A stretch of 61,523 nucleotides of DNA from Candidatus Zixiibacteriota bacterium. Its GTDB lineage: Bacteria; Zixibacteria; MSB-5A5; GN15; FEB-12. Shown here one piece after another: positions 1-61,523 of this stretch (positions are counted from its first letter, which is position 1; every line of letters starts with the position of its first letter). The stretch is from the NCBI GenBank assembly GCA_024280215.1, contig JAJRQO010000041.1:1-61523 (forward strand). The letters run 5' to 3'. The translations under genes and the position numbers were made by a program. The notes under the pieces were generated by a model, which worked only from the letters and a program-made list of their open reading frames with translations, had not been told where the DNA came from and did no database searches.

Positions 1-208
1 ACTATCTCCAATACCATCCAAGTCAGAATCTGTTTGGTCAGGGTTGTAAATGTCAGGGCAGTTGTCGTTAAGGCAAGTATTGTTAGGGAATCCTACGTTA
101 CCGTACCCATCAGTGTCAGTGTCAGTGCATGTATCACAACTATCTCCAATACCATCCAAGTCAGAATCTGTTTGGTCAGGGTTGTAAATGTCAGGACAGT
201 TGTCGTTG
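1..208. repeat. 138-bp-period tandem DNA repeat coding for TSP3 units
   Basis: Bases 1-70 recur almost identically at 139-208, a period of 138 bp (46 codons). Each period encodes about two TSP3 calcium-binding units. The array is cut by the window start, so its copy number is unknown. Confidence 0.85.
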
Positions 209-1707
209 AGGTCACATATTCCATCACTGTCAGAATCAACACACCCTGAGCAGTTCACTCCTAAAGCCCCGATTAGCACCCCACAATTGTTCAAGGTATG
301 GTTCGCATTACAAAAAGACAAATCATTAATATGTAAATCACCTATTGAAGTGTCACAAAAGAGCGGGTCTAATGAAAAATTATTGTTAGTATGTTCTTGA
401 GATACAATCTGTCCAGCCCAATTACTCAGTTGATTATTATATATATTTGTGCATTCAATAGTATAGACAGGGTAATTGCTATAGGCAGTTGTTGATGAAA
501 TTGAAGTACCATTTATTGTGTTACTAATAATAGAGTTTCTAATAATTGGTTGACCACCTCTGATATTAATAGCTGCTCCAATATTTGTGGTCGAGTTATG
601 TGAAAAAGTACAGTTTTCAATAAGTAGATTACCCCCTCCACAATTTATTGCCCCTGCACCAGAGGTAGCATGGTTTTTATAAAATACAGAGTTTCTGATT
701 GTAAACGGATGAAAATATGTTCCACCAATTGCTCCAGCAGTTGTTCCTGTGCAATTTATAAATCTGAATCCATCTATTTCCGCATTGTACCAATTTGAAG
801 TATTGTTATAGTATGCCGAAAATTTTAATCCCATACCTGTGTTAAGAGAACCGTCAATGGTTGTATATTCTTGACCATTAACCGATTTGAATATGATTTG
901 TTTTTGGAACACTTCAGCACCAGCATAGACCCCATCGTTGACTAAAATTGTATCATACCCATAGGCAGAATCGACCGCTTCCTGAATCGTGCTGTAATCT
1001 TCTGGAACTCGAATCGTAGTTGGATTAAAGCAGTAGATGGCATCAATTGTAAACTTAAAGTTTTCACCAAATACATCTACCAAATAATACCAAGAGAATA
1101 TCCCATCGCCATCTTCATCACCATAACCAACTGATACAGAATTATTTGAACTTGAATTTATTCCATCGTCTGATAAAATTGCAAATGTATCAACAGCTTG
1201 ATTCACAACGGTGAAGCCGATGAAATAATCTTGGTCTTCAAAATTTAAGTTATACGATGAAACATCAAACGATACCGTCGCAGTAGGAGATGATAGATTT
1301 ATCGCAGAGTCTTGAATTCGAAGAATTTCTGCTCCTGGGTAACCGTTTGCATATTCATAAATAATCATTTCTATGCCTTGACCCGATGTGTCAGAGAAAC
1401 TATTAAAACCTGTGTATAACATCAAATTAACGGATGATAATTTTTTTCTCCCATACCCTGAAAATCGCTGAGCGTAGGTTGTCATTGATGTCGAGGAAGA
1501 AGCAATAGTGAAAAAATAAGTAATAGGACCATAATAAAACAAAGTATTACAATCAACAGTATCTTCTACTGCTTGTGATTGCAATGAAAAAGAATCGTGC
1601 AAAAAACTTTTTGGTAGTTTTTCTTGTGCTGTTGCTAATTGATGCAGAGAAAAGAATACAAGTAAAATTAACAGTATAAACTGTATTGAGTTCTGTAGTC
1701 TTGACAT
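1..1707 (-). CDS. Secreted parallel beta-helix protein with thrombospondin type-3 repeats (3' end beyond window)
   Basis: The frame stays open from an ATG at 1707 down to base 1 (569 codons), so the C-terminus lies outside the window. The start follows a GGGGTGG ribosome site and a consensus promoter. Residues 1-26 look like a signal peptide ending in LATAQ. A middle part of about 200 residues reads like right-handed beta-helix repeats, opening with a 'TIQEAVDSA' motif and rich in N and G (e.g. NSVFYKN, IENCTFSHNST). From about residue 480 there are Asp-rich calcium-binding TSP3 units (DNCPDIYNPDQTDSDLDGIGD type). The protein is probably exported, surface-bound or released, and ligand-binding. 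Many FCB relatives end in a sorting domain, which cannot be seen here. Specific function unknown. Confidence 0.85.
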   Translation of the reverse strand, partial: MSRLQNSIQFILLILLVFFSLHQLATAQEKLPKSFLHDSFSLQSQAVEDTVDCNTLFYYGPITYFFTIASSSTSMTTYAQRFSGYGRKKLSSVNLMLYTGFNSFSDTSGQGIEMIIYEYANGYPGAEILRIQDSAINLSSPTATVSFDVSSYNLNFEDQDYFIGFTVVNQAVDTFAILSDDGINSSSNNSVSVGYGDEDGDGIFSWYYLVDVFGENFKFTIDAIYCFNPTTIRVPEDYSTIQEAVDSAYGYDTILVNDGVYAGAEVFQKQIIFKSVNGQEYTTIDGSLNTGMGLKFSAYYNNTSNWYNAEIDGFRFINCTGTTAGAIGGTYFHPFTIRNSVFYKNHATSGAGAINCGGGNLLIENCTFSHNSTTNIGAAINIRGGQPIIRNSIISNTINGTSISSTTAYSNYPVYTIECTNIYNNQLSNWAGQIVSQEHTNNNFSLDPLFCDTSIGDLHINDLSFCNANHTLNNCGVLIGALGVNCSGCVDSDSDGICDLNDNCPDIYNPDQTDSDLDGIGDSCDTCTDTDTDGYGNVGFPNNTCLNDNCPDIYNPDQTDSDLDGIGDS

Positions 1708-1759
1708 ATTCCACCCCGAGCGAATTTGTTTTCGCAAGTAGTAATCTATTATTGACCTT

Positions 1760-1788
1760 AATATACATAATTTGATTAAATCTGTCAA
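1760..1788 (-). promoter_or_regulatory. Sigma-70-type promoter for the beta-helix gene
   Basis: On the minus strand a TTGACA -35 box (1783-1788) and a TATATT -10 box (1760-1765) are separated by 17 bases. Transcription would start near 1753, leaving a leader of about 45 bases. Confidence 0.65.
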
Positions 1789-1834
1789 TAAAATGCCTGA
1801 AATTAAAGGGTTTATCTGTCAAATAATATTTATA

Positions 1835-1862
1835 TTGCCAAATCTTAATAATTGTGTATACT
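1835..1862 (+). promoter_or_regulatory. Sigma-70-type promoter for the radical SAM/rsmB operon
   Basis: TTGCCA (1835-1840), 16 bases, TATACT (1857-1862). Transcription would start near 1869. That argues for translation from the ATG at 1898 rather than the in-frame upstream ATG at 1772, which lies before the promoter. Confidence 0.5.
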
Positions 1863-1897
1863 TGAGCACTGTAACCCTAAGCAAGCGAAGCACCTAT

Positions 1898-4399
1898 ATG
1901 TTAAAAAATGATTTAGAAAAAAGATTTTTCCCTTATGTAATAAAACCAGGCAGATATGCTGGTGGTGAACCTGGAACTGTTACAAAAGACCATGAAGGTA
2001 AAACTCTCTATTGTCACGCTTATCCCGATAAATATGAACTTGGTCAGTCCTATCTTGGACTTCAAACTTTATACCATATTGTAAACTCAGACGATCGATT
2101 TGTTTGTGAAAGAACCTACGCTGCTGATATTGATGCAGAAGAAGTTCTACGCAAAGAAAACTTACCACTTTTTTCACTTGAAACTTTTACGGCACTCAAA
2201 GATTTTGATGCTCTCGGATTCACTCTTTCATTTGAAATGGTTTTTACTAATCTATTAAATATGCTCGATCTTGCTGGGATGGCGATTCGCTCAAGCGAAC
2301 GTGAGGATTCGGATCCTATTATCATGGCTGGTGGACCTGCGGCGTACAACCCAGAACCATTGGCAGATTTTGTCGACCTCTTTTTTATCGGTGATGCCGA
2401 AATTGGGCTTGTGGAAATGCTTGAGATTATTCATGAACTCAAAGGAAAATCTAAAAGAGAAAAGCTTCTCACTATAGTACAAAAAGTACAGTCAGTTTAT
2501 ATCCCGATGTTTTATGATGAAAATAGAATCCCAATAGAAAAGTCAGTTCCAAAACAAATTTTTGCTCGCACAGTTCCAGACTTAAAATCGGAATATTATC
2601 CGACCCATCCTATTGTACCACTTGTTGAAACAGTGCATGAACATCTCTCAATTGAAATCATGCGAGGTTGTCCACAGGGTTGTCGGTTCTGTCAAGCGGG
2701 GTCAATTTATCGACCTGTCCGCATGCGACCAATAGATGAGCTTGTAAAACTTGTAGAGACACAAGTAAAAAATAGTGGCACCGAAGTTGTTACGCTCCTT
2801 TCGTTATCATCATCAGACTATAAAGAAATCGAAGATTTGGCAACTATTGTCGCACGGAAGTTAGAAAAAGATAGAGTCTCGGTGACTTTGCCATCGCTTC
2901 GTCCAGGAACTATTTCATCCAAACTTCTCAATGCGGTCAAGCGTGTACGAAGATCGGGAATGACGATTGCTCCCGAAGCAGGTTCAGAACGACTTCGAGC
3001 TTTTATTCGGAAAAATTTCTCCGATGAAACAGTCTATGACACCGTTTCACTTGCCTATGAAAAAGGTTGGACAACAATTAAACTTTATTTTATGGTAGGG
3101 CTTCCGACTGAGACCTATAAAGATTTAGATGGTATCGTCAATATGATACAAAACGTCTATAAAATTGGTACTACAACCGCAGGACGAAAAAAAGTTAATG
3201 TCACTTTATCACCGTTTGTCCCAAAAGCTCACACCCCTTTCCAATGGGATGAAATTGTCGCACCTGAGGAAGTTCTCAAGCGAATTAACTATGTGAAGTT
3301 CCAGTTTAAAAATTCTAACATTTCGTTTAAGTATCCCGTTGTCGAGACAAATCTTTTGCAGGGACTTATCGGTCGTGGCGGTCGAGTCATGGGCAAGGTG
3401 CTTGAAACAGCCTATAACAATGGGGCACGTTTTGATGGATGGAATGAGTTCTTTGATTTTGAAAGATGGGAAAATGCATTGAAAGAGCATGGTATCGACT
3501 ACCGTGAAATGCTCAAGCCGATTCCATTTTCAAAAGATCTGCCGTGGTCGCATATCATAAAAGGTGTTTCCTCTTCGCAGTTACAAAAAGAACGCGAAAG
3601 AACCTCGATGCAACTGATGGATTTTATTCCGCAAAAACGAGATTTTGAAGTTCCTAATACTGTTCAGGTTGTCGAGTTTGGTCGAACCAAAAATAAAATT
3701 GCTTCAAAACAAGCTTTTGCTCCAACAAAAAACAAAGTACGTTTTCGTTTTGGTAAAGATAGCCGTTATAAATATATGGGGCATCTTGATAATTTACGTC
3801 TTATCGAAAGAGTCCTTCGAAAATCAAAACTACCAATTGCATTTTCACAAGGTTTTAACCCATCGATGAAACTTTCGTTCGGTCCTCCGTTGACTCTTGG
3901 CTTTACTTCGGAAGCGGAGTTTATGGATATAACCTTTGACAGCAACTTTATGCCAGAGATGGTGGAAACTCTCAAAGAGTCAATGCCTGAGGGGTTGACA
4001 CTCTACGATGCCAAGATTATTTTTTCTCGAACAAAATCAATCTCGGCACTTTTAAATAGAGCGGTCTATACCATAGATTTAGATAAAATACCCAATAGAG
4101 ATTTATTAAAAGAAAAAATAAGCACTCTGCTTGCACAAGAAAAAGTTGAAGTTGAACGGCATAAGAAAAAAGGAACGATTCTCCTTGATTTACGTTCTGC
4201 GATTTATTCATTAGAAATTAAAAGTGATAAACTATTTCTTACTTTAGGAATCGGTGAGGGTGGCTACGCTAAACCAGGGGAAATTTTACAACTATTGTTA
4301 GGCGATGATTACGATTTGTATATGATGAACTTTCTGCATCGTCTGGATTTGTATCGCCAAGAAGAAAATGGTAAAATAATCAGAGCTATGGAATTATAA
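1898..4399 (+). CDS. Radical SAM protein, TIGR03960 family fused to TIGR03936/DUF2344
   Basis: 833 residues from the ATG at 1898; the frame extends upstream to 1772, but that part has no family character and precedes the predicted promoter. The N-terminal half contains a B12-binding-like region and a radical SAM core with the C-x3-C-x2-C cluster motif at C258, C262 and C265 (CPQGCRFC). The C-terminal about 210 residues, beginning near 'VRFRFGKDSRYKYMGHLD', are the DUF2344 domain. The fusion is the common bacterial architecture and is often found near ribosome or RNA genes. Here it lies 3 bases before rsmB, suggesting a role in RNA or ribosome modification, but the reaction is unknown. Confidence 0.9.
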   Translation: MLKNDLEKRFFPYVIKPGRYAGGEPGTVTKDHEGKTLYCHAYPDKYELGQSYLGLQTLYHIVNSDDRFVCERTYAADIDAEEVLRKENLPLFSLETFTALKDFDALGFTLSFEMVFTNLLNMLDLAGMAIRSSEREDSDPIIMAGGPAAYNPEPLADFVDLFFIGDAEIGLVEMLEIIHELKGKSKREKLLTIVQKVQSVYIPMFYDENRIPIEKSVPKQIFARTVPDLKSEYYPTHPIVPLVETVHEHLSIEIMRGCPQGCRFCQAGSIYRPVRMRPIDELVKLVETQVKNSGTEVVTLLSLSSSDYKEIEDLATIVARKLEKDRVSVTLPSLRPGTISSKLLNAVKRVRRSGMTIAPEAGSERLRAFIRKNFSDETVYDTVSLAYEKGWTTIKLYFMVGLPTETYKDLDGIVNMIQNVYKIGTTTAGRKKVNVTLSPFVPKAHTPFQWDEIVAPEEVLKRINYVKFQFKNSNISFKYPVVETNLLQGLIGRGGRVMGKVLETAYNNGARFDGWNEFFDFERWENALKEHGIDYREMLKPIPFSKDLPWSHIIKGVSSSQLQKERERTSMQLMDFIPQKRDFEVPNTVQVVEFGRTKNKIASKQAFAPTKNKVRFRFGKDSRYKYMGHLDNLRLIERVLRKSKLPIAFSQGFNPSMKLSFGPPLTLGFTSEAEFMDITFDSNFMPEMVETLKESMPEGLTLYDAKIIFSRTKSISALLNRAVYTIDLDKIPNRDLLKEKISTLLAQEKVEVERHKKKGTILLDLRSAIYSLEIKSDKLFLTLGIGEGGYAKPGEILQLLLGDDYDLYMMNFLHRLDLYRQEENGKIIRAMEL

Positions 4400-4402
4400 A
4401 TT

Positions 4403-5767
4403 ATGAATGAAAAAAAAACGCTTTCAAATCAAAAGTATGATAAAGTGCGGGCTGCTTGTGTCAAGGCACTGGTACTGCTTGAACAGGGAGAGTCTCTCGA
4501 TAAAGCAATCTCTCTTGCGATCGATGACCAAGAGTTCAGACCAATTGACAAACGATTTTTCCAACAACTGGTGCATGGGACAATTAAAATGCGTCGTCGT
4601 CTTGATCATGAAATAAAATTCTACCTCGCAAAACCTTCGACCGAACTTCCTCTTAAACTGAAAAATATTTTACGGCTTGGTTTTTATCAACTGCATTTTA
4701 CTGACCGAATTCCCGATGCGGCAGCGGTCTCTGAATCGGTCAACTTAGCACACGTTATGACCGATGCTGGAAAAGCAAAACTTGTCAACGCTGTCATGCG
4801 TTCTGCGATTAGAGAACCTGAAAAAGTTGTCTTCGCTAAAAAAGAAAAAGAGCCTGTCAGATATCTTGGCGATTTTTATTCATACCCTGACCATTTTGTT
4901 GAGTATTGTCTTGAAGAGTTTGGGTTTCTTGCCACGAAAAATTTACTTATCTATTACAATGAAGCACCAAAAGTTACTTACCGTGTTAATTTTCTGAAAG
5001 CAAAACCAGATGAAGTCGCTCACATGCTGACTGAAAACAAAGTTGAGTTTTCGTTTGGAAAATATCTACCTGAATTTTTACGTATCGAAAGCGGGGGACT
5101 TCCGCTTGAGCTTGAACTTATCTCAACAGGTAAAGTCTACGTGCAGGATGAAGCCTCTGGTTTGGCTGTGCGCCTGATGAACCCTCGCCCGGGAAATTCA
5201 GTTATAGATTTAGCCGCCGCTCCAGGTGGTAAAAGTACCTATGCAGCAATTAGGATGCGTAACAAAGGACGAGTCACGGCAGTTGATAAAACTCAAGAAC
5301 GGCTCGAGGTCTTAGTCGGTAATGCAGAACGTCTCGGGGTTAAAATTATTTCGCCTGTCATTTCCGATATGTATGATTTCAAGGGTGGACCATTTGACCG
5401 TGTTCTTTTAGATCCGCCATGTTCAGGATGGGGAGCTGCTGGCAAACACTCAGATTTGCGTTGGGCAAAATCTACTGAGGATGTCACCAAACTTGCCAAG
5501 ATTCAGCAATCAATGATTGGACGGGCATCAAAATTAGTCAAACCTGGTGGAGTTTTGATCTATTCGACCTGTACTATTATTAGGGCAGAAAATGATAAAA
5601 TTGTCGAAGATTTTTTAGCGAAGCATAAAGATTGCGAAATAGAATCTGCCAAAGAGTTTTTCCCAGATGAGTTAGTCTCTGAAAAAGGGTATGTCAAGAC
5701 TTATCCATCGGTAGGGAAATATGATGGGGCATTTTGTGTACGACTTAAGCGTAAAGAGCATGCCTAA
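4403..5767 (+). CDS. rsmB: 16S rRNA (cytosine-967 C5)-methyltransferase
   Basis: 454 residues with the full RsmB layout. An N-terminal NusB-like RNA-binding domain (about 10-150) is followed by a Rossmann SAM-dependent methyltransferase. The SAM loop DLAAAPGGKS is at 269-278. The two RNA m5C-methyltransferase cysteines are visible: C340 in DPPCSG and C390 in YSTCT, the latter expected to be the nucleophile. It methylates C967 of 16S rRNA using SAM. It sits 3 bases after the radical SAM gene in the same operon. The N-terminal NusB-like domain favours RsmB over its paralogue RsmF. Confidence 0.92.
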   Translation: MNEKKTLSNQKYDKVRAACVKALVLLEQGESLDKAISLAIDDQEFRPIDKRFFQQLVHGTIKMRRRLDHEIKFYLAKPSTELPLKLKNILRLGFYQLHFTDRIPDAAAVSESVNLAHVMTDAGKAKLVNAVMRSAIREPEKVVFAKKEKEPVRYLGDFYSYPDHFVEYCLEEFGFLATKNLLIYYNEAPKVTYRVNFLKAKPDEVAHMLTENKVEFSFGKYLPEFLRIESGGLPLELELISTGKVYVQDEASGLAVRLMNPRPGNSVIDLAAAPGGKSTYAAIRMRNKGRVTAVDKTQERLEVLVGNAERLGVKIISPVISDMYDFKGGPFDRVLLDPPCSGWGAAGKHSDLRWAKSTEDVTKLAKIQQSMIGRASKLVKPGGVLIYSTCTIIRAENDKIVEDFLAKHKDCEIESAKEFFPDELVSEKGYVKTYPSVGKYDGAFCVRLKRKEHA

Positions 5768-5861
5768 TATTTTATATTAAAACTTGCCTTTTTATCATTT
5801 TTTTTTCACTCTTATGTGTAAGATAAATACAAATATATCACACAACGCATAATGGTGAAAA

Positions 5862-6662
5862 ATGAATATACAAGCATCAAGACTTAGTAATAAAAAAAAC
5901 AACTCATTCTACTCAAATATCTTCCCCGAAGGTTCGACTTCACGAAAAATTATGTCCTATGGTGGCATTCCGTTTATTCTGTTGTTAATTTTATATTTTG
6001 TTTTAAACTCAATCGTCATGCCGATTATCACTCGTCATGGGGAAGAGTTCACTCTTCCAGACTATACTGATTTAAAACTCATTGACGCTCAAATTGGTAT
6101 TTCTGATCTCAATCTTGCTTACGAAATAAGCTCTGAAGAATATTCCCCAGGGATGGAAAAGGGAGTGATACTGGCACAATTTCCAATTGCGGGAACCGAT
6201 GTAAAAGAGGGACGTACAATAAAATTTGTGACATCACTTGGCCAGAAAAATATTACCATTCCAAATTTGAGTGGACTGTCTGTAAGGCAGGCCATGCTAA
6301 ACCTTGAAACCTCTGGGCTTTTGCTCGGTGAGATTGCATGGGCGTTTTCTGATACTCTTCCTGAAAAAGTAGTTGTCTTTTCATATCCGAACGAAGGTGT
6401 TGAGATACCGATGGGAACAACTGTCAACCTGATGGTCAATCGTGGACGGGCGTCGAACTTTACTTTTATGCCAAAAGTTGTCGGCATGACTTTGGATGAT
6501 GCCTCGACGCTTATTGAAGACAAAGTCTTAAAAGTTGGTATCGTGACTTATCGTACTGATGAAAACTATCTACCCGAGACGGTTCTTGAACAATCGGAAG
6601 CCGAGGGAACCGAGCTTGACATCCGCACCGAGATAGATTTGGTCGTCAGCACAACCGAGTAG
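5862..6662 (+). CDS. Membrane-anchored PASTA-domain protein
   Basis: 266 residues. A basic N-terminus (1-35) and one membrane helix (about 36-57) precede three PASTA domains (about 63-129, 131-198 and 200-266), recognisable from the repeated 'P-x-L/V-x-G-x-x-x-x-x-A' and 'V-x-x-G' pattern. PASTA domains bind peptidoglycan fragments or beta-lactam-like ligands outside the membrane. In other bacteria a PASTA gene, often on a Ser/Thr kinase, follows rsmB; here no kinase domain is present, so it is a stand-alone sensor or binding protein. The start is supported by GGTG just upstream. Confidence 0.85.
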   Translation: MNIQASRLSNKKNNSFYSNIFPEGSTSRKIMSYGGIPFILLLILYFVLNSIVMPIITRHGEEFTLPDYTDLKLIDAQIGISDLNLAYEISSEEYSPGMEKGVILAQFPIAGTDVKEGRTIKFVTSLGQKNITIPNLSGLSVRQAMLNLETSGLLLGEIAWAFSDTLPEKVVVFSYPNEGVEIPMGTTVNLMVNRGRASNFTFMPKVVGMTLDDASTLIEDKVLKVGIVTYRTDENYLPETVLEQSEAEGTELDIRTEIDLVVSTTE

Positions 6663-6710
6663 TTTTTATAGGTCATGTTCCGTAATTATATACAGGATTC
6701 ACGTAATGTC

Positions 6711-6736
6711 ATTCCTGCGAAGGCAGGAATCCAGTG
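6711..6736. repeat. Palindromic dispersed repeat (ATTCCTGC-gaag-GCAGGAAT)
   Basis: An 8-bp stem with a 4-base loop, followed by CCAGTG. Related copies lie at 9764-9781, 9865-9882, 10270-10287 and 43444-43460. It lies just before the small lipoprotein gene. Confidence 0.8.
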
Positions 6737-6758
6737 TTTAAATTTTGGGGAATATATA

Positions 6759-7160
6759 ATGAAGAAAACAGCTTTTTTGTTTACAATGATTAGTCTACTT
6801 GTTTCTTGTTCATCGGATAAAATTTTAAATGGAACTTATTATTTTAAACATAGTAATTCTATTGAAGAATATCTTATAGTCAAACCTGATAGCACATTTA
6901 TCCAGTTTATATTACAAGTTAATGGCGAAATTATTAGTAATAAAGGTAAATTATCTTCTCGGACTTTGTATAGTAAGTCAGGTCTCTTGCTAGAAGATTT
7001 TTACAGTGTTTTAGATACAGCAATAATTGATCTTTATACAGCTAGTACAATGTCACTCTTAGGGGAGAAACAGATTATAATCGATGTTGATTTATACGAT
7101 ATTACTATGATAAACAAATCATTTAACTCCGACTCAGTATTAGCAGAAATAAATAAATAA
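6759..7160 (+). CDS. Small lipoprotein of unknown function
   Basis: 133 residues from the ATG at 6759, preceded by a GGGGA ribosome site. The frame runs upstream to 6675, but that part is translated palindromic repeat. The N-terminus MKKTAFLFTMISLLVSC is a lipoprotein signal with a lipobox ending at C17. The mature part begins 'SSDKILNGTYYFKHSN' and looks like a small beta-rich 'extent of expression' domain, but I do not recognise a family. It is followed by the MITE-like element. Confidence 0.65.
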   Translation: MKKTAFLFTMISLLVSCSSDKILNGTYYFKHSNSIEEYLIVKPDSTFIQFILQVNGEIISNKGKLSSRTLYSKSGLLLEDFYSVLDTAIIDLYTASTMSLLGEKQIIIDVDLYDITMINKSFNSDSVLAEINK

Positions 7161-7181
7161 ATAATTTTGTAGGTACAGGTA

Positions 7182-7344
7182 CCCCACCGCTTGGGGGCTG
7201 TTGAAAAACCTCTTATATTGGAACATACTTCGACTCCGCTCAGTATGACAAATTATAAGCTGTTGTCTTTCAAGTCACCCTGAGCGGAGTCGAAGGGTCT
7301 TGAAAGACTGTTTGGACTTTTTCAACAAGCCCCTTGTGGTGGGT
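7182..7344. mobile_element. MITE-like element, copy 1
   Basis: About 160 bp without coding capacity. The ends are imperfect inverted repeats: GGGGCTGTTGAAAAA at 7194-7208 against a complementary TTTTTCAACAAGCCCC at the other end, with outer CCCACC/GGTGGG extensions. An internal inverted pair is CTTCGACTCCGCTCAG / CTGAGCGGAGTCGAAG. Nearly the same sequence occurs in reverse orientation at 60891-61048. The terminal TGTTGAAAAA motif resembles ends of known insertion sequences, so it is probably moved by a transposase encoded elsewhere. Confidence 0.75.
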
Positions 7345-7402
7345 TTACTATTCAATAAATTAAACCTACAACTAATCCAAAAACTTTGCGTATATTTATC
7401 TT

Positions 7403-8113
7403 ATGAATAAACTCTGGATAGAAACTGCCAATCTATGCCGTCATTACAAACGAGGCACATCAACCGTCAAAGCAGTCGATGGTGTCGACCTGCAAATATA
7501 CCAAAGTGAATATCTCGCGATTGTCGGCTCATCTGGCTCTGGCAAATCAACAATTCTCAATATGCTGGCTGGGCTTGACACACCATCAGATGGCACCGTT
7601 CATGTTGATGGTACAAATCTTTTTAAAATGTCACGAAAAGAAATAGCATCCTATCGTGCCGATAAAATCGGCATGGTTTTCCAATCGTTTAATCTGATTC
7701 CGCATCACACCGCACTCTACAATGTAGAGATGGCTCTTTTCTTTGACGACACGCCCAAAGATGAACGCATCGCAAAAGCTACTGCGATGCTTGAGTCGCT
7801 TGGCTTGGGCGAACGTCTCGATCATAAACCGTCCGACCTCTCAGGTGGTGAACAACAACGTGTCGCTGTCGCTCGAGCCTTGGTGAAAAATCCAACGGTA
7901 CTTTTTGCCGATGAACCAACAGGCAACTTAGACCAAGAGAACACCAACCAAATTGCAAAACTTTTGAAAGACTTAAATAAAAAAGGGATTACGATTGTTA
8001 TCGTCACCCATGATTTACCATTTGCCAAAGAGAACGCCGACCGAATTATCCGTATGGACTACGGTAAGATTGTTGAAGTAATCAAAAACGGAGGTTCCAA
8101 TGGATCTGCGTGA
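7403..8113 (+). CDS. ABC transporter ATP-binding protein, MacB/LolD type
   Basis: 236 residues with all ABC ATPase motifs: Walker [10 protein letters not shown] (42-50), Q-loop Q94, signature LSGGEQQ (146-152), Walker B VLFADE (166-171) and H-loop H203. Closest to the LolD/MacB ATPases that power lipoprotein release, or export of macrolides and peptides across the envelope. It overlaps the permease gene by 14 bases, so the two proteins form one transporter. No ribosome site is visible; the ATG directly follows a TATA-like tract, which suggests a leaderless transcript. Confidence 0.93.
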
Positions 8114-9641
8114 TATGCTCCACATCTCGATTGGTAATTTATGGCGGATGAAGCTCCGTACATTTTTGACGGCATCAGGCGTGGTCATTGCTATCGCTGC
8201 TTTTGTTGCGATGCTCTCATTCGGTGCTGGCATGCAGGAAAATGTCGCCGAACAGTTTAACAAGCTTGGTCTGTTTAACACCATGATTGTTTATGAAAAA
8301 CGTACTGAATCAGACAATGAAAGACGCCATCGCAATCAAGACGACGAAGAAAACATTGAAGAAGACAGTACATCGGTAAACGACAGTTTAGTCGTAGTTG
8401 ATATGATTATAAAACCGCTCGACAATGAAGCCCTCAAGCTCCTCTCAAAAATCAGAGGCGTTAGCTTAGCATATCCGTTTGAATCGTTTGCAATTTCTGT
8501 AACCATAGATGACTCAACTTATGAGACCGATGCACAAGCCTTGCCACTTGATGCTTACAAAACAAAATTGTATAGCGAACTTTCGTATGGCGAACATCTG
8601 AAGTCAGACTCCTCAAAAGAAATTTTGCTGACCGACCAGTTTATCAAAGATTTCAATATTGAATTCCCCGATTCACTCATAGGCAGACAGCTTATAATTT
8701 CAGCTAAGGCATCATCAGTAGATTCTGGACTCTATGCGATTGTAAAGTCGGACTCATTTAATATTATTGATAAAGTCAAAGAGTTAAAATTTGATTCTTT
8801 GCTAAACAAAGATTATGTCTCGACGGTTTTGAAAACCGAAGCGAATGATGCCATTGGACGGTTCGTTGATGGTTACATGAACCGAAACGAAATTGTTTCT
8901 GATACTCTTATTATTGTTGGTATCTTGGACAATGGTACGGGGCGTCGTACCAGCAGTAAACAGATATTAATTCCGATGTCGATAGCCGAAAAGTTTAACT
9001 CAAAAGGTGCTGGTCGAGGGATGATGGATATGTTTTCAATGGTTTCAGGGGGGCAGATTGATTTGTTTAATCAAGGTTCCGAGTCAAAATCATTTTCAAA
9101 AATTACGCTAAATATCGAACAGGGTTTCTTGCATAAAAATATTGCTGACTCTGTCAAAGCACTTGGCTATCGTCCGTTTTCCTACGCTCAGGAATTTGAA
9201 GAGATCCAACAAATATTTTTATACTTTGATATGGGCTTGGGGCTTATCGGATTGATTGCTCTTATCACGGCATCGCTTGGGATTGTCAATACCATGGTCA
9301 TGTCGATTATTGAACGTAAACGGGAGATTGGGATTTTGAAATCGCTTGGTGCCGATGAGACATATATAAAATTTTTGTTTTTAACAGAGTCTGGGATGAT
9401 AGGTACGATTGGTGCATCGGCGGGGATTGTCTTCGGATGGTTGATCTCTCGATTGGGTTCTTTTATTGTACGATCGTTTATGGAAAAAGAGGGCGTCGAT
9501 GCGATTGAATTATTTACGATGCCGATCTGGTTAGTGTTGACTGCTTTTGCGATAGGGCTTACAGTCGCTCTTGCTGCAGGATATTTCCCCGCATCAAAGG
9601 CTGCCAAAGTCGACCCTGTCGAAGCCCTGCGGTCTGATTGA
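8100..9641 (+). CDS. ABC transporter permease, MacB/FtsX-type
   Basis: 513 residues. One N-terminal membrane helix (about 16-38), a large extracytoplasmic MacB-like domain, and three C-terminal helices within the FtsX-like core ('GLGLIGLIALITASLGIVNTM' region) ending with 'PASKAAKVDPVEALRSD', a hallmark of the family. It works as a dimer with the preceding ATPase in mechanotransmission rather than classical channel transport. No HlyD-like adaptor gene is adjacent, so MacA or TolC partners, if any, are elsewhere. The periplasmic part carries an unusually acidic stretch (about 65-95: DNERRHRNQDDEENIEEDS). Confidence 0.9.
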   Translation: MDLRDMLHISIGNLWRMKLRTFLTASGVVIAIAAFVAMLSFGAGMQENVAEQFNKLGLFNTMIVYEKRTESDNERRHRNQDDEENIEEDSTSVNDSLVVVDMIIKPLDNEALKLLSKIRGVSLAYPFESFAISVTIDDSTYETDAQALPLDAYKTKLYSELSYGEHLKSDSSKEILLTDQFIKDFNIEFPDSLIGRQLIISAKASSVDSGLYAIVKSDSFNIIDKVKELKFDSLLNKDYVSTVLKTEANDAIGRFVDGYMNRNEIVSDTLIIVGILDNGTGRRTSSKQILIPMSIAEKFNSKGAGRGMMDMFSMVSGGQIDLFNQGSESKSFSKITLNIEQGFLHKNIADSVKALGYRPFSYAQEFEEIQQIFLYFDMGLGLIGLIALITASLGIVNTMVMSIIERKREIGILKSLGADETYIKFLFLTESGMIGTIGASAGIVFGWLISRLGSFIVRSFMEKEGVDAIELFTMPIWLVLTAFAIGLTVALAAGYFPASKAAKVDPVEALRSD

Positions 9642-9667
9642 TATATATGCTAATGAATATAAGAAAT

Positions 9668-9731
9668 GTAGGTCAGAACTCTTTAGTAGTTCTGACATTT
9701 TGGCGGAACCGCTAAAGGGGTTCCTCCCTAC
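9668..9731. repeat. GTAGG-family double hairpin
   Basis: Starts GTAGG and ends CCTCCCTAC. It contains a 9-bp stem GTCAGAACT/AGTTCTGAC with loop CTTTAGT (9672-9696), then GGAACC/GGTTCC. The same stem-loop style with the same CTTTAGT loop occurs after secF at 40118-40142. The first hairpin may also end transcription of the ABC operon. Confidence 0.7.
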
Positions 9732-9763
9732 TTATTTTCCCACTATGATTCAACGACACTCCT

Positions 9764-9781
9764 CTCCTGCGAAGGCAGGAG
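9764..9781. repeat. CTCCTGC-gaag-GCAGGAG palindromic repeat
   Basis: A second member of the dispersed 7-8 bp stem, 4-base loop palindrome family, followed by TCCAGTGCA as at 6731 and 9883. Confidence 0.7.
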
Positions 9782-9864
9782 TCCAGTGCAGTTACCCTTT
9801 TAATAAATTTAAAATATTATACCGCAAATATCATAGCAAATCTGACAGTTTCATTAGAACTCCT

Positions 9865-9882
9865 TTCCTGCGAAGGCAGGAA
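9865..9882. repeat. TTCCTGC-gaag-GCAGGAA palindromic repeat
   Basis: A third member of the family, 90 bases before the GIY-YIG gene and in the same orientation as the other upstream copies. Confidence 0.7.
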
Positions 9883-9972
9883 TCCAGTGCAATAACCCTT
9901 TAGGCAACTTAATTATATCAACAGAAAATTATAGTGACAGACCCTGTCAGTCTCATCACTTATACTTTGTCC

Positions 9973-10260
9973 ATGACACAACAATACTACATTTATATAT
10001 TAGCAAGTAAACGAAATGGAACTCTTTATATAGGTAGTACTTCAGATTTAAAACAAAGAGTCTATCTACATAAAAATAAATTGATAGATGGGTTTACTAA
10101 AAAGTACAATGTTACAATGCTTGTGTATTTTGAAATCACCGATTCAAGAGTTTCTGCTATTCACAGAGAGAAGCAATTAAGAAAATGGAAACGTGATTGG
10201 AAACTCAGGCTAATAGAAGATGAAAACCCTCATTGGGGGGATTTGTATGATAAATTATAA
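9973..10260 (+). CDS. GIY-YIG nuclease-fold protein (UPF0213/YhbQ-like)
   Basis: 95 residues from the ATG at 9973; an in-frame upstream ATG at 9934 adds only 13 residues outside the domain. The single GIY-YIG domain shows the YIY (6-8) and YIG (19-21) core, an Arg at 29 in 'SDLKQRVYLHK', and a probable metal-binding Glu at 66 in 'HREKQLRKW'. Small stand-alone GIY-YIG proteins are common in this size range and their substrate is generally unknown. The gene is a single unit between CCTGC palindromes on both sides (9865-9882 and 10270-10287), which may mean it travels or is retained with repeats. Confidence 0.9.
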   Translation: MTQQYYIYILASKRNGTLYIGSTSDLKQRVYLHKNKLIDGFTKKYNVTMLVYFEITDSRVSAIHREKQLRKWKRDWKLRLIEDENPHWGDLYDKL

Positions 10261-10269
10261 GTGACTGGA

Positions 10270-10287
10270 TTCCTGCCTCCGCAGGAA
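10270..10287. repeat. TTCCTGC-cctc-GCAGGAA palindromic repeat
   Basis: The fourth copy of the dispersed palindrome, in opposite orientation to the copies before the GIY-YIG gene. It is preceded by CTGGA, the complement of the TCCAG that follows the other copies. Confidence 0.7.
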
Positions 10288-10324
10288 AGGAGAGGGGGAA
10301 GTTTGTGAAGTTAATACAGTATAA

Positions 10325-10909
10325 TTATTTTTTGGTTTGTTCTTTCAAGATATTAATATAAATAAAATTACCTGTCCATATAAATAATGTTGATAAATCA
10401 ATCATTAAAGATTCAAACTCCATTTTTATAAATGGAAACATTTTTGTTTTTGAAATTCTTTCAAATCTCTCAGCATTTTCAATATCTGAATGGAAAATAT
10501 ACCCATTAAACCAAAAATCAATTACATCTGCAGGTGATAAAATTTTATTCCCATATTGCAATTTCATATAAGTTTTCGACATTAATTTCTTAAATGCTAT
10601 TGAAGTAGATTTTGCATTGTCAAATAGTTCTTTGTCAGATTCTAAAGCTTTTCTTATTATTTTAAATATTTTATTAAAATATAAAGTTTCGTTATTCATG
10701 CAAAATTGTCTAATGGTTGTTGTCAAAGATTTTAACGCTTCTTTTTCTGGACCATCAATAGTGATAGTACCGCCTTTATTTACTTCAAAATGTAATTTAA
10801 GCGAAACTTGTAGTTTACCACCTTGTAATATTGAAGAATTTTTAAGCTCTAAAGACCTTTTATAAAATAAATTTAAAATTCTTAAATCTTTTTCATCAAG
10901 TTGTTCCAT
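10325..10909 (-). CDS. Hypothetical protein, 194 residues
   Basis: The start at 10909 has a strong GGGGAG ribosome site 7 bases upstream. No signal peptide or clear membrane helix; lysine-rich, mixed alpha/beta by eye, very AT-rich compared with its neighbours. The middle 'VNKGGTITIDGPEKEALKSL' looks like a beta-strand/helix unit. I do not recognise a family. It is a single gene on the minus strand between the GIY-YIG gene and the TolB-like lipoprotein, i.e. in the repeat-rich part of the window, so a recently acquired or accessory gene is plausible. Confidence 0.7.
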   Translation of the reverse strand: MEQLDEKDLRILNLFYKRSLELKNSSILQGGKLQVSLKLHFEVNKGGTITIDGPEKEALKSLTTTIRQFCMNNETLYFNKIFKIIRKALESDKELFDNAKSTSIAFKKLMSKTYMKLQYGNKILSPADVIDFWFNGYIFHSDIENAERFERISKTKMFPFIKMEFESLMIDLSTLFIWTGNFIYINILKEQTKK

Positions 10910-11004
10910 AATATCTCCCCGAATTTTTTCGTTTACTTTCTACAACATACTACTTTTATTATCTAAAAGTCATCTACAAATATAATTTTAAAAAGGAATT
11001 TATT

Positions 11005-12063
11005 ATGAGAAAATCAATACTCATCCTATTAGCATTGTTGCTGGTAGTTGGATGCTCAAAAAAAGAAGAGACTAAAAAAAAGCCTGTTAAACCTGTCACA
11101 ATTGTCGAAGGTGAAAAACATTTTTCTAATACTAAGCAACTTACCTTTGGTGGACAAAATGCCGAAGCATATTTTTCCTATGACGCTTCTGAATTGATTT
11201 TACAATCAACAATTAATGATATGGAATGTGACGCAATTTTTCGGATGAACTCCGATGGCTCCGATTTCAGAATGGTCTCATCGGGCAAGGGTGTCACTAC
11301 TTGTTCGTTTATTGCTCCTGACGGTAAATCAATTATCTACGCATCTACTCACTTAGGTGGTGATGTCTGTCCTCCAAAACCAGATATGTCTCGTGGATAT
11401 GTATGGCCACTATATAAAACTTATGACATCTTCTCAGCCGATCCAGATGGCTCAAACCTGAAACAATTAACAACAACAGACGGCTATGATGCCGAAGCGG
11501 TTTATTCTCCTAAAGGGGATAAAATTATTTTCACTTCGGTACGTTCAGGCGATTTGGAATTATATATCATGAACCCAGATGGTTCAGGTGTCGAACAAAT
11601 TACTGATTTACCAGGCTACGATGGTGGAGCATTTTTCTCAATTGATGGAGAGTCTATAGTGTGGAGAGCATCACGACCTGAAGGTGACGATCTCAAAGCA
11701 TATCAGGAACTGCTTGCTGATGGATTTATCAAACCAAGTAAACTTGAAATTTATACGATGAACCTTAAAGATAGAAAAATCATTCAACTGACTAACAATG
11801 GTAAAGCCAACTTTGGTCCATACATTCATCCGAATAACAAAACTATTATTTTCTGCTCAAACATGGATGACCCAAAAGGGCGTAACTTTGACTTGTATAC
11901 TGTTGATATTGATACCAAAGAGGTAGAACGGATTACGTACAATGATACATTTGATGGCTTCCCAATGTTTTCACATGATGGAAAAAAATTAGTCTTTGCA
12001 TCAAACCGTGACAATACAGTACGTGGCGAAACAAATGTCTTTATCACTGATTGGGTAGAATAG
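11005..12063 (+). CDS. TolB-like beta-propeller lipoprotein
   Basis: 352 residues. MRKSILILLALLLVVGC is a lipoprotein signal with lipobox VVGC (C17), followed by a Lys/Glu linker and then PD40/TolB-type WD-like repeats: 'IFRMNSDGSDFRMVSSG', 'IFSADPDGSNLKQLTT', 'LYIMNPDGSGVEQITD', 'IYTMNLKDRKIIQLT' and 'LYTVDIDTKEVERIT'. Five to six blades can be counted. It is anchored in the envelope and is likely a protein-protein platform. It is not the classical tolB, as no tolQRA or pal genes are adjacent. RBS: AAAGGAA before the ATG. Confidence 0.88.
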   Translation: MRKSILILLALLLVVGCSKKEETKKKPVKPVTIVEGEKHFSNTKQLTFGGQNAEAYFSYDASELILQSTINDMECDAIFRMNSDGSDFRMVSSGKGVTTCSFIAPDGKSIIYASTHLGGDVCPPKPDMSRGYVWPLYKTYDIFSADPDGSNLKQLTTTDGYDAEAVYSPKGDKIIFTSVRSGDLELYIMNPDGSGVEQITDLPGYDGGAFFSIDGESIVWRASRPEGDDLKAYQELLADGFIKPSKLEIYTMNLKDRKIIQLTNNGKANFGPYIHPNNKTIIFCSNMDDPKGRNFDLYTVDIDTKEVERITYNDTFDGFPMFSHDGKKLVFASNRDNTVRGETNVFITDWVE

Positions 12064-12070
12064 GTAATTA

Positions 12071-12196
12071 GTAGGGCAGAACCCAGCGAGCTTTAAAGCT
12101 CTTTAGCGGTTCTGCCATTAAATGCCAATAGAACCCATCCCTGACTTGATCGGGGAACCAGTAAAATTGTAGGGAGCAGGCGAGCCTGTTCCTTTT
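12071..12196. repeat. GTAGGG-family hairpin cluster
   Basis: Two GTAGGG-headed hairpins: GGCAGAACC/GGTTCTGCC (12075-12116) enclosing the perfect palindrome GAGCTTTAAAGCTC (12088-12101), and GGAGCAGGC/GCCTGTTCC (12173-12192) followed by TTTT. Between them is a 'CCCTGACTTGATCGGGGAA' piece. The second hairpin could terminate transcription from either of the two convergent genes. Confidence 0.65.
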
Positions 12197-12201
12197 ATTA
12201 T

Positions 12202-12429
12202 CTAAACCAACTCTTCATAGTCAGATAATATCTCTTCGTATTCTGCTAAATCGTCTACTTCTGCTAACTCATCTAAACGTAGCAAATCGAGTTTCTCTTT
12301 ACGTTCATGTTTGGTATGCCGTTTTTCTTTTTGTTGTAAAATGTCAGATGAAAACTTTTTTGAATTCTTAAATCGAATTTTCTTGATTGTACTTCTTTTT
12401 GCCCGTGAACCATTAATACTATCACTCAT
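12202..12429 (-). CDS. Small hypothetical protein with basic N-terminus and acidic C-terminus
   Basis: 75 residues with an AGGAG ribosome site before the ATG at 12429. Residues 1-45 are strongly basic (KRSTIKKIRFKNSKKF, KEKRHTKHERKEK) and 48-75 strongly acidic (LDELAEVDDLAEYEEILSDYEE). No known family recognised. The split charge is typical of nucleic-acid-binding or ribosome-associated small proteins, but this is only an inference. It diverges from the sigma-54-type gene at 12776. Confidence 0.65.
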   Translation of the reverse strand: MSDSINGSRAKRSTIKKIRFKNSKKFSSDILQQKEKRHTKHERKEKLDLLRLDELAEVDDLAEYEEILSDYEELV

Positions 12430-12775
12430 GAAAAACTCCTAAAAACAACTATTTAAATCTACACTAACTTGATAATTTTACTATCGTCGAATTTCTGAGT
12501 TAATTTATACTTTATAGTCCACTTAGTTCAGTCTTTATACATCTGAATTTGTGTGTTATTTCTTGCATATATATGAGTTTGTATTCAGACTCTGCATATA
12601 ATTGCTTAAATAAATAAGTAGACATTTCAACTTTTTACCAAAAGGATAGAGTTGTTATCATGTTGTTGGATATGTGAATAGGTGGGCTGTTTCAAATTAA
12701 AACGGTTTTTTCGTCTTTTGGCAAATCTGTTGCAGTATACTCAAACAGATAACAAAAACGAAAGTAGGAGACGTT
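12430..12775. other. Divergent intergenic region with a sigma-54-type promoter
   Basis: About 345 AT-rich bases between two divergent genes. Apart from the -24/-12 element at 12719-12734 I see no repeat, RNA or reading frame of note. Confidence 0.6.
12719..12734 (+). promoter_or_regulatory. Sigma-54 (-24/-12) promoter
   Basis: TTGGCA-n6-TTGCA with the invariant GG (12720-12721) and GC (12732-12733) separated by exactly 10 bases. The start of transcription would be near 12745, 31 bases before the ATG of the following gene. An overlapping TATACT (12736-12741) could instead serve a sigma-70 promoter, but no good -35 lies upstream. Confidence 0.5.
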
Positions 12776-13399
12776 ATGTTAGAAGGCAGATATCAACGAG
12801 GATTTTCGCAAGAACGATTAGAAAGCACCAATGACCCAAAAATTCGCAAAGATGACCATGGGTATTATATCATGTCATTATCTGAAAATAGCAAAGTCTA
12901 CTTTGATGATTTCTACCATTTTCTTGAATTAGCCTATGATAATGCCAATAAAGAAAAAGCGAGACTTTCTGAAAAATTAATGACAACAACAACAGAATTT
13001 AACGAATCAATCGCCTATTTTAGAGCAAAAGCAGTAATTATTGACCTACTAATGAAAAATATCCGTCGTTTTTATACTGATGGTGCCAATTTGGGCATTA
13101 TTATGACACCATGGTGTTTTGGAACTGTCATTCTTGAAAAAATTGAAGTGTATCGTGAAAGAATCAGCAAGGGTGAAGTTCAAGATGCCAATATCCCTGA
13201 TTATCCATACTATGTCGTTAATTATATTGATGAAATCTATAAAATAGTACTTTTAGAATTATTTGACTTCCCTGAAAAAGCGTTCCAAATGCGTTGGCAG
13301 TATTCCGAACTTCTCAAAAAATACTCAAAAATTCTTACCAATATTACCACATCTCTTAACTCTGTAATGAGTACAATTAAAAATTACAACACACAATAG
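12776..13399 (+). CDS. Hypothetical protein, 207 residues, possibly sigma-54 controlled
   Basis: Start supported by AGGAG 6 bases before the ATG. Soluble, mostly helical by eye, no signal peptide. The part 'SLSENSKVYFDDFYHFLELAYDNANKEKARLSEKL' suggests a helical hairpin, and the C-terminal half is helix-rich. I do not recognise the family. It is single-gene, between a good promoter and a strong terminator (13455-13487), so it is clearly an independent transcription unit. Confidence 0.75.
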   Translation: MLEGRYQRGFSQERLESTNDPKIRKDDHGYYIMSLSENSKVYFDDFYHFLELAYDNANKEKARLSEKLMTTTTEFNESIAYFRAKAVIIDLLMKNIRRFYTDGANLGIIMTPWCFGTVILEKIEVYRERISKGEVQDANIPDYPYYVVNYIDEIYKIVLLELFDFPEKAFQMRWQYSELLKKYSKILTNITTSLNSVMSTIKNYNTQ

Positions 13400-13454
13400 A
13401 GCATCGCTCTCTAACAAGGGTATTCCTACCCGAAATATTGACCCTCCTACAGAT

Positions 13455-13487
13455 CCTCTGAATTTCTTTCAGAGGGTTATTTTTTTA
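13455..13487 (+). terminator. Intrinsic terminator
   Basis: An 8-bp stem CCTCTGAA/TTCAGAGG with a 5-base loop, followed by GTTA and seven T. It ends the transcript of the 12776 gene. Confidence 0.85.
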
Positions 13488-13576
13488 TCAATCAATTAGC
13501 CCCATCTGCCGATATAATCTAAGTAGTATATTTATATAAACTTAACTGACTTGTACAAAAAATAAGATTGATAAAC

Positions 13577-14554
13577 ATGATTTCTACTGAGACCAAAACA
13601 GACCAAGCATTTATTCCTATACAACTTGATTCAATCAGAATCGATTCGGTGTTAAATTTCGATTTATATTTGAATATAAATCGAAATTTAGTCCTCTATC
13701 GTTCTGCAGACCTTCCATTTACTGACCGTACCCGTCAGAAATTGATGGAAAACTCGGTTGAAAAAGTATATATAACCTCTGAGAGCAAACACAAATATCA
13801 GCTCTATATAGAGAAGAATCTAAACAAGATTATTCATGACCCACACATTCCTGAAATTAAAAAAGCTGGGATTTTGTATGAAACCTCGACAAATCTTGTT
13901 CAAGATATTTTAAGTCGTCCAACCTATGGCGAAAATATAAAACGTTCCAAAGAGCTTGTTGGTAACACCGTTAATTATATTTTAAAAGGACAAGAAGCCT
14001 TTCATTCATTGATGAAAATTTCATCTTTTGACTATTATACTTATACTCACTCTGTTAATGTTTGTACTTTTTCAATCGCTTTAGCCCAGCAGATGGGTTT
14101 TCATGATCAGGACTTTTTGTTTGAGCTTGGAGTAGGAGCATTGCTTCATGATGTAGGTAAGTCAAAAATTTCCGAACGGATATTACACAAACGTTCCGCA
14201 CTTAACTCAATTGAGTTTGAAATTATGAAAAAACATCCGAAGTGGGGCGATGATCTCATGCGCGAAACAAGTGAAATCCCTGAAGCATCGATGTTTCCGA
14301 TTTTGCAACATCACGAACGAGGTGACCATTCGGGATATCCAAATGGGATTGGCTTAAATGAAATGCATATCTTTTCAAAAATCGTTGCGATTGCTGATTC
14401 ATTTGATGCTATGACAACTGAGCGTGTTTATCAAAAAGCGATGGACACATTTCCAGCCCTCAAAGTTATGTTTGCTATTAAAGGGGCATACGATGATGAG
14501 GCAATGAAAGCATTTGTCTCTCTTATGGGACCAAGTGGTCTTGACACAATCTGA
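13577..14554 (+). CDS. HD-GYP domain phosphodiesterase
   Basis: 325 residues from the ATG at 13577; an in-frame TTG at 13568 would add three residues. Residues 1-130 form a DUF3391-like N-terminal part. The HD-GYP domain shows H158, the HD pair at 191-192 with K195, HHE at 245-247, GYP at 253-255, and 'IADSFDAMTTERVYQKA' at about 272-288. The family hydrolyses cyclic di-GMP. The segment before GYP reads GDHSGYP where the family usually has D-G-x-GYP, a small deviation. No GGDEF protein is encoded in the window. It sits alone between the terminator and ridA. Confidence 0.88.
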   Translation: MISTETKTDQAFIPIQLDSIRIDSVLNFDLYLNINRNLVLYRSADLPFTDRTRQKLMENSVEKVYITSESKHKYQLYIEKNLNKIIHDPHIPEIKKAGILYETSTNLVQDILSRPTYGENIKRSKELVGNTVNYILKGQEAFHSLMKISSFDYYTYTHSVNVCTFSIALAQQMGFHDQDFLFELGVGALLHDVGKSKISERILHKRSALNSIEFEIMKKHPKWGDDLMRETSEIPEASMFPILQHHERGDHSGYPNGIGLNEMHIFSKIVAIADSFDAMTTERVYQKAMDTFPALKVMFAIKGAYDDEAMKAFVSLMGPSGLDTI

Positions 14555-14657
14555 AAATTACTTCGACTAAACTATCTATAATCTTTTTCAAAATTAAAAA
14601 ATTGCTTGATTGCGATTATAAAATGCCTTTGATTGTTGTCATACTTTAGGAGGTATA

Positions 14658-15044
14658 ATGAAAAAGATTGTGCAAACCGATTTAGCCCCACAAGCGATTG
14701 GTCCGTATTCTCAAGCAGTAAAAGCCAAATGTGCCGAAACATTATATGTTTCTGGTAATATTCCTTTACATCCTCAAACGATGGAAACAGTAGGTAAGAC
14801 CGCCGCCGAACAATGCAAACAAGTTATGGAAAACCTTGGTGAAGTTCTCAAAGCTGGTGGTGCAAGCTATACTGATGTTGTGAAGACGACAATTTATTTA
14901 ACTGATATGAATGATTTTGCGGCAGTGAATGAAGTATATGCTTCTTATTTCCGAGAAAACCCTCCTGCAAGAGCAACGGTTGAAGTAAGTCGGTTACCAA
15001 AAGATGTACAAATAGAAATAGATGCAATCGCTGTGCTGACATAA
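14658..15044 (+). CDS. ridA: RidA family enamine/imine deaminase
   Basis: 128 residues, the usual length. The key Arg (R105 in NPPARATVEV) and Glu (E120 in 'DVQIEIDAIA') are both present, as is the N-terminal 'APQAIGPYSQAV'. It hydrolyses the reactive 2-aminoacrylate formed by threonine/serine dehydratases and prevents damage to PLP enzymes; it works as a trimer in the cytoplasm. RBS AGGAGG before the ATG. Single gene; nothing near it links to threonine metabolism. Confidence 0.95.
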   Translation: MKKIVQTDLAPQAIGPYSQAVKAKCAETLYVSGNIPLHPQTMETVGKTAAEQCKQVMENLGEVLKAGGASYTDVVKTTIYLTDMNDFAAVNEVYASYFRENPPARATVEVSRLPKDVQIEIDAIAVLT

Positions 15045-15050
15045 GCATAG

Positions 15051-15079
15051 TTGATATAAGTCAATTTATATCTTATATA
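15051..15079 (+). promoter_or_regulatory. Candidate sigma-70 promoter for the bc-complex operon
   Basis: TTGATA (15051-15056), 17 bases, TATATA (15074-15079), about 70 bases before the GTG start of the Rieske gene. It is in a very AT-rich tract, so chance matches are possible. Confidence 0.4.
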
Positions 15080-15147
15080 TTTGTAGTACTATGACAAAGT
15101 TTAATTAGAGAAGTTAAGAAAAGAGTTTTAACAATAGAGGAGAAGTT

Positions 15148-15603
15148 GTGTCAGGAGAAAAATCACGTCGTGGTTTCCTTGAAGCAGCTTTAGGCGGTTC
15201 TGCTTTACTCGCGATGGCGGCAATTTTTTATCCGATGTATCAGTACATCACCCCGCCAAAACTTGCAGAAGCAAAATTGTCACAGCTGAAACTTTCTTTT
15301 TCCCGTGCGGATATTGAAAGTGAACCCAAAAAAGCGAAGTATTTTAAATATGGTCGTTCAATGGGTATTATCTTTATTACAGAAACAAATGAATTAAAAG
15401 CATTGAGTGCAATGTGTACCCATCTTGATTGCACCGTTCAACATCGTCCTGATTTGGGCATCTTGTGGTGTTCATGTCATAATGGTCGATACGGAATGGA
15501 TGGTTCCAATATTTCGGGTCCACCACCTCGTCCACTTTATCCGTATCAAGTTAAAGAAGTAGGGGAAACAATATTTGTCAGCAAGGAGATAGCTGATGAG
15601 TGA
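15148..15603 (+). CDS. Rieske [2Fe-2S] protein of a quinol:cytochrome c oxidoreductase
   Basis: 151 residues from a GTG at 15148 with AGAGGAGA upstream. The N-terminus carries a twin-arginine motif SRRGFL followed by a hydrophobic stretch (about 15-34), so it is a Tat substrate that stays membrane-anchored. The cluster ligands are C90, H92, C108 and H111, with C95 and C110 as the stabilising disulfide. It transfers electrons from quinol to the downstream c-type cytochrome. It overlaps the cytochrome b gene by 8 bases, so the two are translationally coupled. Confidence 0.93.
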   Translation: MSGEKSRRGFLEAALGGSALLAMAAIFYPMYQYITPPKLAEAKLSQLKLSFSRADIESEPKKAKYFKYGRSMGIIFITETNELKALSAMCTHLDCTVQHRPDLGILWCSCHNGRYGMDGSNISGPPPRPLYPYQVKEVGETIFVSKEIADE

Positions 15604-16705
15604 TAAAAATATATCTTCAAAAATGTTTGATTGGGTCGACAGTCGATTTAAAATTTCTGCTTTAGTCGATTACATGGGTACAAAAGTTGTCCCGACTCAT
15701 TCGCATTCGATATTTTATTATTTCGGAGGTATTTCTCTCTTTTTGTTTATCATTCAGGTTGTATCAGGAATATTACTTCTTATGTACTATCGTCCAGGTG
15801 CTGACTCTGCTTATGAATCAGTTCAATTTATTGTTTCCACTGTTTCATTCGGTTGGTTGGTCCGAGCAGTTCATTCATGGTCTGCCAATTTAATGGTCTT
15901 TTTTGTCTTTTTGCATATGTTCACTGTTTATTTTACCCAAGCCTACCGTAAACCAAGAGAGCTGACATGGCTTTCAGGTATGGGACTATTTGCTCTTACA
16001 TTACTGTTTGGGTTCTCTGGCTATCTACTTCCGTGGAACGAATTAGCATTTTATGCAACTCGGGTTGGTACAGGTATGGCAGGTGCGGTTCCTGTTATTG
16101 GTAAAGATTTGTTAATTATTATGCGTGGTGGTACAGAAGTTACCGGTGCGACAATTGGTCGTTTTTTCGGACTTCATGTTGCTATTCTTCCTGGTCTGTT
16201 TACCCTCTTGTTGTCTGGTCATTTGATTATGGTGCAGAGACAAGGGATGAGTGAACCGATTGATTGGGCAAACAAATCTGATGCAGAAAAGAAATATATG
16301 AAGTTCTTCCCGAACTTTGTTCTTCGTGACTTATTAGTTTGGTTGATCGTTTTAAATATAATTGCGGTACTCGCAACATTCTTCCCTGATGGTATTGGTG
16401 TTATTCATTGGCCATTGGGTGAAAAGGCAGATTCATTTGCTCCACCTCCTGCAGTTATTCGACCAGAATGGTACTTTATGTTTGCCTTCCAAGCACTCAA
16501 GATGTTACCATCACACATCCTCTTTTTAGAGGGTGAGTTAGTTGGAATAATTGTATTCTCACTCGGTGGTCTTATTTGGGCAATCGTGCCATTTATTGAT
16601 AGAAAAGCAGCTATTGATCAAAAGTCTAAATTGTTTGTCGCATTTGGATATTTTGTCTTAGCATTTATAATTTTTATGACCCTTTACGGATACATGGTAG
16701 AATAG
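15596..16705 (+). CDS. Fused cytochrome b (b6 + subunit IV-like) of a bc complex
   Basis: 369 residues, with b6 and subunit IV-like portions in one chain. Haem ligands H93 and H107 (helix B) have 13 residues between them. H194 and H209 (helix D) have 14 between them, the spacing of cytochrome b6 rather than mitochondrial b (13). PEWY (290-293), the quinol-site signature, is present. The residue aligned with the cysteine that tethers haem ci in b6 (IFYC) is Tyr42 (IFYYFGG), and I see no other cysteine in the protein. Its neighbours are the Rieske protein and a nonahaem cytochrome, replacing cytochrome c1/f. Confidence 0.93.
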   Translation: MSDKNISSKMFDWVDSRFKISALVDYMGTKVVPTHSHSIFYYFGGISLFLFIIQVVSGILLLMYYRPGADSAYESVQFIVSTVSFGWLVRAVHSWSANLMVFFVFLHMFTVYFTQAYRKPRELTWLSGMGLFALTLLFGFSGYLLPWNELAFYATRVGTGMAGAVPVIGKDLLIIMRGGTEVTGATIGRFFGLHVAILPGLFTLLLSGHLIMVQRQGMSEPIDWANKSDAEKKYMKFFPNFVLRDLLVWLIVLNIIAVLATFFPDGIGVIHWPLGEKADSFAPPPAVIRPEWYFMFAFQALKMLPSHILFLEGELVGIIVFSLGGLIWAIVPFIDRKAAIDQKSKLFVAFGYFVLAFIIFMTLYGYMVE

Positions 16706-16708
16706 GAG

Positions 16709-17953
16709 ATGAGCATGTTTAAGAAAAGTTTCGTATATCTCATGATCTGTATGTTTTCTGCCGTAATGGTTTCTGCTGCTGAAAATAACTGTTTGACATG
16801 TCATGCAGATTTTGAAGAAGAAGATGGTCCTTCTCATTTAATTACAAAAGATATACATATCCAAAAAGGACTTGGATGTGTCGATTGTCATGGCGGTGAT
16901 GCATCGCTTGACGATATGGATGATGTCCGTGACTCGAAAGGGTACAAGGGCGTTCCATCTTATAAAGATGTTCCGAAGTTTTGTGCAAGTTGTCACTCTG
17001 ATGCGGCTTATATGCATGACCATAACCCGTCAATGCCAACCGATCAGCTTGAAAAATATAAAACATCAGTTCATGGTAAGCAGTTGTTGAAAAAAGGTGA
17101 CACGAATGTTGCAAATTGTATTTCATGTCATACGGTTCATCAAATAAATACTGCTAAACTTCCACACTCAAGTACCCATCCTCATAATATTCCCGAAACA
17201 TGTGGTAAATGCCATGCCAATACGGAGTTAATGAAAGGATATGGACTGGAAGCGACAGTACTTGAAGATTACAAAGCATCGGTACATGGTGCCGCGTTAT
17301 ATGAACGGGGCGATCTTTCTGCTCCTGTCTGTAATGATTGTCATGGAAACCATGGTGCTGCCCCTCCTGGAGTTAGCTCATTGGTTGCTGTCTGTGGTAC
17401 TTGCCATGCTATTGAATCGGAACTGTTTAACAACTCGCCGCACAAAGTTGCTTATGAAGAAAATGACTTCCCAATGTGTATGACTTGTCATTCTAACCAT
17501 AAGATTTTAAAACCTGAAGATAAATGGATTGGGACTGAAGAGCCTGCTCTTTGTGTCGAATGTCACTCAACTGATGATGGTACTACAGGTATCGAAACTG
17601 CTGCTGGCATTTCGAATGCTCTTAAATCTCTTGTCCAAGCACAAAGTGAAGCACAATTGGCACTTGATGAGGCGATTGAAAAAGGTATGGCAACAACCGA
17701 CGCTGAGTTTAAAATGAAAGAACTCAGACAATCATTGATCCAAACTCGTACAAAACTTCACTCATTCAACTTGGATTCTGTTCTTCCAAGAGCCGAACAG
17801 GGAATGAAAGAAGCTGACGAAGTGAAGAAAAATTCCGCAACTCTTATCGAAGAATTTTATTTTCGACGAAAAGGTCTCGGAGTGACTTCATTAATCTTCA
17901 CATTTTTAATAATTGGCTTGTACTTTTTGATTCGCAAAGTCGAAAAGAAATAA
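16709..17953 (+). CDS. Nonahaem c-type cytochrome, membrane-anchored, bc-complex partner
   Basis: 414 residues with a signal peptide (about 1-23) and a C-terminal membrane helix (about 390-408). Nine CxxCH sites are countable: CLTCH, CVDCH, CASCH, CISCH, CGKCH, CNDCH, CGTCH, CMTCH and CVECH. A His-rich pattern (H-x-L, VHGK, VHGA and similar) supplies distal ligands. After the last haem a helical, charged region of about 85 residues (SLVQAQSEAQLALDEAIEKG onward) resembles a coiled coil. It follows cytochrome b after 3 bases, taking the place of cytochrome c1 as the electron acceptor on the outer face. Confidence 0.93.
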   Translation: MSMFKKSFVYLMICMFSAVMVSAAENNCLTCHADFEEEDGPSHLITKDIHIQKGLGCVDCHGGDASLDDMDDVRDSKGYKGVPSYKDVPKFCASCHSDAAYMHDHNPSMPTDQLEKYKTSVHGKQLLKKGDTNVANCISCHTVHQINTAKLPHSSTHPHNIPETCGKCHANTELMKGYGLEATVLEDYKASVHGAALYERGDLSAPVCNDCHGNHGAAPPGVSSLVAVCGTCHAIESELFNNSPHKVAYEENDFPMCMTCHSNHKILKPEDKWIGTEEPALCVECHSTDDGTTGIETAAGISNALKSLVQAQSEAQLALDEAIEKGMATTDAEFKMKELRQSLIQTRTKLHSFNLDSVLPRAEQGMKEADEVKKNSATLIEEFYFRRKGLGVTSLIFTFLIIGLYFLIRKVEKK

Positions 17954-17965
17954 AAATAAAAATAG

Positions 17966-17998
17966 AGAGATATGGGACACTATTTGTCTCATATCTCT
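17966..17998 (+). terminator. Long hairpin after the bc operon
   Basis: AGAGATATG/CATATCTCT stem extended by GACA/TGTC across one G-T pair, 5-base loop. No long T-run follows, so it may be a weak terminator or a 3'-end stabiliser. Confidence 0.6.
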
Positions 17999-18217
17999 TG
18001 TTGTAATAGTTAGTTACATGTTTTGATTGTACAAAAACATAAAAAGTAGTAGATTGTAAATGTTTTATCGGGTAGATTTCGCCAAATTCTATTGGCAATT
18101 AACAAGTTCGGTAAAACTTTTTTTAATAAATGCTTGACAATTTTGAAAATTTTGATTTGTTGCTGTGGTGAAATTGTGAATTAAGTCACATGAACGGTTT
18201 GAGAAAAAGGTTGTTGT

Positions 18218-18574
18218 ATGGTCGCGGAATATCTTTCGGTTTTAGTCTTTATTTTTGCTGGTATAGGAATAGTGCTATTTACTTTCCTCTTATCGAAGCT
18301 AATCCGACCTCATAACCCATATCCTAAAAAAAATGCTAACTATGAATGTGCCGAAGAGCCTGTTGGTTCTTCATGGTTTAAATTCAATAACCGTTTTTAT
18401 ATCTTCGCACTTATCTTTGTTATTTTTGATGTTGAAGCAATTTTCTTATTCCCATGGGCAGTCGCCTTTGGTGAATTAGGTTTATACGCTCTAATCGAAA
18501 TGATAATTTTCATACTAATTCTATTTTTTGGTTTATTCTATGCCTGGCGTAAGGGAGCATTAAAATGGGTATAA
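18218..18574 (+). CDS. nuoA: NADH-quinone oxidoreductase subunit A
   Basis: 118 residues with three membrane helices and the typical 'YECAEEPVGSSWFKFNNRFY' loop (Cys in 'NYECAEEP'). It is the first gene of an 11-gene complex I operon and forms part of the membrane arm near the quinone site. The preceding 264 bases contain the bc-operon hairpin. It overlaps nuoB by 10 bases, indicating coupled translation. Confidence 0.95.
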   Translation: MVAEYLSVLVFIFAGIGIVLFTFLLSKLIRPHNPYPKKNANYECAEEPVGSSWFKFNNRFYIFALIFVIFDVEAIFLFPWAVAFGELGLYALIEMIIFILILFFGLFYAWRKGALKWV

Positions 18575-19077
18575 TTAAGAAACTTCCGGTCTATTCGGAA
18601 AAAATCCCGGGCGGGGGCATTGTCACAACTTCGGTTGAACAAGTGCTTAACTTTGCACAAGCGAAATCACTTTGGTATCTTCTTTTTGGTACTGCTTGTT
18701 GTGCGATTGAACTTATGTGTACTGGTGCATCACGATATGACTTCGACAGACTTGGTATGATTTTCAGAGCATCACCTCGCCAAGCCGATCTCATTATAGC
18801 CGCTGGTACAATCACCAAAAAAATGGCACCACGTCTTCGTACGCTCTACGATCAAATGGCGGAACCTCGCTATGTGATTGCAATGGGTGGATGTACAATC
18901 AAGGGTGGTCCTTTCTATTATGATTCTTATTCGGTTGAAAAAGGTATCGAGCATATTATCCCTGTTGATGTTTTCATTCCTGGGTGTCCTCCAAGACCTG
19001 AATCTCTTCTTGAAGGTTGTATCACTCTACAAAAACAGATTCAACAACGTAAACTGGGCGACTGGCAGGAAAAATGA
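18565..19077 (+). CDS. nuoB: NADH-quinone oxidoreductase subunit B
   Basis: 170 residues. Binds the terminal N2 [4Fe-4S] cluster through C45, C46 (the tandem CC of GTACCAIELM), C110 (GGC) and C141 (PGCPPRPE). Passes electrons to quinone. Overlaps nuoC by 4 bases (ATGA). Confidence 0.97.
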   Translation: MGIIKKLPVYSEKIPGGGIVTTSVEQVLNFAQAKSLWYLLFGTACCAIELMCTGASRYDFDRLGMIFRASPRQADLIIAAGTITKKMAPRLRTLYDQMAEPRYVIAMGGCTIKGGPFYYDSYSVEKGIEHIIPVDVFIPGCPPRPESLLEGCITLQKQIQQRKLGDWQEK

Positions 19078-19544
19078 ACAACGAAGAACTAAAAGCATAC
19101 ATCGAATCACATTACGGTTCTCAATTGACATATAATGAAGCCGGCAAATATGATTTATTATTTGAAGTCGACGCGTCCAATTTAGTTACTGTATGCGAAA
19201 AACTAAAAAATGATTCCGAGCTGTTGTTTGATTATTTCTGTAACCTTTCTGGTGCTGATACAACTGAACGGTTTGAAGCGATTTACAATCTTGCTTCCAC
19301 AAAGAAAAAAATTCGTTTAGATATCAAAGTTATACTCCCACATGAAAATCCAGTAGTTAATTCGGTTCAGACGATATGGCCGGCTGCTAACTGGTATGAA
19401 CGTGAAATGTGGGAACTATACGGTATACATATTAACAATCACGACAATTTGACAAGGTTCCTTCTCCATGATGAATGGGATGAAGGATTTCCGATGAGAA
19501 AGGACTGGGATGCACCCGATTTTATTCGCTTCCCTGACTTATAA
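19074..19544 (+). CDS. nuoC: NADH-quinone oxidoreductase subunit C
   Basis: 156 residues, the 30-kDa hydrophilic subunit; contains 'TIWPAANWYEREMWELYGI' and ends with 'FPMRKDWDAPDFIRFPDL', matching the conserved C-terminal 'HP-x-L-RRIL' region. Separate from nuoD, which starts 2 bases after the stop. Confidence 0.93.
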   Translation: MNNEELKAYIESHYGSQLTYNEAGKYDLLFEVDASNLVTVCEKLKNDSELLFDYFCNLSGADTTERFEAIYNLASTKKKIRLDIKVILPHENPVVNSVQTIWPAANWYEREMWELYGIHINNHDNLTRFLLHDEWDEGFPMRKDWDAPDFIRFPDL

Positions 19545-19546
19545 AG

Positions 19547-20650
19547 ATGAGCAACTTACGGACTGAAGAATTTGATATAAATATGGGACCTCATCACCCG
19601 TCAACTCACGGTGTTTGTCGTTTGTTGTTGACTATGGATGGTGAAAAAGTTGTTAAAGTTGTTCCATATATTGGTTATCTACATCGTGCCATTGAAAAAA
19701 TTTGTGAAAACAGAACCTATGCGATGTGTATTCCGATTCTTGATAGGTTTGAATATGTAACTGCCATGTCCTGTAACTATGTTTTCTCTCTCGCCGCAGA
19801 AAGACTCTCAGGTATTGAAGTTCCTGAACGGGCTGAGTATCTACGTGTCATCATGCTTGAGCTCAACAGAATTGCCTCGCATCTGATTTTCTTTGGTACA
19901 ACTGCAATGGACATTGGTGCTTTGACTCCATTCTTGTATGCTCTTCGTGAACGTGAATATATTATGGATTTATTCGAAATGACTTGCGGGCAACGTCTGA
20001 CCTATAACTATATCCGTGTTGGTGGTGTATCTAAAGATATTCCAAATGAATTTACACCAAAGTGTCGCGAAACTGTCGCGACGATTAGTGATAAAGTTGA
20101 AGAATATAAACGCCTCTTAAATGGTAACCCAATCTGGAAAATGCGTACTATCGGTGTTGGCAAACTCGATGCGGACTTAGCCTTAGCTTACGGTGTTTCT
20201 GGTCCAATCCTTCGTGCTTCCGGTGTTGATTATGATTTACGTCGTGATGATCCATACTCAATTTATGATCGGTTTGATTATAATATTCCGATTTATCAAA
20301 ATGGTGATGTCTACGACCGTTATATGATTCGTCTTGATGAAATTCAGGAATCATGTAAAATTGTCGCACAGGCACTTGACCAAATCGAGGATGGTCCAAT
20401 CCGTGCTAAAGTATCTCCAAACTTTAAACCAGCCGCAGGTGAAACATATACTCGTATTGAAAATTCTCGTGGTGAGATGGGTGTCTATTTGGTTTCCGAT
20501 GGAACCAAAAAACCATTCCGTGTCAAAGCTCGTGGTGGTTCATATCCTCATCTGCAACTGCTTCCTGAAATTGCTACTAACTGTATGATTGCTGATTTGG
20601 TTGCGATATTTGCATCATTTGATGTTATTCTTCCGGAGGTAGATAGATAA
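19547..20650 (+). CDS. nuoD: NADH-quinone oxidoreductase subunit D
   Basis: 367 residues, 49-kDa subunit. Starts with the MGPHHPSTHG loop that lines the quinone site (residues 13-22) and ends with the conserved 'DVILPEVDR'. Shares ancestry with group 4 [NiFe] hydrogenase large subunits, but the four Ni-ligand cysteines are absent, so it is a true complex I subunit. Next gene starts right after its stop. Confidence 0.95.
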   Translation: MSNLRTEEFDINMGPHHPSTHGVCRLLLTMDGEKVVKVVPYIGYLHRAIEKICENRTYAMCIPILDRFEYVTAMSCNYVFSLAAERLSGIEVPERAEYLRVIMLELNRIASHLIFFGTTAMDIGALTPFLYALREREYIMDLFEMTCGQRLTYNYIRVGGVSKDIPNEFTPKCRETVATISDKVEEYKRLLNGNPIWKMRTIGVGKLDADLALAYGVSGPILRASGVDYDLRRDDPYSIYDRFDYNIPIYQNGDVYDRYMIRLDEIQESCKIVAQALDQIEDGPIRAKVSPNFKPAAGETYTRIENSRGEMGVYLVSDGTKKPFRVKARGGSYPHLQLLPEIATNCMIADLVAIFASFDVILPEVDR

Positions 20651-21703
20651 ATGATTGCTGTTGGAATCACTGTTGCATTAAAAGAAATTTTAGCCTCTTT
20701 CGGCTTATCAGGCGGACTGCTCTCTGTTGTTACCTATGCGATATTAGCATCTGCAACTTTTGGTCTGCTTTCGGTCTTAGCACTTTTCTTAGTATGGTGG
20801 GAGCGTAAAATTGCTGGTCATATGCAACAACGTTTTGGTCCGATGCGTAACGGTTGGCATGGATGGTATCAAACACTTGTTGATGGCTTGAAACTTTTAC
20901 AAAAAGAAGATGTCCGTGTTGCGACTCGTGACAAGGTTGTCTTTTTCTGGGCTCCTGTTATGTGCTTCATCGCTGCCTTTGCGGCCTACATTGTTATTCC
21001 ATTTGGTGATGGTCTTATCGTTGCTGATTTAAATATCGGTATCTTATACATTATGGCAATTACAACTTTTACCGTCATATCTCTTCTTATGGCTGGCTGG
21101 GGTTCTAATAATAAATATGCACTTTTAGGTGGTATGCGTTCGGCGGCACAAGTTGTCTCGTACGAAGTACCAATGGTGGCATCTATTTTAGTTGTGGTCT
21201 TATACGCTGGTTCTCTATCGACAGTTGATATAGTCAATTCCCAAGCGGGTAATTTCTTAAACTGGAATATTTTTAGAGTTCCTTACGGACCTCTCGCATT
21301 TTTAACTTATCTTGTCGCAGCTATTGCTGAGGCAAACCGCACTCCATTTGACTTAGCTGAAGCCGAGCAAGAACTTGTCGCTGGCTTTAATATCGAATAC
21401 TCTGGAATGAAATTTGCGATGTTCTTCCTTGCTGAATTTATCAACTTGTTTACGGTATCGGCGATTGCCGTAATTCTCTTCTTTGGCGGATGGCACGGCT
21501 TTGAATTTATCCCATCGTTTGTATGGTTTTTCCTCAAAACATTTGCGGTTGTCTTCTTACTGATTATGATTCGATGGACATACCCTCGTATGCGTGTTGA
21601 TCAACTGATGGAATTTGCATGGAAATTCTTAGTACCTCTTACATTTCTTAATATCATTATAGCAGCTATATTTAAACACTTTGGCTGGTACTGGGAGTTA
21701 TAG
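20651..21703 (+). CDS. nuoH: NADH-quinone oxidoreductase subunit H
   Basis: 350 residues, at least eight membrane helices. Carries the family motifs 'ERKIAGHMQQRFGPMRNGWHG', 'AAIAEANRTPFDLAEAEQELVAGFNIEYSG' and 'IRWTYPRMRVDQLM'. Forms the junction between the peripheral and membrane arms and the quinone channel. Confidence 0.96.
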   Translation: MIAVGITVALKEILASFGLSGGLLSVVTYAILASATFGLLSVLALFLVWWERKIAGHMQQRFGPMRNGWHGWYQTLVDGLKLLQKEDVRVATRDKVVFFWAPVMCFIAAFAAYIVIPFGDGLIVADLNIGILYIMAITTFTVISLLMAGWGSNNKYALLGGMRSAAQVVSYEVPMVASILVVVLYAGSLSTVDIVNSQAGNFLNWNIFRVPYGPLAFLTYLVAAIAEANRTPFDLAEAEQELVAGFNIEYSGMKFAMFFLAEFINLFTVSAIAVILFFGGWHGFEFIPSFVWFFLKTFAVVFLLIMIRWTYPRMRVDQLMEFAWKFLVPLTFLNIIIAAIFKHFGWYWEL

Positions 21704-21706
21704 AAG

Positions 21707-22342
21707 ATGCTTGAATATATTAAAGGATTTTTTGAACTCGTCAAAGGTCTCGGTATTACTGGGAAACATTTGACTAAACATGCTGTTACGTTGCAGTACC
21801 CTGAAGAAAAAGATGTTATGCCTGAACGTTCTCGTGGTGTCGTGGTGCTTCTTTCTGACAAAGAGGATGGCTCGCTTAACTGTACTTCCTGTTTACTTTG
21901 TATGAAAGCCTGTCCGACTGCAGCCATTATAATTGATGCACCAAGAGGTGAAGATAAAAAGAAAGTACTCAAAAAATTTGAACTCGATTTTTCACTTTGT
22001 TGTTACTGTGGTCTCTGTGAAGAAGCATGTAACTTCTCCGCATTGAAACTTACTGGTAAATATGAATACTCAACTGGCAATAAAGATGATTTAATTTGGG
22101 ATGTCCACAAACTACAAGATGTTGGTCGTGATGTTGACTATGTAGATAAACGTAAGAAAAAAGTAAAAAAAGTTGCCCCAAAACCAACAGTGTCGGAAGC
22201 AACTGATGAAATAAAACCGACGCAGTCGGCTGATAAAATCGAAACAAAACCTGTTGAAATTAAAACGGATAAAATTAAAACGGATAAAATTGAAACTCCT
22301 CAGGATAAAGACGAAAAACCTAAAACCGAGGGAGAGGCATAA
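21707..22342 (+). CDS. nuoI: NADH-quinone oxidoreductase subunit I with extended C-terminus
   Basis: 211 residues. Two ferredoxin-type cluster motifs: C59, C62, C65, C69 (CTSCLLCMKAC) and C98, C101, C104, C108 (with C99 adjacent), i.e. the N6a/N6b clusters. After about residue 150 there is a tail of about 60 residues rich in Lys, Thr, Glu, Pro and Asp with an imperfect 'KTDKI' repeat. Such a tail is not typical of NuoI and may be a linker to another soluble partner. Confidence 0.95.
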   Translation: MLEYIKGFFELVKGLGITGKHLTKHAVTLQYPEEKDVMPERSRGVVVLLSDKEDGSLNCTSCLLCMKACPTAAIIIDAPRGEDKKKVLKKFELDFSLCCYCGLCEEACNFSALKLTGKYEYSTGNKDDLIWDVHKLQDVGRDVDYVDKRKKKVKKVAPKPTVSEATDEIKPTQSADKIETKPVEIKTDKIKTDKIETPQDKDEKPKTEGEA

Positions 22343-22344
22343 CA

Positions 22345-22914
22345 ATGGATATGTTCCAAATAGTTTTAGATGAACTATCTGCACGACCTGTCTTTTGGTT
22401 TTTATCAATCATCATGCTTGTCTCAGGCTTTATGGTTGTCACGCTTAAAAATATTTTTCATTCAGCAATCTATCTGATTCTCTGTCTTTTCTCAGTTGCT
22501 GGAATTTTCATCCTTTTAGAAGCAGAATTTTTAGCCGCTGCTCAAGTACTTATCTATGTAGGAGCGGTTGCGATACTGATGATATTTGCCATCATGCTCT
22601 CAACTAATGTCTCAGGTAAAAAAACTATGACTACTCAGAACGGTTTACCTGTTGCGATTATCTCGGCAGTCTTTGCCTTAGGTACAATCGCATTAGTTAT
22701 AATGACAAAACTTAATATCGTCATGAGAGGTTCAGATGGTTTTATCTCAAAAGGTTTATGGATTGGCGAAAAAGGACAACTTCCAACTGAAAATATTATG
22801 CTTATTGGTAAATATCTTATGACAGAATATATGCTTCCATTTGAAGTTATATCGGTCTTGTTGCTTGCCTCTATGATTGGTGCTATTGCTCTTGCCAGAA
22901 ATGAAAGGTCATAA
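22345..22914 (+). CDS. nuoJ: NADH-quinone oxidoreductase subunit J
   Basis: 189 residues, five membrane helices ('[21 protein letters not shown]', '[23 protein letters not shown]'). Membrane arm subunit adjacent to NuoK. Begins right after nuoI. Confidence 0.93.
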
Positions 22915-22916
22915 CA

Positions 22917-23216
22917 ATGGTTCCTTATATAGCAGTTGCTGCGGTTTTATTTTCATTAGGTCTTTTTGGTGTTCTGACTCGACGAAACATTATTGGTATT
23001 CTGATGTCTTTAGAACTTATGTTTAATGCAGTCAATATTAACTTAGTCGCATTTAATAAATTTGTCTGGCCAGGCGAACTTACTGGTCAAATCTTCTCTC
23101 TCTTTATAATAGTTGTTGCCGCCGCTGAAGCAGTTGTTGGTTTGGCGATTGTCCTCCTGCTCTATCGTAACTGGCAGGATATTTCTAATGATAACATTAA
23201 TGTGATGAAGTGGTAG
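22917..23216 (+). CDS. nuoK: NADH-quinone oxidoreductase subunit K
   Basis: 99 residues, three membrane helices; the E in '[16 protein letters not shown]' and '[17 protein letters not shown]' are the conserved proton-pathway glutamates. Usual length for NuoK. Confidence 0.94.
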
Positions 23217-23225
23217 GATAGAATA

Positions 23226-25304
23226 ATGACTGAACATACATATCTTATAGTTTTACTTCCACTCTTCTCATTTTTAACAATTGTCTTTGCTCTCCGTTGG
23301 AAAGAAATGGTCTCGGCTGTTTTCTCTGTTGGTATGATTGCGACATCTTTATTGATGTCAATCATGGTGCTGATAGAAACACTTGGTCGACATGGTGATT
23401 ATTATACCGCAGCATTTTCGATTGTAGAACTTGGTACATTTAAATTACAACTTGGTATGGTTATTGATCCGCTAACGGCGATGATGCTTGTTGTCGTGAC
23501 TACTATTGGTACTTGTGTTGAGATCTATTCTATTGGCTATATGAAAGATGATCCTCGTTTTAGCAGGTTCTTTGCCTATCTTTCACTCTTCTTATTCTCA
23601 ATGCTTGGATTAGTGATTTCTGATAATTTCTTTATGACATTTATATTCTGGGAACTCGTTGGTCTGACTTCTTATCTGTTAATCGGATTCTGGTTTGAGA
23701 AAAAATCAGCCGCCGATGCCTGTAAAAAAGCATTCCTGACCACTCGAGTTGGTGATTTAGGTTTTATTGTCGGCTTAATGCTCATCTGGTTCTACTGTGG
23801 AACATTTAACTTTACCGATGTCTTTGCGGTGATTGGTGCTGGTACTGTACCTCCAATTATTGTTACGTTCCTTGCTATTGGAGTCTTCTGCGGTGCTGTT
23901 GGTAAATCAGCACAGTTCCCGCTTCACACATGGCTTCCTGATGCGATGGAAGGTCCAACTCCAGTATCATCGATTGTTCATTCTGCTACGATGGTAGCTG
24001 CTGGTGTTTACTTAGTAGCTCGGACGATGTCTGTCTTTGTTGCTTCTGCTGATGCATCGATGGTTGTTGCGGTGATTGGAATTTTTACTTCTCTTATGGC
24101 AGCAACGATTGCTTTGGTGCAAGTCGATATAAAAAGAGTTTTAGCTTACTCGACTATCTCACAACTTGGTTATATGATAATGGCACTTGGATTATATGGT
24201 GTTGATACGGCAAACGGTATTCACTCACCAGGTTTTTATGCGGCAACATTCCACCTTATGACACACGCCTTCTTTAAATCACTTCTCTTTATGGGAGCTG
24301 GTTCGGTGATTCATGCGGTGCATACTAATGACATCATGGAAATGGGTGGTCTTCTCAAAAAAATGAAAATTACAGGGCCTACTTTCTTAATAGGCTCTCT
24401 ATCAATAGCAGGTATTTTCCCACTGGCAGGATTCTGGTCTAAAGATGAAATCGTCGCTGCAACATTCGGTCATCCGATTTTTACTGTTCTAACTCTGTTG
24501 ATTGCATTCATGACTGCTTTCTATATGTGGCGTCTATGCTTCCTGACTTTCTTCGGGAAACCTCGTGTAGAACATCGTTATGAACATGCCCACGAATCTC
24601 CAAATACTATGTCATATCCACTTATCTTCTTAGCATTCATGGCAGCAGTTGTCGGACTTGTCGGAGTACCTTGGCTGCCACATGGATTTGCTTCTTTCTT
24701 ATATCATGGCGAAGCATATCACCCACATTGGGCGTGGATGAATTTAGGAATCTCTATTGTATTTGGTGGTGGCGGAATTCTTCTCGCTTACCTGATGTAT
24801 ATTAAAGGTGTTATCTCACCTGATGCGATGATGAACCGTTTTAAACCGATTTATAATTTCTTCTATAACAAATGGTATTTTGATGAACTTTATCAAGCGG
24901 CAATCATAAATCCTATAATGGCAATTGGTCGTTGGATGTGGACATTTGATGCTAAAGTTATTGACGGTGCTGTCAATGGTACCGCTGCTCTCACGATGTG
25001 GTGGGCGGATGTGAAGTTCTGGATTGATAAGTGGATTGTTGACGGAGCGGTCAATGGGGCTGGATTTATTGTCCGTTCGATGGGTGCTTTGCTCAAGTAT
25101 CTCCAAACTGGTCGGATGCAATTCTACATGATTTTTAGTACGGTATTTATAATTATAATGATATTGTTAAAATTTGAAATTGCTCATATTGATCTTGATT
25201 GGCCTGTTATGACAGCATTATTTATTGCCGCCATAGGGCTTCTTTCGGTAGCAGCAAAGTTTGTTCCTGATGAAGTAAGTCAGGAGTCTGAAAATGAAAA
25301 ATAG
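23226..25304 (+). CDS. nuoL: NADH-quinone oxidoreductase subunit L
   Basis: 692 residues, antiporter-like proton-pumping subunit at the far end of the membrane arm, with the characteristic 'FWELVGLTSYLLIGFW', 'KSAQFPLHTWLPDAMEGPTPVSSIVHSATMVAAG' and 'MTHAFFKSLLFMGAGSVIHA' motifs, and a C-terminal lateral helix extension ('FDAKVIDGAVNGTAALTMWWADVKFW'). Confidence 0.96.
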   Translation: MTEHTYLIVLLPLFSFLTIVFALRWKEMVSAVFSVGMIATSLLMSIMVLIETLGRHGDYYTAAFSIVELGTFKLQLGMVIDPLTAMMLVVVTTIGTCVEIYSIGYMKDDPRFSRFFAYLSLFLFSMLGLVISDNFFMTFIFWELVGLTSYLLIGFWFEKKSAADACKKAFLTTRVGDLGFIVGLMLIWFYCGTFNFTDVFAVIGAGTVPPIIVTFLAIGVFCGAVGKSAQFPLHTWLPDAMEGPTPVSSIVHSATMVAAGVYLVARTMSVFVASADASMVVAVIGIFTSLMAATIALVQVDIKRVLAYSTISQLGYMIMALGLYGVDTANGIHSPGFYAATFHLMTHAFFKSLLFMGAGSVIHAVHTNDIMEMGGLLKKMKITGPTFLIGSLSIAGIFPLAGFWSKDEIVAATFGHPIFTVLTLLIAFMTAFYMWRLCFLTFFGKPRVEHRYEHAHESPNTMSYPLIFLAFMAAVVGLVGVPWLPHGFASFLYHGEAYHPHWAWMNLGISIVFGGGGILLAYLMYIKGVISPDAMMNRFKPIYNFFYNKWYFDELYQAAIINPIMAIGRWMWTFDAKVIDGAVNGTAALTMWWADVKFWIDKWIVDGAVNGAGFIVRSMGALLKYLQTGRMQFYMIFSTVFIIIMILLKFEIAHIDLDWPVMTALFIAAIGLLSVAAKFVPDEVSQESENEK

Positions 25305-25331
25305 TAGTTTGATGTTGAAGGTAGGTATATA

Positions 25332-26813
25332 ATGATTTTAAGTTCTCTGATATTTCTTCCAATTATCGGTATGATAATTGTAATGCTCATGCCAAAAGAA
25401 AAAGAAGATTTAATTAAATATGTTGCTGTTGGAATTTCTGTTATTCCGATGGTTATTTCGTTTTGGCTTACCTATGATTACTTTGTGAACTTTTCGGGTT
25501 CCGCTGCTATGGCTTACATGGAAGGTCCCTATGCGTGGATTCCTTCTCTAAATGTTAATTATCATTTAGGTGTTGATGGTATTTCTGTTCCGATGTTGTT
25601 TCTGACTGGTCTGCTTTCTACTATCTCGCTTATCGCATCATTTTCTATTAAGTTCCGTGTCAAAGAATACTTTGCTTTCTTCTTATTGCTTGAAGCGGGC
25701 ATGATGGGTGTCTTTGTAGCGTTAGATTTCTTCCTCTTTTATGTCTTCTGGGAAATCATGCTCGTTCCTATGTATTTCTTAATCGGTGTATGGGGTGGAC
25801 CACGAAAAGAATATGCTTCTATTAAGTTCTTCCTCTATACTTTGTTCGGTTCAATCTTCATGCTTGTTGCAATTTTGATAATGTACTTTACCTCTGATCC
25901 TCATACGCTCAATATGCTTGAACTTGTCGAACATGGCGGAACACTATCGCATACGCTTCAAATGACTTGCTTCATCTTCTTCTTTATAGCCTTTGCGATT
26001 AAAGTTCCTGTTTGGCCGTTCCATACTTGGCTACCTGATGCTCACGTGCAGGCTCCAACAGCAGTCTCGGTTATCCTTGCGGGTGTGCTTCTGAAGATGG
26101 GTACTTATGCTATGCTTCGTATCAACTGGCCGATGTTTCCTGATGCACTTCAGACCCTTTCGTTTTGGATAGCGGTGCTTGGTGTCATTGGAATTATATA
26201 TGGTGCCTTAGTTTCATTGGCACAAACAGATTTAAAAAAACTTGTCGCCTATTCATCAGTTTCTCATATGGGTTACTGTATGTTAGCACTTGCCGCCTAT
26301 GGGTCGGTGACTGCGATGGCGGGTGTTTTGTTCCAAATGATTTCTCACGGACTTATCACAGGAGCATTATTCCTCATGGTTGGTGTACTTTATGACAGAG
26401 CCCATACTCGTGAGATTTCTGCCTTTGGTGGTTTAGGTTCCAAACTTCCTGTCTACACCGCATTGATGCTGATGTTCTCGATGGCTGCATTAGGACTTCC
26501 AGGAATGTCTGGATTTGTTTCTGAGTTTATGATTTTTGTCGGAGCTTTCTCCGTGCTTAATCAGTACTTAGTTGGAATCGCTGTCTTAGGCGTAGTTTTA
26601 GGTGCTGCCTATATGCTTAGAATGTTCCAAAATGTTTTCCTTGGTGAATTCAATATGGCGAAGTGGGGCGGACTTACTGACATCAACGGACGGGAACTAT
26701 TGACTGTTGTACCACTTGCGATTTTAACACTCGCTGTTGGTATTTATCCAAAATCTCTGTCAGATTTAATGTCAGCGACACTTGAAAACTTAGTTCAGAT
26801 AATGTCAAGGTAA
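25332..26813 (+). CDS. nuoM: NADH-quinone oxidoreductase subunit M
   Basis: 493 residues, the second antiporter-like subunit. Motifs: 'DFFLFYVFWEIMLVPMYFLIGVWGG', 'VPVWPFHTWLPDAHVQAPTAVSVILAGVLLKMGTY', 'AYSSVSHMGYCMLAL'. Begins 27 bases after nuoL; start at ATG 25332 with a GGTAGGT-like ribosome site. Confidence 0.96.
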   Translation: MILSSLIFLPIIGMIIVMLMPKEKEDLIKYVAVGISVIPMVISFWLTYDYFVNFSGSAAMAYMEGPYAWIPSLNVNYHLGVDGISVPMLFLTGLLSTISLIASFSIKFRVKEYFAFFLLLEAGMMGVFVALDFFLFYVFWEIMLVPMYFLIGVWGGPRKEYASIKFFLYTLFGSIFMLVAILIMYFTSDPHTLNMLELVEHGGTLSHTLQMTCFIFFFIAFAIKVPVWPFHTWLPDAHVQAPTAVSVILAGVLLKMGTYAMLRINWPMFPDALQTLSFWIAVLGVIGIIYGALVSLAQTDLKKLVAYSSVSHMGYCMLALAAYGSVTAMAGVLFQMISHGLITGALFLMVGVLYDRAHTREISAFGGLGSKLPVYTALMLMFSMAALGLPGMSGFVSEFMIFVGAFSVLNQYLVGIAVLGVVLGAAYMLRMFQNVFLGEFNMAKWGGLTDINGRELLTVVPLAILTLAVGIYPKSLSDLMSATLENLVQIMSR

Positions 26814-26819
26814 GAGAAG

Positions 26820-28379
26820 ATGAATCCGCAACTTCCTATAGTAAATGTTTTAGATACATTACGGCTTATGTCGCCAGAACTATTTCTTTTTGTCTGGGCG
26901 TTGGTTGTTATTACGGTCGACTTGTTCGCATCACGTAAAAATGATTCGCTGACGGGCTATACCGCTTTAGTAGGTATTGTCATAGCAGGTGGATTCTTAG
27001 CTTTTGCAGGTGAGGGTGTTGCTTTTGGTCGAATGTTTATCAATGATCCGCTGGCTCTTTTCTTCAAAGTTATTTTCTTAGGTGCGGCATTCATGGCGGT
27101 TGGCTCTTCGTTTGGACTGACTAAAGAAAAAATTCAAAACCATCGTGGCGAATTTTACGGACTCATTTTATTTTCGACCGTTGGTATGATGTTTTTAGCA
27201 TCGTCTCAAGAAATTATTTCGCTTTATATAGGTTTAGAACTTACAACGATTCCACTTTTTATCTTAGCTGCATTTTATAAAGATGATAAACTCTCAGTTG
27301 AATCTGGTATCAAATATTTTGTCGTTGGTGCCTTCTCATCTGCGTTGCTTTTATATGGTCTTTCATTCTTGTACGGTATGACAGGCACTACATTTTTAAA
27401 TGGTGTCCCTGGTGACCCAAGTGCGACTCATATGGCAAGTCTTCTTGCTGCAAGTCATATCAACTATTTTGGAGGTGGCAACAGTTCAGGTTTTGTCATT
27501 TTAATCGCAAATATCTGTATTCTTGCTGGAGTTGGTTTTAAACTTGCTCTTCCACCATTTCATCAATGGGCTCCAGATGTCTACGAAGGTGCTCCAACTC
27601 CTGTCGCATCATTCTTGTCTGTTGGTTCCAAAGCTGCTGGTCTGGTCGCTTTCATGAAAATATTTCTAATGGGACTCTTTGGGTATATAAGTGTTGAGAT
27701 GAAACCAAACGACTGGGGTATGTTGGTTGGCGTTATGTCGGCAGTCGCTATGATTATTGGTAATATTGTTGCTATCAGACAAACAAATATCAAACGGATG
27801 CTTGCCTATTCTTCAATCGCCCAAGCTGGATATATCATGATTGGTATGATTGCTCTTAATCAACATGGTGTTTCATCAGTTGCGTTCTATACGCTCGTTT
27901 ATCTCTTTGCCAACATGGGAGCCTTTGCTGCAGTGACAGTTTTTGAAGATAACACTGGCTCTACTGAAATTGGAAACTATAAAGGACTCGCTCAAACATC
28001 ACCATTCTTTGCGGCACTTCTTTCTATATTTATGCTTTCGCTGGCAGGTATTCCACCTCTTGGTGGTTTTATAGCAAAGTATAAAGTTTTTGCCGCTGGT
28101 ATTGACCAAACATCATTCCCCGGCTTTGAATGGCTCTATTGGCTTGTTGGTGTTGGTTTGTTGACATCGGTTTTCTCGCTTTACTATTATGTTAGGGTGA
28201 TTAAAGAAATGTATTTTGCTAAAGATGCATCTATTTACACTATGACTTTTAACAAACCGATTCTAATGGTTCTTATTATTGCCCTTATTGGGGTGCTGGT
28301 GACAGGTCTCTATCCTGAACCGATTTTTGAGTTTGCTAACAAAATATATTACTCTTTTAGTTTCTCAGTAATAAAGTAG
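26820..28379 (+). CDS. nuoN: NADH-quinone oxidoreductase subunit N
   Basis: 519 residues, the third antiporter-like subunit, last gene of the operon. Motifs: 'YIGLELTTIPLFILAAFYKDD', 'KLALPPFHQWAPDVYEGAPTPVASFLSVGSKAAG' and 'YSSIAQAGYIMIGM'. No nuoE, nuoF or nuoG gene follows, so the operon ends with an 11-subunit complex. Confidence 0.96.
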   Translation: MNPQLPIVNVLDTLRLMSPELFLFVWALVVITVDLFASRKNDSLTGYTALVGIVIAGGFLAFAGEGVAFGRMFINDPLALFFKVIFLGAAFMAVGSSFGLTKEKIQNHRGEFYGLILFSTVGMMFLASSQEIISLYIGLELTTIPLFILAAFYKDDKLSVESGIKYFVVGAFSSALLLYGLSFLYGMTGTTFLNGVPGDPSATHMASLLAASHINYFGGGNSSGFVILIANICILAGVGFKLALPPFHQWAPDVYEGAPTPVASFLSVGSKAAGLVAFMKIFLMGLFGYISVEMKPNDWGMLVGVMSAVAMIIGNIVAIRQTNIKRMLAYSSIAQAGYIMIGMIALNQHGVSSVAFYTLVYLFANMGAFAAVTVFEDNTGSTEIGNYKGLAQTSPFFAALLSIFMLSLAGIPPLGGFIAKYKVFAAGIDQTSFPGFEWLYWLVGVGLLTSVFSLYYYVRVIKEMYFAKDASIYTMTFNKPILMVLIIALIGVLVTGLYPEPIFEFANKIYYSFSFSVIK

Positions 28380-28395
28380 CATACACCAAAATAAT

Positions 28396-28424
28396 TTGAC
28401 AAACTATTTACATTCAGATATACT
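28396..28424 (+). promoter_or_regulatory. Consensus sigma-70 promoter for the DUF502/PTS-CBS operon
   Basis: TTGACA (28396-28401), exactly 17 bases, TATACT (28419-28424). Predicted start near 28431, before an AAGGT ribosome site and the ATG at 28453. It separates this pair from the nuo operon. Confidence 0.75.
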
Positions 28425-28452
28425 ATGTATGAAAATAGTAAGGTAAATAGTT

Positions 28453-29085
28453 ATGTTATTACATAAAATTATAAACATACTAAAACGTCATTTTCTCTCG
28501 GGGGTTATCGTTGTTGTCCCTTTTATTCTTACATACATTGTAATCAGATTTCTCTTTGATACTATTGATGGTTTATTGCAACCTCTGATTTTTCATCTGC
28601 TTGGTTACTCAGTACCAGGTTTAGGTTTGGTCACAACAGTTCTACTTATTATATTGGCTGGCATTTTCACTCGCAATATCATCGGGGCAAAACTTTATCG
28701 CTTGGGTGATTATTTCTTGGAAAGGATGCCGATTATTCGACCTGTCTATTCTGCGGCAAAACAACTACTTGAAGCACTTACCAAGCCATCGATGAACTCC
28801 TTCAAAGAGGTCGTCTTGGTCGAGTACCCTCGCAAAGGCTCTTATACTATTAGTTTTCTTTCAAACAAGTTTGAAATTGAATCCAAGGGAGAGTTTGTCT
28901 CTGTCTTTGTACCATCGACTCCAACACCTATCTCTGGAATGGTTATCGTTGTCCCAAAAGATGATGTGATTATATTGGATATGACAGTCGAAGAGGGTAT
29001 CAAATTTTTAGTTTCAGGAGGGGTCGCATCGCCGTCACTTATAAAAGCAAAAAAGATTTCTGAAAATAAAGAGGTTCAGCCATGA
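28453..29085 (+). CDS. DUF502 family inner-membrane protein
   Basis: 210 residues with the family signature near the N-terminus ('LKRHFLSGVIVVVPFILTYIV' onward, two membrane helices at about 16-38 and 55-75) followed by a soluble domain with 'RMPIIRPVYSAAKQLLE' and 'VFVPSTPTPISGMVIVV'. The family is widespread, with no firm biochemical role. It overlaps the next gene by 4 bases (ATGA). Confidence 0.92.
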   Translation: MLLHKIINILKRHFLSGVIVVVPFILTYIVIRFLFDTIDGLLQPLIFHLLGYSVPGLGLVTTVLLIILAGIFTRNIIGAKLYRLGDYFLERMPIIRPVYSAAKQLLEALTKPSMNSFKEVVLVEYPRKGSYTISFLSNKFEIESKGEFVSVFVPSTPTPISGMVIVVPKDDVIILDMTVEEGIKFLVSGGVASPSLIKAKKISENKEVQP

Positions 29086-29990
29086 AACTTGCTAACTTGT
29101 TAATGGAACGTCGTATAAATATTGATCTCAAAGCACGTACCAAAGATGAAGCAATTATCGAGCTTTTAGAAATGATTAAAAACGAAGGTGTCAGTTTTGA
29201 TTATGATGCAGTTTTACATTCTGTAAAAAGCCGTGAGGAAATCGAAAATACATCTTATGGGCATGGTTTTGCTTTCCCACACGCACGAACCGATGCGGTA
29301 AATGAGCTCTATATTCTCATAGGTGTTTCATCTTATGGACTCGAAGGCAAAACTCCCGACTCTATCCCTGTGCATGTTGTCTGTCTGCTTCTTACCCCCG
29401 CTACAATTGCCAAGCTCTATCTACAAACCCTATCAGGGTTGGCAAACTTTGGACGTATTGAGGGGAATCTTGACAAAATTATGGCTGTTAAGCATCCATG
29501 TGAATTGGTCAAGCTCATTGCCGAAGCGAACATAACCGTTGATAAAGAACTGATGGTGCGTGATATAATGCGTCACTCAGTTGCAACTGTCACTCCAGAC
29601 GATACACTCAAAGAGGTCGCCAATCGGATGTTTCATGACCGCCTGTCGGCACTTGCAGTTGTCGATGATGAAAATAATCTGCTTGGGGTAATCAATGACC
29701 GTGACTTAATCAAGGCGGCTCTGCCAGACTATAAGTCGCTTATTTCAAATCTAAATTACTCGATGGATGTCGAGCCATTTGAAGAACTTCTCAAACAGGA
29801 AGATAAAATCAAAGTCTCGCAACTATTCCGTACTGAATACGAAGTCGCCCAACCAGAGACACGTATAGTCGAGGTTGCCGCGATGATGATTTTTAAGGAT
29901 ATTAGAAGAGTTTTCGTTACTTCTACGGACAATAAACTCTGCGGGGTACTTCTCCGTAAAGATATTGTGAATATGGTCATTCGAGGGTAG
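29082..29990 (+). CDS. PTS EIIA-like (PtsN type) protein with two CBS domains
   Basis: 302 residues. Residues 1-145 are a fructose/nitrogen-type EIIA domain with the phosphorylatable His67 in 'GFAFPHART'. Residues about 156-300 are a CBS pair ('VRDIMRHSVATVTPDDTLKEV' and 'TEYEVAQPETRIVEVAAMM'), which usually bind adenine nucleotides. No EIIB/EIIC or HPr genes are nearby, so it is a regulatory phosphoprotein, not a sugar transporter component. Co-transcribed with the DUF502 gene. Confidence 0.88.
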   Translation: MKLANLLMERRINIDLKARTKDEAIIELLEMIKNEGVSFDYDAVLHSVKSREEIENTSYGHGFAFPHARTDAVNELYILIGVSSYGLEGKTPDSIPVHVVCLLLTPATIAKLYLQTLSGLANFGRIEGNLDKIMAVKHPCELVKLIAEANITVDKELMVRDIMRHSVATVTPDDTLKEVANRMFHDRLSALAVVDDENNLLGVINDRDLIKAALPDYKSLISNLNYSMDVEPFEELLKQEDKIKVSQLFRTEYEVAQPETRIVEVAAMMIFKDIRRVFVTSTDNKLCGVLLRKDIVNMVIRG

Positions 29991-30060
29991 AAGGGATTAA
30001 TTATTTCTTACTTTTAGTGGTTTTCTAATATGAGTTTTTCTTAGAGTATCGTTTATAGAC

Positions 30061-30513
30061 TTATTTTTTTAGAATTGATTTAATAGTTTTTAAAGTGGTC
30101 TTATCATTAGACTCAATTCCAAACCACTCATCAGCTAGCTTTAGATGAAATGATGTTGTTTTTCCCGAATTAGATGAATCAGGGGTATACATTAAGAAAA
30201 ATATCAAATCCTTTTTTTGCTCTTTAAGTTTTTGAAAATTGATGTCTCCTTTACCAATTCTATTATAAGAAATAATTAGTTCTTTGGCTCTAAGTCGGGA
30301 GTTCTTTTTTAACAGATATTCTTGAACTTTAATTGAAATTATTCTGGATTGTTCTCTTGGAGATTCTACATCAACAACTTTTCCTATAAGTATAATATCA
30401 GATCTACTTACCATTTGCGTAATTGACGGTTTTACAGTCGCACTAATTGAGCAACTAATTAAAAATATAAAAATTAAGGAAGTTATAAAAATTAATTTTG
30501 TTGTGGTATTCAT
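30061..30513 (-). CDS. Hypothetical lipoprotein
   Basis: 150 residues. Lipoprotein signal with lipobox LISC near residue 21. The mature part begins with 'PSITQMVSRSDIILIGKVVDVES', a motif seen in small OB-fold-like extracytoplasmic proteins, then a beta-rich region ending 'ADEWFGIESNDKTTLKTIKSIL'. I do not recognise a specific family. Single gene on the minus strand. Confidence 0.65.
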   Translation of the reverse strand: MNTTTKLIFITSLIFIFLISCSISATVKPSITQMVSRSDIILIGKVVDVESPREQSRIISIKVQEYLLKKNSRLRAKELIISYNRIGKGDINFQKLKEQKKDLIFFLMYTPDSSNSGKTTSFHLKLADEWFGIESNDKTTLKTIKSILKK

Positions 30514-30712
30514 CTGTGCTATTCCTTGTTTTAGTTGGATGAAATTTATTCAATATTATATTATTGATTGTTTAAGTATCAGTTGTCAATTACAATAAAT
30601 AGAGCTAATACTTAACTCTACTACAAGTTTAATCAGTTTATCTTCCATAATATTTTTTTCTTAGACGTAGATATCCTCGTTTTTCTCTCAATAAATCTTC
30701 CAAATTTTCTTT

Positions 30713-30741
30713 TTGACTTTCAATCCGAATATCCGTACCCT
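30713..30741 (+). promoter_or_regulatory. Promoter giving an apparently leaderless mRNA for the cation exchanger
   Basis: TTGACT (30713-30718), 17 bases, TACCCT (30736-30741). The ATG at 30751 lies 10 bases after the -10 box with no ribosome site, so transcription may begin at or next to the start codon. Confidence 0.4.
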
Positions 30742-30750
30742 AAATCCATA

Positions 30751-31968
30751 ATGACGCACGCTCGAGAAAAATACACAATCACCCCGGGAATCTATATTAC
30801 CCTCATAGTTGCAATACTTTGTTCCCTCCCAGGATTTTATAACGGGCTCACCTACGGAGTTCTCACGCCCGTAACAGGTGTCCTCTTCTACGGAGTAGCA
30901 ATTTTTGCTGCGGCATTTATGCTCTCGTGGGCTGCCGAGGTTGTCCAAATTGATATTTCTGAATCACTCGCTGTTGCAATTTTAGCACTACTTGCCGTGC
31001 TTCCTGAATACGCTGTTGATTTTGTATTCACATGGAACGCCTATGGTACCACTCCCGAAGCAATAGAGTCGCATCACTACGCCATCGCAAATATGACTGG
31101 TGCCAATCGACTTCTTGTCGGTTTAGGCTGGCCATTTATTTTATTCATATATATTTATATCAAAAAGAAAAAAGAAATTGTTTTAGCTGAAATACAACGG
31201 GTCGAACTTTTCTATCTACTCTTAGCATCTCTCTATTCGATTACAATTCCTCTCAAAGGGGAATTGACGCTGATTGATACCGTAATTTTGGTCACTCTTT
31301 TTGGATTGTATACTCGTCGTGCCGCTCAAATGGAAACTCAAGAACCCGAAATGGTCGGTCCGCCAAAGATGATTGCCAATATGCAAGATTTACCTCGTCG
31401 AATTGCAACGGCTGTCATGTTTTTATTTTCGGGAGCTGTAATTTTCTACGTCGCTCATCCGTTTACTGAATCAATGATTGATCTTGGCGAAGTGTACAAT
31501 ATCGACAAATTCCTTCTCGTCCAATGGCTCGCTCCAATTGCATCGGAATCACCAGAATTTATTATCGCCGCCACATGGACACTTCGCGGTGCCGCAAATT
31601 CAGCTATCAAAGCGTTAATCTCTTCAAAAGTGAACCAATGGACCTTGCTTATCGGTACTATTCCGCTTGTCTATGCAATCTCTGGAGGTGTCATTGAGCC
31701 ATTTGTCCTTGACAATAAACAGTATCAGGAAATTCTCCTGACTGCCGCACAATCACTCTTTGCGGTGTTGATTATGATGAATCTCAGGTTTTCAAAAACC
31801 GAGGGGTATATATTGCTTGTTTTGTTTTTAGCTCAGATGATTGTCGAGTCAATTAGATTTGAGATGATGATTGTCTATCTTGTCTTGGCTGCTATCTTAG
31901 TGGTCATGCGTCGTAAAGATTTATTGCCTGCAGCAAAATACGCTTTAAACATCAAGAAAAAATCCTAA
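30751..31968 (+). CDS. Cation/Ca2+ exchanger (CaCA superfamily) membrane protein
   Basis: 405 residues, about ten membrane helices in two inverted halves separated by a soluble loop (about 195-220, 'METQEPEMVGPPKMI'). The first alpha repeat has P85-E86 in 'LAVLPEYAVDF' followed by 'MTGANRLLVGLG', corresponding to the canonical G-N-S-x-P-E and G-S-N-x-x-N-x-x-L motifs. The second has 'IASESPEFIIAATWTLRGAANSAIKALI'. The family exchanges Na+ or H+ for Ca2+ or K+. Ion specificity cannot be read from sequence. Confidence 0.85.
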   Translation: MTHAREKYTITPGIYITLIVAILCSLPGFYNGLTYGVLTPVTGVLFYGVAIFAAAFMLSWAAEVVQIDISESLAVAILALLAVLPEYAVDFVFTWNAYGTTPEAIESHHYAIANMTGANRLLVGLGWPFILFIYIYIKKKKEIVLAEIQRVELFYLLLASLYSITIPLKGELTLIDTVILVTLFGLYTRRAAQMETQEPEMVGPPKMIANMQDLPRRIATAVMFLFSGAVIFYVAHPFTESMIDLGEVYNIDKFLLVQWLAPIASESPEFIIAATWTLRGAANSAIKALISSKVNQWTLLIGTIPLVYAISGGVIEPFVLDNKQYQEILLTAAQSLFAVLIMMNLRFSKTEGYILLVLFLAQMIVESIRFEMMIVYLVLAAILVVMRRKDLLPAAKYALNIKKKS

Positions 31969-32009
31969 CAGGTTATGTAAAAAATTCTTCCAAACGATAA
32001 TTTAATCAT

Positions 32010-32044
32010 AAAAAAAGCATCCACTAAAAATTTTAGCAGATGCT
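32010..32044 (-). terminator. Terminator for the Na/Pi-PhoU operon
   Basis: On the minus strand: AGCATC stem ends with an inner TAAAA/TTTTA extension, followed by a run of seven T (A-run 32010-32016 on the plus strand). It lies 30 bases after the PhoU-domain stop. Confidence 0.8.
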
Positions 32045-32074
32045 GATTATATTTATAAAAAGTGACAATGTCAC

Positions 32075-32749
32075 TTACTTATTCTTTTTTTCTCTAAAAC
32101 CAATCCGAGCAAATGGGTTCACCATTGAACTGGCTATATTTGAAAGATGAGCATTAATACGTTTGAGATATCGGGCATACATCGCAAGAGCGACCGCATC
32201 AGATTTTGTTAATGCCGCATCTTTTTCAAGTATCATATCATTGACGATTTTATCAGAAAGTTTCCCAATCTCTTTTTCCGATGAGAGAATCTGGCGAGCA
32301 AGATTTTTATCCTGATTTTTCAGAACTTCAATAATTATTGGAAACTGTTCTTCGATTGTCTTTTCAGTTTTTGCGAGATCTGCTTCTGCTTTTCCACCCT
32401 TGAGCTTTTTCTTATGAATCGACGCCAGTCCTGCAATATTTTTTGTGTAATCACCAATACGTTCTACATCTATCACAATCGAGACCAAGGCAAGCCCAGG
32501 TACCAAGTTTTGCGTTCCAGCAACAGAAAGATGGGTGAGGACATTGCGGCGAACTTCACGTTCGTACTTATTAATTTTACGGTCCATCTTTTTGATATCA
32601 AATGGTAACTCATCAGAATCAGAATCTCTGAGAGTTTCTTTTGATGCGGTATACATCTTGTGGTCAAATTCTAACATTGTTAATGTCGTATCAAAAGCGA
32701 TATCAAGTAAGTTTTCCGAGCCAAAAAGTTCTTTAAATTTATTGAACAT
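32075..32749 (-). CDS. PhoU-domain protein
   Basis: 224 residues forming two three-helix bundles with the typical metal-coordinating E/D-x-x-x-D patterns ('FDHKMYTASKETL', 'RIGDYTKNIA', 'YLKRINAHLSNIASS'). PhoU-type proteins regulate phosphate transporters. It is directly downstream of the Na/Pi symporter gene (15 bases), so it most likely acts on that carrier rather than on a Pst system. Confidence 0.88.
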   Translation of the reverse strand: MFNKFKELFGSENLLDIAFDTTLTMLEFDHKMYTASKETLRDSDSDELPFDIKKMDRKINKYEREVRRNVLTHLSVAGTQNLVPGLALVSIVIDVERIGDYTKNIAGLASIHKKKLKGGKAEADLAKTEKTIEEQFPIIIEVLKNQDKNLARQILSSEKEIGKLSDKIVNDMILEKDAALTKSDAVALAMYARYLKRINAHLSNIASSMVNPFARIGFREKKNK

Positions 32750-32764
32750 TCTGATTTCTCCGTT

Positions 32765-33922
32765 TTATCTGTATAAATAAATTATCGTACCTGGTATTAT
32801 AAAAAATACGATTACTATATATAGTATCGGTACTAACTTAGATTTTTGAGTCAAATAGCTCAACTTTTCTGCCATCCAAATAGGAATTGCTTTTAGTGGC
32901 CAGAAAATAGCTATACCAAATACATTAAACATCAGATGCGAGAATGCTAAAGCAACAGCAGCATGAGAACCTGTCACAAATGATGCTAAGAACGCGGTTA
33001 TAGTCGTTCCAACATTTGCACCAAGCAAATATGGATATACCTGAGGAATTGAAATCACACCTGCTCCGATAAGCGGAACAACCAACGATGTAGTAATGGA
33101 TGATGACTGTACAAACGTTGTTAAAATTATTCCAAGCACAAATGATAAGGCAGGAGTGCGGAATATATATCGTTGGAAAAATTTTTCTACTTTGGAAAGT
33201 ACCATTGATTTCAAAACTTTTACAATAAAGAAAAGTGCTAAAAACAAAAAGAACATTGCAATAGCGGCAGAGATTGCTCCCGAATCACCAGTAGAACCAA
33301 TAATCCATTTTGAGACTGGCTTGGTAATTGCTTTGAGTGGTGACATAAATTTCATACCACCAAACCCCGTGAACATTGACTCTAAATAAATAGCTGTCTT
33401 ACCGATGACACCAAAATATATTTCTATCGGGAGCAAAACACATACTGCACAGACATTAAAAAAGTCATGGAGCATCGAACCCGTAAAGGCACGCCGGAAC
33501 TCATCTCCTCGTGTGATATGTCCAAGTGATACTAAAATGTTTGTAACCGATGTGCCGATATTAGCACCCATAATCATTGGGATCGCTGCTTGAAATGTGA
33601 GTATCGGTGTGCCATCTGCTAAGCCACCTGTACCAGAACCTACTGCGACTAAGCCAACAATAATAGATGTTGTCGTAGAGGATGATTGTACAATTGCGGT
33701 TGTTAGTACTCCAATCATGAGAGCAATGATAGGATTCGATGTCGCCTGAAAAATCGTCTCGGCAAATTCTTTGCCCATGTGTTTGAAAGAACCACCGAGC
33801 AATGTGATTGATAATATAAAGAGATAGAGCAAGCCAAAAAGAAGAACCATTTTGGAAATTATTTCGGTCCAACTATGTTGGTCAACAGAATAATCTGATT
33901 GTAAACTTGAATTGTCGGTCAT
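32765..33922 (-). CDS. Na/Pi cotransporter family protein (NptA/YjbB-like)
   Basis: 385 residues, about eight to nine membrane helices in two repeats, each with the family QSSS signature: 'ALMIGVLTTAIVQSSSTTTSIIVGLVAVG' and 'GIILTTFVQSSSITTSLVVPLIGAG'. It imports phosphate with sodium, or exports phosphate in the YjbB-like members. In some relatives the PhoU part is fused at the C-terminus; here it is a separate gene. Confidence 0.93.
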   Translation of the reverse strand: MTDNSSLQSDYSVDQHSWTEIISKMVLLFGLLYLFILSITLLGGSFKHMGKEFAETIFQATSNPIIALMIGVLTTAIVQSSSTTTSIIVGLVAVGSGTGGLADGTPILTFQAAIPMIMGANIGTSVTNILVSLGHITRGDEFRRAFTGSMLHDFFNVCAVCVLLPIEIYFGVIGKTAIYLESMFTGFGGMKFMSPLKAITKPVSKWIIGSTGDSGAISAAIAMFFLFLALFFIVKVLKSMVLSKVEKFFQRYIFRTPALSFVLGIILTTFVQSSSITTSLVVPLIGAGVISIPQVYPYLLGANVGTTITAFLASFVTGSHAAVALAFSHLMFNVFGIAIFWPLKAIPIWMAEKLSYLTQKSKLVPILYIVIVFFIIPGTIIYLYR

Positions 33923-34021
33923 TTAATCGTTTTTGTTTTTAAACGTTTTCATTAGATGCGAGGATTATAAAAGAGAGTCAACTGTCTGTCAAGTGACAAG
34001 CACTATTTTTTACTCTTATTT

Positions 34022-36760
34022 TTAAAGTTTTTTCCCTGCTGTTGCAATCACATAACCATCGGTTTTAAAATATGATGCTGCTACCCGCCGAATATCCTCA
34101 ATTGTGATCTCAGCCAGCTTGTCCAAATAAGTTTGGTCATAGCCAACAGAACGTCCAAAAAAGTCATCCAATCCGAGATAATACGCTTGGTTGATAGAAG
34201 AAAGTTTGGCTGACATCAACCGTCCCCAAACAGAGTTTTTAGCGACATTGAGCTCATCTTCCGTTGGACCGTCAAGTTTTAGCTTGTCAATTTCGAGCAA
34301 TATCCCATCAACTGCTTTTTGATAGTTTTCAGATTGTGTTCCAATGACTGAATAACCGATACCAAATTCATTTTCAAAGCGTGTTCCAGCTCCTACAGAG
34401 TAAGCAAGACCTTGTTTTTCACGTAAATTCAGATAAAGCCGAGTCGAAAGAATCGAGGTTGCTATTCTAATAGTAGCCGCATCAGGATGATTCGCCCCTG
34501 GCATGATTGAGCCGATATAGATTTGAATCTGCTCTTTATCGAGTTCTTTATGCACAGCTTTTGTCTCAAAAATTGGTTCAGGTCGTTTTGCCGAATAATA
34601 CTCAGCTTTTGTCGGAGCAAGTCGACCAAAACGCTGATATGCCCACGCACGTACTTCTTCAACTGGCTTATTGGTCACAATCGAGATTATCATATTATCA
34701 GGTGCATAATAACGAGCGTGATATGCTTGTAAATCAGCTTCTGTAATCGATGCGATAGATGCTGATGTTCCCATGATTGGTTTGGCATATTCTTTGGTAC
34801 AGAGTGTTTCATAAAAAAGCTTGAGGGCTTGTTTTTTTGGAGAGACAGCATTTCGCCCGATTGTTCCAAGCATCGAACGCCTTATATTTTCTACCTCGTC
34901 AGAATTAAAGGCTGGAAGCAAAACCATGTCGGCAAAAAGATGGAACCCTTTTTCGGCGTAATCATCGATTGTTTCAAATTTCATAAAGGAAAACGAACGA
35001 GAGGTATAACGGTCATCATATGGAATCCATGGGTTGTCATATAAAGTAACATTAGCACCTATCTTTGATAAATCGCGTGAGAGTTCCATTGCGTTGCGAG
35101 TTGCGGTTCCTTTTTCAAGCAGACGGTTTATAAAATCGGTGATACCCGCTTTATCTTCCGGTTCATTGGTAGTACGGTTTTTACCGATAACATTCATCGC
35201 AAAGACTCTACTACTTGGATTTGATTTTATAATAAGCGTCATGCCATTATCAAATTTTTCGCTATGATATGTAGAGTTATCGGTCAGTTGAAATGAAACT
35301 GATTCCGTTGATGGGTAAGTAAGTGTCGCAAATGGTGTCGCTTCGTTGTTGAATTGAGCCGTATCAAAAAATTCTTTGATAGTTGTCTCATCCATTTCAT
35401 AAGGTTGATATGCTTGTTCGGTTTCAAGTGCTGGTCTGACTGTTGTAGCGATATAGTTTGGCTTATACAAATATTTTTTAGCTACCGCTTTAGCTTGTTC
35501 CCATGTTGTTGCATTCAATTTTTCTGAATAGGTTTGAACAAAATCATATCCCGCAGTCATCATAGTAGGTCCTACCATAAAACCTAAGTAGTGCAATTTT
35601 TCAGCCAAATATATATTGTCAGTCTTTTCAGAAATTTTAATACCATTGAGTGCTTCAATATCTGCTTGCTGGGTATGAGCCGTCTTGAAAAAATCTTTGA
35701 CGACAGTAATGATAGCATCTTTATTTTCTGCTTTATCAGAAATGACCGAAATATTGATTCGTGAAAAATCTTCATACATACTTAAACTAATCGATGCCTC
35801 TGTCGCAAGTGGATCGGCACCACCCTTGAGAGCTTTCATAAGTGGTGAGATTTCATCCATTGAGTAATACATACATAATAAGTCTAATGGAATATAATCT
35901 TCATCAGAATAGACAGGTGCATCAATTGAAAAATCAATATAAGTCGATTGAACATTAGCAACCGTGTCAAGAATAACTTGACCAGATAAAGCTTGGTAGG
36001 TATGAGAATCAGTTGTTTTTGCTACCACAGAAGAATCAACAGGCGGGTTTACAGAACCAAATATATTTTCAACAGTTTTTTTCATCTGATCAGATTTAAA
36101 ATCACCAATAATCAGCAGAGTCATATTTTCAGGACGATAGTATTTTTTGTAATAATCGACAATCGCTCCCCGTGAAATATTTTCAATAAATGCTTTATAG
36201 CCCAAAACAGGACGGCTGTATTCGGTTGCCCCCAAAGTCATAGCTATATTGAAATTTTCGGCAGCATATCCAGGAGAGTCTTTGCCACGTTTGATTTCTT
36301 CAATAACAACTTTTCGCTCTTTTGGTAGCTCTTCTTCAGGTATAGTCGAATTGAAAAGCATATCCGCCTGAATAGTCATCCCAAAATCAATATACTGTTT
36401 CGGGAGTAAAACTAAGTACGCTGTCATATCCTTACGGGTAAAAGCGTTGATATAACCGCCTAAATCACGAATCGAACCGTCAATATCTTCACGAGATTTA
36501 TTACTTGTACCATCAAAAAGAAGATGTTCTAAAAAATGAGTGATTCCATTTTCATATTCGGACTCATATTTGCTCCCTGATTTAACAAAGACCATTGATG
36601 TAACCATCGGTGAGGAGTGACTTTCTTTCAAAATAACGCTCATTCCATTCTCAAGCTGATATGTTGTTTCCTGAGCTGAGGTTGAAATGGTCAATAATAA
36701 GAATATCCCTGCAAACAGGTATGCAGACAGATTCATTTTTATGAACTCAATTTTATACAT
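34022..36760 (-). CDS. M16 family zinc peptidase, two-domain, secreted
   Basis: 912 residues with a signal peptide ending 'TISTSAQ' (about residue 30). The start at 36760 has CGGGAG upstream; an alternative ATG is at 36736. The N-terminal M16 domain has the inverted zinc motif HFLEH (H75, E78, H79) and a third ligand in 'VVIEEIKRGKDSPG'. The second half is a non-catalytic M16 copy ('TLIIKSNPSSRVFAMNVIG', 'LSTRLYLNLREKQGLAYSVGAG'). Family members degrade short peptides in the envelope. No partner M16 gene adjacent. Confidence 0.93.
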   Translation of the reverse strand: MYKIEFIKMNLSAYLFAGIFLLLTISTSAQETTYQLENGMSVILKESHSSPMVTSMVFVKSGSKYESEYENGITHFLEHLLFDGTSNKSREDIDGSIRDLGGYINAFTRKDMTAYLVLLPKQYIDFGMTIQADMLFNSTIPEEELPKERKVVIEEIKRGKDSPGYAAENFNIAMTLGATEYSRPVLGYKAFIENISRGAIVDYYKKYYRPENMTLLIIGDFKSDQMKKTVENIFGSVNPPVDSSVVAKTTDSHTYQALSGQVILDTVANVQSTYIDFSIDAPVYSDEDYIPLDLLCMYYSMDEISPLMKALKGGADPLATEASISLSMYEDFSRINISVISDKAENKDAIITVVKDFFKTAHTQQADIEALNGIKISEKTDNIYLAEKLHYLGFMVGPTMMTAGYDFVQTYSEKLNATTWEQAKAVAKKYLYKPNYIATTVRPALETEQAYQPYEMDETTIKEFFDTAQFNNEATPFATLTYPSTESVSFQLTDNSTYHSEKFDNGMTLIIKSNPSSRVFAMNVIGKNRTTNEPEDKAGITDFINRLLEKGTATRNAMELSRDLSKIGANVTLYDNPWIPYDDRYTSRSFSFMKFETIDDYAEKGFHLFADMVLLPAFNSDEVENIRRSMLGTIGRNAVSPKKQALKLFYETLCTKEYAKPIMGTSASIASITEADLQAYHARYYAPDNMIISIVTNKPVEEVRAWAYQRFGRLAPTKAEYYSAKRPEPIFETKAVHKELDKEQIQIYIGSIMPGANHPDAATIRIATSILSTRLYLNLREKQGLAYSVGAGTRFENEFGIGYSVIGTQSENYQKAVDGILLEIDKLKLDGPTEDELNVAKNSVWGRLMSAKLSSINQAYYLGLDDFFGRSVGYDQTYLDKLAEITIEDIRRVAASYFKTDGYVIATAGKKL

Positions 36761-36891
36761 GATTTTACTCCCGAATTTAGGACGGTTTTTTTATTTTTTC
36801 TGAATGTAAGTTATTACAAGACAAGTTGTATGTCAACGGCTGAATAAATGATTTGACTATTGAGTACAAATTGATATATTTGAGGATAATT

Positions 36892-37323
36892 ATGAAAAGA
36901 ACAATTCAAAATATTACTCTATTTATAAAATTTCTGGTCGTCCTGACTATTCTTTTTTCAATAGTAGCCAATGGTGCATTTGCGGGTCAGCGAATTGAAA
37001 ACGCAGAAAAAGCAAATTCCGATAGAATCGAAATTGCCCAACTTCTACAAGGACCAGCATCGCCTGATGAACTTCCTTTAAATATGGAAAACTCAACACA
37101 ACCTGACACAGAACAACCTGCTCTTTTAAAATCAGTACAAATTGCTAAAACTGATAATTCGCAATCTCGTTTTAAACTTCATAAACAACAATCACAACAG
37201 ATTCTTAAAGAGTTCCTAAACTCTCGAAATCATAAAGCTCTCGTAGCTACAACATCTCAAGTACATTCAAGATTAGGTCGTCAATTTACTTTGGTTGGTG
37301 CAAAACCATCTGGAACAAGCTAA
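36892..37323 (+). CDS. Hypothetical secreted protein before secD
   Basis: 143 residues from the ATG at 36892 (GAGGA upstream; the frame starts at 36853 without an RBS). Signal peptide ends 'GAFAGQR' at about residue 32. The mature part is low-complexity, Gln-rich ('KLHKQQSQQILKEFLNSRN'), with no family I recognise. The 83-base gap to secD contains no clear terminator, so the two may share a transcript. Confidence 0.6.
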   Translation: MKRTIQNITLFIKFLVVLTILFSIVANGAFAGQRIENAEKANSDRIEIAQLLQGPASPDELPLNMENSTQPDTEQPALLKSVQIAKTDNSQSRFKLHKQQSQQILKEFLNSRNHKALVATTSQVHSRLGRQFTLVGAKPSGTS

Positions 37324-37406
37324 CGAACTATATTTTTACACCTCAATTTTTAATCACAAAATAATTTTAACTACATCTATATAATTTAATTTGAAAGGAA
37401 TTTTAT

Positions 37407-39131
37407 ATGTCCAAAGGTAATTGGCGTATTGGTTTGACCGCAGTGCTACTGTTGGCAGCTTGTTACGCATTTTGGGGAACGTTCGAACTATGGACGATGA
37501 GCGATGCTGACAAAGCTGCTCTCCAAGAAAAAGATCCAGGTGCATTACTGCATAAGCAACAAAAAGCTATCCGTCTTGGATTAGATTTACAAGGTGGTAT
37601 CCATGTTGTACTCAAAGTACACAACGAAGGTAAAGATGCTGCTGGTAAGGCTGATGATGTCGAACAAGCTATCCAAGTCATCAGAACTCGTATTGATGGT
37701 CTTGGTGTTGCTGAACCTGTTATTGTAAAACAGGGTGATGACCGTATCTTAATTGATCTTCCTGGCTATACCGATGCCGAACGTGCTGAAGAACTTATTG
37801 GTCAAACAGCACAACTCACATTCAAACTTCTTGAATCGGCTGAAAATGCAAACCTACTGATATCAAAAATTGATTCAGTTGTGTATGCAAGTGAAAAAGT
37901 TGCCAAAGAAAAAACAGATGCTATCGAAATCGAAACAGCCGATGCTACTGCCGAAACAACCGATGCTGTCACAACAGAAACCTCCGATGATGACATCCTT
38001 GCTGATCTGCTTGGTGATTCTGCTGCTACGGATGAATTCGCATTTGATGAATCGGCGGACTTAGGTCTTGATGACCGTCCATTTTCTTCACGTTTGGAAA
38101 TCACTCTCTATAATCAAAATACTGGTACAAGCTGGCCTGGTTTTGCCGTTAATAAAAGAGATAAAGAACTTATCGACAAATGGTTGAACTTACCTGAAGT
38201 AAAAAGACTCATCCCTCAAGATGTTGTTTTTGCATGGTCAACACGTTTTGAACTTCGCAATAACCGTGAAGTATACAATTTGTATCTCATGAAAAGAAAA
38301 GTACAGTTCATTGGTAAGTATCTCGAAAATATTGCTATGTCTCGTGATTCCTATGGTAAATCAGTGGTAAACTTCAAACTTTCTGGTGAAGGTTCTGCAC
38401 GGTTTGCTCAACTTACTGGTGCTAACATTAATAAACCACTTTGTATTGTTTTAGATGATAGAGTAGAATCTGCTCCAATGATTTCATCTAAAATCCGTGG
38501 CTCTGGTCAAATTACAATGGGTTCATCTGCTTCATTAAAAGATGCCCGTAATATGGAAATCGTTCTAAAAGCGGGTGCTTTACCTGTACCTGTTGAAATT
38601 ATTGAAAAAAATATCGTCGGTGCCTCATTAGGTGCGGATTCAATTAAAAAAGGTTTCTACGCCTCGATGGTTGGATTGTTGATAGTACTATTATATATTG
38701 CTGTCTACTACCGTATCTCTGGTGTCATTGCTGATATCGGTTTGATATTTAATATCTTTTTCCTTATGTCTGTTTTAGCGGCACTTGGTGCAACATTAAC
38801 AATGCCAGGTATCGCAGGTATTATTTTAACGATAGGCATTTCTATTGATGCCAACATTCTGATTTTCGAACGGATTCGTGAAGAACTCCGTACAGGAAAA
38901 ACAGTTCGTGCATCTATTGATGCTGGGTATGAGAGAGCCTTTGTTGCTATTATTGATTCTCATATCACTACATTGATTACTGCTGGTGCCTTGTTCTTAT
39001 TAGGTTCTGGTCCTATCAAAGGGTTTGCGGTTACGTTGTTCTGGGGTGTCTTAATTTCACTCTATACTGCTTACGTCATTACTAAACAGATTTTTGATAT
39101 CCGTAAAGGGTATCAAAAACTCAGCATTTAA
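37407..39131 (+). CDS. secD: Protein translocase subunit SecD
   Basis: 574 residues. One N-terminal membrane helix (about 8-27), P1 head region ('RLGLDLQGGIHVVLKV'), then the SecD membrane half with five helices ('VGASLGADSIKKGFYASMVGLL', 'GTLTMPGIAGIILTIGISIDANILIFERI'). With SecF it uses proton motive force to pull exported proteins out of SecYEG. Unusual: residues about 163-225 are an acidic, Thr/Glu/Asp-rich insert between two P1 beta elements, absent from typical SecD. Confidence 0.96.
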   Translation: MSKGNWRIGLTAVLLLAACYAFWGTFELWTMSDADKAALQEKDPGALLHKQQKAIRLGLDLQGGIHVVLKVHNEGKDAAGKADDVEQAIQVIRTRIDGLGVAEPVIVKQGDDRILIDLPGYTDAERAEELIGQTAQLTFKLLESAENANLLISKIDSVVYASEKVAKEKTDAIEIETADATAETTDAVTTETSDDDILADLLGDSAATDEFAFDESADLGLDDRPFSSRLEITLYNQNTGTSWPGFAVNKRDKELIDKWLNLPEVKRLIPQDVVFAWSTRFELRNNREVYNLYLMKRKVQFIGKYLENIAMSRDSYGKSVVNFKLSGEGSARFAQLTGANINKPLCIVLDDRVESAPMISSKIRGSGQITMGSSASLKDARNMEIVLKAGALPVPVEIIEKNIVGASLGADSIKKGFYASMVGLLIVLLYIAVYYRISGVIADIGLIFNIFFLMSVLAALGATLTMPGIAGIILTIGISIDANILIFERIREELRTGKTVRASIDAGYERAFVAIIDSHITTLITAGALFLLGSGPIKGFAVTLFWGVLISLYTAYVITKQIFDIRKGYQKLSI

Positions 39132-39149
39132 TGGAAAGGATTACAAATA

Positions 39150-40076
39150 ATGTTTAGAATTATACCAGATACCAATATAAACTTTATAGGTGTGCGTAAA
39201 ATTGCCTTTATAGTTTCGTTGGCATTTATCGTTCTTGGAATTGTTGGTTTCTCAATGATTTCATTAGGAAAAGCAAACTTAGGAATCGATTTTGCCGGTG
39301 GATCTATGATTAAAGGTTACTTTGAGCAGACTGTGGAAATTGAAGAACTTCGTAATGCTATCAATAGCGAATTTGAAAATGCCTCGATTACAAACCTTAC
39401 AGGATTTGAATTTGATAATGCGTTTATTGTTAAAACAAAAAGTCCTGGTACTGAAGAAGAAAGTCGTCAACAACTCGCAACTCTTGAAAAAATATTAGCT
39501 GAAAGTTTCAAAGGGAACACATTTACCAAAGTTGAAACACATCAGATTGGACCTGCCGTTGGGGAAACTCTTCGCAAAGATGCCCAGTTTGCTATTTTAC
39601 TTTCACTCTTTGGTATCATTGTCTATATCTGGATTCGTTTTGATTTCCGTTCAGGTATTGCGGCAACTATTGCTACCTTTCATGATGTACTTGCGGTTAT
39701 GGGCATCTTCTGGGCGTTAGGGCTTGAATTTGATATGTTGACAGTTACTGCTTTGCTGACGCTGGCGGGGTACTCGTTGACCGATACGGTGGTTGTATTT
39801 GACCGTATTCGTGAGAACCTCAAGAAATTCCGTACTCGTGGTGAATTTTCCAATTGTGTAAATTCATCTATCAATGAAGTGTTGGCTCGTACATTTAACA
39901 CCTCGATAACTGTTATTTTTGTTGTCGGTTCTATCTTCTTGTTTGGTGGTGATGTACTGAGAAACTTCTCGTTGGCACTTATTTTGGGTGTTGTTGTTGG
40001 TACTTATAGTTCAATATTTGTCGCATCACCGATTGTGGTTGAATGGGAAGCCCGTTCACCAAAACGCTTTAAATAG
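39150..40076 (+). CDS. secF: Protein translocase subunit SecF
   Basis: 308 residues, six membrane helices; signatures 'LGIDFAGGSMIKGYF', 'VGETLRKDAQFAILLSLFGIIVYIWIRFDFRSGIAATIATFHDVLAVMG', 'GYSLTDTVVVFDRIREN'. Starts 18 bases after secD with an AAAGGA ribosome site. Forms the SecDF complex. Confidence 0.96.
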   Translation: MFRIIPDTNINFIGVRKIAFIVSLAFIVLGIVGFSMISLGKANLGIDFAGGSMIKGYFEQTVEIEELRNAINSEFENASITNLTGFEFDNAFIVKTKSPGTEEESRQQLATLEKILAESFKGNTFTKVETHQIGPAVGETLRKDAQFAILLSLFGIIVYIWIRFDFRSGIAATIATFHDVLAVMGIFWALGLEFDMLTVTALLTLAGYSLTDTVVVFDRIRENLKKFRTRGEFSNCVNSSINEVLARTFNTSITVIFVVGSIFLFGGDVLRNFSLALILGVVVGTYSSIFVASPIVVEWEARSPKRFK

Positions 40077-40117
40077 TTTTTGGACAGTATAAGCTGTTTT
40101 ATTAATAATTACCGTAG

Positions 40118-40148
40118 GGCGGAACTCTTTAGTAGTTCCGCCTTTTTT
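40118..40148 (+). terminator. Intrinsic terminator of secDF (GTAGGG-family hairpin)
   Basis: A 9-bp stem GGCGGAACT/AGTTCCGCC with the 7-base loop CTTTAGT, then six T. Preceded by GTAGGG. The same stem-loop core occurs at 9672-9696. Confidence 0.85.
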
Positions 40149-40157
40149 ATATGTAGA

Positions 40158-40204
40158 GTTCGGGCATGCCCGAACCTTACTTTAGGAACAGGCATGCCTG
40201 TTCC
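40158..40204. repeat. Two perfect palindromes of the GTAGGG family
   Basis: GTTCGGGCATGCCCGAAC (40158-40175) and GGAACAGGCATGCCTGTTCC (40185-40204), each preceded or followed by GTAG/CTAC. Both are centred on GCATGC. Confidence 0.8.
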
Positions 40205-40225
40205 CTACAAAACCGTGTAGAGTAG

Positions 40226-40248
40226 GTCGAAACTCCTGTAGTTTCGAC
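40226..40248. repeat. Hairpin GTCGAAACT/AGTTTCGAC
   Basis: A 9-bp perfect stem with a 5-base loop; preceded by GTAG. The fourth hairpin in the run after secF. Confidence 0.75.
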
Positions 40249-40253
40249 AATCA

Positions 40254-40282
40254 AGCGGAATCATAATAGGTTCCGCTTTTTT
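40254..40282 (+). terminator. Second intrinsic terminator-like hairpin
   Basis: AGCGGAA/TTCCGCT stem with a 10-base loop, followed by a T run. The last hairpin in the array. Confidence 0.6.
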
Positions 40283-40698
40283 AATAGTTATCCACAAATT
40301 CAATTTCAATATTTTTGTTATAACTAATACAGACGTAGTCTGTTGTGGCAAATTGGGTTCGTTTTGTCAAATTTGTTTTTCTTACACCTGTCTCTTTTCA
40401 ATATGGGTTCGCTCCCTATATAAAAAAGTTTTTTAAGGCACTTATTTCACTCTATTTTCCTTATAAGTTAAAGAAAATGTGGTTCTTACAGTGAAATGGC
40501 TTTGCTCAAAAAAAATGGCTTAAGCCATTTGTGCTAATATTATTTGTAGCGATTTTGTGCATGTAATTTTCCTCTGTCATTCTGGACTTGATTCAGAATC
40601 CAACATTGTTATTCATACTATACGATGTGATATGAAAGTAGGGAGGATGTGTAGAGTTTTTGTGATGTGATATTTCGAAATCTTCTTGACTAAAAGCG

Positions 40699-40707
40699 TG
40701 TTATACT
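40699..40707 (+). promoter_or_regulatory. Extended -10 promoter of the STAND NTPase
   Basis: TG-T-TATACT, an extended -10 element, about 75 bases before the ATG at 40781. No good -35 at 17 bases, as allowed for extended -10 promoters. Confidence 0.45.
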
Positions 40708-40780
40708 TATCATAGCACAAGACAACTATGTATTAGACTTCAAATGATAGTCCCAATACATATAAACGGGGATTGACGAC

Positions 40781-43393
40781 ATGATTGAATTAGCAGTTCT
40801 AGCAGGGTTTGTGGCAAGTACTATAGCATCACATGGTATTTCTAAGGGTGTAGATTGGGTAACGGAGAAAAGTAAAACTGATTTTCAAACCCATCTCACA
40901 TTGGTTATTTCTAAAACTATCGAAGAATACAGCAAGGCAAATCCAATAGCAGAAACAAATGGAAAGTACCCATTTTATCATTCACAGATATTATTGGAAG
41001 AACTGCTCAAGCATCGTTTTTTTAGTGAAACAGGTTATCAAGCAAATAATGAAAACATTCTATCTGAATTAAGTAAAAATTCTCAGGTTATAATTCCAGA
41101 AGAAAATGAGATTCCTGCATTTCTTGAGTTGTTTTGGGAAAATATAAAAGTTGATAAAAAGCTCAATAAGCTCGCAGTTGAAGAGAATTATAAAGTAGAG
41201 ATTTTTACAATCTCAAGTTTGTTAATAAAAATTCTCAAGATTATAGAAAATGGAAATGATAAGCCAACTCCTAAAGAATTAACAGCAATAGTTAAAATAA
41301 AGAAAACGGATATTGTTGGTAGGGGGGAAGATTTACAAAAACTTAGGACGTCACTTTTAGAGAATAATGAAACAGCGTTGATAAACGGTATGGGTGGGAT
41401 TGGGAAAACTACTTTAGCGGCTGTATATGTTGATGAGTTTTACAACGAATATGACCATATTGTCTGGCTGACGATTGAAAACAGTTTAGAAGAAGCGATT
41501 ATAGCTAATAGTTTGTTGATTCGAAATATGAAATTGGAAGATGTTGATCCCAAAAAACAAGTAGATGTATGTTTAAATGAATTGAGTAATCTACAAAGTG
41601 ACAAACCAAAATTGTTTGTAATTGATAATGCTCATGAAAATTTAACTGAACATTATAATAAACTGCCTCAAACACATGGATGGCATCTGTTGGTAACATC
41701 TCGGGACCGTATTGCCAATTTTAAGATAATGGATTTGGACTTTTTACCTGAAGGTGATGCGGTAGAATTATATAAAAAATACCATAATAGTTTTTCTGAT
41801 GAAGAAATTCTCGAGATTGTAAAAGGTGTCGAATATCATACACTTACTATTGAAATATTTGCTAAATCTGCTAAAAGAAATAAATGGACTCTTGAAACAG
41901 TAAAAGATGCTCTTTCATCTGATTTAAAAGCGGGGGTAAATGTAAACCATACTAGTGAAATTAAAATTGACCGTATAAAATCATACTTAACATCAATTTT
42001 CGATATTTCAAAATTAAGTAATAATGAAAAATACCTATTAAAACAATTTACAGCTTTGCCAAATCAATTTATTGGTTATGAGTTCTTATCGGAGTTATTG
42101 CAGAGAGAAGTATTGGAATGGAAGGAGGATTTTGCTGGAACACTTGAAGATTTGTATGAGAAAGGGTTTGTTTTAAAAGATATTGAGGTAGAAAAAAATA
42201 AAGAAAGCTATAAGATGCATCCTGTACTTGTGGAGGTACTTTTACCTAGTTTAAAGCCAAAATTTGATGATTTGAAATTGTTAATTGATTCTATTGCTAA
42301 AAGGTTATTTTTTGATCAAACAAAAGACAATCCAATTCATAAATTTAAATTAATACCTTTAGGGGAAGCTCTTTTAAAACAATCTTATTTAAAAGATAAC
42401 TCAAAATTAACGGATGTGATATTATCTCTAAGTGTAGTGTATAAATACTTTGGTTCTTTTAAAAAAGCAAAAGAATTATTGATACGAAGGCTAACTTCGA
42501 TGCAAGATAAGCATGGAATTAAAACTGTTGATGTTATTTGGATTAAATCAAGTCTTGGGAATGTGTATTTAGAATTGGGCGAGTTTTATAATGCACGAGA
42601 TATTTTAGAAGAAGCTTTGAGTGATAGTATAGAATTATTTGGTAAAAAAAGTCCAAATCATTCAACTATTGAATCAAATTTAGGGAATGTCTACTTAGAG
42701 TTAGAGGAATTAGAAAGAGCTAAAGTTCTTTTAGAACGTTCATTAGAAACAGACCTACTGATTCTAGGGGACAAGCATCCACTACTGGCAACTCGTTTAT
42801 CTAATTTAGGAAACGTTTATAATCGTTTGGAAAATTACAAAAAAGCCAAGGAAGTATTAGAAAAAGCGTTAGAAATAGACTTAGAAAATCATGATGAAAA
42901 TCACCCTTCAGTTGCAACCTGTCGTTCAAACTTAGGAGAAGTATATAAAAATCTAGGGGAATTAGTAAAAGCAAAAGATCTCTTCGAATTAGCATTGAAT
43001 AGTAATTTAGCAACTTTAAGTCATTCTCATCCCAAAGTTGCTATAAGACAAGCAAATTTAGCTCTTGTCCTACTTGAAATGGAAGAGTTTGAAGAAGCGA
43101 AAAATCTTTTAGATATAGCTTTAAAATCAGGAATAGAACACTTTACTGAATCCCATCCAACTGTAGCTCTACGTCAAACAAATTTAGCATGCGTAAATGC
43201 AAGTCTTGGCAACATCGATGAAGCTGTTAAGCTATGGAAAAAGTCATATGATACTTTTTATACTCTTCTTGGCAAAGAGCATCCAAAAACAAAATTGACT
43301 AAAAAGTTTCTTGATGATTATGATGAAGACCAGAGTAACCAACCTACCAACAGAAAAGCTAGAAGACTTCAGAATAAGAAGAAAAGGAAATAA
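40781..43393 (+). CDS. STAND NTPase (NB-ARC) with TPR array, putative NLR-like defence protein
   Basis: 870 residues. An N-terminal region of about 175 residues of no known family (hydrophobic 4-20). Then the NB-ARC NTPase: 'VGRGEDLQ' (179-186), P-loop GMGGIGKTT (203-211), Walker B 'LFVIDNAHE' (278-286) and 'LLVTSRDR' (303-310), followed by the helical winged-helix region (about 400-510). From about 560 there are seven 42-residue TPR units with 'NLGNVYLELGE' and 'HPxVA' motifs (kinesin-light-chain type). The C-terminus is very Lys/Arg-rich. In bacteria such proteins act as phage sensors with N-terminal effectors, or as regulators. RBS GGGGA. Single gene, no partner. Confidence 0.9.
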   Translation: MIELAVLAGFVASTIASHGISKGVDWVTEKSKTDFQTHLTLVISKTIEEYSKANPIAETNGKYPFYHSQILLEELLKHRFFSETGYQANNENILSELSKNSQVIIPEENEIPAFLELFWENIKVDKKLNKLAVEENYKVEIFTISSLLIKILKIIENGNDKPTPKELTAIVKIKKTDIVGRGEDLQKLRTSLLENNETALINGMGGIGKTTLAAVYVDEFYNEYDHIVWLTIENSLEEAIIANSLLIRNMKLEDVDPKKQVDVCLNELSNLQSDKPKLFVIDNAHENLTEHYNKLPQTHGWHLLVTSRDRIANFKIMDLDFLPEGDAVELYKKYHNSFSDEEILEIVKGVEYHTLTIEIFAKSAKRNKWTLETVKDALSSDLKAGVNVNHTSEIKIDRIKSYLTSIFDISKLSNNEKYLLKQFTALPNQFIGYEFLSELLQREVLEWKEDFAGTLEDLYEKGFVLKDIEVEKNKESYKMHPVLVEVLLPSLKPKFDDLKLLIDSIAKRLFFDQTKDNPIHKFKLIPLGEALLKQSYLKDNSKLTDVILSLSVVYKYFGSFKKAKELLIRRLTSMQDKHGIKTVDVIWIKSSLGNVYLELGEFYNARDILEEALSDSIELFGKKSPNHSTIESNLGNVYLELEELERAKVLLERSLETDLLILGDKHPLLATRLSNLGNVYNRLENYKKAKEVLEKALEIDLENHDENHPSVATCRSNLGEVYKNLGELVKAKDLFELALNSNLATLSHSHPKVAIRQANLALVLLEMEEFEEAKNLLDIALKSGIEHFTESHPTVALRQTNLACVNASLGNIDEAVKLWKKSYDTFYTLLGKEHPKTKLTKKFLDDYDEDQSNQPTNRKARRLQNKKKRK

Positions 43394-43437
43394 AATAAGA
43401 TTCCTTCAGCAAGTTTTGGGTGATAGTTATAAAAAGA

Positions 43438-43499
43438 CTGGATACCTGCCTTCGCAGGTATGACATGATGAGCATACTTCGACTCCGCTCAACATGACA
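43438..43499. repeat. Composite repeat after the STAND gene
   Basis: 43444-43460 is the fifth CCTGC palindrome (ACCTGC/GCAGGT). 43473-43499 is the CTTCGACTCCGCTCA-nnATGACA piece also inside both copies of the MITE-like element. Confidence 0.75.
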
Positions 43500-43558
43500 T
43501 ACTCAAAATAATCTAAATTAATTCATCAAATATCGGACTTTATGTGTATATTATATAT

Positions 43559-44302
43559 ATGAATAAGTTCAAATTTATAGCTCTGTCTACGACTATCGCA
43601 ATAATTGTTATGTTGCTTGCTGGCAATTTGTTAGCCCAGCGAAATCAGCTTAACAATCTGATGCGTCAGATTCCTCAGACGACTATCGCCAAAGCAAAAA
43701 CGAACCCATCGATGGTCAAAATCGCCCGTTTACATTATTCTGGCGGTGGAGACTGGTATTGGGGACGTTCGGCGATTCCGAATATGCTCAAATATGCTTA
43801 TGAAAATTCAGATATGTTAATAGATACAATCGAACATGAAATCAAAATCAACGACCCTGAACTTTTTAAATATCCGTTTCTGTTTGCGACAGGGCATGGC
43901 TTGATTTCATTTGAATCTGATGAAATCGAACGGTTGCGTTTGTATCTTTCAAGCGGTGGCTTCTTGTTTGTCAATGATTCCTATGGCATGGAAAAAACAT
44001 TTCTCAAAGAGATGGCGAAGATATTTCCTGAACGAGAAATTGTCGAACTTCCATTTGACCATCCCTTGTATCATTCATTTTATGATTTTCCAAACGGACC
44101 TCCGAAAATTCATGAACACGATAATAAAGCACCGCGTGGATATGCCGTTATTATAAATGGTAAGGCAGTTGTCTACTTTTTGGTCGAGTCCGATATTGGT
44201 GATGGATGGGAAGATGCCGTGGTGCATAATGACCCCGAGGATAAACGGACAGAATCATTTCGTATGGGTTTGAACTTACTTACCTACGCTTTGTTATATT
44301 AA
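43559..44302 (+). CDS. DUF4159 family protein, exported
   Basis: 247 residues from the ATG at 43559 (an upstream in-frame ATG at 43544 adds five residues). A signal-like N-terminus (about 1-28) is followed by 'VKIARLHYSGGGDWYWG', the DUF4159 hallmark, and a conserved 'FATGHGLISFESDEIERLRLYLSSGGFLFVNDSYG'. The fold resembles a glutamine-amidotransferase-like/ThuA-like domain. Such genes sit with DUF4175, MoxR and BatA-type genes in FCB bacteria; here the DUF4175 gene follows after 32 bases. No ribosome site, TATA-like tract directly before the start. Confidence 0.85.
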   Translation: MNKFKFIALSTTIAIIVMLLAGNLLAQRNQLNNLMRQIPQTTIAKAKTNPSMVKIARLHYSGGGDWYWGRSAIPNMLKYAYENSDMLIDTIEHEIKINDPELFKYPFLFATGHGLISFESDEIERLRLYLSSGGFLFVNDSYGMEKTFLKEMAKIFPEREIVELPFDHPLYHSFYDFPNGPPKIHEHDNKAPRGYAVIINGKAVVYFLVESDIGDGWEDAVVHNDPEDKRTESFRMGLNLLTYALLY

Positions 44303-44334
44303 GAAACGATAATTCTTCAACGAAAGAGGACACA

Positions 44335-47300
44335 ATGCAGCAGATTAATTCAGCCCGGGCATTGGTCGAGCGACTTGAAAAAGCATTACTGAAAAAAAGA
44401 ATATTACTATTTGTCTCAGGCTTGTTAACAACGGCAGCTGTTGTGCTGATTGCATCGATACTTCTTTCTTTGATTGCTCTTATTATTGTGTTACCTGTTG
44501 CGGTCAAAATTTCTCTCTTGGGACTCTCGGGAGCGGTAACTATTTATTTTTTCGTGAAGTATGCTCTTAAGAATTTTGTCACAGGTGATATAGATTCACT
44601 CGCCGTTGAGCTTGAGAAAAAACATGCCGAGCTCAAGGGTGTCTTAATAGCAGCGATACAGTTTTCTCGAAGTAAAATCTCGCATGGTTCTTCTGCTGAG
44701 TTAGTAGAAGCGACGATTGCCAAAGCGTTGGTCAAGGCGGAGTCGTTGAATTTTAATGAAGCGATTTCGTTTTATCCGATTATCAAACAAGGGAAACAGT
44801 TGGGTTATACGGTTGTTGTTGCTTTAGCACTTTTAGTTTTTGTACCAGGTCTGTTTTCATATTCGTATGAAGTCTATTCGCACATTGATGAAGTCGTCAC
44901 GCCTCCGATTGAATACAAACTTGAAGCATCGCTTGGTTCGACCGAATGGGTCAAGTATAAAGATATAAAAATCGGTGCCTCACTTTTTGGTGGAGAACTT
45001 CCTAAACAAGCGACAATCCATCATCGCTTAGCTGGTGGTGATTGGCAACAAACTATAATTGATTTACGAAATGAAAAACATTATTTCACAGAGATTGGTG
45101 ATTCAGTTTTGTTTGGTACAACCTTACGCCAGATAAATAAATCATTTGATTATTATATCGAAGCGGGTCGTGTGAAAACTGATGTCTTCTCTGTCGATGT
45201 TGTTGACCGTCCAAGAGTTGAAGCGATGAAACTTTCAATTTTTTATCCCGAATATTCCAAACTTCCACCGACTACGATAGATGAAAATAACGGTACTTTC
45301 TCAGCTCTTTTTGGGTCTCGGGTTAATCTAAAGATTGAAACAAATCTTGAGGTTGAAACTGCTGAACTCATTTTTTCCGATTCAAGCAGGCTCCCAATCT
45401 CATTAGAAAATAAAATCGGCGAGGTCTCGCTCAAAATTGATAAGTCGCAGTCATATCATATTCGTCTGCGAGATCATCTCGGTGAGAAGAACCCTGACCC
45501 GATTGAGTACTATATTACAGCAGTTGCCGATGAGTTTCCATCTATTGATGTAATACGTCCTGGTTTTGATGTCAATCTTTCTGACCAGATGATTCTTCCA
45601 GTAAAGTTGCATATTTTTGATGACTACGGATTTTCTTCGCTTGTTATGAAATATTCTGTGGTACAGAGAGAACAATTAGCAGAAGAAAATGTCGCTGTCC
45701 TACATTTTTCAGAAAATATAAAAACTGAAGGTGAAGTCGAGTTTAACTGGGATATTGATCAACTGCATTTGTTCCCTGGTGACTACGTAATCTATTCATT
45801 TGAAATTGCTGACAATGATATGGTCTCGGGTCCAAAAATTAGTAAGTCTCGTCAGTATATCGCACGCCTTCCATCACTTGAAGAAATTATTTCACAAACG
45901 GAAGAGTCTAATATTGAGCGTATTGATGAAACAAAAAAGATTTTGAAAACTGGTAAAGAGCTTTCTGAGCGTCTTGATAAAATTAGTCGGAAAATGAAAG
46001 CAGAATCAAAGTCACCTCATAAAGCAAATTGGCAAAACCAAAAAGAGCTTGAATCAATTGCTGAGAAAAATGCCGAGATGGTCAAAGAGATTGAAAAAGT
46101 TGCTCAGCAGATGAACAAAGCGGTTGATGATTTAAACGAAAAGTCATTGATGAGCCGTGAAGTACTTGAGAAAATGGCACAAATTCAAAAGCTCTATCAA
46201 GAGATTGCTACTCCTGAGATGAAAAAAGCACAACAGGAGATGATGGAAGCACTCAAAAATATGGATCAGGACAAGCTGGAGAAGGCATTAAAAGATTTTA
46301 AAATGTCACAGGAAGAATTGCTTAAACGTCTTGAACGGACAATGGCACTATTGAAGAAAATGCAACTTGAACAAAAGATGGAAGCGATGGTTCGCAAAGC
46401 AGAAGAACTTCTTCGCAAGCAGGAAGAGGTGAACAGTAAGACCGATGAGTCCGACAAATCATCATTACCTAAGCTTGCATCTCAAGAGAAGGATGTTCAA
46501 AAAGAGCTTCAAGATTTAAAAGATGAACTGCAAGAGCTTCAGAAGATGTCTCAAGATGCGAAGATGGAAAAATCTGAAGAGTTGAAAAAGTTTTCTAAAG
46601 CACTCAAAAATAATGATGCTAAAAAAGATATGCAGGAGATGCAGAAATCTCTGAAGTCTCAAAAAAAGAATGATGCCTTTGATCAGGGTAAACAAGCAGA
46701 GAAAAAACTTGCAAAGATGCTTGATGAGATGCAACAGCAGTTGATGGCTATGCAGGGAGGCGATAAAGAAAAAATTAAAAAAGCGTTTTCCGATGCTATC
46801 GATGACGCAAATTATCTCTCGAAAAAGCAGGAACAACTTTTTGCCGAAGCGGCAGTTTCTCAGCACCAAACTCTTATGATGCGAGACATCGCAGCCAAGC
46901 AGCAAGATTTACTTTCATCTTGTAACGGATTAAAGAACCGAATTTCTGACTTAGCAAAAGAGTCGCCATTTGTTGCGGCTGAAATCAATAAACTTTTAGA
47001 GGATAGTTTTTCTCAAATGGAATTTGCTATGCAACAGTTTGACGACAAAAAACGAACTCAGGCAATGAAAGACCAACGTGGTGCAATGGAAAAACTTAAT
47101 AAAACATCACTTCGTCTTATGGAGTCAATGGATAAACAAAAGCAATGTGACAAGGGTGGTAGTTGTGATAAGAATACTGGTAACATGCAGTCACTCTCTG
47201 ATAAACAAAAAAAATTAAACAAAAAGACCAAAGGTCAATGTGAAAAACCTGGCGGTCAAAATCCAAAACCAGGTGAGGGCAAAGGTGGTCGTCAGTCACT

Positions 47301-47748
47301 TGAACGCCTGGCTGGTGAACAAGCAGGAATACGGAAATCACTTGAGGAATTAGCACGCGAATTTGGTGGTTCACGTCAAATTATGGGAAGGCTTGATGAT
47401 ATCGGGAACGAAATGAAAAAAGTCGAAGAGGCTCTTTTAAATGGTGAGACTGGTGAAGATCTTACTCAACGTCAGTTGAAAATATTTTCTCGGATGCTTG
47501 AAGCGTCCCGTTCGCTTTACAAAAAAGATTTTTCTGAACAACGTCAGGCAAAATCTGCTTTGACGACCCTGATGTATATGCCACCTGAATTGTCATCCGA
47601 TATTCTAAATGATGATTTAAAATTAGAAGACCGTTTAAAAAAATATTTAGGTGATGATTATCCTAAACAATATGAAGAACAAATTAAAGCATATTTTAAG
47701 GCACTTCTGAAAATTGAAGCATCACAAAAATTAGAGATTGGACAATAG
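44335..47748 (+). CDS. DUF4175 family membrane-anchored coiled-coil protein
   Basis: 1137 residues. Two membrane helices near 23-45 and 46-75, a third near 163-185, then a beta-rich region (about 190-510). A very long charged coiled-coil (about 530-1000; runs such as 'EELLRKQEEVNSK' and 'KNDAKKDMQEMQKSLKSQKK') follows, then a Lys/Gly-rich spacer ('KGQCEKPGGQNPKPGEGKGG') and a helical C-terminus. DUF4175 proteins are large FCB-type envelope proteins of uncertain job, often beside MoxR/BatA modules. Co-transcribed with its two neighbours. Confidence 0.8.
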   Translation: MQQINSARALVERLEKALLKKRILLFVSGLLTTAAVVLIASILLSLIALIIVLPVAVKISLLGLSGAVTIYFFVKYALKNFVTGDIDSLAVELEKKHAELKGVLIAAIQFSRSKISHGSSAELVEATIAKALVKAESLNFNEAISFYPIIKQGKQLGYTVVVALALLVFVPGLFSYSYEVYSHIDEVVTPPIEYKLEASLGSTEWVKYKDIKIGASLFGGELPKQATIHHRLAGGDWQQTIIDLRNEKHYFTEIGDSVLFGTTLRQINKSFDYYIEAGRVKTDVFSVDVVDRPRVEAMKLSIFYPEYSKLPPTTIDENNGTFSALFGSRVNLKIETNLEVETAELIFSDSSRLPISLENKIGEVSLKIDKSQSYHIRLRDHLGEKNPDPIEYYITAVADEFPSIDVIRPGFDVNLSDQMILPVKLHIFDDYGFSSLVMKYSVVQREQLAEENVAVLHFSENIKTEGEVEFNWDIDQLHLFPGDYVIYSFEIADNDMVSGPKISKSRQYIARLPSLEEIISQTEESNIERIDETKKILKTGKELSERLDKISRKMKAESKSPHKANWQNQKELESIAEKNAEMVKEIEKVAQQMNKAVDDLNEKSLMSREVLEKMAQIQKLYQEIATPEMKKAQQEMMEALKNMDQDKLEKALKDFKMSQEELLKRLERTMALLKKMQLEQKMEAMVRKAEELLRKQEEVNSKTDESDKSSLPKLASQEKDVQKELQDLKDELQELQKMSQDAKMEKSEELKKFSKALKNNDAKKDMQEMQKSLKSQKKNDAFDQGKQAEKKLAKMLDEMQQQLMAMQGGDKEKIKKAFSDAIDDANYLSKKQEQLFAEAAVSQHQTLMMRDIAAKQQDLLSSCNGLKNRISDLAKESPFVAAEINKLLEDSFSQMEFAMQQFDDKKRTQAMKDQRGAMEKLNKTSLRLMESMDKQKQCDKGGSCDKNTGNMQSLSDKQKKLNKKTKGQCEKPGGQNPKPGEGKGGRQSLERLAGEQAGIRKSLEELAREFGGSRQIMGRLDDIGNEMKKVEEALLNGETGEDLTQRQLKIFSRMLEASRSLYKKDFSEQRQAKSALTTLMYMPPELSSDILNDDLKLEDRLKKYLGDDYPKQYEEQIKAYFKALLKIEASQKLEIGQ

Positions 47749-47753
47749 ACAGT

Positions 47754-49610
47754 ATGTTCAAACAAGTTTTATACTCTTTATTGTTTTTTTGTCTGGTCGC
47801 ATCTGTTACTATTGCTGCTGAAAAAAAGAAAGAGCCAGACCAGCTCTTTCAAGAGCAGCTTCTTAATCCACAGGCTGTGGATTTAGATTTTCGTCGAAAA
47901 ATATTGTTTGCCCGCAAACTTATCTCAGAACGAAATTATGAAGGTGCGGCGAGTTTTATAGAAGTTCTTTACGAGGAAGATGCCAGTAATCAAATAGTTA
48001 TTAATTTATTGCGACAATGTTATACTCAGCTTAAGCTCTATTTTAAGTTAGAATCAATTATTAAGTTACAAATTGCATCTCAACCATCCAATATAGGCTT
48101 TCATCTTTCGCTTGCCGAGGTTGTAGCAAAGCAGGGGAGAATTGATGAAGCACGAAGGCATTATAAAAAGGCGGTTTCACTGATAGATGGGACTAATAGG
48201 GTTCGCTATCAATTAGTAGTTCAATCGATGCTCAATAATAGTTTAGAAACAGAAGCGGAAAAATATATTATTGCGTGGCGAAAAGAATCATCAGACAAAA
48301 CTCTTTTAGGGGAACAGCTTGGTCAGATTTATGAACGAAAAAAAGAATACAAAAAAGCTTTAGACCAATATTATCCATTGCTCGCTGATACAACTCGAGT
48401 CGGCAACAATGTCGAAAGAGAAATTGTTGAGCTACTTCTTTTTGAAGATTCCTCTCCAATAACGGAAGCATATCTTGTAGAGCAAAATAAGAATAATATT
48501 AATTCACGTGCAGTCAAAATACTATCGATGCACTATATCCGCACGGGTCAACTCGATAAATCTTTTGCCTATACTAAACTCCGAGATTCTTTACATGAAA
48601 AAAATGGAAATTCTCTGATTTCATATATGCAGACATGTAAACGTGAGAAGTTATATGACGAAATGCTTCGTATGGGTGACTATCTTTTATCTCAATATCA
48701 ACAACCTGCTATCCAAGCTCGTGCGAAGTTCCTTATTGCTGATGCTCAAACACAATTGGAGCAGTATGAAAAATCTCAACAAACTTATACTGAGATTTTT
48801 TCCTTAGTAAAATCCTCACGGGAAAAAGCTGATGCATTGTATCATATTGCGAAAATATATCAAAATAATTTGAATGAAATTGATTCGGCGTTATATTATT
48901 ATGACTCTCTTATTACTCATTATAAAACAGGTTTGAATTATATGCGTGCGATGGTTGATGTGCCGTATTGTTATATTCAAAAAGGTGAGTTGCAAAGAGC
49001 AAAAGAAATCTTTTTGTCATTTGAAAAACAACGATTTAATATCGACATCAAAGAGAAAATTTTGTTCCAACTTGCTCAGGTTTTGTTTTTTGAAAACAAG
49101 ATCGATTCCTGCAAAACACTTCTGTCCAAAATACTTGTTAATTTCCCAACTGGGTTTTATGTCAATGATGCTTTGTCGCTTTTGAAAATTTTACAAAGTG
49201 GGGAAGATAACACAAATATTTTAAAGTTATATGCATCGGCGATGCTTTTTGAAATTCAAAAAGATGATGTTTCGACGCTTGCAACTTATAATAAAATTAT
49301 AGATGATGAGTCAAAGGTGTTAGCAGATTTTGCAATGTATCAGCTTATTGGTATATATGTCAAGCAAGCAGATTTTGTTCATGCGATTGAAGCGATAGAT
49401 AAGATGGAAACATTGTTTGGTGAATCATATTACTTACCATTTGCATTAAAACAAAAAGCGGATATTATGGTTTCTGATTCTAAAAAAACAGATGAAGCAT
49501 ATAAAATTTACCGACAACTGCTTCTAAACTATCCGAACTATCCATTTATTACAGAAGTTCGCGACTTGCTTCGTTCTGCTCCAAATAATAATTCTGAAAC
49601 TACTTCTTAG
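47754..49610 (+). CDS. TPR-repeat periplasmic protein
   Basis: 618 residues with a signal peptide (about 1-22, ends 'SVTIAAEKK'). About ten TPR-like helix pairs, e.g. 'AGFIEVLYEEDASNQIVIN', 'IDEARRHYKKAVSLIDG', 'YEKSQQTYTEIFSLVK', 'NEIDSALYYYDSLITHYKTG'. Starts 5 bases after the DUF4175 gene. It likely scaffolds the DUF4159/DUF4175 system in the periplasm. Its stop overlaps the end of the small convergent gene by 4 bases. Confidence 0.85.
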   Translation: MFKQVLYSLLFFCLVASVTIAAEKKKEPDQLFQEQLLNPQAVDLDFRRKILFARKLISERNYEGAASFIEVLYEEDASNQIVINLLRQCYTQLKLYFKLESIIKLQIASQPSNIGFHLSLAEVVAKQGRIDEARRHYKKAVSLIDGTNRVRYQLVVQSMLNNSLETEAEKYIIAWRKESSDKTLLGEQLGQIYERKKEYKKALDQYYPLLADTTRVGNNVEREIVELLLFEDSSPITEAYLVEQNKNNINSRAVKILSMHYIRTGQLDKSFAYTKLRDSLHEKNGNSLISYMQTCKREKLYDEMLRMGDYLLSQYQQPAIQARAKFLIADAQTQLEQYEKSQQTYTEIFSLVKSSREKADALYHIAKIYQNNLNEIDSALYYYDSLITHYKTGLNYMRAMVDVPYCYIQKGELQRAKEIFLSFEKQRFNIDIKEKILFQLAQVLFFENKIDSCKTLLSKILVNFPTGFYVNDALSLLKILQSGEDNTNILKLYASAMLFEIQKDDVSTLATYNKIIDDESKVLADFAMYQLIGIYVKQADFVHAIEAIDKMETLFGESYYLPFALKQKADIMVSDSKKTDEAYKIYRQLLLNYPNYPFITEVRDLLRSAPNNNSETTS

Positions 49611-49855
49611 AACTGATCGATTTTCTTTTTTGACAATTCCAAATTTTTAACCTGTTGTTCTAATTTGAATATACGTTCTTCAGAGTGCTCCGATTTTTTC
49701 TCTTTCATCTTAGTTGTCGTACGCACTAAAAGAGCCATCGAAACCAACATGAATAAAACAGAGTTCACTTTTCTAAATATGTCCCCCATATTGAAAATCG
49801 AATCTAAAAAGGCTAAAATTCCCAGACCAAATAAAACTCCGCACCATAGAAACAT
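49607..49855 (-). CDS. Small two-helix membrane protein with coiled-coil tail
   Basis: 82 residues, with GAGGT 7 bases before the ATG at 49855. Two hydrophobic stretches (about 1-20 and 30-47) followed by a basic, then coiled-coil tail ('HSEERIFKLEQQVKNLELSKKK'). No family recognised. It converges on the TPR gene. Confidence 0.55.
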   Translation of the reverse strand: MFLWCGVLFGLGILAFLDSIFNMGDIFRKVNSVLFMLVSMALLVRTTTKMKEKKSEHSEERIFKLEQQVKNLELSKKKIDQF

Positions 49856-50012
49856 AAGTTACCTCAACGATTTAGGTTTACGAGAAAAAATAAAAACGTT
49901 GTGAATCAGCCAAGATGTGTTATATTTTCTCTTCAATTTCAAAATAATTTGAGTCTTTAGTATAATAGTCGGTATAAAGAGAAGCCGCTTTAGCAAGGAG
50001 AAATAGATAATA

Positions 50013-52745
50013 ATGAATCATTCTGTAAATAATTTTGACAAAACCAATGCATTTATTGCAGCTGGGGTCTATATCGTAGCCTTTATTGTCTATGCCATGA
50101 CAGTTCAGCCGACATTCTCATTCTGGGATTGTGGCGAATTCATCGCCTCATCGAAAATATTAGGAATTCCACATCCTCCTGGTACACCTCTTTATATTCT
50201 CATTGGTCGGATAGCTTCTGTTATTCCGTTTGTAGAAGATATCTCGTTGCGAGTTAACTACTTATCTGTTATTTTCTCTGCCTTTACAGCGATGTTTAGT
50301 TATCTGCTGACAGTTCGGGTGGTTAGATATTTCTTTACTGACAAAGTAAAATCATCAATTAACTCGTATATCACCTATATTGGTGGTATCACTGGAGCCT
50401 TCTTTGTTGCTTTTTCTCAAACAAACTGGGCAAACTCTGTTGAAGCAGAAGTGTATGGTCTCGGCTTAGCTCTTTCTGTATTGTTGGTGTGGATGGCTTT
50501 GGTTTATTTTGAACATAGAGGGACTTCCTATGCTGCCAAAATTATGGTCTTGGCATTTTATACTGCTCTGCTTGGAGTTGGCGTTCATATGACTGTCTTC
50601 TTGGTTGTACCTGTTTGTTCGATTTTCTTCCTTTTGAAAAAAGAAGCAACCAATCGTGATTGGTTAGTCGTTTGTGGATTTTTGATTGCTGAACTGTTGA
50701 TGATTATGTTTTTCTCTCAAATGGGTAACGCTGAATCTGCTGGAACGATGTTTAAATTTATTTCTGGAATTTTGGCTTTAGTTGTTGTTGGCTTGGTATA
50801 CAAAAAAATCAACTGGGCATTGCTGATTGCGATTGCATCAGTCTCGACGGTAATGATGTCATTTTCTTTGTATTTTAAGGCAGTTCCGATTACAATTCTT
50901 ATTCTGCTTGTCTTAGGTTATTTCTCTGAAAAAAATAAATGGTACCTCCAATGGAAAAACGCTCTTATGATTGTAATGATTGCTGTTATTGGGGTATCAG
51001 TTCATATGTATATTCCGATTCGTTCTGAAATGAATCCTCGTATCGACGAAAATAATCCATCACGTGACTGGACTACATTTGTAAACTTTTTAGACCGTAA
51101 ACAATATGGACAGGTTTCGATGATTGACCGTATGTTCAACCGTCGCGGTGCTTGGGAAAACCAACTTGGTCGACATCCTCATATGGGCTTCTGGTCTTAC
51201 TTTGAGGAACAATATTCAAAAGGTGGAAATAACTTTATTCCATTTTTGGTACTTGGTCTCATAGGACTTATCGCAGCAATTCGTAAACGACTCGAGATAG
51301 GATTACCATTTTTTACCCTCTTCTTACTCTGTTCACTCGGGTTGGTGTTGTATATGAATTTTGCCGATGGGACGATGTATAATCCGATGACGCAGGATGC
51401 CTATTTGGAGGTGCGTAATCGAGATTATTTCTTTACGCCTGCCTTTGTCTTCTTTGGCATTGCGATGGGTATAGGGCTTTCAACGATACTTCTGACAGTG
51501 AAAGAGAAGCTGGCTGCTTCTGGAGAGTCAAAAATGAAGATGGCGGTCTATGCGACTTCACTTTTAGTCTTTTTACCTGTAGTAACTTTAGCACATAATT
51601 ATCATACAAATGACCGTTCTGAAAATTATATCCCTTATTTGTATGCGAAAAATTTATTGGATACATGCGAAAAGGATGCCATTTTGTTTACCTCTGGTGA
51701 CAATGATACATTTCCTCTTTGGTGTTTACAAGAAGTATATGAGTACCGCAAAGATGTTGTTGTTGTCAATCTCTCTTTGTTAAATACGGATTGGTATACC
51801 GAGCAGATGAAAAACAGATACGGCGTCCCGATTTCATTGAGTGATGACCAGATACTCTGGCATCAGCGTGACAGAGGTGACGGCGTGATTGTCTCAATGC
51901 CAAAAGAACCATTCATCGACAGACCTCGTAAACGAAGAGCGTATCTAACACCAAGTATGTATGGTGGGCAGTTGGTTAAAGTACAGGATATGATGATGGA
52001 TGAAATTGTTATTGAGAATAAATGGAAACGTCCAATTTATTTTAGTTCACCTCCGTATGCTGCGTCACCATTAAAACTGAGAGATAGAATCGCTGCTCAT
52101 GGTTTGCTTTATAAACTTGAAAAAAATCCAGTTGAAAATCTTATTGATTCAGAAATTGGTTTTGATAACTATATGAATAAATATGAGTTTGCTGGATATG
52201 AAAGTTCGGAAGTGTATCGTGATGAAAATGCGACTGGTGTTTTTCTATCGGTTGGTGTCAATGCTATTCGTGTCTATGATGATATGATACGAAAGGGTGA
52301 TACGACACGTGCGGTACAGATTGCTGAAAAGCTTATTGATGTCTATCCTGAATATTGGCAGACTTATATTTTGCTTGCCGATGTCTATGACAAACAAGGT
52401 GACTCCGCAAAAGCGGGTGGCTTGCTTTATAAGATGCATGATACCTTGGAGGTCTTCTTGGAAAGTAATCCTCAAAATATCTTCTATATGCAGGATTTAG
52501 GTTTGGCGAAAATTCAGTTAGGTGATTGGGAAAAAGATCAAGCAAAAAAAGATGAAGGCTTGAATCTGCTTTGGCGTGGTTTCCGAGGAAATCCAAATAG
52601 TAACTATGCTTTCCGTAAACTGATTACCGCTCTTTCTCAAAACGGTCGTTCTATCGAAATGGTTGAGGCTGCCAAGCTGTTTGGCAATTATAAAATAAAT
52701 CAGGGTGACCCTATTTATCAACAAATCATGGGTATTGGTAGATAA
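50013..52745 (+). CDS. DUF2723 family membrane protein with TPR tail (glycosyltransferase-like)
   Basis: 910 residues. About 13 membrane helices in the N-terminal two thirds, beginning with the DUF2723 signature 'TFSFWDCGEFIASSKILGIPHPPGTPLYIL' region; D39 and E42 are the acidic pair expected in GT-C-like enzymes. A large soluble domain (about 540-720) and C-terminal TPR-like helices (about 745-900) follow. The family resembles protein O-mannosyltransferases and is common in FCB bacteria. An envelope glycosylation role is inferred. Preceded by AGGAG, followed by a strong terminator. Confidence 0.88.
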   Translation: MNHSVNNFDKTNAFIAAGVYIVAFIVYAMTVQPTFSFWDCGEFIASSKILGIPHPPGTPLYILIGRIASVIPFVEDISLRVNYLSVIFSAFTAMFSYLLTVRVVRYFFTDKVKSSINSYITYIGGITGAFFVAFSQTNWANSVEAEVYGLGLALSVLLVWMALVYFEHRGTSYAAKIMVLAFYTALLGVGVHMTVFLVVPVCSIFFLLKKEATNRDWLVVCGFLIAELLMIMFFSQMGNAESAGTMFKFISGILALVVVGLVYKKINWALLIAIASVSTVMMSFSLYFKAVPITILILLVLGYFSEKNKWYLQWKNALMIVMIAVIGVSVHMYIPIRSEMNPRIDENNPSRDWTTFVNFLDRKQYGQVSMIDRMFNRRGAWENQLGRHPHMGFWSYFEEQYSKGGNNFIPFLVLGLIGLIAAIRKRLEIGLPFFTLFLLCSLGLVLYMNFADGTMYNPMTQDAYLEVRNRDYFFTPAFVFFGIAMGIGLSTILLTVKEKLAASGESKMKMAVYATSLLVFLPVVTLAHNYHTNDRSENYIPYLYAKNLLDTCEKDAILFTSGDNDTFPLWCLQEVYEYRKDVVVVNLSLLNTDWYTEQMKNRYGVPISLSDDQILWHQRDRGDGVIVSMPKEPFIDRPRKRRAYLTPSMYGGQLVKVQDMMMDEIVIENKWKRPIYFSSPPYAASPLKLRDRIAAHGLLYKLEKNPVENLIDSEIGFDNYMNKYEFAGYESSEVYRDENATGVFLSVGVNAIRVYDDMIRKGDTTRAVQIAEKLIDVYPEYWQTYILLADVYDKQGDSAKAGGLLYKMHDTLEVFLESNPQNIFYMQDLGLAKIQLGDWEKDQAKKDEGLNLLWRGFRGNPNSNYAFRKLITALSQNGRSIEMVEAAKLFGNYKINQGDPIYQQIMGIGR

Positions 52746-52778
52746 TAATTTTAGTATATAGAATTTAATATTAGATAT

Positions 52779-52806
52779 AAAAAAACCCGCATGTGCGGGT
52801 TTTTTT
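52779..52806. terminator. Bidirectional intrinsic terminator
   Basis: AACCCGCA/TGCGGGTT hairpin with A-run before and T-run after, placed between the DUF2723 gene (+) and the STAS gene (-). It can end both transcripts. Confidence 0.9.
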
Positions 52807-52823
52807 ATGATAGCTAATAAATT

Positions 52824-53159
52824 TTAACTATAAGATTTTATAGCTTCATCTCGTGAATCATAATGTTCAAAGACAGTAATCAAACGAGTGATTGTCAGAA
52901 TTGATTCAATCTTATCAATGTTAGCAAGAACCAAACGACCACCGCCATTTTTGACTGTTGTTAATGCCGAAATAAGCATACCAAGACCAACTGAATTCAT
53001 CCAGTCAACAGCAGCTAAATCTACACATATATTCTTTTTATTGAGCTGCATATATTCATGAATTTTCCCATGAAACATAGTGGTTTCATCACCACCCATG
53101 ATTTTCCCAGAGACTTCTAATACAACAACATCATTTTCGATAAAGTCTGAAAATTTCAT
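52824..53159 (-). CDS. STAS-domain anti-anti-sigma factor antagonist
   Basis: 111 residues, single STAS domain. The phosphorylatable Ser is S56 in 'VDWMNSVGLGMLISAL'. Such proteins release a sigma factor or other partner when dephosphorylated. No anti-sigma kinase or sigma gene is adjacent. RBS AAAGG before the ATG. Confidence 0.9.
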   Translation of the reverse strand: MKFSDFIENDVVVLEVSGKIMGGDETTMFHGKIHEYMQLNKKNICVDLAAVDWMNSVGLGMLISALTTVKNGGGRLVLANIDKIESILTITRLITVFEHYDSRDEAIKSYS

Positions 53160-53314
53160 CTAAATACCTTTTATTTGAAGTTTATATTTCCTGTTTGTAG
53201 TTTGTTCTACGTAAAATGATGATTTGAGTTGCAAAAAGCAAGCAAATTCTCTTTATAGAAATTCTATATCGAGGATATCTCAAAGATATATAGATTATTG
53301 CCGATATATGCTTT

Positions 53315-53803
53315 ATGATACGAAACGGACTATTCATATTCATTATGACGCTCTTTTTGGGTTGTTCTTCCAATGTTGAGACGATTAAATTGGAGTTTTT
53401 GCCAAGTTATCAGAAGATTTCTGAAATATCTCCTGAATCATATCTTCAAATTGCAAAAGAGCAATTTAATAATAAACAATATGATTCGGTTTTAGTCTAC
53501 TGTCATAAATCGTATGCTCAAGATTCTCAGAATTGGGAATTGTTTTATTTGTATGGACTTACTGCGACAGCATTGTCAGAATTTCATGTTGCTGAGAATT
53601 ATCTTTATAAGGCACTCAAGATTTGTAATTCCGAGTCTACTAACCGAGCAAAAATATATTTTGCTCTTGGTGAAAATAACGATAAAGATCGAAATTTTCG
53701 CTCAGCAAAACAGAATTTTATGATGGTAATACAATTAGATTCAGGTTCTCAATTGGCTCAGAGAGCTTCACAAAAAATTCAATTTCTTTCTCAAATCAAT
53801 TAA
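53315..53803 (+). CDS. Small TPR lipoprotein
   Basis: 162 residues. Lipoprotein signal with lipobox FLGC at residue 17. TPR-like helix pairs from about 40 ('PESYLQIAKEQFNNKQYDSVLVYCHKSY', 'VAENYLYKALKICNS', 'FRSAKQNFMMVIQLDSG'). No ribosome site; the start is close to a TATA-like tract, possibly leaderless. It may be an outer-membrane assembly or scaffold lipoprotein (BamD-like size, but too few repeats to assign). Confidence 0.75.
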   Translation: MIRNGLFIFIMTLFLGCSSNVETIKLEFLPSYQKISEISPESYLQIAKEQFNNKQYDSVLVYCHKSYAQDSQNWELFYLYGLTATALSEFHVAENYLYKALKICNSESTNRAKIYFALGENNDKDRNFRSAKQNFMMVIQLDSGSQLAQRASQKIQFLSQIN

Positions 53804-53847
53804 TAATTAAAACTGTATTTTTCATTTTTATTATATCATATTAAAAT

Positions 53848-54516
53848 ATGAAAAAAGTACCTACGTATCAACTTCAAGAGGACTCGTTTGATAAACTTGA
53901 AAAGCTGACTGATCAATTTATCAAAAATGGCTTTAAACTTTTCGAAAAAGAGTTTTCATCGATAGATTCTTTTGTTGCACAAGCACACTCCGATAATTCA
54001 GAACGTGACGATCATACAATGCGAAGGTCAGAAAAAGAACGTTACTTACTTGAAATGCTTTCATTTAAAATTTATGATAAGCTAAATTGTAATGATTTTA
54101 ACAAAATGAAACATACTTTGATTATTATGCCTGACTGTTTGTCTCTTCATGATTATGATTGCCAGAAAACTGATGATGACCACGGAAGTATTTGTGAGAG
54201 CTGTCATGCCGATTGTTCAGCATCAGAAATTACAGAGTTAGCGGAAAAATATAATTGTCGAGTTATGTTTTCAAAAAGAAATTTGTCAGAGCAGTTGAAC
54301 TATCATGCAAACAACTTAGGCGATACTGGCGTTATTGGGATTGCGTGTGTGATGATGTTGTCTGCTGGAATGCGAGTTGCTCAAGAAAATAAAATCCCCG
54401 CTCGTGGGGTTCTTTTGAATAATACAGGATGTGAGCATTGGAATGAACAACCATTTGCTTCACAATTATTTATGAACAATTTACATAAAATACTCAGAGA
54501 AAAATATGGCTTCTGA
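53848..54516 (+). CDS. DUF116 family protein
   Basis: 222 residues. The DUF116 region spans about 85-205 with cysteines C97, C105, C116, C119 and C123 ('MPDCLSLHDYDC', 'SICESCHADCSASEI'), which may bind a metal or iron-sulfur centre. Also 'GDTGVIGIACVMMLSAGMR' and 'IPARGVLLNNTGCEHW'. The reaction is unknown; the gene is often found beside biotin/lipoate or polyprenyl genes, but not here. It overlaps the GNAT gene by 11 bases. Confidence 0.82.
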   Translation: MKKVPTYQLQEDSFDKLEKLTDQFIKNGFKLFEKEFSSIDSFVAQAHSDNSERDDHTMRRSEKERYLLEMLSFKIYDKLNCNDFNKMKHTLIIMPDCLSLHDYDCQKTDDDHGSICESCHADCSASEITELAEKYNCRVMFSKRNLSEQLNYHANNLGDTGVIGIACVMMLSAGMRVAQENKIPARGVLLNNTGCEHWNEQPFASQLFMNNLHKILREKYGF

Positions 54517-54940
54517 AATTAAAAAACTTTCGATTGATAATTATGATGACATTATTCGCATATGGGCTATTGCTGGGCTTCCCTATAAACCGAAGGGGAG
54601 AGACTCAAAAGAGATGATGTCAAGAGAGATGCAGTTTGCTGGTTGTTGTTACTTTGGATTGTTTGATGAAGGACAGTCTGTCGGTACTGCTATTGCTAAC
54701 TATGATGGTCGTCGGGGATGGATTAATAGAGTTGCGATTGATCCTGACTATCGTAAAAAAGGGTATGCGGGGCTTTTAATAGATACCTGTCAACAATTTT
54801 TGGAGTCGCTTGGTGCAGTTGTGATGTGTGCATTGATTGAAGATATAAATTATCCCTCAATTACAACATTTAATAAAGCGGGCTTTACTGCAGAAAAACA
54901 ATATTTATATTTTGTCAAACGTCAATCAGATGATGCTTGA
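54506..54940 (+). CDS. GNAT-family N-acetyltransferase
   Basis: 144 residues, single GNAT fold. The acetyl-CoA-binding motif is R-K-K-G-Y-A (83-88) in 'VAIDPDYRKKGYAGLLID'. Downstream helices follow the expected pattern ('TCQQFLESLGAVVMCALI'). The substrate is unknown. Probably co-transcribed with the DUF116 gene; its last 19 bases overlap larC on the other strand. Confidence 0.9.
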   Translation: MASEIKKLSIDNYDDIIRIWAIAGLPYKPKGRDSKEMMSREMQFAGCCYFGLFDEGQSVGTAIANYDGRRGWINRVAIDPDYRKKGYAGLLIDTCQQFLESLGAVVMCALIEDINYPSITTFNKAGFTAEKQYLYFVKRQSDDA

Positions 54941-56100
54941 TGTTTTGCTTCATCAATAATTTTGATTAACGCAATATTGTTTTTACGTGCTATCTTTTTA
55001 CAATCTTCATACTCTGGGTTAATTTGTACTGGTTTACCATCGTGAGTTGAAAACTTTACCGACACCGTACCATATTTTGTCTCAACCATCTTTTGTTTTC
55101 TGGCAAGTTTGACTCTTTGAATTTTTTGTACACGAAGACCAATCGTAGTTGTCTCAGAGAATATTTTCTCGATTGCTTTGTCTTTCAAATCATGCTCAAC
55201 AAGTACAGTTAGTATCACAGCGGGACGTTGTTTTTTCATCAGCGTCTGAGTCAATGTAATATCCAAAACACCAATTTCAAAAAGTTCATTAGATAAGTAT
55301 TCGAACAGTTGCGGATTCATATCATCGATGTTTGTTTCGATTTGCGTAATCTCATCGGTATCATACTGAGAACTTTGAGCTTCGTTTGTTTCTCCAATGA
55401 GAATTCGTAACATATTCGGAATATCTAAATCTCTCGTGCCACATCCATAACCAGTAGATTCAACTTGCATGTCAGGCATCTCACCAAATGATGTCGCCAT
55501 AGTTTTTAAAATTGCGGCACCTGTTGGGGTGGTAAGTTCTTTTTCGATACCTGTGCAAAACGTACGAATACCCTTGAGAAGTTCCATCGTCGCTGGGGCG
55601 GGGAGAGGCATGGTTCCGTGAGCACATTTAATGAAACCCGACCCGACATGGATTTTTGAGACAACAAAGTTTTCAATTTGTAGAAATTCAAAACAGATCA
55701 TCGCTCCGACAATATCAACTATCGCATCCAAAGCGCCTACTTCATGAAAATGTATTTTATCTTTTGTTGTGCTATGAATCTTCGCTTCGGCTTCCGCTAA
55801 GTTATGAAAAACTTTTGTAGCGTTCTCTTTTACAAATGAAGAGAGGGAAGAGTTTTCAATAATTTTTTCAATAACAGGAAGTGTTCGATGGTGATGTTGT
55901 TCTTCAGTTGCCACAATGACATGGGTACCACCGATATTATGCTTTGACATTTTTTGGGCGGTGACTACAAAACCTTCAAGGTGCAACTTTTGAAGCTCTT
56001 GTTTGAGAGTTTCAATCGGAACGCCCGCATCAATACACGCTCCCAAAATCATATCACCACTCACTCCAGCAAAACAGTCAAAATATAAAGTTTTCAACAA
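54922..56100 (-). CDS. larC: Nickel-pincer cofactor biosynthesis protein LarC (nickel insertion)
   Basis: 392 residues in one unbroken frame (in Lactobacillus larC is split by a programmed frameshift). The N-terminus 'LYFDCFAGVSGDMILGACID' and the His-rich 'HHHRTLP' region, plus 'KIHFHEVGALDAIVDIVGA', are LarC features. LarC uses CTP to insert nickel into the pyridinium bis-thiocarboxylic acid cofactor. It overlaps larB by 7 bases. Part of the larE-larB-larC unit. Confidence 0.93.
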   Translation of the reverse strand: MLKTLYFDCFAGVSGDMILGACIDAGVPIETLKQELQKLHLEGFVVTAQKMSKHNIGGTHVIVATEEQHHHRTLPVIEKIIENSSLSSFVKENATKVFHNLAEAEAKIHSTTKDKIHFHEVGALDAIVDIVGAMICFEFLQIENFVVSKIHVGSGFIKCAHGTMPLPAPATMELLKGIRTFCTGIEKELTTPTGAAILKTMATSFGEMPDMQVESTGYGCGTRDLDIPNMLRILIGETNEAQSSQYDTDEITQIETNIDDMNPQLFEYLSNELFEIGVLDITLTQTLMKKQRPAVILTVLVEHDLKDKAIEKIFSETTTIGLRVQKIQRVKLARKQKMVETKYGTVSVKFSTHDGKPVQINPEYEDCKKIARKNNIALIKIIDEAKHQASSD

Positions 56101-56852
56101 TGTACTCCTTGTAAGTTTATTACCGACGCCATGTAGCCTGCACCAAAACCATTGTCGATGTTAACAACCGCAATTCCAGGGGCGCAACTGTTGAGCATTG
56201 CCAAAAGGGCAGAGAGTCCTTCAAACGATGCACCATACCCGACCGATGTTGGCAGTCCGATAACTGGACATGCCACCAAACCACTGACCACTGATGCTAA
56301 GGCACCTTCCATGCCAGCGGCAGCGATAATAACATTAGAGTCATCTAAAATGTTTTTGTTATCAAGCATACGGTGAATCCCCGCTACGCCGATGTCATAG
56401 AGTCTGATAACTTTGTTGCCCATTGTCTCGGCGGTAATCGCTGCTTCTTCGGCGTATGGAATATCGGATGTGCCGCCTGTTATCACAGTAATAATCTTGT
56501 CTGTTTTCGAAGGTGGTGTTTTGCCGAGCTGTATGATTCGTGCTTTTTTATGAAACTGTGCATTTGGAAAGTTTTTTACGACGCTATCAAAATTTTCCTG
56601 TGTAGCGAGAGTCCCGATAATTAGGTCATTTGAATTTATCAGTGATTGGAAAATTGCTACAATCTGTTCGTTCGTCTTCCCTTTACAAAATATTACTTCT
56701 GGGAAACCATTACGTATTGAGCGGTGGGTGTCAAGTTTGGCAAAGCCGATATCTTCATACGGAAAATTTTTCAACTTGTTCATAGCATCATCGATAGAGA
56801 TGTTACCATCTTGAATTTGTTTGAGTATCTTTTTGAGTGTGTCGCTTTGCAT
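56094..56852 (-). CDS. larB: Nickel-pincer cofactor biosynthesis protein LarB (NaAD carboxylase/hydrolase)
   Basis: 252 residues with a C-terminal PurE-like (AIR carboxylase) domain from about 115 ('TVITGGTSDIPYAEEAA', 'GMEGALASVVSGLVACPVIGLPTSVGYGAS'). The Cys at 223 in 'NSCAPG' is expected to form the covalent adduct with nicotinic acid adenine dinucleotide. It carboxylates NaAD and releases AMP, the first step of nickel-pincer synthesis. Confidence 0.93.
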   Translation of the reverse strand: MQSDTLKKILKQIQDGNISIDDAMNKLKNFPYEDIGFAKLDTHRSIRNGFPEVIFCKGKTNEQIVAIFQSLINSNDLIIGTLATQENFDSVVKNFPNAQFHKKARIIQLGKTPPSKTDKIITVITGGTSDIPYAEEAAITAETMGNKVIRLYDIGVAGIHRMLDNKNILDDSNVIIAAAGMEGALASVVSGLVACPVIGLPTSVGYGASFEGLSALLAMLNSCAPGIAVVNIDNGFGAGYMASVINLQGVHC

Positions 56853-56873
56853 CTGTATCTATTTCTATTTATT

Positions 56874-56917
56874 AAGACTTCGTCTTATTTAAGACTTCGT
56901 CATATTTATGACTTCGT
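56874..56917. repeat. Short tandem repeat at the 3' end of larE
   Basis: AGACTTCGTC occurs twice (56875 region and 56891 region) and a third, changed copy ATGACTTCGT follows, with a period of about 16-18 bases. It covers the last codons and stop of larE and the gap before larB. Confidence 0.6.
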
Positions 56918-57728
56918 TGAGTGAACCAGAACGGAACCCTTTGGTGTCGAGTGAAACATATTTATAACCCAAAGATTTTATTTTATTGGTTACCGCTTCA
57001 TTTTTATCTGTTTTTAAAAATAGTTCAAAATTTTCTTTTGGAATTTCTATTCGGGCGATTTGGTCGTGATCACGAACCCGTACTATTTTTATTCCGATTT
57101 CTTTTATTATGCGTTCGGCTTTATCTACTCGTAATAGTTTTTCAAGAGTGATTTCTGAATTGTATGGAATCCGAGATGACAAACATGGCGAAGCAGCTTT
57201 GTCCCATGTATAAAGATTATATTTTTTAGAAAGAACTCGAATGTCTTCTTTGGTCATTAAACAGTCTTTAAGAGGCGATTCCACACCATGTTCCTGACCA
57301 GCAAGCATACCGGGGCGATAGTCGGTGGTATCGTCAAAATTGGTTCCATCAATGACGGTTGTAATTTTATGTTCAGCACCAATTTTTTTTAGTCGTGAGA
57401 AAAGACCAGACTTACAATGGTAACAACGGTTTGATGGGTTGGCGACAAAATTTGGGTTTTCGAGTTCATTGGTGTCGATGATGACATGTTCTACATTTAG
57501 TTCAAGGGCGAGCTTGGCACCAAGTTCGATTTCATCTTTTGGGCTAACTGAAGATTTTGATGAAACTGCTAACACTTTGCCAGGGGCAAAATCTACTGCT
57601 AAGCGTAGCAGGAGCGTCGAATCAACACCACCTGAAAATGCGACTACAACAGATTTACGTTCGACAAAATATTGTTTGATTGCTTCAAGTTTGTCTTCGA
57701 GTGTTTCTAACTGTTTTATATTTTGCAT
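56889..57728 (-). CDS. larE: Nickel-pincer cofactor biosynthesis sulfur transferase LarE (three-cysteine type)
   Basis: 279 residues. PP-loop ATPase motif SGGVDS (32-37). Cysteines C102 and C105 (RCYHCK) and C182 (ASPCLSSR) are present. In L. plantarum LarE a single cysteine donates its own sulfur; LarE proteins with three cysteines have been reported to carry a [4Fe-4S] cluster that donates sulfur catalytically. This one has the latter pattern, an inference. First gene of the lar operon, no ribosome site, TATA-like tract before the ATG. Confidence 0.92.
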   Translation of the reverse strand: MQNIKQLETLEDKLEAIKQYFVERKSVVVAFSGGVDSTLLLRLAVDFAPGKVLAVSSKSSVSPKDEIELGAKLALELNVEHVIIDTNELENPNFVANPSNRCYHCKSGLFSRLKKIGAEHKITTVIDGTNFDDTTDYRPGMLAGQEHGVESPLKDCLMTKEDIRVLSKKYNLYTWDKAASPCLSSRIPYNSEITLEKLLRVDKAERIIKEIGIKIVRVRDHDQIARIEIPKENFELFLKTDKNEAVTNKIKSLGYKYVSLDTKGFRSGSLNEVINMTKS

Positions 57729-57903
57729 CTTTATATATTACCATAATTTTAGGTTGCTATATAATACGCAAATACGAATGAATCTGCCACAGAAAAGAAA
57801 ATGTATTGTAGGAAATTATAATTTTTATTAAATCTTGAACAAACCCAACTAATTTTCTGTTATATAGTTTAACTCTCTAAACCAATAAAATACAAAGGAA
57901 CGT

Positions 57904-59022
57904 ATGATAGCAATTATTCTTTTTTTAGTCACGCTGTTTTTGGCCTATTCTAACGGTGCTAATGACAATTTTAAAGGTGTAGCAACATTATTTGGTAGTA
58001 AGACAACAAATTATAAAATTGCTCTTATTTGGACAACAGTTACGACCTTTGCGGGGTCGTTATTTTCTATTGTAATAGCTAATAAATTAGTGATTGCCTT
58101 TTCTGGCAAAGGATTAGTACCTATTGAGATTATCCAAGTACCTGACTACTTGTTGGCTGTCGGATTTGGAGCGGCGTTAACTGTATTTATAGCAACCTTA
58201 CTCGGATTTCCGATTTCAACAACCCATGCGTTGATTGGTTCTTTAGTCGGTTCTGGCTATATGGCAGTCGGTTCTGAGTTAAATTTCGCAGCATTATCAA
58301 AATCATTTTTGGCACCTCTTTTGATAAGTCCGATTATTGCTTTAACAGTTGCATCGTTACTCTATATCGTTTTTCGCTTTGTACGTGAAAAAATGGGAAT
58401 AACAAAAGAGTACTGTTTGTGTGTTGGAAAAACAAACGAAGTTGTTGCAGTTGCTACAAGTATGGAATCATTGACTCTTATGCAAACAGCCCAAAATGAT
58501 TTAACTATTGAAAAAGAATCTGTCTGTATCGAAAAATATGAAGGTTCCTTTTTAGGATTTAAAACTGAGAAAATTTTGGATATCTTTCATTTTCTGAGTG
58601 CTGGTGTGGTATCATTTGCAAGAGGTCTCAATGATACACCAAAAATCATGGGTATACTTATTGTCGTTCAGCTTCTTGATGTGCAAATAAGCATGTTGTC
58701 AATTGCGGTTGCGATGGCATTGGGCGGGATATTGAGTGCCAAAAAAGTCGCCCATGTCATGAGTAATGATATTACCTACTTAAATCATGGACAGGGTTTT
58801 ACGGCAAACCTTGTGACTGGAGTGTTGGTGCTCTTTGCCTCCAAATTTGGTATGCCAGTTTCAACGACTCATGTTTCGGTGAGTGCATTGTTTGGGATTG
58901 GGATGGTTAACAAAAAAGCGAACTATGATGTCATAGGTAAAATTTTGTTATCATGGTTGATTACCTTGCCACTTGGTGCTGTGCTTGCTGGCGGGACATA
59001 TTATATTATGCAGATGATGTAG
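57904..59022 (+). CDS. PiT family inorganic phosphate permease
   Basis: 372 residues, about ten membrane helices. Both PiT signature repeats are visible: 'YSNGANDNFKGVATLFGSKT' and 'FPISTTHALIGSLVG' in the first half; 'FARGLNDTPKIMGI' and 'GMPVSTTHVSVSALFGIG' in the second. Imports phosphate (as metal phosphate) with protons or sodium. A central hydrophilic loop of about 50 residues (from 175) is Cys- and Glu-containing. No DUF47/PhoU-like partner is adjacent. RBS AAAGGA before the ATG. Confidence 0.93.
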   Translation: MIAIILFLVTLFLAYSNGANDNFKGVATLFGSKTTNYKIALIWTTVTTFAGSLFSIVIANKLVIAFSGKGLVPIEIIQVPDYLLAVGFGAALTVFIATLLGFPISTTHALIGSLVGSGYMAVGSELNFAALSKSFLAPLLISPIIALTVASLLYIVFRFVREKMGITKEYCLCVGKTNEVVAVATSMESLTLMQTAQNDLTIEKESVCIEKYEGSFLGFKTEKILDIFHFLSAGVVSFARGLNDTPKIMGILIVVQLLDVQISMLSIAVAMALGGILSAKKVAHVMSNDITYLNHGQGFTANLVTGVLVLFASKFGMPVSTTHVSVSALFGIGMVNKKANYDVIGKILLSWLITLPLGAVLAGGTYYIMQMM

Positions 59023-59170
59023 TTTTTTCTACTATCAATAAAAAATCAATTTTTTGTGTAATACCATAAATCTGAAAAAGAGTTGTTTTTTTGATATGTG
59101 GAATTATTGAGACAATTTCTCCTGATAAGTTGTTTAGGAAGTTTTCCAGTCTGTCACGATGGTTTTCCAT
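59006..59170 (-). CDS. Small hypothetical protein, 54 residues (not in the ORF set; 3' overlap with PiT)
   Basis: 54 residues from the ATG at 59170, preceded by GGAAAGGTG 6-8 bases upstream, a good ribosome site. Its end overlaps the tail of the convergent PiT gene by 17 bases. It starts MENHRDRLENFLNN and ends with a segment 'KIDFLLIVEK'; no signal peptide or cysteine. It is 58 bases downstream of the Met-rich protein on the same strand and so is probably co-transcribed with it. Confidence 0.55.
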   Translation of the reverse strand: MENHRDRLENFLNNLSGEIVSIIPHIKKTTLFQIYGITQKIDFLLIVEKTTSSA

Positions 59171-59228
59171 ATTATACACCTTTCCAAATAGTTTATAAGT
59201 AAATTATTTTACTGGTATAAAGTAAACA

Positions 59229-59696
59229 TTATTTCTTTGCACAACATCCTGATGGGTTTTGACTTGACAATACTACGGGAGTATTTGTTGCATTTCCCAT
59301 AGTAGTATTCATATTTTGAGAATGTACTTCAGACATCATTTTACACATTTCTTTATGTTCACTAAAATTGTTCCGGATTTCTTTCATCATAAAATAATGT
59401 TTTTGTAATTCTTCTTTTAGAATTTCAATATTGTCAATTCTCATAATTTCATCAAAGTGAATCTCTAAGTTATTAAAATTTTCTTCCATCGCTTGATTTT
59501 GTTGTGTCATCATATTCATCTTGGAATCAATATCCGACATCTCTCCATCTTTCATAGTACAAGACTTGGACATTGATTGTGGTTTATTCATTGAAGAATT
59601 GTCATGATTACCACCCATCATTTGAGCATAAGTAAATGATGCGATACTAACAAGCATGATTACGACAACTAACGACATTTTTAGATTCTGTTTCAT
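59229..59696 (-). CDS. Met-rich periplasmic protein, probable metal-binding
   Basis: 155 residues. Signal peptide about 1-24 (ends 'FTYAQ'). The next 50 residues are rich in Met, Asn and Ser ('MMGGNHDNSSMNK', 'SMSKSCTMKDGEMSD'), then a helical part ('EILKEELQKHYFMMKEIRNNFSEHKEMCKMM') and a Cys-Cys near the end (SGCCAKK). Met/Cys motifs of this type bind copper or silver ions. The helical part resembles the CpxP/CnrX/Spy group. Has a sigma-54 promoter upstream. The binding metal is an inference. Confidence 0.65.
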   Translation of the reverse strand: MKQNLKMSLVVVIMLVSIASFTYAQMMGGNHDNSSMNKPQSMSKSCTMKDGEMSDIDSKMNMMTQQNQAMEENFNNLEIHFDEIMRIDNIEILKEELQKHYFMMKEIRNNFSEHKEMCKMMSEVHSQNMNTTMGNATNTPVVLSSQNPSGCCAKK

Positions 59697-59734
59697 AATA
59701 ATCTCCTTTAATTTAGTTTTCTATTTTTATATAT

Positions 59735-59753
59735 TAGCAACCTTCATGCCAAA
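59735..59753 (-). promoter_or_regulatory. Sigma-54 promoter of the Met-rich gene
   Basis: On the minus strand TTGGCATG-AAGG-TTGCT matches the consensus YTGGCACG-n4-TTGCW in all but one position (C to T). GG (59749-59750) and GC (59737-59738) are 10 bases apart. Transcription would start about 59725, 29 bases before the ATG. Confidence 0.7.
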
Positions 59754-59830
59754 TGCGACTATCTTGTTGTATCCTAAAGTCGTACTTCACTTTACACCAT
59801 ATTAGTAAATTATATCGCACACTTTACGTT

Positions 59831-59854
59831 GAAGAATATCAGAGAATATTCTTC
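59831..59854. promoter_or_regulatory. Inverted repeat upstream of the sigma-54 promoter
   Basis: GAAGAATAT/ATATTCTTC with a 6-base centre, centred about 100 bases upstream of the -12/-24 element. The position is typical for a bacterial enhancer-binding protein site. Confidence 0.5.
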
Positions 59855-59905
59855 AAAAGTATTGAATTTTCCTTGATTGATGATAAAGAATCATAATTAA
59901 TGTCG

Positions 59906-59934
59906 AACCCCTATCTAATGTTTAGATAGGGGTT
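59906..59934. other. Perfect 13-bp hairpin between the P-II and Met-rich genes
   Basis: AACCCCTATCTAA/TTAGATAGGGGTT with a 3-base loop, no T-run on either side. Possible transcript end for the P-II gene or a protein-binding site. A smaller 7-bp palindrome TTACAAT-gct-ATTGTAA lies at 59986-60002. Confidence 0.6.
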
Positions 59935-60015
59935 GAAGGGGGAGTTATGAAGGTTGTGAAATTTGAAAATTAACTATTTTGAATATTACAATGCTATTGT
60001 AACGTTTTACTGTTT

Positions 60016-60390
60016 TTATTCATTTTTTTCATTAGAAGATGGGCAATGTGAGTCTAATGTGATGACACCTTCTTTACCGGTTCGAATCTTTATTGTATGT
60101 TCTACTTGCGATATGAAGATTGCTCCATCGCCTTTAACGCCAGTTTTAGCATGTTGCTTTATTGTATCAACTATTAATTCAACGTCTTCCTTGCGACAGA
60201 CAATTTCTAATTTAGAAACCATTGAATGATCAGAAACACGTTCTAAATCAAGTTCACTTGCTTGAGGGTTTTCAAATGTTCCTATTCTTTCAACTGGAAT
60301 TATCGACATTACTTTCACACCAACATCTTTAAGTTTATCGACAACCTCATTCATTTTTGATCTTCGAACATAAGCTTTAATTTCTTTCAT
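60016..60390 (-). CDS. Divergent P-II family signalling protein
   Basis: 124 residues from the ATG at 60390, with GAGGA 8 bases upstream; the frame extends to 60408. The P-II core is clear: MKEIKAYVRRSKMNEVVDKL at the start, TGVKGDGAIF (83-92) and RTGKEG (103-108), the nucleotide-binding parts of GlnB. The T-loop lacks the Tyr51 that is uridylylated (Arg there) and the sequence 'RIGTFENPQASELDLERVSDHS' is unlike GlnB/GlnK. The C-terminal tail 'DSHCPSSNEKNE' is an addition. No amtB or glnA neighbour; sigma-54 promoter upstream. Confidence 0.85.
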   Translation of the reverse strand: MKEIKAYVRRSKMNEVVDKLKDVGVKVMSIIPVERIGTFENPQASELDLERVSDHSMVSKLEIVCRKEDVELIVDTIKQHAKTGVKGDGAIFISQVEHTIKIRTGKEGVITLDSHCPSSNEKNE

Positions 60391-60425
60391 AATAAAATCC
60401 TCATACAATATTTACTTGATATAAT

Positions 60426-60441
60426 AGCAACTTCCATGCCG
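60426..60441 (-). promoter_or_regulatory. Sigma-54 promoter of the P-II gene
   Basis: On the minus strand CGGCATG-GAAG-TTGCT: GG (60439-60440) and GC (60427-60428) are 10 bases apart, TTGCT exact, and only the base before GG differs from TGGCA. Transcription would start near 60415, 25 bases before the ATG. Confidence 0.65.
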
Positions 60442-60890
60442 ATTGCTTAGGTATGGCGGATTTTGATAGCCAAGTCTTATTTGTTCATCACATTAGCTAT
60501 GTTATTTGTTTTATTTATAAAATAAATATTTTACAAAGAGTGAAGAAAATTAAAGACTATTATACAAAATTGTTTAAAATTATTCATAATATCATCAAAG
60601 TCTATATCAGTCTATTTTTTTCTGTTATCGAATTCTTGTTGATGTTACTATGAGTGAAAAGCTATACATGTTAAGCAACTACCTTAGCTGTTTCTATAAG
60701 TAGATGATTTTATCTGGAACAATATTTGAAAGTTCTAATTTTATAGAAATTAAAATGGAGAGTAATTATAGCAGAGTAGCCAACCCTTGGGGTTGGTTTC
60801 TATTCAAAATTTAATTTAATTATATTTCTCACATTATTTTATTAACAATTCATAGACAATATTATCAAAGTAAAAGAGGAATTATAAATA

Positions 60891-61048
60891 CACACCAAGG
60901 GGCTTGTTGAAAAAGTCCAGCTTGTCTTTCAAGACCCTTCGACTCCGCTCAGGGTGACTTGAAAGACAACAGCTTATAATTTGTCATACTGAGCGGAGTC
61001 GAAGTATGTTCCAATATAAGAGGTTTTCAACAGTCCCCAAGGAGTGTG
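60891..61048. mobile_element. MITE-like element, copy 2 (inverted relative to copy 1)
   Basis: The reverse complement of 7182-7344, nearly identical, with the same GGGGCTTGTTGAAAAA ends, the same internal CTTCGACTCCGCTCAG pair, and a CAAGGGG border. The flanking sequence differs from copy 1 just outside the ends. Confidence 0.8.
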
Positions 61049-61266
61049 CCACCCGATCTGAATATTTATTTTAGTAAAACGTTCGCTTTTGATAAGCTTT
61101 TATAAAAACTTTCAATATCACTTAAAGTTGTCATAAATCCATAAGATAACGATAAAGATAAGCCATCATTAGTTACTTACCTTTGTTGTAATATAATTCA
61201 TACTTTATGAACGAATATGTTGAATGAATTGTCAATTATAATAAAACTGGATCCCAGATCAAGTAT

Positions 61267-61346
61267 GGAATGACATAGGGGGGGCTGGGATGACAAGAGG
61301 GGGTTGGTGATGACATGAAAGAATGTGGGATGACATTGGGATAGGG
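61267..61346. repeat. 20-bp-period tandem array of GGGATGACA units
   Basis: Units start at 61267, 61287, 61307 and 61327, each opening with GGRATGACA or GTGATGACA and continuing with a G-rich stretch. The period is exactly 20 bases. It lies just before the IS end. Confidence 0.65.
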
Positions 61347-61387
61347 AAGTGATATAGAGGTTGGGGATAATAATATAAAACTGTTTT

Positions 61388-61523
61388 TGGACTTCCCCCG
61401 CAAAAACGGACACGGAGTTAAGTATGTTTTGTCATCACTTCAAATTGAGCTGGACTTTTGTATCCTAAGCTCGAATGACGACGGTTACGGTTATAAAACA
61501 ATTCAATATACTCAAATATCTTA
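61388..61523 (-). mobile_element. IS3-family insertion sequence, one end (rest beyond window)
   Basis: Begins at 61388 with TGGACTTCCCCCGCAAAAAC, a typical IS3-family terminal inverted repeat, and contains the end of the transposase gene. The other end and the target duplication lie outside the window. Confidence 0.85.
61418..61523 (-). CDS. IS3-family transposase, C-terminal fragment (5' part beyond window)
   Basis: 34 residues visible before the stop at 61418. They contain '[19 protein letters not shown]', the C-terminal hallmark of the IS3 OrfB integrase (DDE type), whose last catalytic Glu would lie upstream. The gene runs off the right edge, so its intactness cannot be judged. Confidence 0.9.

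Follow-up and report, generated by a model that had tools for sequence, protein, structure and literature searches.

Within the window analysed here (the whole stretch of DNA, 61,523 nucleotides), two genes on the minus strand, one for a methionine-rich (Met-rich) secreted protein and one for a stand-alone P-II protein, each lie behind a putative sigma-54 promoter. The original prediction took the two genes to be co-regulated, and the locus thus raises the question of which activator would control both, and in response to which signal. The window comprises all of contig 5 of its source genome (G000), an assembly of 3.03 Mb in 42 contigs with an estimated completeness of 96%. Judging from sequence, we consider it likely that the two genes, each transcribed on its own, belong to a single small sigma-54 regulon for metal stress, run by a kinase-activator pair of the type encoded on contig 36 (C36). 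The regulon probably serves metal defence, most likely against copper, rather than nitrogen control. The features of the region are collected in Table 1.

Table 1. Predicted genes and control elements of the Met-rich and P-II region, in window coordinates.
Feature	Position	Strand	Detail
Met-rich secreted protein, 155 aa	59229..59696	-	ORF; orthologs in four relatives
Sigma-54 promoter of Met-rich gene, TGGCATGAAGGTTGCT	59736..59751	-	conserved in G003, G031, G008, G007
Predicted activator site TGAAGAATATTCTCTGAT, core GAATATTC 101 bp upstream of Met-rich promoter GG	59838..59855	-	score 20.1, p=0.002
Terminator-like inverted repeat AACCCCTATCTAA-ACA-TTAGATAGGGGTT, in the gap between P-II gene and Met-rich promoter	59906..59934	-	read from sequence; kept in G003
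Stand-alone P-II protein, PII-NG-like, 124 aa	60016..60390	-	PF00543, E 1.5e-16
Sigma-54 promoter of P-II gene, CGGCATGGAAGTTGCT	60426..60441	-	conserved in relatives
Predicted activator site TGTATAATAGTCTTTAAT, core 122 bp upstream of P-II promoter GG	60549..60566	-	score 16.4, p=0.006
Weaker second site copy TGAATAATTTTAAACAAT, 142 bp upstream, 20 bp from first	60569..60586	-	score 12.1

Exact matches to GGCAYRNNNNTTGCW occur only twice in the 61.5 kb window. Both are on the minus strand with GG-N10-GC spacing, and in both this core is set within a TGGCAY-N5-TTGCW context. The prediction of two correctly spaced sigma-54 promoters on the same strand therefore stands, with its measurements revised: the string common to both, AGCAAC.T.CATGCC.A.TGC, spans 21 bases and not 26, and the gap from promoter end to ATG is 39 bases for the Met-rich gene and 35 bases for the P-II gene, instead of the 25-29 bases first given. 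A loose scan allowing 3 mismatches returned 298 window matches and was uninformative. Shuffled windows are expected to hold 0.30 exact matches each, and two or more were reached in 5 of 100 shuffles; the match count by itself is modest evidence. The promoter evidence is strong because of the position of both elements at gene starts, their conservation in relatives and their common upstream site. That both are accidental matches, as the occasional shuffle would allow, is scarcely credible given that they recur at gene starts before orthologs of approximately 40-70% identity and are accompanied by a common, phased operator. The terminator-like inverted repeat between the genes makes it probable that the two promoters give rise to separate transcripts.

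A genome-wide search, proposed earlier as a check, yielded 14 matches to GGCAYRNNNNTTGCW compared with 2 for a reversed control, the majority just 5' of plausible genes. The original prediction had also staked itself on the presence of an rpoN gene and on conservation of the motif. RpoN is encoded in the genome, together with approximately 17 sigma-54 activators, and relatives retain both promoters. Met-rich orthologs in G003, G031, G008 and G007 each possess a sigma-54 promoter. P-II orthologs (72, 61 and 54% identity in G008, G031 and G007, respectively) stand alone, each with its own sigma-54 promoter, in these three genomes and in MAGs L062-L065, some of which are labelled Candidatus Zixiibacteriota or FCB group; the G008 promoter is a variant with GGCAAC in place of GGCAY. 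In G031 and MAG50, the Met-rich and P-II genes are adjacent and are followed by genes for YHS, DUF302 and FAD proteins and for a P-type ATPase carrying YHS and HMBD domains. Multicopper oxidases are encoded nearby in MAG50, G008 and G003.

The sister species G003 keeps the Met-rich gene while the P-II coding region is missing. At L058 ~9970-10340 (G003:C73), the P-II promoter and operator are kept with no P-II coding sequence behind them. This would represent a natural deletion leaving an orphan promoter before the Met-rich gene.

The site upstream of the promoters has the consensus TGnAGAATATTCTTCAAT, with the core GAATATTC or a close variant, and is often doubled at a spacing of 20 bp. It lies about 100-143 bp from the promoter GG in both gene families, relatives included; a conserved upstream activator site is thus present at the ~100-150 bp looked for in sigma-54 systems. 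At the P-II gene it sits in a stretch of approximately 25 bases that is identical in G003. Operator distances are periodic at 10.2-10.35 bp (p 0.0002; p 0.008 with one distance per promoter), and such helical phasing is the expectation for an activator working from one face of the helix. A weight matrix built solely from sites at activator genes and then applied to the Met-rich and P-II promoters found them, relatives included, with p 0.002-0.014, the exception being the P-II promoter of L065, which has no clear operator by this matrix (p 0.098). The same matrix gave no match at nine other sigma-54 promoters of the window's genome. Matching promoters and a common operator, both conserved in relatives, support the co-regulation originally proposed.

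Strict operator matches in G000 number four, among them the Met-rich site and the C36 kinase-activator pair. The others, in C42 within a trmD-like gene and in C24 upstream of a GAF-kinase-like gene beside a purF-like gene, were judged chance or unproven. At the C24 locus (L248 ~4881-5852), an operator-like AAGAATATTCTTTG is followed 165 bp downstream by a sigma-54-like GGCATCTGTTTTGC, before a gene resembling a GAF-HisKA protein, which is a possible further target, or a chance match.

Searching for operator and promoter in combination gave only the Met-rich, P-II and kinase genes in G031, and the two window genes plus one match within a coding region in G000. In G008 and G007, YHS proteins were also recovered, along with some unrelated matches in G007. 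A negative control with the promoter spacer lengthened by one base produced 7 unrelated matches across five genomes, none at Met-rich or P-II promoters.

The kinase gene recovered in G031 belongs to a histidine kinase-NtrC-type activator pair that lies approximately 17 kb from the P-II gene and has the same promoter type and a double operator. The closest G000 counterpart of its activator, the best of 15 activators compared, is encoded on contig 36 (56% identity); G031 and G002 each possess two activator copies, and "counterpart" here denotes best identity and not settled orthology. The C36 regulator (G000:C36:21127-22497) comprises a receiver, an AAA+ domain and a Fis-type HTH, forms one operon with its kinase as in a CorSR-type system, and TGAAGAATATTCTCTATT lies upstream of the pair. 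Of 15 loci with the kinase-activator pair, 14 carry the operator upstream of it, and the remaining locus is truncated where its contig ends. The pair adjoins a CusABC-type (RND) metal-efflux operon in 10 of 14 neighbourhoods, plus G031:C5; efflux members are Pfam-confirmed in L235, L237, L241 and L242 (OEP, YHS, HlyD-HMBD, ACR_tran) and identified by sequence resemblance in the rest. The activator gene of G000 has the operator but neither a sigma-54 promoter nor an efflux operon beside it. Its operator may overlap a sigma-70-type promoter, an arrangement that would suit negative autoregulation. A linked response regulator, the search for which had been suggested at the outset, was located through the common operator and not through the neighbourhood in this genome.

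The sensor region of the kinase is an N-terminal, multi-helix, DUF4118-like membrane domain in which His19, His35, His38 and Cys42 are invariant or nearly so; a domain search gave no HAMP match. Activators of at least 54% identity were found in all five genomes with the Met-rich gene and in 25 of 56 others, and the presence of activators in relatives devoid of the Met-rich gene indicates that the activator's core job is wider.

Many sigma-54 activators are present in G000, and the C36 gene is on a different contig from the window, as might be the case if another activator controlled both promoters. We consider this improbable: the operator of both promoters recurs upstream of the C36 kinase-activator genes and those of relatives, one of only four strict operators in the genome sits at the C36 pair, and the neighbourhoods of the other activators are devoid of the operator-promoter pair. 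An L023 activator with Cys-containing PAS domains was dropped, having no operator-promoter pair in its neighbourhood. In Bacteroidetes/Ignavibacteria, the activators encoded beside PII-NG genes (L085, L076, L110) show no close relationship to the C36 activator. Those of L088 and L109 have in common with it the HTH region IPRHVLxYRMKK, yet a strict operator-promoter pair was not recovered at either locus.

The ATG start of the P-II gene at 60390 is conserved in relatives, with a TTG at 60408 as a possible alternative. The T-loop of the protein is without the YRGxEY motif of the uridylylated tyrosine found in canonical GlnB/GlnK, and the B-loop is without the GDGK lysine, reading GDGA here and GDGA or GDGV across the clade; uridylylation and the usual ATP contact would thus not be expected. 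For at least 22 of the 80 P-II relatives retrieved, the gene immediately 5' is an ORF as long as an RND pump (1040-1115 residues); a sigma-54-like element occurs within 150 bases upstream in only 8 of the 80. The genome encodes just one further P-II protein, approximately 38% identical to that of the window, and its gene is directly 3' of a CusA-type pump gene. With its altered T-loop and with relatives often placed behind pumps, the window protein, which has a P-II domain (PF00543), resembles the PII-NG (metal-pump) group, although here and in its orthologs it stands alone, with no RND metal pump genes adjacent.

Sigma-54 promoters are classical for nitrogen genes, and a P-II family match would suit a nitrogen regulon in which an NtrC-like activator induces a GlnB/GlnK-type P-II protein and its neighbour under nitrogen limitation. 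The original prediction accordingly spoke of a nitrogen-type signal protein. The absence of YRGxEY and of the GDGK lysine, the frequent position of relatives behind RND pumps and the regulator's place beside metal-efflux operons in relatives do not support that description. Moreover, amtB adjoins neither of the genome's two P-II genes. We therefore hold nitrogen control to be very unlikely, and favour a metal regulon. Judging by sequence and neighbours, neither of the two P-II genes of G000 is a canonical GlnB/GlnK. In a Bacteroidetes MAG (L085:3708-7067), a kinase, an NtrC-type activator and a PII-NG gene are arranged in a row behind a CusA-type pump, and a sigma-54-like element precedes the PII-NG gene.

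The Met-rich protein contains 18 Met, 5 His and 4 Cys among approximately 131 mature residues. It has no family in Pfam or NCBIfam, and no ZraP/Spy-type (Metal_resist/Spy) profile in either database matched it. An AlphaFold model consists of a signal helix and a helical hairpin, and is weak (mean pLDDT 55). The hairpin is common to the YHS protein (hhalign probability 88.6%), which suggests that YHS and Met-rich proteins are one metal-related family in two settings. YHS/TRASH-type proteins (MNRCITCGK...CCPLC) with a C-terminal Met-rich-like hairpin were observed at L185:1838-2317, L054:14651-15145 and L055:5041-5514; the hairpin of both protein types is possibly a new domain family. These properties favour the metal-type, Met-rich envelope protein foreseen in the original prediction, with a function that we infer to be metal binding in the periplasm.

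The case is built on the promoters, their conservation, the common operator, its presence at the activator gene and the neighbourhoods; from it we infer binding, activation, the identity of the metal (Cu/Ag) and the roles of both proteins. In the proposed mechanism, the predicted stimulus of the DUF4118-like membrane kinase is envelope metal, with copper or silver the most likely candidates. The kinase would pass a phosphoryl group to the NtrC-type regulator encoded next to it, and this regulator would occupy TGWAGAATATTCTWCAA-type sites, frequently present as two copies 20 bp apart on one helical face, and activate RNA polymerase-sigma54 at the Met-rich and P-II promoters alike. Of the two products, the Met-rich protein would bind metal in the periplasm, and the PII-NG-like protein would work in the cytoplasm as a partner of metal transport or detoxification that responds to a ligand, instead of regulating nitrogen.

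Neighbouring genes are what point to copper or silver as the most likely signal. The same regulon could instead respond to another metal (zinc, cobalt, iron) or to general envelope stress: the substrates of RND pumps of this class include several metals, and in Geobacter the PII-NG protein is induced both by cobalt and when iron is limiting (PMC7726332). We regard this as the less likely signal, if one of appreciable weight, in that the Met-rich protein, the HMBD and YHS domains, the copper-type ATPase and the multicopper oxidases nearby in relatives fit copper or silver best.

Comparison with known systems places the proposed copper- or silver-responsive regulon among sigma-54 metal two-component systems. 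ZraPSR of Escherichia coli exerts sigma-54 two-component control over a small, periplasmic, helical, metal-related protein, and is alike in this respect. However, the Met-rich protein has no Pfam match to the ZraP/Spy type, and the kinase sensor differs. To our knowledge, ZraPSR has no P-II partner. The closest precedent is CorSR of Myxococcus xanthus, a sigma-54 copper two-component system in which, according to the passages cited, a histidine kinase and a sigma-54-dependent NtrC-type regulator act with several sigma-54 promoters and with copper genes including a multicopper oxidase and a P-type ATPase (PMC3707914). Kinase and regulator type, multiple sigma-54 promoters and copper genes are thus features in common. 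Those passages assign CorS a HAMP domain and one transmembrane segment, and describe no P-II partner (PMC3707914), whereas the C36-type kinase is multi-helix, DUF4118-like and without HAMP. The targets here are scattered single genes, a P-II gene included, with a defined palindromic operator in common. New relative to CorSR are the different sensor kinase, the stand-alone P-II within such a regulon and the predicted operator. For the P-II protein, the likeness is to PII-NG, a group of the P-II fold family associated with metal pumps in the part of the literature cited (PMC7726332 citing Sant'Anna 2009) and exemplified by Geobacter GSU2134 next to CzcABC (PMC7726332); a T-loop without the uridylylation tyrosine motif is a further resemblance. 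Known PII-NG genes, as described there, lie in pump operons, while the window P-II gene is free-standing and has a sigma-54 promoter and an operator to itself.

A concrete regulon of kinase, activator, operator and targets is thereby proposed for an uncultured Zixibacteria-like lineage. It suggests that a P-II protein was recruited from nitrogen control to metal defence under its own inducible promoter and outside a pump operon. Being co-regulated with a Met-rich periplasmic protein, this P-II protein also offers a way to test PII-NG function. More speculatively, at somewhat short of even odds, this may be a widespread, undescribed sigma-54 two-component system for metals in the Zixibacteria/FCB lineage that relies on a membrane-embedded His/Cys sensor kinase and brings a stand-alone P-II protein under metal control, together with a Met-rich family, itself new, whose hairpin is also joined to YHS domains; the P-II protein would couple energy or metabolite state to metal export.

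Elsewhere in the window, LarC-like (Ni_insertion), LarB-like (AIRC) and LarE-like genes lie together at 54922-57728, as for the nickel-pincer cofactor pathway. Positions 60898-61037 and 61380-61523 contain a repeat-like segment with inverted ttcgactccgctcag arms and, where the contig ends, an apparent beginning of an insertion sequence.
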